A stretch of DNA of 41,672 nt from a bacterium (GCA_021794425.1 JAJYQV010000001.1:1-41672); one strand, 5' to 3'. Positions 1 to 41,672 are shown, counted from the first letter of the stretch. The notes: generated from the letters alone by a model not told the origin. Numbers and translations: made by a program.

Positions 1-1
1 G

Positions 2-403
2 GCCGTCGAGCCGGGCAATCGCGTGCTCGACGTCGGCAGCGGCTCAGGCTACACGACCGCGCTCCTTGCCGAGCTCGTCAGCAAGGGCGGGGAAGTGACC
101 GGCCTGGAACGCGTCCCCGAGCTCGTCGCGTTCGGGCAGCAGAACCTCGCGAAGTATGCGCCGGCAAACGCGCGCATCGAGCAGGCGGGTACGGCGCTCG
201 GGAAGCCCTCCGCCGCGCCCTTCGACCGCATCCTCGTCTCGGCCGCCGCGCGCGAAGTTCCCGAAGCGCTCAAACAGCAGCTCGCCGACGGCGGCCACAT
301 GGTGATCCCCGTCGGCTCTGCCATCTGTGTCGTCGACCGCGCGGGCGACACCTTCGCCACCTGCTGCCACGAGGGTTTCGCCTTCGTCCCGCTCGTTTCC
401 TGA
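2..403 (+). CDS. pcm: Protein-L-isoaspartate O-methyltransferase (5'-truncated by window edge)
   Basis: Transfers a methyl group from SAM to isoaspartyl residues in damaged proteins. The frame is open from the first bases of the window, so the start lies upstream and the listed GTG at 23 is internal. The first visible residues contain SAM motif I (VLDVGSGSGYTTALLAEL), followed by an acidic strand end (GLERVPEL) and a motif like FDRILVSAAAREVPEAL, matching the PCMT family DRI.. ..A.. ..P..L pattern. The C-terminus is the usual PCMT beta strands (GGHMVIPVG). About 130 of roughly 200 residues are visible. Stop is TGA. Confidence 0.85.
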   Translation, partial: AVEPGNRVLDVGSGSGYTTALLAELVSKGGEVTGLERVPELVAFGQQNLAKYAPANARIEQAGTALGKPSAAPFDRILVSAAAREVPEALKQQLADGGHMVIPVGSAICVVDRAGDTFATCCHEGFAFVPLVS

Positions 404-410
404 CGAGACG

Positions 411-419
411 TGCTAGGAT
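411..419 (+). promoter_or_regulatory. Extended -10 promoter of the 426 gene
   Basis: TGc-TAGGAT ends exactly 6 bases before the ATG at 426, predicting a leaderless transcript. No -35 or SD is seen. Confidence 0.55.
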
Positions 420-425
420 ACCTCC

Positions 426-998
426 ATGCATCACCACACACACGGCATAGGGTTTCAGTACGATGAGGAGAAGCGCCGGGAAAAGCTCGACCCGGAGAAG
501 TTCCTGCGCGCCGCAGGGCTCCAAGAGGGCATGGCCTTCATGGATATCGGTTGCAACGATGGCTTCTTCGCGATTCCCGCAGCGAAGATCGTCGGTTCAT
601 CGGGGAAAGTGTATGGGGTTGATATCGATCCTGAAGCTATCCAGCGGCTCGCCCGCCGCGCTACGGAAGAAGGCCTTGAGAATATCGAAGTGCGTGCGGG
701 CACCGCTGAGGAGACTCTTTTCTGCGACGGGTGCGCCGACATGATCTTCTTCGGCATCGTCCTGCATGATTTCAACGATCCGGCTCACGTCCTCAAGAAC
801 GCCCGCGCGATGCTCGCCACGGGCGGCAAGCTCATAAACCTCGATTGGAAGAAGGAGCCGACGGAAGCTGGTCCGCCGCTCTCGGTCCGGCTGAGCGAAG
901 CAGACGCGAGTACACTCATCGAAGAGGCAGGGCTGACCGTGTCCCGCGTGGACGACTTCTCGCCTGACTTTTATCTCATAATCGCTACGCGCCCCTAA
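426..998 (+). CDS. Class I SAM-dependent methyltransferase, substrate unknown
   Basis: A 190-residue Rossmann methyltransferase. Motif I is MDIGCNDGFFAIPAAKIVG (about residues 38-56), the acidic end of strand 2 is GVDIDPEAIQRL, motif IV is DMIFFGIVLHDF and motif VI is GGKLINLDWK, the UbiE/ArsM-like order. The N-terminus is unusually histidine-rich (MHHHTHG). The start at 426 is chosen because the -10 box lies 6 bases upstream. The substrate cannot be read from sequence. It is followed after 23 bases by a toxin-antitoxin pair with its own promoter. Confidence 0.75.
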   Translation: MHHHTHGIGFQYDEEKRREKLDPEKFLRAAGLQEGMAFMDIGCNDGFFAIPAAKIVGSSGKVYGVDIDPEAIQRLARRATEEGLENIEVRAGTAEETLFCDGCADMIFFGIVLHDFNDPAHVLKNARAMLATGGKLINLDWKKEPTEAGPPLSVRLSEADASTLIEEAGLTVSRVDDFSPDFYLIIATRP

Positions 999-1006
999 AC
1001 GAGGCG

Positions 1007-1015
1007 TGCTATAAT
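1007..1015 (+). promoter_or_regulatory. Extended -10 promoter of the RelE-type TA pair
   Basis: TGc-TATAAT, a consensus -10 box, ends 6 bases before the antitoxin ATG at 1022, predicting a leaderless mRNA. Confidence 0.65.
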
Positions 1016-1021
1016 CACGCC

Positions 1022-1246
1022 ATGACCACCGTAACGCTCACTATGCCGAAGCCGTTGCGCGCCAATGATGACCTCGTCGTCATCCCGCGGAAAGAGTACG
1101 AATCGCTCAAGGCGCGCGCCGTGCCCGAGTACACGCCAACCGCCGCCGAACGGCGCGCTATCGCGCGCGCCCGGAAGAATTTTGCAGCAGGGAAGACCAT
1201 CTCGCTTGCGCAACTGAAGGATGATCTGGCACGTCGAGGTCGATAG
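1022..1246 (+). CDS. Antitoxin of a RelE/ParE-type toxin-antitoxin pair
   Basis: A 74-residue protein just upstream of, and overlapping by 26 bases, a RelE-like toxin gene. It has a short N-terminal beta part (TVTLTMPKPLRANDDLVVIPRKEYE), as in small antitoxins of the Phd/RelB style, and a basic helical C-terminus rich in Arg/Lys that would wrap the toxin. It probably neutralises the toxin and autoregulates the operon. The exact antitoxin family is not recognised; the call rests on size, overlap and partner. Confidence 0.7.
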   Translation: MTTVTLTMPKPLRANDDLVVIPRKEYESLKARAVPEYTPTAAERRAIARARKNFAAGKTISLAQLKDDLARRGR

Positions 1247-1478
1247 AAGCGTCAACAAATATCTTGCGCGTATCCCCAAAAAGGATGCCGCCCGGCTCGC
1301 AGCGACTCTCGACGAATTTGAAACGAACCCGCTTGCCGGAGACATCATAAAACTCTCCGGCGAAGACGCCGTGTGGCGCCGCCGTATCGGCTCGTATCGC
1401 ATCTTTTTCGAGTTCTTCGCCGACAGACGAACCGTTCTCGTTCACGAGATTCGACGGCGCGGCTCAAACACTTACTAA
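1221..1478 (+). CDS. RelE/ParE-family toxin
   Basis: An 85-residue protein with the RelE fold pattern: N-terminal strand (WHVEVDRSVNKYLARIPKK), a long helix pair, then IIKLSGEDAVWRRRIGSYRIFFEF and VLVHEIRRRG. The WRRRIGSYRIFF stretch and the terminal basic residues match the conserved RelE/ParE core. RelE members cleave ribosome-bound mRNA while ParE members poison gyrase; the sequence does not decide which. Translation is probably coupled to the antitoxin through the overlap. Confidence 0.85.
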   Translation: MIWHVEVDRSVNKYLARIPKKDAARLAATLDEFETNPLAGDIIKLSGEDAVWRRRIGSYRIFFEFFADRRTVLVHEIRRRGSNTY

Positions 1479-1480
1479 CC

Positions 1481-2197
1481 ATGACAGTACGTATTGACCC
1501 ATCCTGGAAAGCGCGCCTCGCCCCGGAATTCGAGAAGCCGTACTTCAAAGAGCTCACCGAGTTCGTGAAGCAGGAGTACAAGAGCGAGCCGGTGTATCCG
1601 GCGCCGGGAAATATTTTCCGAGCATTCGACCTGTGCCCGTTCGACAAGGTGAAAGTCGTCATACTCGGCCAGGACCCGTACCATGGGCCGGGGCAGGCGA
1701 ACGGGCTCTGCTTTGCGGTCTCCGACGGCGTCGCGCTCCCGCCCTCGCTCCAGAACATCTTCAAAGAGATCGAGAGCGACCTCTGTAGAAGTCGAACTTC
1801 TACAGAATCAGCAGAGCCGTGCTGTAGAAGTTCGACTTCTACAGTGCACCGCTCGGGCGACCTCGCGCGGTGGGCAGAGCAGGGCGTGCTGCTCTTGAAC
1901 GCGACCCTCACCGTCCGCGCACGCCTGGCAGGGAGCCACCAAGGGAAGGGCTGGGAGGGGTTCACCGATGCGGCCATAAAAGCGCTCTCGGACGAACGCG
2001 AGCACCTCGTTTTTATACTTTGGGGCAACTATGCAAAAGCAAAAGGCGCGCACATAGACCGCACGAAGCACCTCGTCATAGAGTCGCCACACCCCTCGCC
2101 GTTCTCTGCCGCCTCCGGCTTCTTCGGCTCCAAACCTTTCAGCAAGACAAACGACTATCTCATCGCGCACGGCCAAACCCCGATTGATTGGCTCTAG
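1481..2197 (+). CDS. ung: Uracil-DNA glycosylase, family 1, with an in-frame palindromic insertion
   Basis: Removes uracil from DNA in base-excision repair. The ATG at 1481, two bases after the toxin stop, is chosen over the ORF start at 1373, which lies inside the toxin gene. Family motifs are present: water-activating GQDPYHGPGQANG (Asp65), LLLNATLTV (about 137-145), and HPSPFSA (His204). The protein is 238 residues. Between DL and RSGDLARWAEQG, where the family normally has a loop of about 8 residues, there are about 20 extra residues (102-122) encoded by two copies of a palindromic repeat. The loop is away from the motifs, so activity is probably kept. The 3' end also carries the -35 box of the next gene. 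Confidence 0.95.
   Translation: MTVRIDPSWKARLAPEFEKPYFKELTEFVKQEYKSEPVYPAPGNIFRAFDLCPFDKVKVVILGQDPYHGPGQANGLCFAVSDGVALPPSLQNIFKEIESDLCRSRTSTESAEPCCRSSTSTVHRSGDLARWAEQGVLLLNATLTVRARLAGSHQGKGWEGFTDAAIKALSDEREHLVFILWGNYAKAKGAHIDRTKHLVIESPHPSPFSAASGFFGSKPFSKTNDYLIAHGQTPIDWL
1782..1806 (+). repeat. In-frame palindromic element, copy 1 (in ung)
   Basis: Perfect inverted repeat with 11-bp arms (TCTGTAGAAGT / ACTTCTACAGA) around loop CGA. Read in the ung frame as CRSRTSTE, with no stop. One of six related palindromes in the window. Confidence 0.9.
1822..1844 (+). repeat. In-frame palindromic element, copy 2 (in ung)
   Basis: Arms CTGTAGAAGT / ACTTCTACAG around loop TCG, i.e. copy 1 in inverted orientation, 15 bases downstream of it. 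Read in the ung frame as CRSSTST. Confidence 0.9.
2183..2197 (+). repeat. Direct repeat of ung 3' end, copy A
   Basis: ATTGATTGGCTCTAG encodes the last four ung codons and stop (IDWL*). An identical 15-mer recurs at 2925-2939, in front of the second paralogous gene. It holds the -35 box TTGATT. Confidence 0.85.
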
Positions 2198-2212
2198 GCA
2201 CCGTGGTATTGT
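2184..2212 (+). promoter_or_regulatory. Promoter of the 2258 gene
   Basis: TTGATT, 17-base spacer, TATTGT, with a TGg extension before the -10 box. The -35 lies inside the ung 3' end. Confidence 0.65.
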
Positions 2213-2257
2213 CCAACTCGGAACAACCCATAACGCTTGTTAAAGAAGGAGGTTCGA

Positions 2258-2863
2258 ATGAATGACCTTGTAGATCTTTTCCTCTTGGGAGGATTGCTGG
2301 CATTTATTGCAATCCTCATTCGTCGGGCGCGCGCCAAACGGTACGCTGCTAGGCAGGCTGCTCTCGGGAAAGACTTGCGCGCGCGCCGAAAATCCTTCCG
2401 TCGGAACGAAATCGTGTGCGCCATCATCGATAGTGTCTACTTCGAATTGTACGGGGACGACACTGTTATTGTTGGCTCACACGAAGACGCAGCGTGGCTG
2501 GCCTCGGTGATATCTCTCTTCAAACCAGGGGAGGTCGTTGAACTTCGACGCGCCGTGCACGAGACTATCTGCAGCACCGGCCGCGAAGCGTATGAGTGGC
2601 ACATGAAAAATCCGTCACTTAACTATCCCGACCACTCGATCTCGCCTCCAGCACTTGGCTACGCCATCAAGCACGGCAAGCTCACGCCGGAGGAAGTCGC
2701 GGCTATCCGCTTCGACCACGGCGAAACGGCGGAGGAGTATGTGGTGATGGCTGACAGGCTCCTCGACAAGGTCATGGCGCAGCTTAAGGCCGGCACAGCG
2801 TACATCGATTGGACGCGCTTTCAAGACATGGAAGAGCCGGAGGAGTGTTTCGATAATCACTGA
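2258..2863 (+). CDS. Unknown membrane-anchored protein, paralogue A of a tandem pair
   Basis: A 201-residue protein not recognised as a known family. The start at 2258 is preferred to 2237 because AAGGAGG lies at the right distance. The N-terminus is one membrane helix (LFLLGGLLAFIAILI), then a basic stretch (RRARAKRYAARQ) predicting a cytoplasmic C-terminal domain. Shared with the next gene are VHE.ICS.GR, LGYA...G...P.E and a final LL..VM.Q...G...W...F block. It stands alone with its own promoter, strong SD and terminator, unlike the core genes around it. No catalytic motif is evident. Confidence 0.75.
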   Translation: MNDLVDLFLLGGLLAFIAILIRRARAKRYAARQAALGKDLRARRKSFRRNEIVCAIIDSVYFELYGDDTVIVGSHEDAAWLASVISLFKPGEVVELRRAVHETICSTGREAYEWHMKNPSLNYPDHSISPPALGYAIKHGKLTPEEVAAIRFDHGETAEEYVVMADRLLDKVMAQLKAGTAYIDWTRFQDMEEPEECFDNH

Positions 2864-2883
2864 CACTCAAATTTTGTTCCCTT

Positions 2884-2912
2884 AAGGGTCGCGCGAGCGA
2901 TCCTTTTGTTTT
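2884..2912 (+). terminator. Intrinsic terminator of the 2258 gene
   Basis: 9-bp stem AAGGGTCGC / GCGATCCTT (one G-T pair), loop GCGA, followed by a T-rich tract. Confidence 0.75.
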
Positions 2913-2924
2913 CTTGCGGAAAGA

Positions 2925-2939
2925 ATTGATTGGCTCTAG
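2925..2939 (+). repeat. Direct repeat of ung 3' end, copy B
   Basis: Second copy of ATTGATTGGCTCTAG, 742 bases after the one in ung. It lies between the terminator of paralogue A and the gene for paralogue B. Confidence 0.85.
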
Positions 2940-2954
2940 CAGCCGTGCTATGGT
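2926..2954 (+). promoter_or_regulatory. Promoter of the 3034 gene
   Basis: TTGATT, 17-base spacer, TATGGT with a TGc extension. Same architecture and partly the same bases as the promoter at 2184. Confidence 0.65.
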
Positions 2955-3033
2955 GCCCCTGGACCGGCATCGCGCCCGCATCGCAGCGCGAGGTCATGCC
3001 TTGAATCTTTACGAAAGGAAGGAGGGGAACGAA

Positions 3034-3624
3034 ATGGTAAATATAAATCAGGCGGTCGAGATGCCGCTGCATCTGGTTGTCGTGCTCGTGGTGGCGTCCA
3101 TCGTACTCGCCGCTGCCTGCCTCACGCTTGCGTGGGCGCGAAACTCGGACAGGCGGCGCAGCGCCGGCGCATCCGGGTCGCCCGACCTCGCGGACCGCAT
3201 CCTCGGCGCCGTGTGCGAGCACATTCGCGAAGGGCTGGTTGTCGAGGGGGACAGCGTCGACGACATGTTTGTCGTCCTCGGTCCGAGAAAGGACGCGGAA
3301 CTTGTGCGGCACCTGCTCGCATCCTACTTCGATGAAAAAGGGAAGGCGGCTCTCGCTCAGTCCGTGCATGAGCGCATTTGTTCCATCGGGCGCGGCATGT
3401 CCGAGCGTCTGCGTGACGAGAGCCCGCATCTCCGTCGCCCGAAGGAGCCTCAGCCAGTGACGCTCGGTTACGCGCTGGCGTGCGGTGCGGTCTCCCCGGG
3501 CGAAATCCACAGTCACGCGGCGACTACCGAGGGACTTCTTAAGGCCGTCATGTCGCAGATCGAGACTGGAGAGGCCTGTTGGGACATACGGTCGTTTCCT
3601 CTGCGCCCGGCCGGCAGCGCCTAG
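3034..3624 (+). CDS. Unknown membrane-anchored protein, paralogue B of a tandem pair
   Basis: A 196-residue protein of unknown function. The start at 3034 is fixed by GGAAGGAGG upstream; the longer ORF from 2914 would run through the promoter. One N-terminal membrane helix (LHLVVVLVVASIVLAAACLTLAW) is followed by a soluble domain. It aligns with the previous gene product: VHERICSIGRGMSERL against VHETICSTGREAYEWH, VTLGYALACGAVSPGEI against PALGYAIKHGKLTPEEV, and LLKAVMSQIETGEACWD against LLDKVMAQLKAGTAYID. The two probably arose by tandem duplication with their promoter and have diverged strongly. Confidence 0.75.
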   Translation: MVNINQAVEMPLHLVVVLVVASIVLAAACLTLAWARNSDRRRSAGASGSPDLADRILGAVCEHIREGLVVEGDSVDDMFVVLGPRKDAELVRHLLASYFDEKGKAALAQSVHERICSIGRGMSERLRDESPHLRRPKEPQPVTLGYALACGAVSPGEIHSHAATTEGLLKAVMSQIETGEACWDIRSFPLRPAGSA

Positions 3625-3643
3625 GCATCTTGATCCTTAAATT

Positions 3644-3679
3644 GCACCGCCCGGTTTCGGCCGCGCGGGTGCTTGTTTT
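3644..3679 (+). terminator. Probable terminator of the 3034 gene
   Basis: Imperfect GC-rich hairpin opening GCACC and closing GGTGC, followed by TTGTTTTG. Confidence 0.6.
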
Positions 3680-3690
3680 GTAAACCGTAA

Positions 3691-3721
3691 ACAGCGGGGT
3701 TCGCGTAGCGAACCCCGCTGT
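3691..3721. terminator. Perfect hairpin between convergent genes
   Basis: 14-bp perfect stem (ACAGCGGGGTTCGC and its complement) with loop GTA, between the ends of two converging genes. It has no real T-run on either strand. Confidence 0.6.
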
Positions 3722-3727
3722 GTTCAT

Positions 3728-3973
3728 TCATGCGTTCCCCTCCGGCTCAAGGACGAGGAGTACGCACCAGAGGGAGCAGAAGACGAATGCCCCCGCAAGC
3801 GTCTCTATGCCGTTTTCGGTTTCGTACCCGAATTCGCCGCGGTACACGACTCCGTGCGCGATAGGGAGTTCATGCGCGCACACGGGACAGCGGCACAGCT
3901 CCTGCAATTCCTCCGCTGGAAAATACGTAGCGGGTCTGAGCTCGGCGGGGAGCCCTGTGTGCTTGGTATGCAT
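3728..3973 (-). CDS. Small zinc-ribbon-like protein, unknown function
   Basis: An 81-residue protein. The ATG at 3973 has AAGGAGG at SD distance, so it is preferred to the longer ORF start at 4006. It carries CRCPVC near the middle and FCSLWC near the end, a two-knuckle arrangement (CPxC ... FCSxxC) typical of small metal-binding ribbons. The rest is uninformative and no family is recognised. It is a lone SD-bearing gene convergent with the 3034 gene. Confidence 0.65.
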   Translation of the reverse strand: MHTKHTGLPAELRPATYFPAEELQELCRCPVCAHELPIAHGVVYRGEFGYETENGIETLAGAFVFCSLWCVLLVLEPEGNA

Positions 3974-4097
3974 CGCTGCCTCCTTATCATGTGTACCGTT
4001 TGCCACGGCGTGGCGGTGTCAAGCAGGTCTGTATGCAAGGATACCACGGCCACCAACACCGCGACCGCATTCTCGAGGAAGGGTTCTTTTGTCCGCG

Positions 4098-6065
4098 CTA
4101 CCACATCTTCGCCCGACTTTTCGGATCGCGGTAGAGTTTGTCTCCTTTCTTCACCTCGAACGCCGCGTAGAATTCCGGCAGGTTCGAGAGCGGGCCGTTC
4201 ACGCGCGTTTCCGCCGGCGCGTGCGGGTCGGTCGTCACCTGCATCTTGACGAATTCCGGCCGCGCGAGCTCGCGCTCGAAGAGCGATGCGCCGAGGAAGA
4301 AACGCTGTTCGGGCGTGAAGCCGTCTATATCTTTCCGACTTATCCGTGCGAGCTTCAGCTGGTACGCATCGTAGGCGATCGAGATGCCGCCCAGGTCAGC
4401 GACATTTTCGCCGAGCGTGAGCCGCCCGTTCACGTGTAGACCGTCCGCGACCGTGTAGGCATCGAACTGCTCGACGACCTTCTTCGTCTTCTTTTCAAAC
4501 TGTGCGCGGTCAGCTGGCGTCCACCAGGTCTTCCGGTTCCCGACGCCGTCGAACTTCGAGCCCTGATCGTCAAACGCGTGCGTGATCTCGTGCCCGATGA
4601 CCGAACCGATGCTCCCGTAGTTGATCGCATCGTCCGCCTCCGACGAGAAGAAGGGGGGCTGGAGGATTGCGGCAGGGAAGACGACATCGTTTAAGCCGAA
4701 GCTGCAATACGCGTTGACCGTCTGCGGATACATAAACCACTCTTTGCGGTCGACTTTGCTCTTGCGGAGCTTCGCGAGCTCGCGCTTGCTGTGCCACACC
4801 CCCGCGCGCACGACGTTGCCGAAGTAATCGTTCGGGTCGATGATAAGACCCTTGTAGCTCTTCCAGACATCCGGGTAGCCAATCTTATGGGTGACCTGAT
4901 GCAGCTTCTTAATCGCTTTTTTCTTGGTCGCGGGGCTCATCCAGTCGAGACGCTTGATGCGTGCCTCGTAGGCCGCGAAGAGATCATCGACCATCTCAAG
5001 CATCATCCTTTTTGCGTGCGGGCTGAAATGGCGCTCGACGTAGAGCCGGCCGAGGAGCTCGCCGAGGCTTCCGTTGACCGTGTTCAAGACGCGGCGCCAG
5101 AGCGGCTTCATGTGCGTCGTTCCGGTCATCACGGTGCCATAGAAGGCGAAGTTCTCCTTCTCGAGTGCCGGCGTGAGGTGGGCCGCAAAGTCGTTCACGA
5201 GGTGCGTGCGCAGATAGAGCTTCCAGTCCTCGACCGGCACCGAATGCAGGAGCCCTCCTACAGCCTTGAAGAATTCCGGCTGCATCACGATCACGTCGGA
5301 CACGCGCGCACCGATAGTGCGGAAGTATGTCGCCCAGTCGATCTGCGACGCAAGCTTCGCGAGCTTCGGGAGCGTGTACTTGAAGTAGGTCTTGTCCACG
5401 TCGCGCGTGTCCTCCTTCGTCATCGACACCCTTGCGAGCTTGGTCTCGATAGCAAGCACCGTCTCCATCGCGCCCTGCACATCTTTCGCGATCCCGCCCA
5501 TTCTGATGAGCTTTTGCAGATGAGTCCGGTACGCCTCGCGCACCCGCTTCGATTCCGCATCGTCCTTGAGGTAGTAGTCTCGGTCCGGCATACCGAGACC
5601 GTCTTGCGCGAGGTAGAGCGCATACCGCTCGCTGTTCTTCATATCCTGGTCGACCATGCCGCCCCAGATGCCGCTTGCGCCGCGCTTCTCGAGCTTCGCA
5701 ATCGTCGGGACGATGTCTTCCGGCCGTCTGATCTTATCGATAAGCGCCAGGTACGGAGCGAGTGGCGAGAGGCCGAGCGCCTGGCGACGCTTCGTGTCCA
5801 TGCCCGAACGCAGGAAATCGCGCAGCATCTGCTCGGGCGAGCCTTTCGCGACGCCGCGCTTCTGCTCAACCTCTTTCACCAGGGCGTGGAGCTGTGTGTC
5901 CACGTCGCTCCGGAGTTTCAAGAACGATCCCCAGCGCGATTCGTGCTTCGGTATCGTATTGCGCTTCATCCAGGTGCCGCCCGCGTAGCGGAAGAAGTCA
6001 TCCTGTGGCCGCACGCTTGCATCCATATCCAGCACATCAAATCCCCATCCGTTCTGTTTTTTCAT
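4098..6065 (-). CDS. pepO: M13 family zinc metallopeptidase (neprilysin/PepO-like)
   Basis: A 655-residue oligopeptidase. The zinc site HEITH is at about residues 492-496, with downstream ENVADLGG (third ligand Glu and family Asp). Substrate-binding NAYCSFGLNDVVFPAAILQPPFF matches the family NAYYxPxxNxxxFPAxILQPPFF. The C-terminus (VNGPLSNLPEFYAAF) is also typical. There is no signal peptide, so it is probably cytoplasmic. The ATG at 6065 is preferred to 6116: the first protein-like family segment follows it and TACTAT lies 9 bases upstream, while 6116 directly abuts the divergent alaS start. Confidence 0.92.
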   Translation of the reverse strand: MKKQNGWGFDVLDMDASVRPQDDFFRYAGGTWMKRNTIPKHESRWGSFLKLRSDVDTQLHALVKEVEQKRGVAKGSPEQMLRDFLRSGMDTKRRQALGLSPLAPYLALIDKIRRPEDIVPTIAKLEKRGASGIWGGMVDQDMKNSERYALYLAQDGLGMPDRDYYLKDDAESKRVREAYRTHLQKLIRMGGIAKDVQGAMETVLAIETKLARVSMTKEDTRDVDKTYFKYTLPKLAKLASQIDWATYFRTIGARVSDVIVMQPEFFKAVGGLLHSVPVEDWKLYLRTHLVNDFAAHLTPALEKENFAFYGTVMTGTTHMKPLWRRVLNTVNGSLGELLGRLYVERHFSPHAKRMMLEMVDDLFAAYEARIKRLDWMSPATKKKAIKKLHQVTHKIGYPDVWKSYKGLIIDPNDYFGNVVRAGVWHSKRELAKLRKSKVDRKEWFMYPQTVNAYCSFGLNDVVFPAAILQPPFFSSEADDAINYGSIGSVIGHEITHAFDDQGSKFDGVGNRKTWWTPADRAQFEKKTKKVVEQFDAYTVADGLHVNGRLTLGENVADLGGISIAYDAYQLKLARISRKDIDGFTPEQRFFLGASLFERELARPEFVKMQVTTDPHAPAETRVNGPLSNLPEFYAAFEVKKGDKLYRDPKSRAKMW

Positions 6066-6098
6066 AGTCTCTGCATAGTACAAGAACACCCCGAGCTG

Positions 6099-6107
6099 TG
6101 CTATCTT
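6099..6107 (+). promoter_or_regulatory. Extended -10 of alaS
   Basis: TGc-TATCTT ends 9 bases before the alaS ATG. It lies in the 51-base gap between the divergent M13 peptidase and alaS starts. Confidence 0.45.
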
Positions 6108-6116
6108 TTCTCCCAT

Positions 6117-8048
6117 ATGACTGTCTCAGAAGTCCGTAAACGCTATCTTGATTTCTTTGCAAATCGCGGCCACGCGATTATTCCGTCCGCACCCATCGTG
6201 CCGGAAAACGACCCGACGACGCTCTTCACGAGCTCCGGGATGCAGCCCTTGGTGCCGTACCTTTTGGGCCAGGAGCACCCGGAGGGCACCCGGATCGCCG
6301 ACAGCCAGATGAGCTTCCGCGCGGAAGACATCGAGGAAGTGGGCGACAACCGCCACACGACCTTTTTCGAGATGCTCGGCAACTGGAGCCTCGGCGACTA
6401 TTTCAAGCAGGAGCAGCTCCCGTGGCTCTTCGAATTTCTCACGAGCACGGAGGACGGACTCGGGCTCGACTCCGAGAAGCTCTATGTCACCGTCTTTGCG
6501 GGCGACCCCGAGAGCGGCATGGCAAAAGACGACGAGTCGGTCGGCATCTGGCAAAAGCTCTTTGCCGAGAAAGGGATTGACGCGAAGCTCGTCGAGCTCG
6601 GCACCGAAGAGCACGGGGGCGAGGTCGGCATGCAGGGCGGTCGCATCTTCTCCTATGGCGCGCGCAAGAATTGGTGGAGCAGGGCAGGGGTGCCGGCGAA
6701 GATGCCCGCCGGCGAGATCGGCGGCCCCGACTCCGAGGTCTTCTATGACTTCGGCGGGGAACACGACCCGGCGTTCGGCGCGCACTGCCACCCCAATTGC
6801 GACTGCGGCCGCTTCATCGAGGTGGGCAACTCGGTCTTCATGCAGTTCATCAAGCAGGAGGACGGTTCATTCAAGGAATTGCCGAAGAAGAACGTCGACT
6901 TCGGCGGCGGGCTCGAGCGCCTCGCGGCTGCGACGCGTGGCAACCCGGACGTCTTCCTCATCGACGTTTTCGACGAGGCGCGCGGCGTGCTCGAATCCCG
7001 CTCCGGAAAAGAATATAGAAGTCAGACTTCTATAACTCGGTCGTTCCGCATCATTCTCGACCACATGCGCGCGGCATCCTTCATGCTCGCTTCCGGCATC
7101 CGCCCAGGCAACAGCGAGCAGGGGTACGTCCTGCGCCGCCTCATCCGCCGCAGCATCCGCGAAGCGGACAAGCTCGGCATCACAGACGCCGTGCTCGCCG
7201 ACGTCGCGAAGGGATTCGGCGATGCGTACGCGGAGGCGTATCCGTTCGTCCTTGCTGCAGCAAGCACCATCCGCGAAGAGCTCGAAAAAGAGGAAGCACA
7301 GTTCCGCAAGACGCTCCTGAACGGCGTGCGTGAGCTTGAGCGCATGGGGAACGACATCGACGCCTTCACGCTCTTCACCACCTACGGTTTCCCGATTGAG
7401 CTCACCGAGGAAATCGCCAAGGAGCGTGGCGTCTCGCTCAACATGGACACGATTCGCACAAAGATGAAAGAACACCAGGAGCAGTCCCGCGCGGGCGCGG
7501 CGCAGAAATTCGCGGGCGGCCTCGCTGACCACGCGGAGCAGACCATCCGCTACCACACCGCGCACCACCTCCTCCTGAAAGCGCTTCAGAAGGTCCTCGG
7601 GCCGGACGTGCACCAGCGGGGGAGCAACATCACCTCTGAGCGCCTGCGCATCGACTTCAGCTGGGGCGCAAAGATGACCGACGAGCAGAAGGCCGAAGCG
7701 GAAAAGATCGTGAACGACGCGATCGCCGCAGAGCTTCCCGTCACGCGCTCCGTGATGAGCCGCGACGAGGCCGAGAAGCTCGGGGCCGAGCACGAGTTCG
7801 GCGCGAAGTACCCCGAGCAGGTGAGCGTGTACTCGGTCGGACCGAAAGACGCCACCGACGAGGACCCAAAGTTCGCCGAGGCGTACTCGATCGAGTTCTG
7901 CGGCGGCCCGCACGTGGGCAACACCCGCGAGCTCGGGGAAGGCGGCCCTATGCAGCCTGACGGCAGCCGGGCGCGCACGCATTTCAAGATACAGAAAGAA
8001 GAGGCGTCGTCCGCCGGCGTCCGCCGCATCAAGGCGGTGATAAGATAG
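6117..8048 (+). CDS. alaS: Alanyl-tRNA synthetase, short form without C-Ala domain
   Basis: Charges tRNA-Ala. The start is the ATG at 6117 (MTVSEVRKRYLDFF, the classical AlaRS opening); the upstream 442 codons of the listed 1085-residue ORF are antisense to pepO. Class II catalytic core: TSSGMQPLVPYLLG, RHTTFFEMLGNWSLGDYFK, and GGGLERLAA. The editing domain has HxxxH (480-484) and CGGPH (595-599). The protein stops at 643 residues, just after KIQKEEASSAGVRRIKA, against roughly 870 in model bacteria, so the oligomerisation and C-Ala parts are absent. A palindromic element encodes residues about 300-306 (RSQTS) in a loop before FRIILDHMR. Confidence 0.96.
   Translation: MTVSEVRKRYLDFFANRGHAIIPSAPIVPENDPTTLFTSSGMQPLVPYLLGQEHPEGTRIADSQMSFRAEDIEEVGDNRHTTFFEMLGNWSLGDYFKQEQLPWLFEFLTSTEDGLGLDSEKLYVTVFAGDPESGMAKDDESVGIWQKLFAEKGIDAKLVELGTEEHGGEVGMQGGRIFSYGARKNWWSRAGVPAKMPAGEIGGPDSEVFYDFGGEHDPAFGAHCHPNCDCGRFIEVGNSVFMQFIKQEDGSFKELPKKNVDFGGGLERLAAATRGNPDVFLIDVFDEARGVLESRSGKEYRSQTSITRSFRIILDHMRAASFMLASGIRPGNSEQGYVLRRLIRRSIREADKLGITDAVLADVAKGFGDAYAEAYPFVLAAASTIREELEKEEAQFRKTLLNGVRELERMGNDIDAFTLFTTYGFPIELTEEIAKERGVSLNMDTIRTKMKEHQEQSRAGAAQKFAGGLADHAEQTIRYHTAHHLLLKALQKVLGPDVHQRGSNITSERLRIDFSWGAKMTDEQKAEAEKIVNDAIAAELPVTRSVMSRDEAEKLGAEHEFGAKYPEQVSVYSVGPKDATDEDPKFAEAYSIEFCGGPHVGNTRELGEGGPMQPDGSRARTHFKIQKEEASSAGVRRIKAVIR
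7014..7034 (+). repeat. In-frame palindromic element in alaS
   Basis: Perfect 21-nt palindrome, arms TATAGAAGTC / GACTTCTATA around one base. Read as YRSQTSI, the same frame as both ung copies. Confidence 0.88.
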
Positions 8049-8052
8049 TCAC

Positions 8053-9117
8053 ATGAGTTTCTTTGAGAACCTTTTTCACCACAAGAAACGAGCCGCTGAG
8101 TCAGTCGTGCTTATTGACATCGGCGCAAGCTCAGTCGCCGGAGCCTACGCTCGCTACCTGGAAGGGGGGCCGACAGAGCTGCTCTACAGCCGGCGTCTGC
8201 CTATTGAGATACGGAAAGACGAAACGCACGGCCGCGCCATGCTGCGCGCGCTCGACATACTTGGGAACGATCTTGTCCGCGAGGGCGCGCCGGTCCTTGC
8301 GCGCGTAGTCGGGAAGGGAAACGTCGACGTCGTTCTCGTTTCGATTGATGCTCCGTGGCAGGAAACCAAGGTGCACACTGAACGCTTCGAGCAAAAAGAG
8401 CCTTTCGTCTTTACCAAAAGCCTCATCACCAAACGACTTGAAGAGGTCAATGCCGCGCCTCCCGATAAGACGCTCGTCGACGAAAGCATCATCGGCACGA
8501 TCTTAAACGGATACGGGACGCGCAGTCCATACGGGAAAAAGGCTCATCGCGCCTCGGTCATCGTCCTCACCTCGCTCATTGAGCGGCAAATCGCCAATAG
8601 CATCATTTCGGCGCTCGAGAGTCTGTACCACACGAAGAGAGTCATCCCGATCGCGGGGAGCTCGCTCCGCTACCAGGCGATACGGGACATTTTCCCCCAC
8701 GAACGGGACGCCCTCATTCTTGACGCGACCGGCAGATCGCTCACTTCTATCTCCCTCGTGCGCAAGGGAAATTTCGTCGATCTGATTCACGTGTCGACTC
8801 CCTCTGATGACGGTGCATGGGTGCCAACCATCACGAGTGAGCTCGCCGATCTTGCAAAACGCTATCCGCTGCCTCGGACGATATTTCTGCTCACTCGCGA
8901 GTCGGAGACCTCGGCGCTGAGGCAAAAGCTCGACGCCGCTAACTTCGCCTCGCTCTGGCTCTCGGCTAACCCGCCCAAAATCATCCCCGTCTCGAGAAAT
9001 CACGTTGCTGGATCAATCAAACAGACGGCAGCAACTCCTCCGGACATCGTCCTCCTTTTCATGACGCTTTATTATGAGTATCGACACCGCGCTCTGAACG
9101 AACCGGGGTTCGAGTAA
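8053..9117 (+). CDS. Actin-like ATPase of the PilM/FtsA type
   Basis: A 354-residue protein beginning 4 bases after alaS. Phosphate-1 motif VLIDIGASSVAGAYAR (about 19-34) and phosphate-2-like LILDATGRSLTSISLVRKG are separated by the spacing of the actin/HSP70 fold, and PIAGSSLRYQAI lies between, as in PilM/FtsA relatives. It has no membrane helix. In Parcubacteria such proteins are often found with membrane proteins of pilus or envelope assembly; here the next gene is a membrane-anchored extracytoplasmic protein. The exact role is unproven. Confidence 0.65.
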   Translation: MSFFENLFHHKKRAAESVVLIDIGASSVAGAYARYLEGGPTELLYSRRLPIEIRKDETHGRAMLRALDILGNDLVREGAPVLARVVGKGNVDVVLVSIDAPWQETKVHTERFEQKEPFVFTKSLITKRLEEVNAAPPDKTLVDESIIGTILNGYGTRSPYGKKAHRASVIVLTSLIERQIANSIISALESLYHTKRVIPIAGSSLRYQAIRDIFPHERDALILDATGRSLTSISLVRKGNFVDLIHVSTPSDDGAWVPTITSELADLAKRYPLPRTIFLLTRESETSALRQKLDAANFASLWLSANPPKIIPVSRNHVAGSIKQTAATPPDIVLLFMTLYYEYRHRALNEPGFE

Positions 9118-9189
9118 ACCCGCCCGGTCCCTCCCTCGCAACAAAGCCCAGGGGGCATCCTGGAGAATTTCCGCAATACACAGCACCTG

Positions 9190-9220
9190 TTTACAAACCT
9201 CCTCTCCGAGATGATATACT
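9190..9220 (+). promoter_or_regulatory. Promoter of the 9227 gene
   Basis: TTTACA, 19-base spacer, then TGa-TATACT ending exactly 6 bases before the ATG: a leaderless start. Confidence 0.55.
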
Positions 9221-9226
9221 CTGCTC

Positions 9227-10441
9227 ATGCGCACCATTGACGACATTATTCCGCCGTCCCGTCGGAAAGAAACAGGACCCCTTACCGGCGAGTCAGACAA
9301 TCGCGGACCATCCCGCCCGAGACAATCGTTCGCGTTTCCATACAAGACGCTTGCGGTCGTGGCACTCGTCATCCTCGCGTCGATCGGCGCTTTGTATTAC
9401 TTCTCAAGCGCGAAAGTTGAAATAACGCCCAGCACCGTTTCGGCCGCTGTCCAAAGCTCCTTTACGGCAAGTCAGGGTGCTGGTGACCTGCCGTACCAAA
9501 TCATTACGACGCAGAAAGTCGCCACGCAAAGCGTGGCGAGCAATGGCACGAAAATGGAGAATTCTTCCGCCTCCGGTTCCGTCACCATCTACAACACCCA
9601 ACCAAAGGCGCAGAGACTCATCACGAATACCCGTTTCGCGACCACTGCAGGGCTCATCTTCCGCATCCACGCAGCAGTGACCGTTCCGGCGGGCAGCGCG
9701 GCAAACCCTGGCAGCGTAAAGGTGAAGGTCTACGCGGACAAGCCGGGCGATTCCTACAACGTGGGCCCTTCCTCATTTACCATTCCGGGATTTGCCGGAA
9801 CGCCGCAAGAGAACAAAGTCTACGCACGCTCGTCTGAGGCGATGTCGGGCGGCAGCTCGGGGAATGTGCCGGTTATCGACGCTTCCGTTGCGGATCCCGC
9901 ACGAAAGGCACTCATTGCAGCCCTCGCCCCAGAACTCACGGCAAGCCTCCAGAGCCAAGTGCCGTCCGGGTACGTGCTCGTACCCGGCGCGGCGACCACG
10001 ACCTTCGAAGACCTCGCCCCGACCTTGTCTCCCACAAACGGCATGGCAGACCTCAAAGAGCAGGGCACGATGACAGCGGTCGTATTCCCCAACGCCGCGC
10101 TTGCGAAATCAATCGCCTCGTCGGTCGCAGGGCTCGACTACCAGGGCGAGCCGCTCACCCTCTTGCCCGCAAGCACGCTCCAGCTCTCGGCTCCCGCCGG
10201 CATGCCAAGCGCGGAGGCGTCCTCATTCTCTTTCATCCTTGCCGGAACGGCCTCACTGGCCTACGTGGTCGATCCGACCCGCATCGCCGCAGCCGTGGCA
10301 GGAAAGACTCGCGCTGCAGCCGAGGTGGCATTGACGAACTATCCAGAAGTCAAGCGCGCGGTGATCATCCTCAGGCCGTTTTGGAAGCAGACGTTCCCGC
10401 AGGACCCCTCCTCTATCGCCATAACGGTCGCAAATCCGTAA
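9227..10441 (+). CDS. CPR baseplate-J-like membrane-anchored protein
   Basis: A 404-residue protein with a short basic cytoplasmic N-terminus, one membrane helix (TLAVVALVILASIGALYYF, about 45-63) and a large outside part. The block GSVTIYNTQPKAQRLITNTRF ... VTVPAG ... GSVKVKVYADKPGDSYN ... FTIPGFAGT resembles the baseplate J/gp47-like domain (glycine-rich strands, VPAG). CPR genomes commonly carry such single-pass proteins, whose role is not established. It lies next to the actin-like ATPase but has its own leaderless promoter. Confidence 0.6.
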   Translation: MRTIDDIIPPSRRKETGPLTGESDNRGPSRPRQSFAFPYKTLAVVALVILASIGALYYFSSAKVEITPSTVSAAVQSSFTASQGAGDLPYQIITTQKVATQSVASNGTKMENSSASGSVTIYNTQPKAQRLITNTRFATTAGLIFRIHAAVTVPAGSAANPGSVKVKVYADKPGDSYNVGPSSFTIPGFAGTPQENKVYARSSEAMSGGSSGNVPVIDASVADPARKALIAALAPELTASLQSQVPSGYVLVPGAATTTFEDLAPTLSPTNGMADLKEQGTMTAVVFPNAALAKSIASSVAGLDYQGEPLTLLPASTLQLSAPAGMPSAEASSFSFILAGTASLAYVVDPTRIAAAVAGKTRAAAEVALTNYPEVKRAVIILRPFWKQTFPQDPSSIAITVANP

Positions 10442-10448
10442 TTCGTAT

Positions 10449-10477
10449 TTGACGATTCTTGAGACACCTGCTAGATT
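10449..10477 (+). promoter_or_regulatory. Promoter of the infA-ribosomal protein operon
   Basis: TTGACG, 17-base spacer, TAGATT with a TGc extension. It leaves a leader of about 28 bases with no clear SD. Confidence 0.65.
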
Positions 10478-10511
10478 GTCTAAGTATCTGCATGGATAAA
10501 CGAAAGAGTAA

Positions 10512-10751
10512 ATGAGCGAAGGCGAAGAGACCAAAACGACGACGGTTGGTTCCGTCGAAGAGGTGTTGCCTAACTCGCTCTTTCGTGTCCGCATTCCCGC
10601 TGAGAAAGAGGGAGAGGAAGGGGAGCTCGTGCTCGCCTATCTTGCAGGCAAGATGCGCTTGCATCGTATCCGCGTCCTGGTCGGCGATCAGGTAGATATG
10701 GTGCTTGATCCTTACGGGGGTCGCGCAAGGATCGTGCGCCGATTAACGTAA
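10512..10751 (+). CDS. infA: Translation initiation factor IF-1
   Basis: A 79-residue OB-fold protein that binds the ribosomal A site during initiation. Recognised by VGSVEEVLPNSLFRVRI, VLAYLAGKMRLHRIRVLVGDQVDMVL and the end DPYGGRARIVRRL (family: L..G..VLAHISGKMR.H.I.ILPGD.V.VELSPYDL..G.I..R). First gene of the nine-gene operon, with its usual neighbours L36 and S13 immediately after. Confidence 0.95.
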   Translation: MSEGEETKTTTVGSVEEVLPNSLFRVRIPAEKEGEEGELVLAYLAGKMRLHRIRVLVGDQVDMVLDPYGGRARIVRRLT

Positions 10752-10771
10752 CCTAATTACCGATACCTACG

Positions 10772-10888
10772 ATGAAAGTCCGTGCCTCAATCAGAGTGCA
10801 GCAACCAGGAGATCAGCTCGTCCGACGCGGCGGACGGCTGTATCGTATTAACAAGAAGAATCCTCGCCGCAAGGCGCGCCAAGGATAA
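10772..10888 (+). CDS. rpmJ: 50S ribosomal protein L36 (bL36), zinc-free form
   Basis: 38 codons, too short for the ORF track. It opens [14 protein letters not shown] and ends [10 protein letters not shown], matching the bL36 pattern MKVRAS...KNP.HKQRQG, and lies between infA and rpsM where L36 belongs. The classical zinc ligands (C11, C14, C27 and a late His) are absent: the protein has no cysteine or histidine, so this is a zinc-independent form. Confidence 0.93.
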
Positions 10889-10901
10889 TATTATTTTTAA
10901 T

Positions 10902-11282
10902 ATGCGTATAGCCGGCGTCACCATCCCCGATAATAAACAGCTCGCCTACTCGCTGCCGATACTCTTCGGCATCGGCCCCACGCGCGCCAAAGACATCCTC
11001 AAGGCCGCCGGTGTCCCTGAGACGAAAAAGGGCGGTGAACTCACCGCCGACGAGGAGCAGAAGATCCGTTCGCTTTCCGAAGCGTATCTCATCGAAGGCG
11101 AGCTACGCCGAGAGATAGGACAGAACATCAAACGATTGAAAGACATTCGTTCACTCCGTGGCGAACGTCACACCCGAGGGCTTCCGGTACGCGGTCAGCG
11201 CACCAAGACGAACTCGCGCACGCGCCGCGGCAACGTTCGCAAGACGATGACCTCGGGTCGCCGTACCCTTGAAAAGACCTAA
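10902..11282 (+). CDS. rpsM: 30S ribosomal protein S13 (uS13)
   Basis: 126 residues. The start at 10902 (MRIAGVTIPDNKQLAYSL) is chosen because the upstream part of the ORF reads through L36 in another frame. It has the helix-two-turn-helix region GIGPTRAKDILKAAGV and the basic tail RGLPVRGQRTKTNSRTRRG that contacts 16S rRNA and P-site tRNA. No SD precedes it. Confidence 0.97.
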   Translation: MRIAGVTIPDNKQLAYSLPILFGIGPTRAKDILKAAGVPETKKGGELTADEEQKIRSLSEAYLIEGELRREIGQNIKRLKDIRSLRGERHTRGLPVRGQRTKTNSRTRRGNVRKTMTSGRRTLEKT

Positions 11283-11290
11283 TCATACCT

Positions 11291-11725
11291 ATGGGAAAGA
11301 AACGAATCATCAAGAAGCACGGGAAAGGCCTCGACCAGGGGCGGAAGGAACGCGCCCTCGGCAAGGCGACCAAGCGGCGTCTTGAAAAGGGTGTCCTGCA
11401 CATCGAGGCGACCTTCAACAACACGAAAGCGCTCGTCACGGACGAAAAGGGCAATGCGATTATTTCGTCATCGGCTGGCGCGCTTGGTTTCTCCGGCGCG
11501 CGCAAGTCGACGCCGTATGCCGCAGCAAAAGTTGGCGAATTCCTCGGTGAGAAGAGCACTATGATCGGCATCAAGGAGGCGTCCGTCGTGATCCGCGGCG
11601 TCGGTGCCGGACGCGAGTCCGTCTTGCGCGCATTCTCGGGCAAGGGCATCCAGATCCGCTCCATCAAAGACGCGACGCCGGTTCCGCACAATGGTCCGCG
11701 GCCGCCAAAACCTCGTCGCATCTAA
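11291..11725 (+). CDS. rpsK: 30S ribosomal protein S11 (uS11)
   Basis: 144 residues. Core motifs are LHIEATFNNTKALVTDEKGN, GALGFSGARKSTPYAA and the C-terminal DATPVPHNGPRPPKPRRI, the classic S11 ending. The N-terminus is a basic extension of about 30 residues, in keeping with other small-genome bacteria. Located between S13 and S4 as in most alpha operons. Confidence 0.97.
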   Translation: MGKKRIIKKHGKGLDQGRKERALGKATKRRLEKGVLHIEATFNNTKALVTDEKGNAIISSSAGALGFSGARKSTPYAAAKVGEFLGEKSTMIGIKEASVVIRGVGAGRESVLRAFSGKGIQIRSIKDATPVPHNGPRPPKPRRI

Positions 11726-11737
11726 TCTTTTACTTAT

Positions 11738-12349
11738 ATGAAAACCGGACCACGATACAAGATAGCGAAGCGCCTCGGCGCGACCGTCTTCGAGAAAGCG
11801 CAAACACAGAAGTTTGCGATATCCGCCGAGCGCAGCGCAAAGAACAAGCGCCGCGGGCGCGGGCGCCAGAGCGAATACGGTAAGCAGATGCTTGAGAAGC
11901 AGAAGGTACGCGTCACCTACGGCCTGCCGGAACGCCAGTTCCGCAACTATGTCCGCAAGGCGCTCGCCGCCCACAGCGCAAAACCGTCCGACCGCCTCCA
12001 CGAGCTCCTCGAGCTCCGCCTCGACAACGTCGTCTGGCGGCTCGGTCTCGTGCCGACGCGACGCGCCGCCCGCCAGATGGTCGCTCATGGCCATGTGATG
12101 GTCGGCGCTAAGAAGAGCCGCGTCCCGTCGCAGGCGCTTTCGGTCGGCGACACCATCAGCGTGCGTGCAGGCTCGAAAGAGCACGGCGCCTTTGTTGGCT
12201 TCAACGAGCGCTTCATGGAGCGGAAGCTCCCGTCGTGGCTCTCGTGGGATCCCAAGTCGATGTCTGGCAGCGTTGTCGAACGCCCGACCGTCACTTCGGC
12301 AGATCCGGCGGGCGACCTTGTCGCGGTGCTCTCGTTCTACACGAGGTAA
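11738..12349 (+). CDS. rpsD: 30S ribosomal protein S4 (uS4)
   Basis: 203 residues; a primary 16S rRNA binder. The N-terminal domain has KTGPRYKIAKRLG and YGLPERQFRNYV. The S4 RNA-binding domain starts at LELRLDNVVWRLGLVPTRRAARQMVAHGHVMV. No cysteines are present, so it is the zinc-free S4 type. In other bacteria S4 represses its own operon; nothing in the leader shows that here. Confidence 0.97.
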   Translation: MKTGPRYKIAKRLGATVFEKAQTQKFAISAERSAKNKRRGRGRQSEYGKQMLEKQKVRVTYGLPERQFRNYVRKALAAHSAKPSDRLHELLELRLDNVVWRLGLVPTRRAARQMVAHGHVMVGAKKSRVPSQALSVGDTISVRAGSKEHGAFVGFNERFMERKLPSWLSWDPKSMSGSVVERPTVTSADPAGDLVAVLSFYTR

Positions 12350-12378
12350 TTTATTTAATTGGTAATTACGATTGCGTT

Positions 12379-13320
12379 ATGGAATACCACATCACCCTTC
12401 CGAGTAAGCCCCGCATCGTGTCTGAGGAAGGCACGCAGGGCGTCTATGAGATCGACTCGCTTTATCCGGGCTACGGCCACACGCTCGGCAACAGCCTGCG
12501 CCGCATCATTCTTTCGTCGCTCCCCGGTGCCGCGATCACGCAGGTAAAGATTGACGGCGTTCCCCACGAATTCGCGACTATCGATGGCGCACGCGAGACC
12601 GTCATGGAGATTCTTCTCAATCTCAAGCGCGTGCACTTCGTCCTTCACGGCGATGAGCCGCAGACCATCTCGCTCACCGCCAAGGGCGCCGGCGAAGTCA
12701 CCGCAAAAAATTTCAATCTTCCGAGCCAAGTCGAGATCATGAACCCCGACCAGCACGTCGCCGACCTCTCCGGCAAAGCCGTCCTTGAGATCGAGGCGAC
12801 CATTGAGCGCGGCTTGGGCTACGTCCCGCGCGAGGTTCTCACGAAAGACAAGGTCGATATCGGCACCATCGCGCTTGATGCCACCTTCACCCCGATCCGT
12901 CGCGTGAATTACGAGGTCGAAAACATGCGTGTCGGCGATCGCACCGACTTCAACCGCCTGCGCGTCCTCATTGAGACCAACGGCACCATCACCCCGCGTC
13001 AAGCGCTTGAACAGTCCATCGAGACGATGATTCATCAGCTCAAGGCGGTCATCGGTTTCCAGGAAAGTGCGCCTGCGGCCGAAAACGTCTCTTCCGATGG
13101 GGAGGGGAGCGCCATTGATGCCGCGAAGGTGAAGATCGCCGACCTTGAGCTCTCTGCACGCGTCGCGAGCGCGCTTGAAGACGCCGGCATCAAGAGCGCC
13201 GCTGGCCTCGCAAGGAAGTCGGCATCCGCGCTCCTTGAGCTTGACGGTATCGGCGACAAGGCCGTCGAGGAGATCTCGCTCGCGCTCGCACGCTTCGGGC
13301 TCACGCTCAAGAGCGACTAA
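12379..13320 (+). CDS. rpoA: DNA-directed RNA polymerase subunit alpha
   Basis: 313 residues. The start at 12379 (MEYHITLPSKPRIV) follows the S4 stop; the ORF from 12235 is an out-of-frame extension into rpsD. The N-terminal dimerisation domain has PGYGHTLGNSLRRIILSSLPG, GVPHEFATIDGARETVMEI and a late DFNRLRVLIETNGTI. The C-terminal domain with two helix-hairpin-helix motifs (ALEDAGIKSAAGLARKS and LLELDGIGDKAVEEI) is kept, so UP-element and activator contacts should be possible. Confidence 0.97.
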   Translation: MEYHITLPSKPRIVSEEGTQGVYEIDSLYPGYGHTLGNSLRRIILSSLPGAAITQVKIDGVPHEFATIDGARETVMEILLNLKRVHFVLHGDEPQTISLTAKGAGEVTAKNFNLPSQVEIMNPDQHVADLSGKAVLEIEATIERGLGYVPREVLTKDKVDIGTIALDATFTPIRRVNYEVENMRVGDRTDFNRLRVLIETNGTITPRQALEQSIETMIHQLKAVIGFQESAPAAENVSSDGEGSAIDAAKVKIADLELSARVASALEDAGIKSAAGLARKSASALLELDGIGDKAVEEISLALARFGLTLKSD

Positions 13321-13345
13321 TCGGTTTCTCTGGTACTGTAGTCTT

Positions 13346-13699
13346 ATGGCCTATACTAAAAAAGCACAAACCTTTGCTCGTCCGAGCAATCAGCGCCGCG
13401 CACTCATGCGGTCGCTTGCGCGCTCGCTCGTCCTTGAGGAACGCATCTCGACCACCGAGGCAAAAGCGAAAGCACTGCGCCCGTTCGTCGAGCGCCTCGT
13501 AACTTATGCAAAAAAAGGCACGCTCGCGAGCCGTCGCCTCGCCAAGAGCACGCTTGGCGATGACGAGGCGGTCAAGAAGCTCTTCGAGTCAATCGGCCCG
13601 CGCTATGCAGACCGCGCCGGCGGCTACACGCGCATCGTGAAGCGCACGGCCCGCGGTGCAAACGACGCACGCAAGCTTGCATATATCGCTTTTGTCTAG
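13346..13699 (+). CDS. rplQ: 50S ribosomal protein L17 (bL17)
   Basis: 117 residues. The start at 13346 (MAYTKKAQTFARPSNQRRAL) is chosen because the upstream ORF part is a shadow of rpoA. Family signature: RRALMRSLARSLVLEERISTTEAKAKALRPFVERLVTYAKKG, with GGYTRIVKRTARGANDA at the end. Directly after rpoA, as in most bacteria. Confidence 0.96.
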   Translation: MAYTKKAQTFARPSNQRRALMRSLARSLVLEERISTTEAKAKALRPFVERLVTYAKKGTLASRRLAKSTLGDDEAVKKLFESIGPRYADRAGGYTRIVKRTARGANDARKLAYIAFV

Positions 13700-13700
13700 T

Positions 13701-14093
13701 ATGCATATCAGTACTACCATGACGACCCGCATTACCAAGCCCGAACCGACGACGCACACGATTGATGCGACTGATCGTACGCTCGGCCGCGTGGCGAGCG
13801 AGGCAGCACACGCGCTCCTTGGGAAGCGTTCCGTGCATTTCGCCAAGAACATGGCCCTTCCCGTGACGGTCGTCATCGAGAATGCGAGCAAGATGCACCT
13901 TCCGAGCACTCGCACCAAGGGCAAGGTCTACACGCACTACACCGGCTTCCCGGGCGGCCTGCGCTCCATGGACATGGAAGAAATGATCGCCAAGAAGGGC
14001 ATTGAGGAGGTCGTGAAGAAGACGGTCGACGGGATGATCCCGCGCAACCGCCTGCGCGCACCCCGCATGAAGAATCTCATCGTTCACGCATAA
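13701..14093 (+). CDS. rplM: 50S ribosomal protein L13 (uL13)
   Basis: About 130 residues. Two starts are possible: 13701, one base after the rplQ stop, and 13719 (MTTRITKPEPTTHTIDATD), which matches the usual L13 beginning better; neither has an SD. Core: IDATDRTLGRVASEAAHALLGK, YTHYTGFPGGLRS and a shortened version of the GMLPKN..GR motif (DGMIPRNRLRAPRMKNLIVHA). Pairs with rpsI, as is usual. Confidence 0.95.
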   Translation: MHISTTMTTRITKPEPTTHTIDATDRTLGRVASEAAHALLGKRSVHFAKNMALPVTVVIENASKMHLPSTRTKGKVYTHYTGFPGGLRSMDMEEMIAKKGIEEVVKKTVDGMIPRNRLRAPRMKNLIVHA

Positions 14094-14097
14094 TAAT

Positions 14098-14496
14098 ATG
14101 GCAACTACCACTTACACCAACGCAGTCGGGCGCCGCAAGACCGCCATCGCGACCGTCCGTATCACGCCCGCTGCTAAAGCAAGCGTCACGGTCAACGGCA
14201 AGAGCGTCAAGGACTATTTCAAGACTGCCGAGCGCGCCAAGATCGCCGAGGAAGCGCTCGCGCTCGCTGAGAGCGCCGAGACCTACGCGGTGTCCGCGCA
14301 CGTCGAGGGCGGCGGTGTCGCGGCACAGGCCGAGGCGCTTCGCCACGCGATCAGCCGCGCGCTGACCGAAGCCGAGCCGAAGACGCGCCCGACCCTCAAG
14401 ACCGCAGGCCTGCTCCGGCGCGACCCGCGCGCCAAGGAGCGCAAGAAGCCGGGTCTCGTCAAAGCCCGCAAGCGCAAGCAGTGGAGCAAGCGCTAA
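14098..14496 (+). CDS. rpsI: 30S ribosomal protein S9 (uS9)
   Basis: 132 residues. NAVGRRKTAIATVRITP at the start, GGGVAAQAEALRHAISRAL in the middle and the P-site-contacting tail ending WSKR are diagnostic. Last gene of the operon. Its stretch encoding ERKKPGLV is repeated at 15065, on the far side of a hicBA-like module. Confidence 0.97.
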   Translation: MATTTYTNAVGRRKTAIATVRITPAAKASVTVNGKSVKDYFKTAERAKIAEEALALAESAETYAVSAHVEGGGVAAQAEALRHAISRALTEAEPKTRPTLKTAGLLRRDPRAKERKKPGLVKARKRKQWSKR

Positions 14497-14501
14497 GCGC
14501 G

Positions 14502-14510
14502 TGCTATACT
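14502..14510 (+). promoter_or_regulatory. Extended -10 of the hicBA-like pair
   Basis: TGc-TATACT ends exactly 6 bases before the ATG at 14517, so a leaderless mRNA is predicted. Confidence 0.6.
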
Positions 14511-14516
14511 CGGCGC

Positions 14517-14822
14517 ATGAATACCACCCGCGAAGGTAGCGTGCGGTGCATCGTCTTCAAAGATGACGACACCTGGTACGGTGTCGCGCTCGAGTTCAAT
14601 ATCGTGGTCGAGGCAGATGATTCAGACGTCGTGATGTTCGATTTGCAGGAAGCTATTCGCGGCTACGTCGGGTCACTACGCAAGGCACGAGTTGCGACTA
14701 AATTCGAAGCGCTGAACCAGAAGTCCGACGAAGAATACGAGCAGATGTGGCAGAATCTCCAGGCGGCCAAGCCAACTCCGTCGCCCCATCAGGTGAAATA
14801 CTTCGGCATTGCAACCATCTAG
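14517..14822 (+). CDS. HicB-like antitoxin
   Basis: 101 residues. The start at 14517 is fixed by the -10 box 6 bases upstream. The N-terminal half has the short-strand pattern of the HicB partial RNase H fold (VRCIVFKDDDTWYGVALEFNIVVEADDSDVVMFDLQEAIRGYV). The C-terminal part shows no clear DNA-binding motif. The gene lies 9 bases before a HicA-like toxin gene, in the order antitoxin-toxin. GC content looks lower than in the ribosomal operon next to it. Confidence 0.6.
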   Translation: MNTTREGSVRCIVFKDDDTWYGVALEFNIVVEADDSDVVMFDLQEAIRGYVGSLRKARVATKFEALNQKSDEEYEQMWQNLQAAKPTPSPHQVKYFGIATI

Positions 14823-14831
14823 CCAGCCAGT

Positions 14832-15062
14832 ATGTCGCGTGGCGTCATGAATTGGACATTCAGCGATGTCGTCGATGTCCTCAAGGAGCACGGATTCACA
14901 CTGAGCCATATCGAGGGCAGCCATTATTTCTACCTCAAGAGCCATGACGGCAAAGTGTATCAGGTTTGCGTCCCCAAGCACGGTTCGCGCGCCTTCAAGC
15001 CGCGGACACTCAAAGGCATGATCGCTCAATCAGGTCTTACCAGATCAGGTTGGGGAATATAA
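14832..15062 (+). CDS. hicA: HicA-type mRNA interferase toxin
   Basis: 76 residues (or 71 from the internal ATG at 14847, which fits the usual HicA start better). The double-stranded-RNA-binding-like core is clear: VVDVLKEHGFTLSHIEGSHYFYLK with the catalytic GSH, then VPKHGSRAFKPRTLKGMIAQSGL, matching the family G.S H...... .VP.H....L..GTL..ILKQ.G pattern. It cleaves mRNA when free of HicB. It was presumably inserted behind rpsI with its partner. Confidence 0.85.
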   Translation: MSRGVMNWTFSDVVDVLKEHGFTLSHIEGSHYFYLKSHDGKVYQVCVPKHGSRAFKPRTLKGMIAQSGLTRSGWGI

Positions 15063-15064
15063 AA

Positions 15065-15100
15065 GAGCGCAAGAAGCCGGGCCTCGTCACAAAACGGTAG
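15065..15100 (+). pseudogene. Second copy of the rpsI 3' end (remnant)
   Basis: Twelve codons reading ERKKPGLVTKR and stop TAG, matching rpsI ERKKPGLV from 14437; the first 24 bases differ from rpsI at one site. The copy lacks the rest of the normal S9 tail except the final KR, and its stop lies inside the palindrome at 15092. It directly follows the hicBA-like module. Confidence 0.75.
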
Positions 15101-15120
15101 AAGTTCGACTTCTACCGTTT
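15092..15120 (+). repeat. Palindromic element at the rpsI-tail/pgl-remnant junction
   Basis: Longest family member: perfect 13-bp arms AAACGGTAGAAGT / ACTTCTACCGTTT around TCG. It is open in the frame of the decayed gene that follows (TVEVRLLPFEEA). Confidence 0.9.
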
Positions 15121-15391
15121 GAGGAGGCCATCCGCGCTTACGAGAGAAAGCTCGACGCGGCACTCGACGCTGATACCGTCATCACGCAGTTCGGCATCGG
15201 GGCAGACGGCCACATCGCAGGCATTCTCCCGCACTCGTCTTCAGTTGACGCTACCGAGCTCGTCGCCGGTTACGAAGCAGGGCCGTATATCCGCATCACC
15301 ATGACCCCTCCCGCCTTTGAACGTATCGACCCAGCTCCTGAAGCAGCTCCCCGAGGCGTATCTTTACACAGACCTTGCGTGGCTAAGATAA
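15101..15391 (+). pseudogene. Decayed 6-phosphogluconolactonase/glucosamine-6-P isomerase-type gene
   Basis: One frame reads FEEAIRAYERKLDAAL, then VITQFGIGADGHIAGILPHS and YIRITMTPPAFERID, the sugar-phosphate isomerase/lactonase signature (G.G.DGH.A...P). After ERID the homology continues in another frame as QLLKQLPEAYLYTDLAWLR and a stop at 15389, so an internal segment and the reading frame are lost. The N-terminal half is missing and the homology begins at the palindrome. There is no start codon or promoter. Not expected to be functional. Confidence 0.8.
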
Positions 15392-15403
15392 TCGTGGTAT
15401 ATG
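15375..15403 (+). promoter_or_regulatory. Promoter of the 15457 gene
   Basis: TTGCGT, 17-base spacer, TATATG with a TGg extension. The -35 box lies in the end of the pgl remnant. Confidence 0.55.
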
Positions 15404-15456
15404 TATATCGGCGAGCTTAGCTCATTTTTCACAATCTTTACTTTTGGGAGACAGAT

Positions 15457-15852
15457 ATGTCTGAGAAGGTGTCAGCGGCACGCGCTGCCGCGGAACGTGA
15501 ATTCCGTAACCTGCTGCACCGGGTGCAGCATCGACAACCCATACGCTTGCACGCGCCCGTCTTCTGCATGCGCAGAGGTTCGCTCGTGTTCGCTATTCCG
15601 ATGCATGCACTAACGCTCGGAACGATGTATCGGCTCGTTATGGAAATCGGGTCACATCGCTATGCGCCCGCGCTGCATGACGGGTACCTCATGGTGCCCT
15701 GCACCCTCGACGTGAATGGCATTACCGAGTTCGATCGGCTCGTCAGACTCGCTTCAGAGTGGGCTTCTCGCACATTTGACTGCGAAGTCATCGTCGAGCG
15801 CCATCGCGGAGATCGCGGGGTCCGCCACGCGTGCGGTCTCCAACACATCTGA
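15457..15852 (+). CDS. Unknown 131-residue protein
   Basis: No family recognised. The start at 15457 is supported by GGGAGA upstream. The sequence is soluble and mixed alpha/beta: a helical basic N-terminus (AARAAAEREFRNLLHRVQHRQ), strand-like segments (SLVFAIPMHALTLGTMYRL), and a basic C-terminus with HRGDRGVRHACG. No catalytic motif is evident. It is monocistronic with its own promoter, SD and terminator, in an accessory patch between the ribosomal operon and grpE. Confidence 0.6.
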   Translation: MSEKVSAARAAAEREFRNLLHRVQHRQPIRLHAPVFCMRRGSLVFAIPMHALTLGTMYRLVMEIGSHRYAPALHDGYLMVPCTLDVNGITEFDRLVRLASEWASRTFDCEVIVERHRGDRGVRHACGLQHI

Positions 15853-15871
15853 CATATCTGATCCACCTTCG

Positions 15872-15900
15872 CACCCGCCTTTATGGCGGGTGTTCCTTTT
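15872..15900 (+). terminator. Intrinsic terminator of the 15457 gene
   Basis: 8-bp perfect stem CACCCGCC / GGCGGGTG, loop of 5, then TTCCTTTT. The T-run runs into the grpE -35 box. Confidence 0.8.
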
Positions 15901-15927
15901 GACTCTGCGCTCTATTTCAGGCACAAT
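15899..15927 (+). promoter_or_regulatory. grpE promoter
   Basis: TTGACT, 17-base spacer, CACAAT ending exactly 6 bases before the ATG at 15934: leaderless. No CIRCE-like operator is visible. Confidence 0.6.
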
Positions 15928-15933
15928 GGGCGC

Positions 15934-16479
15934 ATGACGAAAGAATGGCACGGAGACGACATCGAGCCGGAGGACATCGTCCTCGAGGCGGAGCACAACG
16001 AGGCGCCCCAGGGTGGCGACTGCGAAAAGAAGGTCGCAAAGCTCAAAGACGAGCTTGCAAAGGTGACGGCCGAAAACCGGGAAAACCTCGACGGCTGGCA
16101 GCGCGCCAAGGCCGACTACGTGAACCTCTTGAAGCGCTTTGAAAGCGAAACGAAATCGACCGAGCTGAAAGGGAAGGTGAAAGCCGTCGAGACTCTGCTC
16201 CCGGCCTTTGACGCGATTGAGCGCGCGAAAGAGCACGGGGAAATTCCCGAGGGCTTCGCTGCCATCGCGCGCCAGCTCGAGGGCGCCTTTGCCTCGCTCG
16301 GCCTCGAAGAGCTCGGTGCCGTGGGCGAGCAGTTCGACCCGGCACTCCACGACGCACTCGGCCAAGACCCCGCCGCCGAAGCGAAAGAAGATGGTACGAT
16401 AACCGTAGTATTGGAGAAGGGCTGGAAGGTCGGCGACACCGTTATCCGCCCGGCCAAAGTGAGGGTTGCAGCCGCGTAG
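15934..16479 (+). CDS. grpE: Nucleotide exchange factor GrpE
   Basis: 181 residues; exchanges ADP on DnaK. The start at 15934 follows the leaderless promoter; the ORF start at 15883 lies in the preceding terminator. Acidic N-terminus, long coiled helix (KKVAKLKDELAKVTAENRENLDGWQRAKADYVNLLKRFE), then the beta domain with FDPALHDALGQDP and VVLEKGWKVGDTVIRPAKVRVA, the conserved GrpE end. Located just before dnaK. Confidence 0.95.
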   Translation: MTKEWHGDDIEPEDIVLEAEHNEAPQGGDCEKKVAKLKDELAKVTAENRENLDGWQRAKADYVNLLKRFESETKSTELKGKVKAVETLLPAFDAIERAKEHGEIPEGFAAIARQLEGAFASLGLEELGAVGEQFDPALHDALGQDPAAEAKEDGTITVVLEKGWKVGDTVIRPAKVRVAAA

Positions 16480-16494
16480 GGGTTTTCGTAGAAT
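16466..16494 (+). promoter_or_regulatory. dnaK promoter
   Basis: TTGCAG, 17-base spacer, TAGAAT, giving a leader of roughly 20 bases with no SD. The -35 overlaps the grpE end. Confidence 0.55.
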
Positions 16495-16521
16495 ACTTGT
16501 TGGCTTAACTTATTTAGACAT

Positions 16522-18414
16522 ATGGCAAAAATCCTTGGTATCGATTTGGGAACGACAAACAGCGCGATGGCGATCGTCGAGGGCGGCGAGCCGCGCGTGC
16601 TCGAAAACGCAGAAGGCGCGCGCACGACCCCGTCCATCGTCGCGATAGGGAAGAACGGCGAGCGCATCGTCGGTACGCTCGCGAAGCGTCAGTCGGTGAC
16701 AAACCCGCTCAACACCATCTTCCAGATCAAGCGCTTCATCGGCCACACCTTCGACGAGCCCGAGGTGCAGAAGGACAAGGCGGCCGTGCCGTTTGAGATG
16801 CGTAAAGCCGACAACGGCGGCATCGAGGTAAAGATGAATGATAAGTGGTACCGCCCGGAAGAGATCTCAGCGATGATCCTCGGCAAGATGAAGGCCGATG
16901 CTGAGGCAAAGCTCGGCGAGAAGATCACCGAAGCGGTCATCACCGTGCCGGCCTATTTCAACGACGACCAGCGGAGCGCCACCAAGGCAGCCGGGCAGAT
17001 CGCCGGCCTCGAGGTGAAGCGCATCATCAACGAGCCGACCGCTGCCGCGCTCGCGTACGGCTTCAACAAGAAGAAAGACGAAAAGATCGCGGTCTTCGAC
17101 TTCGGCGGCGGTACCTTCGACATCTCGGTGCTTGAGGTAGGCGGCGACGTGATTGAAGTGAAGAGCACCGACGGCGACGCGCACCTCGGCGGCAAGGACA
17201 TCGACCAGAAGATCATCACCTGGCTCGCGGAAGAGTTCCGTAAGGAGAGCGGCATCGACGTGATGGGCGATGCGCTCGCGCGCCAGCGCCTTGACGAGGC
17301 TGCCGAAAAGGCAAAAATCGAGCTGTCGAGCGCGATGGAGACCGAGGTCAACATCCCGTTCCTCACGAGCGACGCGTCGGGCCCCCGCCACCTGCTCATC
17401 AAGATGACGCGCGCCAAGCTCGAGGAACTCTCGGCAGAATTCATCGAGCGCGCGATGGCCATCACCAAGCGCGCGATGGAGGCTTCGCCGTTCGGCGTTG
17501 CTGACGTGAACGAGGTCATCCTCGTGGGCGGCCAGACCCGCATGCCGGCCATCCAGACGGCTGTGGAGAAATTCTTCGCCAAGAAACCGAACATGAGCGT
17601 GAACCCGGATGAGGTCGTCGCCATCGGCGCAGCCATCCAGGCGGGCATCCTGCAGGGCGACGTGAAGGATATCCTCCTCGTGGACGTGATCCCGCTCTCG
17701 CTTTCCATCGAGACCATGGGCGGCGTCGCTACCAAGCTTATCGAGCGCAATACCGCGATTCCGACCAGCCGTTCGCAGACGTTCTCCACCGCCGCCGACA
17801 ACCAGCCGTCGGTGGAGATCCACATCACCCAGGGCGAGCGCGCCATGAGCGCCGACAACAAGTCGCTCGGCAAGTTCATGCTCGACGGCATCCCACCAGC
17901 TCCCCGCGGCATGCCGCAGGTCGAGGTGACCTTCGACGTGGATGCGTCCGGCATCCTCACCGTGAAGGCGAAAGAGAAAACGACCGGCAAAGAGCAGAGC
18001 ATCCGCATCGAGGGCTCGACCGGCCTCTCCAAGGAAGACATCGAGAAGATGAAGGCCGATGCTGAGGCAAACGCCGCAGAAGACGAGAAGCGCAAGGAGC
18101 TCGTCGAGGTGAAGAATGTCGCCGAGCAGAGCATCTACGCTGCCGAGAAGGCGATCAAGGAGAACGGCGAGAAGGCCGGTGCTGAGGTGGTCAAAGAGGT
18201 CGAGGACAAGATCACCGACCTGAAGAGCGTGAAAGACAAGGACGACCTCGCGGCCATCAAGTCGGCCACCGAGGCACTCTCAACGACCCTCTCGAAGATC
18301 GGCGAGGCGATGATGAAGAACCAGCCGGCAGGCGAGGCTCCGAAGGAAGGCGGCGATCAGACCCCGCCGGAAGCAGGAGCGACCGACGCCGAATTCAAAG
18401 AAAAGCCTGAGTAG
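16522..18414 (+). CDS. dnaK: Molecular chaperone DnaK (Hsp70)
   Basis: 630 residues. ATPase domain: [17 protein letters not shown] at the start, [53 protein letters not shown] and [14 protein letters not shown]. The interdomain linker is [15 protein letters not shown]. The substrate-binding domain and helical lid follow, with a short acidic C-terminal tail (DAEFKEKPE). Full length with no missing motif. A palindrome and a strong terminator follow the stop. Confidence 0.98.
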
Positions 18415-18418
18415 CAGG

Positions 18419-18441
18419 GTGGGGGAGTCTGACTCTCCCAC
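18419..18441 (+). repeat. Palindromic element after dnaK
   Basis: Arms GTGGGGGAGTC / GACTCTCCCAC with one G-T pair, centre AGT-CTG-ACT. It lies 5 bases after the dnaK stop and just before its terminator; same centre type as the alaS copy. Confidence 0.75.
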
Positions 18442-18450
18442 ATGCAACCC

Positions 18451-18486
18451 CCCGCGGCGCTTCGCGCCGCGGGACTTGCTTTTTTA
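18451..18486 (+). terminator. dnaK terminator
   Basis: Perfect 10-bp stem CCCGCGGCGC / GCGCCGCGGG, loop TTC, followed by a run of seven T. Confidence 0.88.
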
Positions 18487-18497
18487 TGCATAGTGTG

Positions 18498-18503
18498 TAT
18501 AAT
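18498..18503 (+). promoter_or_regulatory. -10 box of the 18539 gene
   Basis: Consensus TATAAT preceded by TG repeats; -35 not clear (TTGCTT at 18477 gives a short 15-base spacer). Confidence 0.55.
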
Positions 18504-18538
18504 ATAGTTTGTTCAAACCAGCCCTTTGGGAGAAAATC

Positions 18539-18862
18539 ATGCGTAATCACACGTTGGATATCCTGGCCGGTATGGCCGCATTGTTCTTCGGCATCGTCGC
18601 CGTCAACGCTCTCAGGCACGACGACGTCGTATCTTTCACCCGTGTTTATCTGCGCACGTGTGCGCTCGACGCGCGCCAATGCATCGGCGGCACCGTGCGG
18701 ACGCCGGACGGTATCGTCCGGACGATTGACGACTGCCGCGCCCAGTGCGGCCTCAACCAGTACGACGTCCGCCAGCTCGTCCGCGACTGGCGCGGAAAGT
18801 CCATCGAGGAGCAGCAGGGCCTGATCATCACTTTGCCCTCCGCTCACAAAACGATGGTTTAA
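18539..18862 (+). CDS. Small single-pass membrane protein, unknown function
   Basis: 107 residues. The ATG at 18539 has GGGAGA at SD distance and is preferred to 18509. One N-terminal membrane helix ([20 protein letters not shown]), then a domain of about 75 residues with three cysteines ([10 protein letters not shown] ... CRAQCGL region), possibly outside the cytoplasm. No family recognised. It sits between dnaK and dnaJ but has its own promoter, SD and terminator, so a chaperone link is not implied. Confidence 0.65.
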
Positions 18863-18875
18863 CCCTCACGTTCCC

Positions 18876-18908
18876 AAAAGGCAGCCCCCGGCTGCCTTTT
18901 TTTTATTT
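18876..18908 (+). terminator. Terminator of the 18539 gene
   Basis: 11-bp stem AAAAGGCAGCC / GGCTGCCTTTT, loop CCC, followed by a long T-run. Confidence 0.9.
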
Positions 18909-18936
18909 TGCATACCAAAAACAGAACCGGTATAGT
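18908..18936 (+). promoter_or_regulatory. dnaJ promoter
   Basis: TTGCAT, 17-base spacer, TATAGT, which ends exactly 6 bases before the ATG at 18943. This favours 18943 over the ATG at 18937 that touches the -10 box. Confidence 0.65.
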
Positions 18937-18942
18937 ATGCCC

Positions 18943-20040
18943 ATGGCAAAGGACTACTACCAAGTGCTCGGCGTCGACAAGAAGGCGACCCAGGACGATA
19001 TCAAGAAAGCGTTTAGGAAGCTCGCCCACAAGCACCACCCGGACAAGGGCGGTGACGACGCGACGTTCAAGGAGGTGACCGAAGCGTACGCGGTCCTCGG
19101 CGACGAAAAGAAGCGGCGCGAGTACGACACCTACGGACAGTCGTTCCCGGGTGGCGCCGGTGGCGCGCAGGGCAACCCGTTTGCGGGCGGGCAGAACCCG
19201 TTCGGCGGATTCGACTTCTCGCAGTTCCAGCAGGGCTTCGGGCAGGGCGGCGTCGAGTTCGACATGGGCGACCTCTTCGGCGACCTCTTCGGCGGCGGCC
19301 GGGCAGCGCGCACAGCGCGCGGGCGCGACATTTCGATCGACCTCGAGATCCCGTTCAAGGACGCCGTCTTCGGCACCGAGCGCACGGTGCTCATCGGCAA
19401 GGTCTCGACCTGCGACACGTGCCATGGTTCGGGCGGGAAGCCCGGCACTGAGCTTGAAACCTGCAAGACGTGCAACGGCAAAGGCCGCGTGCAAGAAGTA
19501 CGCAGCTCTCCGTTTGGACAGTTCTCAAGCGTACGCACCTGTACCGCCTGTGAAGGTGTCGGAAAGATCCCGAAAGAAAAATGCCCGGATTGCAAAGGCC
19601 ATGGCGTGAAGCGGAAAGAAGAAGAGATCAAGATCGGCATCCCCGCAGGCATCGACAATGGCGAAATGATCCGCCTGCCGCAACAGGGCGAAGCGATCAA
19701 GACGGGCACCGCGGGCGACCTCTACGTCAAGGTTCATGTAAAGCCGCACCCGACCTTCCGCCGCCAGGGACACAATCTCACCATGGACCTTCCGGTCAAG
19801 CTCACCGACGCGCTTCTGGGCACCACAATCTCCATCGAGACTCTTGAAGGGAAGACGCTCGAGGTGAAAATCCCGCAGATGAAGCGCGCCGAGGAGCACT
19901 TGCGCGTGCGCGGCAAGGGCATCCCGACCGGCGGAAGCTCGGCCGGCGACCTCATCATCCGCCTCGAGGTGGCGCTCCCGCACAAGCTCTCCGGCAAAGC
20001 TAAAAAATCGGTCGAAGAGCTCAAGAGCGAGGGGCTCTAG
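18943..20040 (+). CDS. dnaJ: Chaperone protein DnaJ (Hsp40)
   Basis: 365 residues; stimulates DnaK ATPase. J domain at residues 1-65 with the HPD motif (HKHHPDKGG), a long Gly/Phe-rich linker, then four zinc-binding CxxCxGxG repeats ([32 protein letters not shown]) and the C-terminal beta domains ([21 protein letters not shown]). Full-length type I DnaJ. Confidence 0.98.
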
Positions 20041-20061
20041 TTATAAACAGACGAACGCAAA

Positions 20062-20086
20062 CGCGCGCCGGCAGAGCCGGCGCGCG
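20062..20086. other. Strong GC hairpin without T-run between dnaJ and 20104
   Basis: Perfect 11-bp arms CGCGCGCCGGC / GCCGGCGCGCG, loop AGA, 22 bases after the dnaJ stop and just upstream of the next -10 box. It may end or insulate transcription. Confidence 0.7.
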
Positions 20087-20087
20087 C

Positions 20088-20096
20088 TGCTATACT
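20088..20096 (+). promoter_or_regulatory. Extended -10 of the 20104 gene
   Basis: TGc-TATACT, 7 bases before the ATG. Confidence 0.55.
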
Positions 20097-20103
20097 ATTT
20101 CCC

Positions 20104-20625
20104 ATGACCGCAGCCGACGGCATCGCCCAGGTGAATACGTTCGCGACCCACACGGCGCTCACGGCATGGGGTGTGGCGAGCGCGTTCCTCGCGATTATCG
20201 TCCTCTCCGCCGCGTTCTTTCTCTTTGCACGATACGTTGGACGCGGACCATTTGTCGCGCTCCTGCTCTCACTCTATGGCGCCTACGCGATATACCTCTC
20301 GTTCCCCTTTGACTCGCTCATCCCGACCGCGCCGGCACTCACCGCACTCCTCTGGCACCTCGGCCTCTATGCCGGCCTTGCGTTCGCGTTCTACCTCATC
20401 CTGCGTCGCGTCGTTGTCTCCGATTTCCTCTACATCGGCATCTTCGGGCTCATCGCGCTCTCGTTCCTCGGTGCCGGTTTCCTGCTCGCGCTTGGCTACC
20501 ACGTCTTCGCAGTGACCGCCGTCTATCATTTTACGCCTGCTATCGCCGCGCTCTTTGAGCCAAACCAGTACTTCTTCTGGTGGTTCGTCGCCCCTGCCGT
20601 CGGACTCTTCTTCCTCGCACGCTAA
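20104..20625 (+). CDS. Integral membrane protein, unknown function
   Basis: 173 residues, almost entirely hydrophobic, with about five membrane helices (for example WGVASAFLAIIVLSAAFFLFA, FVALLLSLYGAYAIYLSF, GLYAGLAFAFYLIL, FLYIGIFGLIALSFLGAGFLLALGY, YFFWWFVAPAVGLFFLA). No charged motif suggests a catalytic role. It precedes a two-gene ABC exporter on the same strand, but the exporter gene has its own -10-like site. Confidence 0.65.
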   Translation: MTAADGIAQVNTFATHTALTAWGVASAFLAIIVLSAAFFLFARYVGRGPFVALLLSLYGAYAIYLSFPFDSLIPTAPALTALLWHLGLYAGLAFAFYLILRRVVVSDFLYIGIFGLIALSFLGAGFLLALGYHVFAVTAVYHFTPAIAALFEPNQYFFWWFVAPAVGLFFLAR

Positions 20626-20628
20626 TTT

Positions 20629-20642
20629 TGTGTTATAACACA
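20629..20642. promoter_or_regulatory. Perfect palindrome overlapping the -10 of the ABC gene
   Basis: TGTGTTATAACACA is a perfect 14-bp palindrome that contains the -10-like TATAAC, 8 bases before the ATG at 20648. It could be an operator, but it is short and may be chance. Confidence 0.35.
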
Positions 20643-20647
20643 CGCTT

Positions 20648-22426
<1,779 letters not shown>

Positions 22427-22428
22427 TC

Positions 22429-22437
22429 TGCTACGCT
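22429..22437 (+). promoter_or_regulatory. Extended -10 of the second ABC gene
   Basis: TGc-TACGCT ends exactly 6 bases before the ATG at 22444. A weak box, but in the recurring spacing. Confidence 0.4.
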
Positions 22438-22443
22438 AGCCGT

Positions 22444-24240
22444 ATGGAATCAGAAGCATCGAAAGAACCACCGGTGACGCTCGGCGAGGGAATGCGCGGG
22501 GTGTGGCGGCACGTGCGCGAATACAAAGGCACGGTCATCCTGCTTTCCGTACTCGGGATCATCTCGGCTATCGCAAATGGCGCCGTGCCGTACGTGACCG
22601 GCCGCTTCTTCGACTCGCTCGTCGCGCTCTCGAGAGGGCAGACACTCGCATACTCCGGACTCCCGTATTGGGTACTTATGCTAGCCATCTGGGCGGCAAT
22701 TCAAATCATTGCCAACGGGATCGACTTCGTGCTGGACCGCAAACGCCGGAAGATCGATAGCGGCCTGCAACCGAAGATTCAAGCAGCCGGGTTCGTGCAT
22801 CTGCTCAAACTCCCGTTGGCTTACCATGCGAACGAACAGATCAACGCGGTCGTTTCTAAGATGAGCTACGCGAGCTACCGTATCTCCTCTATCGTAGAAA
22901 ATACCATCCAGATTGTGCCACAATTTCTCTCTGTCATCATCGGCATCGTTCTCGCTGCGAGTATCAGCCTTCCTATGGCAGGCGTCCTTGCCTCTGGAGT
23001 ACTCGTCTATGTGATTCTGCTCGCTTTCATCTTGCGCCCGGTTGCCGTCATGGAGCACACCGTGCAGCAATCCTGGGGCGATATGTGGGATGACGCCGCG
23101 GCGGCGGTACAGCAGGCGGCGACAGTAAAACAGTCTGTGGCAGAAACATACGAAATTGCAAAAGTGCGAAAGAATCTGACCGAGGAAATCCCCGCACTTT
23201 GGTTTTCTATTCAAAAAATATGGAGTAACGTTAACTTCTTTCAGCGGAGTATCGTCTTCGTAACGCAACTTGTCATCTTTATCTCCTCGGCTCATTCGGT
23301 AGCAAGCGGTTCGATGACCATCGGAGACCTCATCGCACTGAATGGCTATGCGCTGCTCTTTTTCGGCCCTTTTGTCACGCTTGGAGGAAGTTGGCAGGTT
23401 TTCCAGAACGGCATCACATCGGCCGGCCTCATAGAACGTGTCTTCAATCGGGTACAAGAAAACTACCACCCGAAAGACGCCCGCATCGCAGGCGAGACGC
23501 CCGGCACAGTCGCATTCGAAGACGTCACCTTCCGGTACGAGGAGAAGCACGAGCCGGTGCTCTCGCATTTCTCGTTCGAAGCGCAGCCAGGCCAGTCGGT
23601 CGCGTTTGTCGGTGAGTCTGGGGTGGGGAAGAGCACCGCCGTCTCGCTCATCTCCGGTTACTACTTCCCGGGCGAGGGCCGCGTCCTCGTGGATGGCGTC
23701 GACACGCGCGTGTGGGATCTCACCGCGCTCCGGCAGAAGATCGCGGTCGTCCCGCAGGAAGTCGCGCTCTTCAACGACACCATCCGCACGAACATCCGGT
23801 ACGGCTCTTTCGACGCGACAGACGAGCAGGTCGAGGCTGCCGCGCGCGAAGCGCACATCCACGACTTCATAGAGAAGCAGCCGGAGGGGTACGACACGAT
23901 CGTCGGCGAGCGCGGCATCAAGCTCTCGGTGGGGCAGAAGCAGCGCCTCGCGATCGCCCGGGCGATCCTCCGCAATCCCGAGTTCCTCATCCTCGACGAG
24001 CCGACCTCGGCGCTCGACCCCGAGACCGAGCGCCTCGTCACCGAATCGCTCCACAAGCTCATGCAGGGCCGCACGACCTTCGTCATCGCGCACCGCCTCT
24101 CGACCGTCCGCAAAGCCGACCTCATTCTCGTGGTCAAAGACGGCACCGTCGTCGAGCGCGGCAGCCACGATGAGCTCATGGCGATTACGGGCGGCACCTA
24201 CCGCCACCTCTACGAGCTCCATGTCGGTCTCCATGAGTAA
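22444..24240 (+). CDS. ABC exporter half-transporter 2 (membrane domain fused to ATPase)
   Basis: 598 residues, same layout as its neighbour. Walker A GESGVGKST (about 390-398), VVPQEVALF, signature LSVGQKQR (V in place of the first G), Walker B FLILDEPTSALD and switch AHRLST. The altered signature next to a normal one in the partner hints at asymmetric ATP sites. GC content is lower in the membrane-domain part than in the ATPase part. It lies 17 bases after the first half-transporter gene. Confidence 0.92.
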   Translation: MESEASKEPPVTLGEGMRGVWRHVREYKGTVILLSVLGIISAIANGAVPYVTGRFFDSLVALSRGQTLAYSGLPYWVLMLAIWAAIQIIANGIDFVLDRKRRKIDSGLQPKIQAAGFVHLLKLPLAYHANEQINAVVSKMSYASYRISSIVENTIQIVPQFLSVIIGIVLAASISLPMAGVLASGVLVYVILLAFILRPVAVMEHTVQQSWGDMWDDAAAAVQQAATVKQSVAETYEIAKVRKNLTEEIPALWFSIQKIWSNVNFFQRSIVFVTQLVIFISSAHSVASGSMTIGDLIALNGYALLFFGPFVTLGGSWQVFQNGITSAGLIERVFNRVQENYHPKDARIAGETPGTVAFEDVTFRYEEKHEPVLSHFSFEAQPGQSVAFVGESGVGKSTAVSLISGYYFPGEGRVLVDGVDTRVWDLTALRQKIAVVPQEVALFNDTIRTNIRYGSFDATDEQVEAAAREAHIHDFIEKQPEGYDTIVGERGIKLSVGQKQRLAIARAILRNPEFLILDEPTSALDPETERLVTESLHKLMQGRTTFVIAHRLSTVRKADLILVVKDGTVVERGSHDELMAITGGTYRHLYELHVGLHE

Positions 24241-24242
24241 CG

Positions 24243-24251
24243 TGGTAGGAT
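24243..24251 (+). promoter_or_regulatory. Extended -10 of the coiled-coil gene/tyrS unit
   Basis: TGg-TAGGAT, 7 bases before the ATG at 24259. Confidence 0.5.
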
Positions 24252-24258
24252 AGGGATA

Positions 24259-24741
24259 ATGGCACAAAGCAGAGAAAAAGAGGGAACGACGCTTGAGACA
24301 CTCGCCCGGATTATGACGAGCGGGTTTGAGAAAGTTGACAAGCAATTCGAGAATGTCACCAAGAAGTTCGAGCAGGTGGACCTGCGATTCGAGCAGATTG
24401 ACCGCCGGTTCGGTCAATTCGATACCCGCTTTGAGCAGAACGGCCAACGCCTGACGCAGATCGAATACCGTCTGAAGGACTTGAGTCGTGACCAAGACGA
24501 ACTCTCGCGCATGGTCGCCGAGGGATTTGACGAGCTCGGCTCCGAGATGAACGAACGTATAGACAAGCTCGGGGCGAAGATGGATCAGCGTTTTACCGAA
24601 ACCGACGACCGGTTGCTGCACGCCGAGCGCGCGGCTGTAAAAGCACATGAACTCGCACTCGACCTCAAAGAAGAAACGGCAGCGATGCATACTGCCGTCA
24701 CCCTGAACTCGCAGCGTATAACCGTACTAGAAACCGTATGA
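24259..24741 (+). CDS. Heptad-repeat coiled-coil protein, unknown function
   Basis: 160 residues, predicted to be nearly all coiled coil. Residues about 23-80 are successive seven-residue units such as FEQVDLR, FEQIDRR, FGQFDTR, FEQNGQR, LTQIEYR, with hydrophobic residues at fixed positions. It has no membrane segment and no catalytic motif. It overlaps the tyrS start by 4 bases (ATGA), so the two genes are translationally coupled. Similar low-complexity coiled coils occur widely; the link with tyrS may only be positional. Confidence 0.7.
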   Translation: MAQSREKEGTTLETLARIMTSGFEKVDKQFENVTKKFEQVDLRFEQIDRRFGQFDTRFEQNGQRLTQIEYRLKDLSRDQDELSRMVAEGFDELGSEMNERIDKLGAKMDQRFTETDDRLLHAERAAVKAHELALDLKEETAAMHTAVTLNSQRITVLETV

Positions 24742-25994
24742 CTCTTGCCGACGAACTCAAAGCACGCGGACTCGTGGAGCACGCCTCGGCCGAACCGGAA
24801 GAGATCCTCAGAACCACCCGCACCGTCTACCTCGGTATCGATCCGACCGCCGACTCGGCACAAGTGGGCAACCTTGCTGTCATCCTCCTCATGAAGCGCC
24901 TCAGCGACGCCGGCCACAAGCTCGTCTTCCTCGTGGGTGGCGCGACCGGCATGATCGGTGACCCGAAAGAAAAAGGGGAGCGCTCGCTTCTCGACGAGAA
25001 GACCCTCGCGAAAAACACCCGCGCGCTCAAAGCGCAGCTCAAAGAAATCCTCGGCACCAAAGTCCGCTTCACCATGGTCGACAACGCCGATTGGTTGGGC
25101 CGTGAGAAACTCATCCCGTTCCTGCGCGACGTGGGCAAGCACTTCACGGTGAACGACCTCGTGAAGCGCGACATCATCCGCAAGCGTCTTGAGACGCCAG
25201 ACGAGAGCATCTCGTACACCGAGTTCACCTACGCGCTCCTCCAAGGATTCGATTACTTCGTCCTCAACGAGAAGTACGGCGTCGACCTCCAGGTGGGAGG
25301 GAGCGACCAGTGGACGAACATCCTCTCGGGCGTCGACCTCATCCGTAAGCGCTCGGGGAAGCAGGCGTACGCGCTCTCGATGCCGATCATTACCGACGCG
25401 TCCGGCAAGAAGTTCGGCAAGAGCGAGGGCAACGCGGTCTGGCTCGACCCCAAGAAGACCTCGCCGTTCTCGTTCTACCAGTTCTGGATCAATCAGCCCG
25501 ACGCAAACCTCGAGACGTACCTCAAGGTTTACACGTTCCTCCCGTTGCCGGAGATTGGCGCCTTGATGGAGCTCCACCGTCGGAACCCGGGCGAGCGCCA
25601 GGCACAGGAGACCCTCGCTCGGCTCGTCACCGAGATCGTGCACGGCCCGGGAACGACCGCCGCGGTCGCCGCCGCTTCCTCGGCGCTCTTCGGCGGCACG
25701 CCGTTCGCCGAGCTCTCGCGCGAGGCGCGTGAGGTCGCGCTCGCCGAAGCACCGTCGGTGTTCCTAACGAAGGAGCTTATCGAAGATGGTTTTTCGCTTG
25801 CCGAAGCGCTCGTAGCAGGAGGGCTCGCAAAGAGCAAGAGCGACGCGCGCCGCCTCATCGAAGGGAAGGGCATCACCCTCTCCGGCTTTCCGATCCAAGA
25901 CCCCGACCAGAAGCTCTACCCGGGCGACCTCCCGGAAGGCTTCGCTCTCGTGCGCCGCGGCAAGCAGGGCGTCCTCATTCTCGTTTTGAAATAA
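24738..25994 (+). CDS. tyrS: Tyrosyl-tRNA synthetase with altered HIGH motif
   Basis: 418 residues. Class I core: YLGIDPTADSAQVGNLAVIL holds the HIGH-equivalent, here QVGN (42-45); GGSDQWTNILSG is the tyrosine-binding region and KFGKS (225-229) is the KMSKS loop. The S4 tRNA-binding domain is at the C-terminus (LAEALVAGGLAKSKSDARRLIEGKGI). Both histidines of HIGH are replaced. The last 15 codons have a diverged second copy at 28277, upstream of tRNA-Tyr. Confidence 0.95.
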   Translation: MTLADELKARGLVEHASAEPEEILRTTRTVYLGIDPTADSAQVGNLAVILLMKRLSDAGHKLVFLVGGATGMIGDPKEKGERSLLDEKTLAKNTRALKAQLKEILGTKVRFTMVDNADWLGREKLIPFLRDVGKHFTVNDLVKRDIIRKRLETPDESISYTEFTYALLQGFDYFVLNEKYGVDLQVGGSDQWTNILSGVDLIRKRSGKQAYALSMPIITDASGKKFGKSEGNAVWLDPKKTSPFSFYQFWINQPDANLETYLKVYTFLPLPEIGALMELHRRNPGERQAQETLARLVTEIVHGPGTTAAVAAASSALFGGTPFAELSREAREVALAEAPSVFLTKELIEDGFSLAEALVAGGLAKSKSDARRLIEGKGITLSGFPIQDPDQKLYPGDLPEGFALVRRGKQGVLILVLK

Positions 25995-26002
25995 AGATTC
26001 AC

Positions 26003-26758
26003 ATGCCCACCGATCAAAATACGTTCGGCCTACTCAGCAAAGCATACAGTAATGCACGGCGCGGTTACCCAGACGAGTTGTATGAATATCTGCGAAACCT
26101 CATCGGCAACACCAACGCCGTAACGATAGACCTCGGGTGCGGGACGGGCATCTCAACCAGAGAACTCAAAGCGCACGGGTTTGAGGTTATCGGCGCTGAC
26201 AAAGAGCAGGGAATGGTTGCCGAGGCGTTGCGAGAAACTCCAGATATTCCATACGTTGTTGCCGGGGCGGATAGCATCCCGTTCGAATCCGATCATTTCG
26301 ACCTATGCACTGCCTTTACGGCATTCCATTGGTTCAACACAGAACTTGCGCTTACAGAGATACGGCGCGTGCTAAAGAATGGCGGTCTTTTCTTCGCGGC
26401 GCTCAAGATGAATCACAAATCAGAGGATACCGAGGGGTTCCGGAAAGGCTACCAGGCAATCTATCGCAAATATGCGGGCAACACATTCAGCACCCTAAGC
26501 GACCACGACAATAGAGAGTTTTTGGCGAAGCTTTTTACGAATCTCACAGAGAAGACATTCTACGTCGAGGAGCGCTACACCGTAGACGAAATGCTCACGC
26601 TTGCACAATCACTCAGTCTCTGGAATCTCGTGTCTGACGGGAACCGACCGAAGATGCTGCAAGAACTTAGAGATTTTTATGAGCAGCACCTCATAGACGG
26701 GATGGTGGTAAGGAAACAAGAAATTGCAACCGTTGCCGCGACAAAGGCGGTGGCATGA
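26003..26758 (+). CDS. Class I SAM-dependent methyltransferase (UbiE-like fold)
   Basis: 251 residues. Motif I IDLGCGTGISTRELKAHG (about 45-62), strand-2 acid GADKEQGM, motif IV FDLCTAFTAFHWFN and GGLFFAALKM. The N-terminal FGLLSKAYSNARRGYP resembles small-molecule methyltransferases of the TMT1/UbiE group. Substrate unknown. It is AT-richer than tyrS and lies between tyrS and an IS element, in a segment flanked by tyrS-tail copies, so it may have been acquired. Confidence 0.75.
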   Translation: MPTDQNTFGLLSKAYSNARRGYPDELYEYLRNLIGNTNAVTIDLGCGTGISTRELKAHGFEVIGADKEQGMVAEALRETPDIPYVVAGADSIPFESDHFDLCTAFTAFHWFNTELALTEIRRVLKNGGLFFAALKMNHKSEDTEGFRKGYQAIYRKYAGNTFSTLSDHDNREFLAKLFTNLTEKTFYVEERYTVDEMLTLAQSLSLWNLVSDGNRPKMLQELRDFYEQHLIDGMVVRKQEIATVAATKAVA

Positions 26759-26783
26759 AAAAGGCCTGCGCATGCGCAGGCCT
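26758..26783 (-). terminator. Terminator of the NlpC/P60 gene
   Basis: Perfect 22-nt palindrome AGGCCTGCGCATGCGCAGGC.. followed on the minus strand by a T-run. It lies between convergent genes and may serve both. Confidence 0.75.
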
Positions 26784-27178
26784 CAAAGCAATCGTTGGAT
26801 TTTCATCTTCGTCCCGTCTCCGCGGAACTCCTCTAAGGTACTCTCGACTACCGTACCGGCGTTCGGGTCAGCATGAATGACCGTGCCGCATTCGGTAGCG
26901 ATGCCGACGTGACCCGGGGCGTTGTAACGAGCCGCTCCGAACACGAACACCAGGTCTCCCGCCATACGTTCCTCAAGAGGTACGTTCTGGCCCATCTCAT
27001 TTTGCTGAGACAGCGGAAGCGCGGTGCCGATTAGAGCGTACAGGTACGCTGTCAAGGAAGTGCAAGAAACTTTTCCCGGTGCCTCCGCAAGGGAAGCGTG
27101 CCGGTCATACACCGCCTGATTGATCAACTTGCGCGCCCCGGCCACCAAGACCAGGCGCTTTTCTTCGCGCGTGGTCAT
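26783..27178 (-). CDS. NlpC/P60-type cysteine peptidase/amidase, small
   Basis: 131 residues. Catalytic Cys39 is in VSCTSLTAYLYALIG, His90 in PGHVGIATECG, and a third polar residue is His102 in VIHAD, which fits the NlpC/P60 triad (C, H, H). These enzymes usually cut peptidoglycan stem peptides, but there is no signal peptide, so the target may be internal or it may be phage-derived. Strong SD (AGGAGG). Divergent from the IS30-type transposase. Confidence 0.75.
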   Translation of the reverse strand: MTTREEKRLVLVAGARKLINQAVYDRHASLAEAPGKVSCTSLTAYLYALIGTALPLSQQNEMGQNVPLEERMAGDLVFVFGAARYNAPGHVGIATECGTVIHADPNAGTVVESTLEEFRGDGTKMKIQRLL

Positions 27179-27215
27179 GGTAACCTCCTCACTTGGTTAC
27201 TTCTCCCCACCTTTG

Positions 27216-28188
27216 AAATAGGACAGCACACGTGCGCTAACGTACGGTCATATGAAGCAATACAAACATCTGTGCCATGAGGAGCGGTTCATGATCGAAA
27301 CGCTTCTCAAGAAATACGTGGCCATCCGAGAGATCGCCCGGTTCCTGGGGAGAAGCCCCAATACCGTCTCCCGTGAGATACGGAAGAACTCGGTGCAGGG
27401 CGCGTATCGTGCCGACAAAGCCAAACAGAGGGCATACTTCAAACGATGGAGAAGCAAACGCCAGTGCCTCAAGGTGGCGACTGACCGATTCCTGCACCAC
27501 TTCGTGGATGAGAAGCTGCGGGAGAAGTGGTCACCCGAGCAGATCAGCGGGTATCTAGAGAAGGAGCTCGGTATCGTGTGTTCTGCAAAGGCCATATACA
27601 AGTTCGCCCGTCGCCGCTGCTATGACCGGTACCTCTTCTGGGGCTGGAACAAGCGCAAGGGAGGAAGGAAGCAGTATCACTATGGAAACCAGAAAGATGG
27701 GAGGAAATACATAGACGAGAGGCCAGTACTTGATGGCCCTGGACACCTTGAGATGGACTTCGTCGTCTCCAGGCAGAGTACCTGGGTGTTCCTGGTCTTA
27801 GCGGACCGGCACACCCGGAGGACCTGGGTACGGAAGCTGCCGGACAGAAAGCGCGGCACTGTCCGTGCCGCGCTTTCTGAGCTGTTGTCCGGGGTTGAGG
27901 TTAAGAGCATCACCACCGACAACGATATTGCCTTCTCGAACTGGAGGGAACTCGAGGTTCTCCTCGCTGCTCCATTGTACTTCACCCACCCGTACCACTC
28001 CTGGGAAAAGGGGCTGGTGGAGAACACCAACCGGTGGATCCGGTGCTTCGTGCCGAAGAAGCGAGATATCGGGTCGGTGACTCAAGAAGAGATGCGAGAG
28101 ATACATGCCTTCTTGAACGACCGACCGCGTGCGGTGATTGGCTTCGCCATCCCCTCGCGCTATTATTCAGACATCGCGTGTCCTATTT
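27216..28188 (+). mobile_element. IS30-family insertion sequence
   Basis: About 1 kb: an intact transposase gene bounded by inverted repeats with the core AAATAGGACA (27216-27225) and TGTCCTATTT (28179-28188). The outer limits may extend a few bases further, and no clean target duplication could be set by eye. The transposase stop codon overlaps the right repeat. Confidence 0.75.
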
Positions 28189-28190
28189 GA
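27252..28190 (+). CDS. IS30-family transposase
   Basis: 312 residues with no frameshift. N-terminal helix-turn-helix (AIREIARFLGRSPNTVSREI), then the DDE integrase core: D169 (LEMDFVV), D223 (TTDNDIAF) and E257 (LVENTNRW), with the D-33-E spacing typical of IS30. It appears functional. It lies 60 bases from the divergent NlpC/P60 start. Confidence 0.93.
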   Translation: MKQYKHLCHEERFMIETLLKKYVAIREIARFLGRSPNTVSREIRKNSVQGAYRADKAKQRAYFKRWRSKRQCLKVATDRFLHHFVDEKLREKWSPEQISGYLEKELGIVCSAKAIYKFARRRCYDRYLFWGWNKRKGGRKQYHYGNQKDGRKYIDERPVLDGPGHLEMDFVVSRQSTWVFLVLADRHTRRTWVRKLPDRKRGTVRAALSELLSGVEVKSITTDNDIAFSNWRELEVLLAAPLYFTHPYHSWEKGLVENTNRWIRCFVPKKRDIGSVTQEEMREIHAFLNDRPRAVIGFAIPSRYYSDIACPI

Positions 28191-28276
28191 GGGGTTTGGG
28201 GAGGGTTAATCGCCAGTTTTAAATATGCTACTTATTTATACTAAAGTCAAGCAGTTTCTCGACCCATTTTCTCATG

Positions 28277-28324
28277 CTCGTCCGCTGCGGCAAGCAGAGC
28301 GTTTTGATTTTGCATACCAAATAA
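28277..28324 (+). pseudogene. Second, diverged copy of the tyrS 3' end
   Basis: Fifteen codons and a stop (LVRCGKQSVLILHTK*) align without gaps to the tyrS end (LVRRGKQGVLILVLK*): 11 of 15 residues and 35 of 48 bases match, with stops in register. Upstream homology is not clear. It ends within the promoter of tRNA-Tyr. Confidence 0.75.
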
Positions 28325-28332
28325 GATAAAAT
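28304..28332 (+). promoter_or_regulatory. tRNA-Tyr promoter
   Basis: TTGATT, 17-base spacer, TAAAAT, about 45 bases before the mature tRNA. Confidence 0.65.
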
Positions 28333-28376
28333 GTTCTTGTTGTCAGGCGCGCATTCTCCGCAACTTGACAAAGTAA

Positions 28377-28459
28377 GCGTCGGTGGTAGAGTGGTCAATT
28401 ACAACAGGCTGTAAACCTGTCGGCTTCGGCCTACGTTGGTTCGAATCCAACCCGGCGCA
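28377..28459 (+). tRNA. tRNA-Tyr (GTA anticodon)
   Basis: Acceptor arms GCGTCGG / CCGGCGC (one G-T pair); D arm GTAG/TTAC; anticodon arm ACAGG-CTGTAAA-CCTGT with anticodon GTA at 28411-28413; long variable arm of 14 bases with a GGC-TTCG-GCC hairpin (type II, as in bacterial tRNA-Tyr); T arm GTTGG-TTCGAAT-CCAAC. Discriminator base A. The 3' CCA is not encoded (ACCG follows), so CCA must be added. Confidence 0.93.
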
Positions 28460-28471
28460 CCGTAGAGCCAC

Positions 28472-28516
28472 CCAAACAGACACGCGCCCGCCTCCGGCGG
28501 GCGCGTGTCTGTTTGG
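28472..28516. terminator. Perfect 21-bp hairpin after tRNA-Tyr
   Basis: Two 21-base arms (first begins CCAAACAGACACGCG) pair without mismatch around loop TCC. No T-run follows. It probably ends the tRNA transcript or insulates the next promoter. Confidence 0.7.
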
Positions 28517-28532
28517 CGGGTCTTGCGGGTGG

Positions 28533-28541
28533 TGCTAGGAT
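28533..28541 (+). promoter_or_regulatory. Extended -10 of the M15 peptidase gene
   Basis: TGc-TAGGAT ends exactly 6 bases before the ATG at 28548: leaderless. Confidence 0.55.
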
Positions 28542-28547
28542 GCGCGC

Positions 28548-29090
28548 ATGCAAACCGTCATCGATAGCGCCTATACGCTTGACGAAGCGCTCGCCGGGAA
28601 AGATGTGCCGGAGGAGGTGCGCCGCTCGCTCGTGCTCGTCGAGGTTGCCTACGCCTCGTTCGACGGGCGCGTCCATGCCGGGCAGCTCGTGCTTCACGAA
28701 CGCGTCGCGGAAGAGGCTCGGGCGATTTTCGCCGATCTTTTCGCACGAGCGTTCCCAATAGAAAAGGTCGTACCGGTCGTCGCCTACGGGTGGGATGACG
28801 ATGCCTCCATGCGCGCGAACAACTCCTCCGCGTTCAACTACCGCTTCATCGCCGGCACCAATGAACTCTCGGACCACGCCTTCGGTCTCGCCATCGACAT
28901 AAACCCGATGCAAAACCCCTACACCAAGCGCGGCGGGCGCATCGTTCCCGACGGGGCGACATACCATCCGGCAGTCCCCGGCACGATTGCCGCGGAGGTC
29001 GCGGCGCTCTTTACCGAGCGCGGCTGGGAATGGGGTGGGGCATGGGATGGCGCACGCAAGGATTGGCAGCATTTCGCCAAGCGGCTGTAG
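28548..29090 (+). CDS. M15-family peptidase (D-Ala-D-Ala or L-Ala-D-Glu carboxypeptidase-like)
   Basis: 180 residues. Zinc ligands and core are seen in SDHAFGLAIDINPMQNPY (H and D of SxHxxGxAxD) and in the final W-rich stretch GWEWGGAWDGARKDWQHF (third ligand His), the pattern of M15C enzymes that trim peptidoglycan or act as endolysins. There is no signal peptide. The start is set by the -10 box at 6 bases. Confidence 0.85.
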   Translation: MQTVIDSAYTLDEALAGKDVPEEVRRSLVLVEVAYASFDGRVHAGQLVLHERVAEEARAIFADLFARAFPIEKVVPVVAYGWDDDASMRANNSSAFNYRFIAGTNELSDHAFGLAIDINPMQNPYTKRGGRIVPDGATYHPAVPGTIAAEVAALFTERGWEWGGAWDGARKDWQHFAKRL

Positions 29091-29100
29091 CCTGCCCTAG

Positions 29101-29128
29101 CAGTGCGAGAGCGCACGCTGCGTTTTTT
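29101..29128 (+). terminator. Terminator of the M15 gene
   Basis: Short GC hairpin (GTGCG-AGAG-CGCAC core) followed by a run of six T. Confidence 0.65.
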
Positions 29129-29149
29129 CTCTACGGCTTCGCGTTTTTG

Positions 29150-29158
29150 TGGTATCGT
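29150..29158 (+). promoter_or_regulatory. Extended -10 of trpS
   Basis: TGg-TATCGT, 9 bases before the ATG at 29168. Confidence 0.45.
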
Positions 29159-29167
29159 ATCCTTTAT

Positions 29168-30124
29168 ATGGCAGACAAACCCGTCCTACTCTCAGGCGTG
29201 AAGCCGACCGGCGACCTCCACATCGGCAACTATTTCGGCGCAATGCGCCAGCAGGTCGAGCTTTTCCGAGAAGGGAAGCACCGCTGCTTCATCATGGTAG
29301 CGGACTACCACGCGCTCAATACGGTCCAGGACGCGGGCGAGATGCGCCGGCGCACATACGATCTCGTCATGACCTACCTCGCCATCGGACTCGATCCGGA
29401 AGAGGTCGTGCTCTTCAAGCAGTCAGACGTACACACCCACACCGAGCTCGCCTGGATCTTCGACACCATCACCACCATGCCGTACCTCATGCGCGCGCAC
29501 GCGTTCAAGGATGCCGAAGCGAAGAATAAGGAAATCAGCGTCGGCACCTTCAACTACCCGATGCTCATGGCGGCCGACATCCTGCTCTACGACGCCGCGG
29601 TCGTGCCGGTCGGGGCGGACCAGAAGCAGCATATCGAGATCGCGCGCGACACGGCAGAAAAGTTCAATCGCGTCTTCAAAGAAGACATATTCATGCTCCC
29701 CGAGCCCTATATCATGCCGGACGTCGCCATTGTCCCTGGCACCGACGGCCAGAAGATGAGCAAAAGCTACGGCAACGTGATCCCGCTCTTCGCGTCGCGC
29801 GACGAGCTTCACAAACGCGTGATGAGCATCGTCACCGACTCCTCGGGCGAACGCCCCCAAAACGTGTACGCCATCCACAAGCTCGTCCGGAGCGAGCAGG
29901 AACTCGACGCGATCTATGCCGAGCACGCCGGCAACTATAAGACGCTTAAAGAAATCCTCGTCGAGGACCTCGACCGCTACCTTGCGCCCATGCGCGCTCG
30001 CTACGAAGAGCTCAGAAGCGAGCTCGGCATCGTGGAAGACATCCTCGCCAAGGGCGCCGAAGAAGCCCGTGCCGTCTCGGAGCGCAAGATGGAGCACGTG
30101 AAGCGCGCTATCGGCGTGGCCTAA
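29168..30124 (+). CDS. trpS: Tryptophanyl-tRNA synthetase
   Basis: 318 residues. The start at 29168 (MADKPVLLSGVKPTGDLHIGN) is the usual TrpRS opening; the 46 upstream codons of the ORF cover the M15 end and the promoter. HIGN serves as the HIGH motif and KMSKS lies at about 196-200 (DGQKMSKSYGN). YPMLMAADILLYDAAVVPVGADQKQHIE is the family's tryptophan-site block. Normal length. Confidence 0.97.
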   Translation: MADKPVLLSGVKPTGDLHIGNYFGAMRQQVELFREGKHRCFIMVADYHALNTVQDAGEMRRRTYDLVMTYLAIGLDPEEVVLFKQSDVHTHTELAWIFDTITTMPYLMRAHAFKDAEAKNKEISVGTFNYPMLMAADILLYDAAVVPVGADQKQHIEIARDTAEKFNRVFKEDIFMLPEPYIMPDVAIVPGTDGQKMSKSYGNVIPLFASRDELHKRVMSIVTDSSGERPQNVYAIHKLVRSEQELDAIYAEHAGNYKTLKEILVEDLDRYLAPMRARYEELRSELGIVEDILAKGAEEARAVSERKMEHVKRAIGVA

Positions 30125-30158
30125 CGCGCCCCGGAAAGCCTGGCTTTCCGGGGCGCGT
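30124..30158. terminator. Perfect 15-bp hairpin after trpS
   Basis: Arms ACGCGCCCCGGAAAG / CTTTCCGGGGCGCGT, loop CCTGG, starting on the last base of the trpS stop. It has no T-run, only CCTTGACTTTTC, which holds the next -35. Confidence 0.7.
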
Positions 30159-30160
30159 CC

Positions 30161-30188
30161 TTGACTTTTCTGCAGAGAGTTATAGTAT
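30161..30188 (+). promoter_or_regulatory. Promoter of the M19-like gene
   Basis: TTGACT, 16-base spacer, TAGTAT (TATAGT overlaps it with a shorter spacer). Confidence 0.55.
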
Positions 30189-30198
30189 TTTGTCAGAC

Positions 30199-30223
30199 CC
30201 CCAGATTCACTTCTGGGGTTTTG
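30199..30223 (+). promoter_or_regulatory. Terminator-like leader hairpin (possible attenuator)
   Basis: 7-bp stem CCCCAGA / TCTGGGG followed by TTTTG, located between the promoter and the SD of the M19-like gene. Confidence 0.5.
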
Positions 30224-30247
30224 AACAACAAACAAAAGGAGACAGCA

Positions 30248-31258
30248 ATGTCCAACGACCTGTATTTCGCCGACTCACTGGCGTTCTTGGGGCCCCAAGG
30301 CGAGCGGCCGATCTTCAACCCATGGAAACGGCCCTGGCTGCGGCTTGCTCATGTCACGAGCGTGCCGCCAACCAGGAAACCAATCGACATGTATGACTTC
30401 GACACGGCGTTTGCCGCGCACTGCACCTTCAGGAAAAACGCGCTGTCCAATGCGCTGGTGCACACGGTGCGCACGAGGAGCGATCTCGACAAAGCAGGCA
30501 TAGGCCTCCTCTTCGGGATGCAGCACGCGCCCGATGGCCTCACGCTTGAGCGCGTTCGCCAGCTGTCAGACGCCGGCGTCCGCGTCATGGGGCTTGCCTA
30601 TGATGAGGCGAGCGAGTACGGCAGCGGCTACAAAGTCGGCGGCGGGCTCACCGGACGCGGCCGAGAGCTTCTGCGATGGATGGCGGCGTGCAGCGTCATC
30701 CCCGACCTCTCGCATCTAAACGAAAGGACGGCGATCGAAACGCTCGAGTTCATCCGCGACGAGCGGCTCCCGCTGAAACCGATGGCTAGCCATAGCGGAT
30801 GCTACTGCGTCTATCCGCATGCGCGAAACTTGTCGGACAACGCGATCAGAAAAATAATCGCCTTAAAAGGGTATGTCGGCATCCCGACGATCACCTTCCT
30901 GATCGGGAAAGGAGAAGAGGGCGCCGACCATCTCGGAACTATGATGAAGCACTTTGCGTGGATAAATTATCTGCGCGGGAGCGAAAATCTCGGGGTCGGC
31001 TCGGACGGCGTCCATCAAGACATGACGATGGACGAAGCGAGGGTTCATTTCGACCGGATGACCGCCTTACTGAAGGGCCATCTGCCGGACGGACTTTCGT
31101 TCCCCGACCGCCCGCCGGAGCTCATCATGGGGGGTAGCCGGATGTTCGAGATCATCAAAGAAAGGATGGTCTGGGGAAAGTTCCCTCCGGGGTTGATTCG
31201 CAACCTGCTGGGGGAAAACTTCCGAGTCTTCCTTCATCGTTCTCTGCCGCGGGCCTAG
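30248..31258 (+). CDS. M19 (renal dipeptidase)-family-like protein
   Basis: 336 residues. The start at 30248 is fixed by AAGGAGA. TIM-barrel metal motifs of the family: GVRVMGLAYDE, VIPDLSHLN (His), PMASHSGC (His) and LGVGSDGV (Asp). The usual N-terminal HxD is not found (ADSLAFL stands there) and the bridging Glu is replaced in GMQHAPDGL, so metal binding and dipeptidase activity are doubtful or altered. No signal peptide. A lone SD-bearing unit with its own promoter and terminator. Confidence 0.75.
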   Translation: MSNDLYFADSLAFLGPQGERPIFNPWKRPWLRLAHVTSVPPTRKPIDMYDFDTAFAAHCTFRKNALSNALVHTVRTRSDLDKAGIGLLFGMQHAPDGLTLERVRQLSDAGVRVMGLAYDEASEYGSGYKVGGGLTGRGRELLRWMAACSVIPDLSHLNERTAIETLEFIRDERLPLKPMASHSGCYCVYPHARNLSDNAIRKIIALKGYVGIPTITFLIGKGEEGADHLGTMMKHFAWINYLRGSENLGVGSDGVHQDMTMDEARVHFDRMTALLKGHLPDGLSFPDRPPELIMGGSRMFEIIKERMVWGKFPPGLIRNLLGENFRVFLHRSLPRA

Positions 31259-31273
31259 GAGCCCCGCATCAAT

Positions 31274-31306
31274 CACCCCGCAATAAAACGCGGGGTGTGT
31301 TATTTT
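31274..31306 (+). terminator. Terminator of the M19-like gene
   Basis: Perfect 8-bp stem CACCCCGC / GCGGGGTG, loop of 8, followed by TGTTATTTT. Confidence 0.75.
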
Positions 31307-31315
31307 ATAAGCTAT

Positions 31316-32644
31316 ATGGAACGAATACTGATAGGGGAGCTCGGACAGCGCGTGGGAGAAACGGTCTTCATTTCCGGCTCGGTCGACGTGCGCCGAGATC
31401 AGGGGAAGATGGTCTTTTTCGATTTTCGCGATCGCACGGGCACGGTGCAAGGCGTCTGTCTTCCAGGTTCCGACGCGCTCGCGGTCGCCAAAGAGACCGG
31501 CAAAGAATTCGTCGTCCGGGCCGAAGGCATCGTGAACAAGCGCCCCGATAAGAACGTCATCGCGGACAAACAGAATGGCGACATCGAGCTTGAAATCACC
31601 ACTCTTGATGTGCTCGCCCGCGCCGAACCGCTGCCATTTGATACCGATGCCGACATCAATCTCGACACCCTCCTCGACTATCGCCCGTTCACCGTACGCC
31701 GTCCGCGGGAGCAGCTCGTCTTCAAGACGCAGGCCGAGATCGTCGCGGGTTTCCGCGAATACCTGGACAGCCAAGGCTTCACCGAGTTCCAGGCGCCCAA
31801 GCTCGTAGGCGACGACGCCGAGGGAGGTGCGGGCGTATTCAAGGTCGAGTACTTCAAGGACCGGAGCGCCTACCTCGCCACTTCGCCTCAGCTCTACAAG
31901 CAGATGATGGTCGGCGCGTTCGAGCGCGTGTATACTACCGGTCCGCAGTTCCGTGCCGAAAAGCACGCCACCACCCGCCATCTAAACGAGCTCACCATGC
32001 TCGATTTTGAGATGGGTTTTATCAAGGATCACGCCGACGTGATGGTCATGGTCGAGGGCGCGCTCAAGCACATCACGAAGCGCCTCGGCGAAAAACTTCC
32101 GGAGCAAGTTCCGCTCCCGCAAATCCCCGAGGCCTTCCCGGTAGTGAAGCTCCGCGAGGCGCAGGAGATCCTCGGCGTCTCCACCGACGAGCCCGACCTC
32201 GAGCCCGAGCACGAACGCGCGCTTTGCGAATGGGCGCTGAAAGAAAAGGGGAGCGACTTCATCTTCGTCACCCACTACCCGGTCTCCAAGCGCCCGTTCT
32301 ACACGCTGGAAGACGAGAGTGACCCAGGTATGACCAAGAGCTTCGACCTTCTCTTCCGCGGTGTCGAGATCCTCTCGGGCAGCCAGAGAGTCCACGATCA
32401 CGATACGCTCGTGGAGAAGATCCGCGGGAAAGGCCTCGACCCGGAGAAGTTCTCTTTCTACCTCATGGCCTTCAAGTACGGTCTCCCGCCGCACGGCGGC
32501 ATCGGCATGGGGCTTGAGCGCCTCACACAGAAGTTCCTTCGGCTCGAGAACGTGAAAGAAGCAACCCTTTTCCCGCGCGACATGAACCGCATCGACGTGC
32601 TCCTCTCGAGCTCCATCCCGGACGATGAACCCGACAACGACTAG
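31316..32644 (+). CDS. aspS: Aspartyl-tRNA synthetase, archaeal/non-discriminating-type architecture
   Basis: 442 residues, much shorter than the roughly 590-residue bacterial AspRS because the bacterial insertion domain is absent. N-terminal OB-fold (VFISGSVDVRRDQGKMVFFDFRD), motif 2 FRAEKHATTRHLNELTMLDFEM and motif 3 GIGMGLERLTQKFLRLENVKEATLFPRD match archaeal-type AspRS. Such enzymes often also charge tRNA-Asn for GatCAB to amidate; this is not decided here. The start at 31316 (MERILIGEL) is chosen over 31295. It overlaps scpA by 20 bases. Confidence 0.9.
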   Translation: MERILIGELGQRVGETVFISGSVDVRRDQGKMVFFDFRDRTGTVQGVCLPGSDALAVAKETGKEFVVRAEGIVNKRPDKNVIADKQNGDIELEITTLDVLARAEPLPFDTDADINLDTLLDYRPFTVRRPREQLVFKTQAEIVAGFREYLDSQGFTEFQAPKLVGDDAEGGAGVFKVEYFKDRSAYLATSPQLYKQMMVGAFERVYTTGPQFRAEKHATTRHLNELTMLDFEMGFIKDHADVMVMVEGALKHITKRLGEKLPEQVPLPQIPEAFPVVKLREAQEILGVSTDEPDLEPEHERALCEWALKEKGSDFIFVTHYPVSKRPFYTLEDESDPGMTKSFDLLFRGVEILSGSQRVHDHDTLVEKIRGKGLDPEKFSFYLMAFKYGLPPHGGIGMGLERLTQKFLRLENVKEATLFPRDMNRIDVLLSSSIPDDEPDND

Positions 32645-33368
32645 CACGGGGTTTTCCATCCAGACCGAAGCCTACCGGGGCCCGTTCGAGCTCGTGCTCG
32701 ACCTCATCGCCGCGCGCAAGCTCCTGGTGAACGATCTCGCGCTCGCCGCGATTACCGAGGACTTTATCGCGCATGTGCGCGCGCAAGAAACCTTCCCCGT
32801 CGAAGAGACCGCGAACTTCATCGCAATCGCGGCAACCCTCCTCCTCATCAAGTCGAAGTCGCTCATCCCCGACCTCACGCTCACCGAGGAAGAGCAGGGA
32901 GACGTGGACGACCTGAAGCGTCGCCTCGAAGCCTACGAGAACGTGCGCGAAGCGGCGCGCGAGCTCGGAAGGATTTTCGGCAAGCAGCCGATGCTCCGCG
33001 CCGGCTGGCGCGCGCCCGAGCCGTTCTTCTCGCCCGCGCGCGACTTCACGCCGGAGGCGCTCGAGCAGGCGCTCGCGAAGCTCCTCGCCGCGCGCGAAGC
33101 GGTCGAAGAGCTCCCCGAAGCGCGCGTGAAGCCGCTCATCTCGATTGAAGAAGTCATGGACGATCTCGCGAAACGCGTGCGGAGCGCGGCCACTCTCTCG
33201 TTTAAGGCCTTTACCGGCGACAAGAAAGAAAAGGTCGAGATTGTCGTCTCCTTCCTCGCGCTCCTCGAGCTGGTCAAGCAGGGCGCCGTCGCCGCTGATC
33301 AGTACGAACCCCACGGCGACATCCGCATCCAGAACACCGCCACCAATGCAGTCCCGAGATACGGGTAA
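32625..33368 (+). CDS. scpA: Segregation and condensation protein A
   Basis: 247 residues; the kleisin subunit of the SMC-ScpAB condensin complex. FSIQTEAYRGPFELVLDLIAARKL is the conserved N-terminal SMC-binding opening, with ETANFIAIAATLLLIKSKSLIPD next and the C-terminal winged helix EKVEIVVSFLALLELVKQGAV. The start overlaps aspS by 20 bases. A palindrome and terminator follow, and scpB has its own promoter 113 bases on. Confidence 0.93.
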   Translation: MNPTTTSTGFSIQTEAYRGPFELVLDLIAARKLLVNDLALAAITEDFIAHVRAQETFPVEETANFIAIAATLLLIKSKSLIPDLTLTEEEQGDVDDLKRRLEAYENVREAARELGRIFGKQPMLRAGWRAPEPFFSPARDFTPEALEQALAKLLAAREAVEELPEARVKPLISIEEVMDDLAKRVRSAATLSFKAFTGDKKEKVEIVVSFLALLELVKQGAVAADQYEPHGDIRIQNTATNAVPRYG

Positions 33369-33374
33369 CGAAGT

Positions 33375-33395
33375 TATAGGAATCTGATTCCTATA
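33375..33395 (+). repeat. Palindromic element after scpA
   Basis: Perfect palindrome, arms TATAGGAATC / GATTCCTATA around one T, 6 bases after the scpA stop. Related in size and centre (AAT-CTG-ATT) to the other copies. Confidence 0.75.
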
Positions 33396-33396
33396 T

Positions 33397-33426
33397 AGCT
33401 CCGCTTCGCGCGGGGCTTCGATTTTT
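33397..33426 (+). terminator. scpA terminator
   Basis: 8-bp stem AGCTCCGC / GCGGGGCT (one G-T pair), loop TTCGC, then a T-rich tract. Confidence 0.7.
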
Positions 33427-33443
33427 ATACCCAAAATCAGGCG

Positions 33444-33472
33444 TTGCCCGAGGCCCTCGGCGCAGGTATGAT
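33444..33472 (+). promoter_or_regulatory. scpB promoter
   Basis: TTGCCC, 17-base spacer, TATGAT, 9 bases before the scpB ATG. Confidence 0.5.
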
Positions 33473-33481
33473 AGTAGGGAT

Positions 33482-34042
33482 ATGATTTCTCCCGCTGCCG
33501 CCCTCGAAGCGCTCCTTTTCGTCTCCGGCGAGGCGATCCCGAAGAAGCGGCTCGCGAAGCTCCTCGGGCTTTCGGACGAGCAGCTCGCCACGACCGCCAA
33601 AGAGCTCGCCGAGGGGCTCGGCGGCCACGGCATGGCGCTCATCGAAACCGCAGAAGAGCTCGAGCTGCGCACCGCGCCGGACGCGGCGGCCGTCGTGAAG
33701 CGTCTGCGCGAAGACGAGCTCGCGCGCGACTTGGGGAAGGGGAGTCTCGAGACCCTCGCGGTTGTCGCCTACCAGGAGGGCGCGACGCGGAGCGAGATCG
33801 ACTGGGTGCGCGGCGTGAACTCCTCCGCATCCTTGCGTACCCTCCTCATGCGCGGCCTTATCGAGGGGCACGAAGACCCGAAAGACAAACGGCGCATGCG
33901 CTACACGCTCACCACCGAAGCGCTCGCGCACCTGGGTATTGCTCGCGCAGCAGAACTCCCTCGCGCCACGGAACTCAGTGCGGCGGCTCGCGCCGTCGTC
34001 GAAGCGGAGCTGCTCGCCGCAGACGCGCCAGCGACGACGTAA
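33482..34042 (+). CDS. scpB: Segregation and condensation protein B
   Basis: 186 residues with two winged-helix domains. ALEALLFVSGEAIPKKRLAKLLG is the family start; LETLAVVAYQEGATRSEIDWVRGVNSSASLRTLLMRGLIE corresponds to the conserved ETLAIIAY.QPVTR.EI...RGV.S....L..RGLI. Dimeric partner of ScpA in the SMC complex. Confidence 0.94.
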   Translation: MISPAAALEALLFVSGEAIPKKRLAKLLGLSDEQLATTAKELAEGLGGHGMALIETAEELELRTAPDAAAVVKRLREDELARDLGKGSLETLAVVAYQEGATRSEIDWVRGVNSSASLRTLLMRGLIEGHEDPKDKRRMRYTLTTEALAHLGIARAAELPRATELSAAARAVVEAELLAADAPATT

Positions 34043-34051
34043 ATCATTCGC

Positions 34052-35005
34052 ATGGACTCCCTCCAGCTCCAGAAACTTGCCCAACGCAGCCGCTCCACTC
34101 GAGAGGCAGGCGTTGCGCTCCTCTTCGCCTCGGGCATTCTCGCCCTCTTCCTTTTCATACCGAGTACGCCGCAGCCGATGCCAAACGACGCGGCACCAAT
34201 TGCGATAGCGACCTCGACCGCGCCAGGCGCGTTCGCTCAAGTTCCTATCGAGGCGAAAGCCGCCATCGTCTACGATCTCGCGACTGGAAAGACTCTGTAC
34301 GCGAAGAATGCCGATGCGCAGCTTCCGCTCGCTTCGCTCACAAAACTTCTCACCGTCTACGCCGCCATCACCGAACTCTCTCCCCAGACACCGATCACCA
34401 TACCGGCTGACGTGACGCACCTTTACGCTCCACACGCCTTCTCTGCCGGACAAGTGTTCTCGCTCGCCGACCTCGCACGGCTCACCCTTACCGCCTCGCT
34501 CAATGATGGTGCTGCCGCGATCGCGGAAGCGACGGCCGCACGAGAGAATCGCCCGCTCGACGAGACGCTCGCGAGCGCCGCAGCCGCGCTCGGCCTCTCC
34601 CAGACCTACGCGGTGAACGGCAACGGGCTCGACGTAAACACCGCCGTTTCAGGCGGGTACGGCTCGGCGCACGACCTCGCGCGGCTCGCCGGCGCGCTCG
34701 CCGAGCGCGCTCCAGAGATTACCGAGGCGACGACACACGCCACCGCGCGCGCCGTCTCGGAAGGAGGCACGACCTTTACGGTAAAGAACACGGACCCGAT
34801 GGTGTCCGCCATCCCGCAGCTTCTCCTCTCAAAGACGGGTTATACCGACCTCGCCGGCGGCAACCTCGCCCTCGTCTTTGACGTGGGCATTAATCACCCG
34901 ATCGCGGTCGTCGTGCTCGGCTCGACCGAGAAGGACCGCTTCACCGACGGCACGACGCTCGTCGCGGCGACGCTCGCGCATTTCGCGGGAGTCCCTTCGC
35001 TATGA
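34052..35005 (+). CDS. D-alanyl-D-alanine carboxypeptidase, S11 family (low-molecular-weight PBP)
   Basis: 317 residues; trims the terminal D-Ala of peptidoglycan stem peptides outside the membrane. N-terminal membrane anchor or signal (AGVALLFASGILALFLFIP, about 19-37). All three penicillin-binding motifs are present: SLTK (95-98), SLN (149-151) and KTG (261-263). It lacks the usual C-terminal beta domain and amphipathic helix. It lies 9 bases after scpB and 4 bases before mraY, in a cell-wall operon. Confidence 0.93.
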   Translation: MDSLQLQKLAQRSRSTREAGVALLFASGILALFLFIPSTPQPMPNDAAPIAIATSTAPGAFAQVPIEAKAAIVYDLATGKTLYAKNADAQLPLASLTKLLTVYAAITELSPQTPITIPADVTHLYAPHAFSAGQVFSLADLARLTLTASLNDGAAAIAEATAARENRPLDETLASAAAALGLSQTYAVNGNGLDVNTAVSGGYGSAHDLARLAGALAERAPEITEATTHATARAVSEGGTTFTVKNTDPMVSAIPQLLLSKTGYTDLAGGNLALVFDVGINHPIAVVVLGSTEKDRFTDGTTLVAATLAHFAGVPSL

Positions 35006-35009
35006 GGCC

Positions 35010-36077
35010 ATGATCAGTATTGCCTCACGCGTGCTCATCCCCTCGGCGACGACCTTTGCGCTCGGCATCGCACTCGCGCCGTTCCTTGCGAATATCTTGT
35101 ATCGTGCGAGAGCGTGGAAAAAGAAAGCGGGGAAGGGCACCGGCATCGGGGGCGGCGGCACGCCGATCTTCGACGAGCTTCACAAGGAGCGAGAGGTCTC
35201 GACTCCCCGTATGGGCGGCGTCCTTATCTGGGCTTCCGTTCTCGCGACCGCATTCTTTTTCTGGATTCTTGCGCGTTCGTTCGACGGCTTTTGGACACCC
35301 CTCGATTTTGTTAATCGCCGCGAAACATGGCTCCCGCTTCTCGCGCTTGCGGCAGGGGCGTTGGCAGGGTTCATCGACGACCTTCTTGAGATAACCAAGA
35401 GCAGCGGGGGGCTGTCGCTTGCCCGACGACTCTCTATCGTCGGCATGATAGGGCTTCTCGGCGGCTGGTGGTTTTATGCGAAGCTCGGCGTCGAGACGAT
35501 CAGCGTCCCTTTCGCCGCGCCGCTCATACTCGGGTGGCTCATCATTCCGGCCTTTGCGCTCGTGACGCTCGCGATCTATGCTGGCGGCACCATTGACGGG
35601 CTCGACGGGCTCGCGGGCGGCGTCTTCGCGATCATCTTCCTCGTGTACGCCGGCATCGCTTTCGGCGAGGGACAGGCCTCGCTCGCCGCGTTTGCCGCGT
35701 CGGTCGCTGGTGCGACGCTCGCCTTCCTCTGGTTTAACGTGCCGCCCGCGCGATTCTATATGTCAGAGACCGGCAGCATGGCACTCACGCTCGCGCTCGC
35801 AATGACAGCATTCGCCTCCGACGCGCTCGCCGGCGGTGTCGGGGTGTTTGTCCTCCCCCTCGTTGCCTTCCCGCTCACGGCCACCGTCGTGACGACGCTC
35901 CTCCAAGTGTTTTGGAAAAAAGTTTTCCACAAAAAACTATTTCGAGTCGCGCCCATCCATCACCACTTTGAAGCCCTCGGCTGGCCCGCGACAAAGGTCA
36001 CCATGCGCTACTGGATCATCACGATCATCGCCGGCGTGCTCGGGCTCGCTATCGCGCTCCTCGCCCGCCTGCCATGA
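35010..36077 (+). CDS. mraY: Phospho-N-acetylmuramoyl-pentapeptide transferase
   Basis: 355 residues, about 10 membrane helices; makes lipid I. The start at 35010 is chosen because the upstream part of the ORF is a shadow of the carboxypeptidase gene. Signature motifs: STPRMGG, GFIDDLLE (catalytic DD), TIDGLDGLAGG, ARFYMSETGSMAL and IHHHFEALGWPATKVTMRYWII. Overlaps ftsW by 4 bases. Confidence 0.95.
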   Translation: MISIASRVLIPSATTFALGIALAPFLANILYRARAWKKKAGKGTGIGGGGTPIFDELHKEREVSTPRMGGVLIWASVLATAFFFWILARSFDGFWTPLDFVNRRETWLPLLALAAGALAGFIDDLLEITKSSGGLSLARRLSIVGMIGLLGGWWFYAKLGVETISVPFAAPLILGWLIIPAFALVTLAIYAGGTIDGLDGLAGGVFAIIFLVYAGIAFGEGQASLAAFAASVAGATLAFLWFNVPPARFYMSETGSMALTLALAMTAFASDALAGGVGVFVLPLVAFPLTATVVTTLLQVFWKKVFHKKLFRVAPIHHHFEALGWPATKVTMRYWIITIIAGVLGLAIALLARLP

Positions 36078-37171
36078 AGTTCGTTTCAGGAGATCGCGTG
36101 TTCTTAATGCTCGTAATCACGCTCGCCCTTGCCGGTATCGCGATCTTTTCCTCGGCGGCGCTCGGCTTGCTTGCGCGCGAAAGTAGCTCGGTATCGCGCG
36201 ACATCCTGCTCCAGACAGGCCTCGGTCTCGGCCTCGGTCTCGTCGCGTTTCTTCTGGCTCGCGCAGTTCCGTTCGCGCTCATAAAGCGCTACGCGCCCCA
36301 CTTTTTCATCGCAACGCTCATCCTTACCGCGCTCGTTTTCATACCGGGGATCGGCTTCCATTCTGGCGGCGCAACCCGTTGGATCAACCTCCGCGTCACG
36401 ACGTTTCAACCGGCAGAACTCCTCAAGATCGGATTCGTCTTCGCACTCGCATGGTGGCTCGCGCCGCGCGCACGGCAGCTCAGAAACCCGAAAAAAGGTC
36501 TGTTGCCGTTCGTCGCGGTCCTCGCGGTGCCCGCAGCGCTACTCCTGGCGCAGCCGAATACCTCTACGACGATGCTCCTCCTTGCCACCGGTGCCGTCAT
36601 GTACTTTGCCGCAGGTGCGCCGTGGCGCGACTTCGGCATCCTGGGACTCGGTGTCCTCCTCGTGCTTAGCGCCGTCATCCTCGCCCGGCCATACGTCCTG
36701 CAGCGCGTGAAGACGTTCGTCGATCCTTCGGCCCACTCGCTCAGCAGCGGCTACCAGATCCAACAGGCGCTCATCGCAGTTGGTTCGGGCGGACTCCTCG
36801 GGCGCGGCTTCGGGCAAAGCGTCGAGAAATTCAATTATCTGCCCGAGCCGGACGGCGACTCAGTCTTTGCTGTCTTTGCGGAAGAAACTGGATTTATCGG
36901 CACGCTCATCCTTCTCGTCCTGTTTGTCGCTCTTGCCGCGCGTGGCATCGTGATAGCGGGAAACTCTGCCGACCTTTTTGGCGGGCTCATGGCGCTCGGG
37001 TTCTCTTTCCTCATCATCTTACAGGCATTCATCAATATCGGCGCAATGCTCGGCATCATCCCGCTCACCGGCCTCCCACTGCCATTCATTTCCCACGGCG
37101 GGACCGCGCTTGCGACGACGCTCCTCATGTGCGGCCTCATCTTGAACGTTTCCGTTCATAAGAGAGCTTGA
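36074..37171 (+). CDS. ftsW: SEDS-family peptidoglycan polymerase/division protein (FtsW/RodA)
   Basis: 365 residues with about 10 membrane helices. SEDS hallmarks: GGATRWINL, FQPAELLKIGFVF, QPNTSTTMLL, SSGYQIQQALIAVGSGGLLGRGFGQS, LPEPDGDSVFAVFAEETGFIGT and the C-terminal GIIPLTGLPLPFISHGGTAL. FtsW is favoured over RodA by its place between mraY and murG. ATGA overlap with mraY suggests coupling. Confidence 0.93.
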   Translation: MKFVSGDRVFLMLVITLALAGIAIFSSAALGLLARESSSVSRDILLQTGLGLGLGLVAFLLARAVPFALIKRYAPHFFIATLILTALVFIPGIGFHSGGATRWINLRVTTFQPAELLKIGFVFALAWWLAPRARQLRNPKKGLLPFVAVLAVPAALLLAQPNTSTTMLLLATGAVMYFAAGAPWRDFGILGLGVLLVLSAVILARPYVLQRVKTFVDPSAHSLSSGYQIQQALIAVGSGGLLGRGFGQSVEKFNYLPEPDGDSVFAVFAEETGFIGTLILLVLFVALAARGIVIAGNSADLFGGLMALGFSFLIILQAFINIGAMLGIIPLTGLPLPFISHGGTALATTLLMCGLILNVSVHKRA

Positions 37172-37173
37172 AA

Positions 37174-37182
37174 TGTTATAGT
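37174..37182 (+). promoter_or_regulatory. Extended -10 of murG
   Basis: TGt-TATAGT ends exactly 6 bases before the ATG at 37189, although the gene lies within the cell-wall cluster. Confidence 0.55.
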
Positions 37183-37188
37183 GTGGCT

Positions 37189-38328
37189 ATGAAAATCGCA
37201 TTTACCGGCGGCGGCACGGGAGGGCACTTTTACCCCCTCATCGCCATCGCGGAAGCTTTGCAAGACCTCGTCCGAGAAGAGCATCTCATTGAGCCGGTCT
37301 TCTACTATCTCGCGCCGAACCCGTTCGACGAGAAGGCGCTTTTTGAAAATGGCATCGCCTATATCCGCATACCGGCAGGGAAGGTGCGGCGCTACGCTTC
37401 CTTCTCGAACGTCGTGGATTCGTTCAAGACTTTTTTCGGGACAGTCTCGGCAGTCATCGCGCTCTTCCGCATCTACCCCGATGTCGTCGTCTCCAAGGGC
37501 GGCTATGCGAGCGTGCCGACCGTGCTCGCCGCGCGGCTCCTACGCATCCCGCTCATCATCCATGAGTCAGACGCCAAGCCCGGACGCGCGAACCTGCTCG
37601 CGGCGAAGTTTGCCGACAAGATAGCCATTTCCTTTGAGAGCACGGCTGCCTTCTTCCCTAAGCGCGTACAAGACCGGATTGCGCGGACCGGTATTCCGAT
37701 CCGGAAAGCGCTCATGCGGACCGAAACTGAGGGGGCACGCCAGTATCTCAGCCTCGAGGTGGGCGTGCCGACTATTTTCATTCTCGGCGGCTCTCAAGGC
37801 GCCGAAAAGATAAATGAAGTCGTGCTCTCCTCGCTCTCTGAACTCGTCTCGTTCGCAAATGTCATTCACCAGACCGGCCCCGCGAAATTCAAGAACGTCG
37901 AAGGGGTCAGCAGAGTCGTGCTCACGGACAACCCGCACGCAGCCCGCTATCATCCGTTCAAATACCTCGACCAAGTATCGATGCAGCGCGCTGCAGGCGT
38001 CGCCGACATCGTCATCTCGCGCGCGGGCGCAAATGCAATCGCCGAGATCGGCCTCTGGAGAAAGCCGGCGATACTCATCCCCATCCCTGAATCGGTGAGC
38101 CATGACCAGCGCACGAACGCCTACACGTTCGCGCGGACCGGCGCGGCGGTCGTCCTTGAAGAAGAGAACCTTACCCCGCACTTGCTTGTCGCCGAGATAC
38201 AGCGCATCCTTGAGGACCCCGAGCTCGCCAAACGCATGAGCGCGGCGGCCGAAGGTTTCACTGACCCTGATGCGGCGCGTATCCTCGCCCGCGAAGTTCT
38301 CGCGCTCGCACTCCCGCACGAAGCATGA
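37189..38328 (+). CDS. murG: UDP-GlcNAc:lipid I N-acetylglucosamine transferase
   Basis: 379 residues; makes lipid II at the inner membrane face. GGGTGGHFYPLIAIAEAL is the acceptor-site glycine loop, HESDAKPGRANLLAAKFAD replaces the usual HEQN..PG..N, and the donor domain has ILGGSQGAEKIN and ISRAGANAIAEIGLWRKPAILIPIP. The start at 37189 is set by the -10 box; the ORF codes 7 further codons upstream. Overlaps gltX by 4 bases. Confidence 0.95.
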   Translation: MKIAFTGGGTGGHFYPLIAIAEALQDLVREEHLIEPVFYYLAPNPFDEKALFENGIAYIRIPAGKVRRYASFSNVVDSFKTFFGTVSAVIALFRIYPDVVVSKGGYASVPTVLAARLLRIPLIIHESDAKPGRANLLAAKFADKIAISFESTAAFFPKRVQDRIARTGIPIRKALMRTETEGARQYLSLEVGVPTIFILGGSQGAEKINEVVLSSLSELVSFANVIHQTGPAKFKNVEGVSRVVLTDNPHAARYHPFKYLDQVSMQRAAGVADIVISRAGANAIAEIGLWRKPAILIPIPESVSHDQRTNAYTFARTGAAVVLEEENLTPHLLVAEIQRILEDPELAKRMSAAAEGFTDPDAARILAREVLALALPHEA

Positions 38329-39668
38329 ACACGATTGTCACCCGCTTCGCCCCGTCACCGACCGGCCTTCTGCACGCCGGCAACTACCGCACGGCCGTCT
38401 TCGCCTATCTTTTCGCAAGGCGCAACGGCGGCTCGTTCATCTTACGCATAGAAGACACAGACAAAGCGCGCTCGCGGCCGGAATACGAGGCGAACATCCT
38501 TGAGGCGCTCGCGTGGCTCGATTTGCCATTCGACCACGCGTATCGCCAGAGCGATAATGCCGCGCGGCATCGGGAGGTCCTTGAGGCGCTCGTCGCAGCT
38601 GACCACGCCTATGTCTCGAAGGAAACGCCGAAGAACCCTGGAGACCGAACCGAGGTCATCCGCTTCAGGAATCCTGGCGGGGCTATTTCTTTTACTGATC
38701 TCATCCGGGGCGAGATAACGATGGAGGTCGGTGATCTCGGTGACTTCATCATCGCGCGTTCATTTGATGAACCGATCTTCCACCTCGCCGTCGTCATCGA
38801 CGATGGCGACGAGGGCGTCACCCATGTCATTCGGGGGGAAGACCACATCTCAAACACGCCGCGCCAGATACTCATCCAACGCGCGCTCGGATTCGCTCGG
38901 CCGATCTACGCGCACCTGCCGCTCATACTTGGCAGCGACCGCACGAAACTCTCGAAACGCAAAGGAGCAAAAGCGCTCACCGAGTATCGCGACCTCGGCA
39001 TACTCCCCGAAGCCATGCTCAACTATCTCTCCCTGCTCGGCTGGAATCCGGGCGATGAGCGCGAGTATCTTTCGCGGGAAGAACTCATCAGCACTTTCGA
39101 TCTCGCGCGTGTGCAGAAGGGAAGCGCTATTTTTGACGAGACGAAGCTCCGTTCGGTAAACCAGCGCTGGATGCGCACACTCTCCGTCGACGATTTTATC
39201 GCGCGCGGAGCCCTCTCGGCCCCTGATGCAGACAGGCTCCACAAGGCCGTTCCGCTCCTCAAGGAACGGGCACAGACGTTCCAAGAGGCGCGCGAGATGC
39301 TCGCCGGCGAGCTCGCCTGTCTTTTCAAAGAGCCGCTTCTCGACCGGAACATTCTTATCGCCAAGGAGCCTCCTGGGCGCTCCGGTATGACCGCAGCAGC
39401 CCTATCGAGCCTCCTCGCGCCTATCGAGGCGCTCGCGGGAGCGGGAGGGGTCGGAATGTCCGTAGAGACCATACGAGCGGCGCTCATGCCGCTCGCTGAT
39501 GCAGAGGAAGCGAGAGGGAAGGGGGGGCGCGGCGCGGTCCTCTGGCCGCTCCGCTACGCGCTTTCTGGGGCGGAACGCTCTCCAGACCCCTTCACACTTA
39601 TCTCGATCCTCGGCGCGGCAGTCGCGATTTCGCGCATACGAAACGCCGTTGCTATACTGGAAGGATGA
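38325..39668 (+). CDS. gltX: Glutamyl-tRNA synthetase
   Basis: 447 residues. RFAPSPTGLLHAGNYRTAVFAYLFAR contains the HIGH-equivalent HAGN, LRIEDTDKARS the conserved substrate site, VIRGEDHISNTPRQ the next block, and KLSKRKG the KMSKS loop. There is no zinc-binding Cys cluster. The C-terminal anticodon-binding domain is short. It probably acts as a non-discriminating GluRS if GatCAB is present, which the window does not show. Confidence 0.95.
   Translation: MNTIVTRFAPSPTGLLHAGNYRTAVFAYLFARRNGGSFILRIEDTDKARSRPEYEANILEALAWLDLPFDHAYRQSDNAARHREVLEALVAADHAYVSKETPKNPGDRTEVIRFRNPGGAISFTDLIRGEITMEVGDLGDFIIARSFDEPIFHLAVVIDDGDEGVTHVIRGEDHISNTPRQILIQRALGFARPIYAHLPLILGSDRTKLSKRKGAKALTEYRDLGILPEAMLNYLSLLGWNPGDEREYLSREELISTFDLARVQKGSAIFDETKLRSVNQRWMRTLSVDDFIARGALSAPDADRLHKAVPLLKERAQTFQEAREMLAGELACLFKEPLLDRNILIAKEPPGRSGMTAAALSSLLAPIEALAGAGGVGMSVETIRAALMPLADAEEARGKGGRGAVLWPLRYALSGAERSPDPFTLISILGAAVAISRIRNAVAILEG
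39650..39658 (+). promoter_or_regulatory. Extended -10 of the M23 peptidase gene
   Basis: TGc-TATACT ends exactly 6 bases before the ATG at 39665, inside the gltX 3' end. The 6 bases (GGAAGG) could also act as an SD. Confidence 0.55.
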
Positions 39669-41020
39669 AGCGTCTCGGAGTCTCGCTCTTTTTCTTCTTA
39701 TTGTTAGCCGGATTCTCTCTCGGCAATCCGAGATTTGCAAAGGCTGACGCAGCGGCAGACATCCAGGCCAAGATCGACGCGAACAAGCAGCAAATTGATT
39801 CGCTTGAGGCGGAAATCGCAGCTTTCCAGAAGCAGCTCGACGCCGCGAGTGCAAAGAAAAACACGCTCCAATCAACGATCCGCTCGCTTAGTCTCTCGCA
39901 GCAGCAGCTCGCCGCGCAGATCAAGGTCACGCAGAATAAAATCGCGTCAGCAAACCTTCAGATACAGCAGCTCTCGCTCTCTATCGGCGACAAGGAAGCG
40001 GCCATCAGCGCCGACCAAGCGGCCATCGCCGCTCAGCTCCGCGCCATTACCGAAAGTGAGCAGACGCCGCTCATTATCCAGCTCATTTCCGCAAACTCCC
40101 TCGGCGACGCATGGAAAGCGGCTGATGAGGCTGTCCAATTCAACCAGGCACTCGGAAACAACATCGACGACCTGCGCACCGTACGCACGGCGCTTGGTGC
40201 CGACCGTGACAAGGCCACTGCAACGAAAACGAGCCTGCTCGCGCTCCAGAACGACCTCACGTTGCAAAAGCGTTCTGTCGATGCCAACAAGGCGACGCAG
40301 CAGAAGCTTCTCTCGCAGACGAAGAACCAGGAGGCGAATTATCAGAAGCTCATCGCGCAGAAGAAAGCGTCGGAAAAATCCTTTGAGGACGAGCTCATTA
40401 ACCTTCAGAGTCAGTTGAACCTCGTCGTGCACCCGGACCTTTTACCAAAGGTCGGCACAGGCGTCCTCTCCTGGCCTTTTAGCCACTCGTTCATGTCCGC
40501 CTGTGCCGGGCGGAAAAGCGTCTTTGGAAACCTGTTCTGCGTCACGCAATACTTCGGTAATACGCCGTTTGCGACCAAAAACCCGCAAGTTTATAACGGC
40601 CACGGCCACAACGGCATCGATATCGCCGCGCCCATCGGCACGCCGGTCGAGGCGGCACTCAGCGGTACCGTACTCGCCACCGGCGACACGGATCTGGTGC
40701 ACGATTCAAGAGGTCGCCAGTGCTACTCCTTCGGCAAATGGGTGATGCTCGTGCACGGGAACGGCATCAACACCCTGTACGCGCACCTTTCCGAAATCGA
40801 TGTCTCGAAAGGGCAGTCGGTCTCAACCGGGCAAGTAATCGGCCTCTCAGGTATGACCGGCTATGCGACCGGGCCGCACCTCCACTTCGGCGTCTACGCA
40901 AGTGAGGGAACCGAAATCATGACACTCCGGCAATTCCGCGGCGCGACCATCGGCTGCGCTGACGCTACCATGCCGGTGGCAACGCTCACAGCGTACCTCA
41001 ACCCGCTCTCTTATCTCTAG
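39665..41020 (+). CDS. Secreted M23 peptidase with N-terminal coiled coil (EnvC-like)
   Basis: 451 residues. Signal peptide (LGVSLFFFLLLAGFSLGNPRFAKA, about 4-27), a long coiled coil (about 30-260, ADIQAKIDANKQQIDSLEAEIAAFQKQL onward), then a LytM/M23 domain with zinc ligands H315 and D319 (HNGIDIAAP) and HLH at 405-407. The ligands are complete, so it is probably an active endopeptidase, unlike the degenerate EnvC of E. coli. The neighbours mraY, ftsW and murG suggest a role in cell separation. Overlaps gltX by 4 bases. Confidence 0.92.
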   Translation: MKRLGVSLFFFLLLAGFSLGNPRFAKADAAADIQAKIDANKQQIDSLEAEIAAFQKQLDAASAKKNTLQSTIRSLSLSQQQLAAQIKVTQNKIASANLQIQQLSLSIGDKEAAISADQAAIAAQLRAITESEQTPLIIQLISANSLGDAWKAADEAVQFNQALGNNIDDLRTVRTALGADRDKATATKTSLLALQNDLTLQKRSVDANKATQQKLLSQTKNQEANYQKLIAQKKASEKSFEDELINLQSQLNLVVHPDLLPKVGTGVLSWPFSHSFMSACAGRKSVFGNLFCVTQYFGNTPFATKNPQVYNGHGHNGIDIAAPIGTPVEAALSGTVLATGDTDLVHDSRGRQCYSFGKWVMLVHGNGINTLYAHLSEIDVSKGQSVSTGQVIGLSGMTGYATGPHLHFGVYASEGTEIMTLRQFRGATIGCADATMPVATLTAYLNPLSYL

Positions 41021-41027
41021 CGCATGT

Positions 41028-41133
41028 CTCAAAACCCTCCCCGAGCGAGGAGTGTTTCGTGTAAAAGACTTGAATTGGGCCCTCTTTTACACGGAACAGT
41101 CCGAGCGAGGGGCGGATTTGAGGGGTTTTTGAA
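41028..41133 (+). ncRNA. Long imperfect hairpin after the M23 gene, candidate structured RNA
   Basis: Outer arms TCAAAACCCTC / GAGGGGTTTTTGA, inner arms CGTGTAAAAG / CTTTTACACG, and between them the same purine-rich segment on both sides (GAGCGA within CCGAGCGAGG at 41041 and 41101). Antiparallel GAGCGA against itself gives G-A, A-G, G-C, C-G, G-A, A-G pairs on the plus-strand RNA. It may be a 3' UTR structure or a separate RNA. Confidence 0.4.
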
Positions 41134-41136
41134 CAA

Positions 41137-41165
41137 GCTCTAGATCTCTAGAGCGCGTCTTTTCC
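41137..41165 (+). terminator. Hairpin with T-rich tail
   Basis: Perfect 8-bp arms GCTCTAGA / TCTAGAGC, loop TC, followed by GCGTCTTTTCCTTT. Probably ends transcripts from the M23 gene. Confidence 0.5.
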
Positions 41166-41170
41166 TTTCA

Positions 41171-41271
41171 CCCAGTCTTTCGCAAGAGAGCTGGTCGAAT
41201 AAAGAACCCTGGGCTCACGCCACAGGGTATTCTTGTCAGTCACTGCATCCCCGGGCTTACGCCGCACGGGG
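41171..41271 (-). ncRNA. Array of three GNRA-capped hairpins, candidate structured RNA
   Basis: On the minus strand three 23-nt hairpins follow each other at 41249-41271, 41209-41231 and about 41171-41193. Each has an outer stem of 4-6 bp, a bulge of 1-3 nt on the 5' side, an inner stem of 3-4 bp and a GNRA tetraloop (GTAA, GTGA, GCGA). GNRA loops form only on this strand. No RNase P, tmRNA, 6S or SRP motif was recognised. Ends and promoter are unknown. Confidence 0.4.
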
Positions 41272-41339
41272 TATTGATGTGGAATAAACCGAAGGGAGGG
41301 GAGTTCCCAATGACGACAGTCGCGCGGACTCATGAGCGT

Positions 41340-41348
41340 TGTTATACT
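41340..41348 (+). promoter_or_regulatory. Extended -10 of the 41359 gene
   Basis: TGt-TATACT, 10 bases before the ATG at 41359. Confidence 0.45.
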
Positions 41349-41358
41349 GTACCTGTCC

Positions 41359-41532
41359 ATGCTCAAACTCATCTTTTTGCTCTTCGTTCTCGTCCTTGCG
41401 TTGTCGTTCTTTGGCATCTCAATCCAATCCATCATCAATTCTCCCGCTGGCCAAGCAAACTTCGGCTACCTTTACCATCTCCTGGTCCAGGGGTGGCAGT
41501 GGCTCGTGAACTTCGCTCATCTTAAGATTTAA
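41359..41532 (+). CDS. Very small membrane protein, unknown function
   Basis: 57 residues. The ATG at 41359 is preferred to 41332, since the -10 box lies between the two. One hydrophobic helix at the N-terminus (LKLIFLLFVLVLALSFFGISI), then a short hydrophilic part with aromatic residues (YLYHLLVQGWQWLVNF). No family recognised. Coding status is likely but not certain given its size. Confidence 0.5.
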   Translation: MLKLIFLLFVLVLALSFFGISIQSIINSPAGQANFGYLYHLLVQGWQWLVNFAHLKI

Positions 41533-41541
41533 GTAAGCCCA

Positions 41542-41572
41542 AGCGGCTTCGCCGACTACACGAGTGCGCAAA
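41542..41572 (+). repeat. 31-bp direct repeat, unit 1
   Basis: Begins AGCGGCTTCGCCGACTACAC and ends in GTGCGCAAA. An identical copy lies exactly 100 bases downstream. Confidence 0.85.
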
Positions 41573-41636
41573 GCGATTGTGCGTACGGCTCGCTTCATGC
41601 GAGCGTTCGCACAATCGCGACTATCTTTTGCGCACT
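41563..41636. repeat. Three-tier inverted repeat (cruciform) between the direct repeats
   Basis: Outer arms AGTGCGCAAA / TTTGCGCACT, middle arms GCGATTGTGCG / CGCACAATCGC, tip GCTCGC-TTCAT-GCGAGC, with small asymmetric gaps. The outer 5' arm is part of direct repeat unit 1. Confidence 0.85.
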
Positions 41637-41641
41637 TGTTG

Positions 41642-41672
41642 AGCGGCTTCGCCGACTACACGAGTGCGCAAA
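41642..41672 (+). repeat. 31-bp direct repeat, unit 2 (window edge)
   Basis: Identical to 41542-41572 and ends exactly at the window end, so the array may continue. Confidence 0.85.

Follow-up and report, generated by a model that had tools for sequence, protein, structure and literature searches.

The window (the whole 41,672-nt stretch of DNA analysed) is contig 38 (C38) of a 688-kb assembly, and was compared with other members of its Ca. Kaiserbacteria-like genus of the Patescibacteria, for which 78 tyrS loci were available, including the one in the window. A genome search identified a single tyrS in the window genome, and the check for another copy, proposed in the first-pass annotation, found no second full-length tyrS there. 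The features of the region from tyrS to tRNA-Tyr are as follows:

24738–25994, plus strand: tyrS, intact, 418 aa
25947–25994, plus strand: resident tyrS tail, the last 15 codons and the stop codon
26003–26758, plus strand: SAM-dependent methyltransferase gene (Methyltransf_11, 6e-21)
26783–27178, minus strand: NlpC/P60 family protein gene (domain match 2e-8)
27202–28202, plus strand: IS30-type insertion sequence (transposase 27252–28190; inverted repeats 27202–27225 and 28179–28202)
28277–28324, plus strand: displaced tyrS tail, 15 in-frame codons and a stop codon
28304–28332, plus strand: promoter-like TTGATT-17-TAAAAT overlapping the displaced tail, a candidate tRNA-Tyr promoter
28325–28376, plus strand: 52-nt spacer, suggestive of a possible 3′-end remnant of an endonuclease-like gene (family A, see below)
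28377–28461, plus strand: tRNA-Tyr(gta), whose anticodon stem has the common core GGCTGTAAACC

Realignment of positions 25947–25994 and 28277–28324 reproduced the gap-free tail match described in the first-pass annotation, identity being 35/48 at the nucleotide level and 11/15 among residues, with the stop codon also shared (peptides LVRRGKQGVLILVLK in the resident and LVRCGKQSVLILHTK in the displaced tail, each followed by the stop). The pair forms the longest direct repeat within 25900–28480, and chance similarity was ruled out, as none of 2000 dinucleotide-preserving shuffles of 28196–28376 exceeded 27/48. The second-best site for the tail across the whole 41.7 kb (both strands) reached 28/48, and the second-best reading 8/16 residues. 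The displaced tail has kept the reading frame and the position of the stop codon, and the 13 nucleotide differences between the tails change only four residues, so that 12/16 codons keep their meaning, an outcome seen in 0.4–1.2% of random-substitution trials (p 0.004–0.012 against neutral decay). Among the codon differences are two synonymous CTC-to-TTG double changes, and TTG ATT TTG is present in the functional tyrS tail of genome G009. With so many differences and so few residue changes, the displaced tail has apparently diverged mostly as coding sequence, and it looks like the end of another tyrS allele rather than a rotting copy of the resident tail. These observations argue against a tandem duplication of the resident tail, subsequently interrupted by the insert and left to neutral decay, which we consider unlikely, although a fresh-looking duplication does exist in genome G087, where two CTCGTTTTGAAATA(A/G) copies are separated by a 15-nt hairpin. 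At 48 nt the displaced tail is too short for placement on a tree, and distances were used; its closest match was with genome G005 (37/48), hardly above the 35/48 of the resident tail.

Domain matches bore out the gene content originally proposed for the interval, being a SAM methyltransferase, an NlpC/P60 protein and an IS30-type transposase (HTH_38 at 7e-14, weak rve); the latter is accompanied by terminal inverted repeats of 24 nt (75% identity), so that both the repeats and the transposase type of an IS30 element were found. No close homologue of the methyltransferase was detected in the genus, and near relatives lack it, which indicates that the methyltransferase-NlpC/P60-IS30 segment is an acquired one; plasmid matches were all <60% identical and to general SAM methyltransferases, and name no donor. 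A direct repeat of a gene 3′ end flanking an acquired segment is also what an integrase-driven element using the tyrS 3′ end as attachment site would leave, but there is no integrase gene between the two tails, the repeats are only 73% alike and the IS30 inverted repeats lie inside the interval, making such an origin very improbable. The sister genome G090 (82–83% tyrS identity) has a different insert of 656 bp at this junction, which shares nothing with positions 25996–28376 of the window, and DNA of the G090 type was thus rejected as source of the tail.

Within the genus, 44/78 tyrS loci have a same-strand tRNA-Tyr 15–60 bp downstream (mostly 28–44 bp), while an endonuclease-like gene lies in between at 16 further loci (11 with family A, five with family B), six have tRNA-Tyr on the opposite strand, six have a displaced tail (window included), and six show other arrangements. 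Next to the inverted tRNA-Tyr of genome G107 there is an odd tRNA-like stretch, which was assigned to no family beyond tRNA itself, its sX4 match being sub-threshold. The synteny comparison called for by the first-pass annotation thus upholds the ancestral tyrS-tRNA-Tyr adjacency it had supposed, and the genus does not present the never-adjacent, remnant-free arrangement which it had named as contrary to this history: remnants lie beside tRNA-Tyr in G087, G033, G015 and G021, and partly in G082. Four of these have an exact displaced GTTTTGAAATAA with promoter beside tRNA-Tyr (G033, G015, G021 and G087) as well as a further tyrS end before the insert, whereas the copy in G082 is partial (GGAAATAA), and in these other genomes the displaced stretch is only 12–15 nt long. 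Mapped onto the tyrS tree, the tail-copy state requires five changes, at least three of which are forced. Synteny, remnants and the lack of a close relative of the methyltransferase together support the proposal that an ancestral neighbourhood was split by an acquired segment.

The overlap between the two genes lies in the tRNA promoter. The sequence TTGAAA was found 16–17 nt before TATACT or TATAGT in 35/45 short-gap loci, and in 32 of those 35 it runs right up to the tyrS stop codon; the predicted −35 box of tRNA-Tyr is therefore usually formed by the last two tyrS codons (Leu-Lys), with TATACT/TATAGT as −10 box. Tails without TTGAAA (e.g. G018, G010 and G076) are followed by a TGGAAA-type −35 sequence after the stop codon and a longer gap, and in G016 the stop codon has shifted by four codons with the position of TTGAAA unchanged. 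Among Leu-Lys tails, TTGAAA was kept in 0/6 at family A loci versus 44/48 elsewhere; once separated from the tRNA, resident tails thus lose TTGAAA through synonymous substitutions. Because the predicted tRNA promoter overlaps the end of tyrS, an insertion after which both genes still work would have to leave a second tail.

The resident tail of the window ends in TTG AAA (25986–25991), the −35 box sequence of its relatives, and this retention suggests that its separation from tRNA-Tyr was recent. In the displaced tail TTGAAA has changed to ACCAAA, so a tRNA promoter located there would not be the inherited one, and the spacer at 28325–28376 lacks the TATACT/TATAGT promoter of the genus. Three promoter-like sites were found in a 301-nt region where 0.3 were expected, and TTGATT-17-TAAAAT, which matches 9/12 promoter positions, is our best candidate for the promoter of the tRNA-Tyr in the window. 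The displaced tail may thus still supply a predicted tRNA-Tyr promoter.

We consider 28277–28324 to be, with a probability of about 0.7, a displaced tyrS 3′ end that was left beside tRNA-Tyr when the junction opened, and that was retained for the tRNA promoter. The starting state would have been a tRNA-Tyr directly following tyrS, with its promoter woven into the tyrS tail, and entry of DNA with survival of both tyrS and the tRNA promoter would have resulted in two copies of the overlap. The methyltransferase-NlpC/P60-IS30 segment may have been linked, on the upstream side, to the tail of another tyrS allele, either by bringing its own tyrS 3′ end or via recombination within tyrS, and the displaced tail would have persisted since TTGATT-17-TAAAAT, in and just after it, would drive tRNA-Tyr.

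Displacement of a gene end is as such a known type of event, with gene hybrids with duplicated C-termini caused by mobile ORFs described in fungal mitochondria for atp6 of Allomyces and atp6, atp9, cox2 and nad3 of Glomus (PMC3630166). The window shares with these hybrids that a gene 3′ end occurs twice, flanking an insert, with divergence rich in synonymous changes. By analogy, the insert could have carried a foreign tyrS tail, as the mitochondrial ORFs did when replacing the native C-terminus; the architecture resembles that of the atp6/atp9/cox2/nad3 hybrids, in which a LAGLIDADG or GIY-YIG ORF separates the C-termini (PMC3630166), and the recoded resident tail of G021 (CTAGTGCTCAAATAG), opposite a displaced tail that still reads GTTTTGAAATAA, would fit. 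We regard this as rather unlikely for the window, because the resident tail has a native appearance, matching relatives at up to 45/48 and keeping TTGAAA, the other genomes displace only 12–15 nt, and there is no endonuclease ORF among the genes between the two tails, where the fungal hybrids have one (PMC3630166). Further differences from the fungal hybrids are that the overlap of a tRNA promoter with the gene end accounts for the copy in the window, and that the endonuclease-like genes of the genus adjoin the tRNA with no second tail present.

The tyrS/tRNA-Tyr junction is a hotspot which has been invaded repeatedly, mostly by such endonuclease-like genes. In 16 genomes a free-standing gene of this kind lies between tyrS and tRNA-Tyr and reaches or enters the tRNA 5′ end, comprising the ~215-aa ORF of family A (11 genomes) and the ~262-aa ORF of family B (five genomes, with one copy truncated at the start and one at a contig end). 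Gain and loss of family A on the tyrS tree needs ten changes, of which at least six are forced. By its Pfam matches family B clearly belongs to the LAGLIDADG family, with LAGLIDADG_3 (PF14528) detected twice (2.6e-19 and 1.2e-18, range 1e-18 to 3e-19) and a PDB match to the TliVMA intein endonuclease (2e-6), making it a putative nuclease. In family A an HTH at the N-terminus is followed by a second domain, and Pfam detects HTH domains only; the AlphaFold2 model of this family (pLDDT 91) gave no Foldseek match at E 0.001, and the best VIA match of the model, again the TliVMA intein endonuclease (Z 7.8 over 91 residues, rmsd 3.2), is not decisive. In profile comparison only the HTH parts of the two families align, and we therefore do not claim a common origin.

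A homologue search in 92 genomes showed that the 11 best family A matches are exactly those at tRNA-Tyr, with weaker relatives mostly preceding tRNA-Ile, Gly or Ala, and relatives of family B upstream of tRNA-Ser. The stop codons of these relatives are usually 3–15 nt from the tRNA, and some A-like genes (L124–L128, L138 and L139) have no same-strand tRNA downstream. The window genome has an A-like gene at C25 (tRNA-Gly) and a B-like gene at C18 (tRNA-Ser); C38 gave no match to either family. A wider search of GTDB genomes placed a same-strand tRNA 5′ end ≤100 nt from the gene end in 54/75 testable loci, versus 5% of control positions from the same loci; these loci are mostly from Patescibacteria, with some from Omnitrophota.

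Presence of the genes is associated with altered tRNA alleles. The anticodon-stem core GGCTGTAAACC of tRNA-Tyr was found in 0/11 family A loci versus 53/60 gene-free loci (p 1e-8), and of six independent supported pairs, four to five agree with the link and none oppose it (sign test p 0.06, the lowest value attainable with six pairs). At family B loci the anticodon-stem core is unaltered, with an altered D-arm in 4/4 versus 1/60. Altered alleles would be the expected trace of a gene putatively cutting the tRNA gene in resistant carriers; alternatively, a toxin acting on tRNA may be the source of these alleles.

The displaced tail and the spacer could together be the scar of a lost tRNA-Tyr-specific family A gene, consisting of an old tail, a remnant of the last 22 codons and the tRNA. 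The 52-nt spacer showed weak local alignment to relatives (z 2–3), and its anchored alignment to family A 3′ ends, best for G086, was matched by 2/1000 shuffles; in addition, G086 and G114 likewise have TTGACAAA before the tRNA, the displaced tail lacks TTGAAA like all six Leu-Lys tails at family A loci, and a comparable half-deleted family B gene is found in G005. Conversely, the tRNA-Tyr of the window has the common core that is absent from all family A loci, and the spacer similarity covers a short stretch and was picked up post hoc. The involvement of a family A-type gene is therefore suggestive, and we put this scar somewhat short of even odds.

T4 SegB is a free-standing homing endonuclease located beside tRNA genes, of the GIY-YIG type and phage-borne. 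The genes described here likewise represent apparently selfish endonuclease-like genes linked to tRNA genes, but are LAGLIDADG or LAGLIDADG-like, chromosomal, and one per kind of tRNA. SegB is also treated in PMC13096335. Family B, with its two LAGLIDADG_3 stretches, resembles free-standing LAGLIDADG homing endonuclease genes, as do the patchy distribution on the tyrS tree and the accompanying altered alleles of the target region, but the genes of this genus lie on bacterial chromosomes with no intron involved, each subfamily adjoining or overlapping the 5′ end of its own tRNA gene, and their cleavage activity is putative. In CPR bacteria, LAGLIDADG genes are known from insertions in rRNA (PMC11809585 and its reference 70), likewise a case of such an endonuclease in the region of an RNA gene in Patescibacteria; there the genes lie inside the rRNA insertions, whereas those described here lie outside intact tRNA genes. 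We found no report of tRNA-linked endonuclease-like genes in Patescibacteria in the literature searched, most subscription papers lying outside it, and neither the promoter overlap nor the presence, at the tyrS junction, of endonuclease-like genes dedicated to a tRNA appears to have been described in that literature. Both the −35 box inside the shared tail and the hotspot had been missed by the first-pass annotation.

A broader proposal, which we hold tentatively and at well under even odds, is that Patescibacteria and Omnitrophota harbour families of free-standing LAGLIDADG-type selfish endonuclease genes that each lie right at the 5′ end of one tRNA gene, to which they are dedicated and which they target, that carriers have escape alleles with a recoded anticodon stem or D-arm, and that the tail in the window would be a scar of such traffic. 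The comparison of ~80 genomes yields a simple rule for the duplication of a gene tail beside a tRNA, in which the overlap of the tRNA promoter with the gene end would oblige a viable insertion to leave a second copy of the tail. The hotspot places putative endonuclease genes on essential tRNA genes of ultrasmall bacteria, where apparently resistant tRNA alleles form a natural record, and tRNA-gene homing in bacteria thereby becomes directly testable.

Several other inserts and irregularities were observed at tyrS in the relatives. The inserts of three of the loci compared (L010, L017 and L012) share a recurrent small cysteine-rich ORF of 70-86 aa, located on the reverse strand between tyrS and tRNA-Tyr and accompanied by a terminator-like hairpin. 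Directly 3' of tyrS, seven relatives (L007, L011, L012, L020, L075, L076 and L103) carry tRNA-Tyr on the opposite strand, in some of them just 4 bp from the tyrS stop codon, and an additional tRNA-like stretch adjoins this inverted tRNA-Tyr in L103 and L075. At L102 (genome G068), tyrS is apparently split into two frames with an adjoining gene of family A, one of the endonuclease-like families found between tyrS and tRNA-Tyr, and this may represent either a genuine split or an assembly error.

In Patescibacteria and Omnitrophota, genes resembling families A and B lie immediately 5' of various tRNA genes, including those for tRNA-Tyr, Thr, Arg, Gly, Gln, Ile, Ser and Ala (L155-L206, L122-L150). 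In the genome containing the window, tRNA-Gly(gcc) is accompanied by an A-like gene (G000:C25:1808-2404, L132) and tRNA-Ser(gct) by a B-like one (G000:C18:1895-2491, L147). Within the window, ARAGORN also called a tRNA-Ala at 10625-10722; this call has no Rfam support and falls within a coding sequence that resembles translation initiation factor IF-1, as recognised by eye.

With introns allowed in ARAGORN, the stop codon of the endonuclease-like gene was placed ~77 nt past the start of tRNA-Tyr in Omnitrophota loci such as L193, L196 and L199, which also have a tRNA-Thr upstream. A read-through or intron-like arrangement of gene and tRNA-Tyr is possible at such loci.
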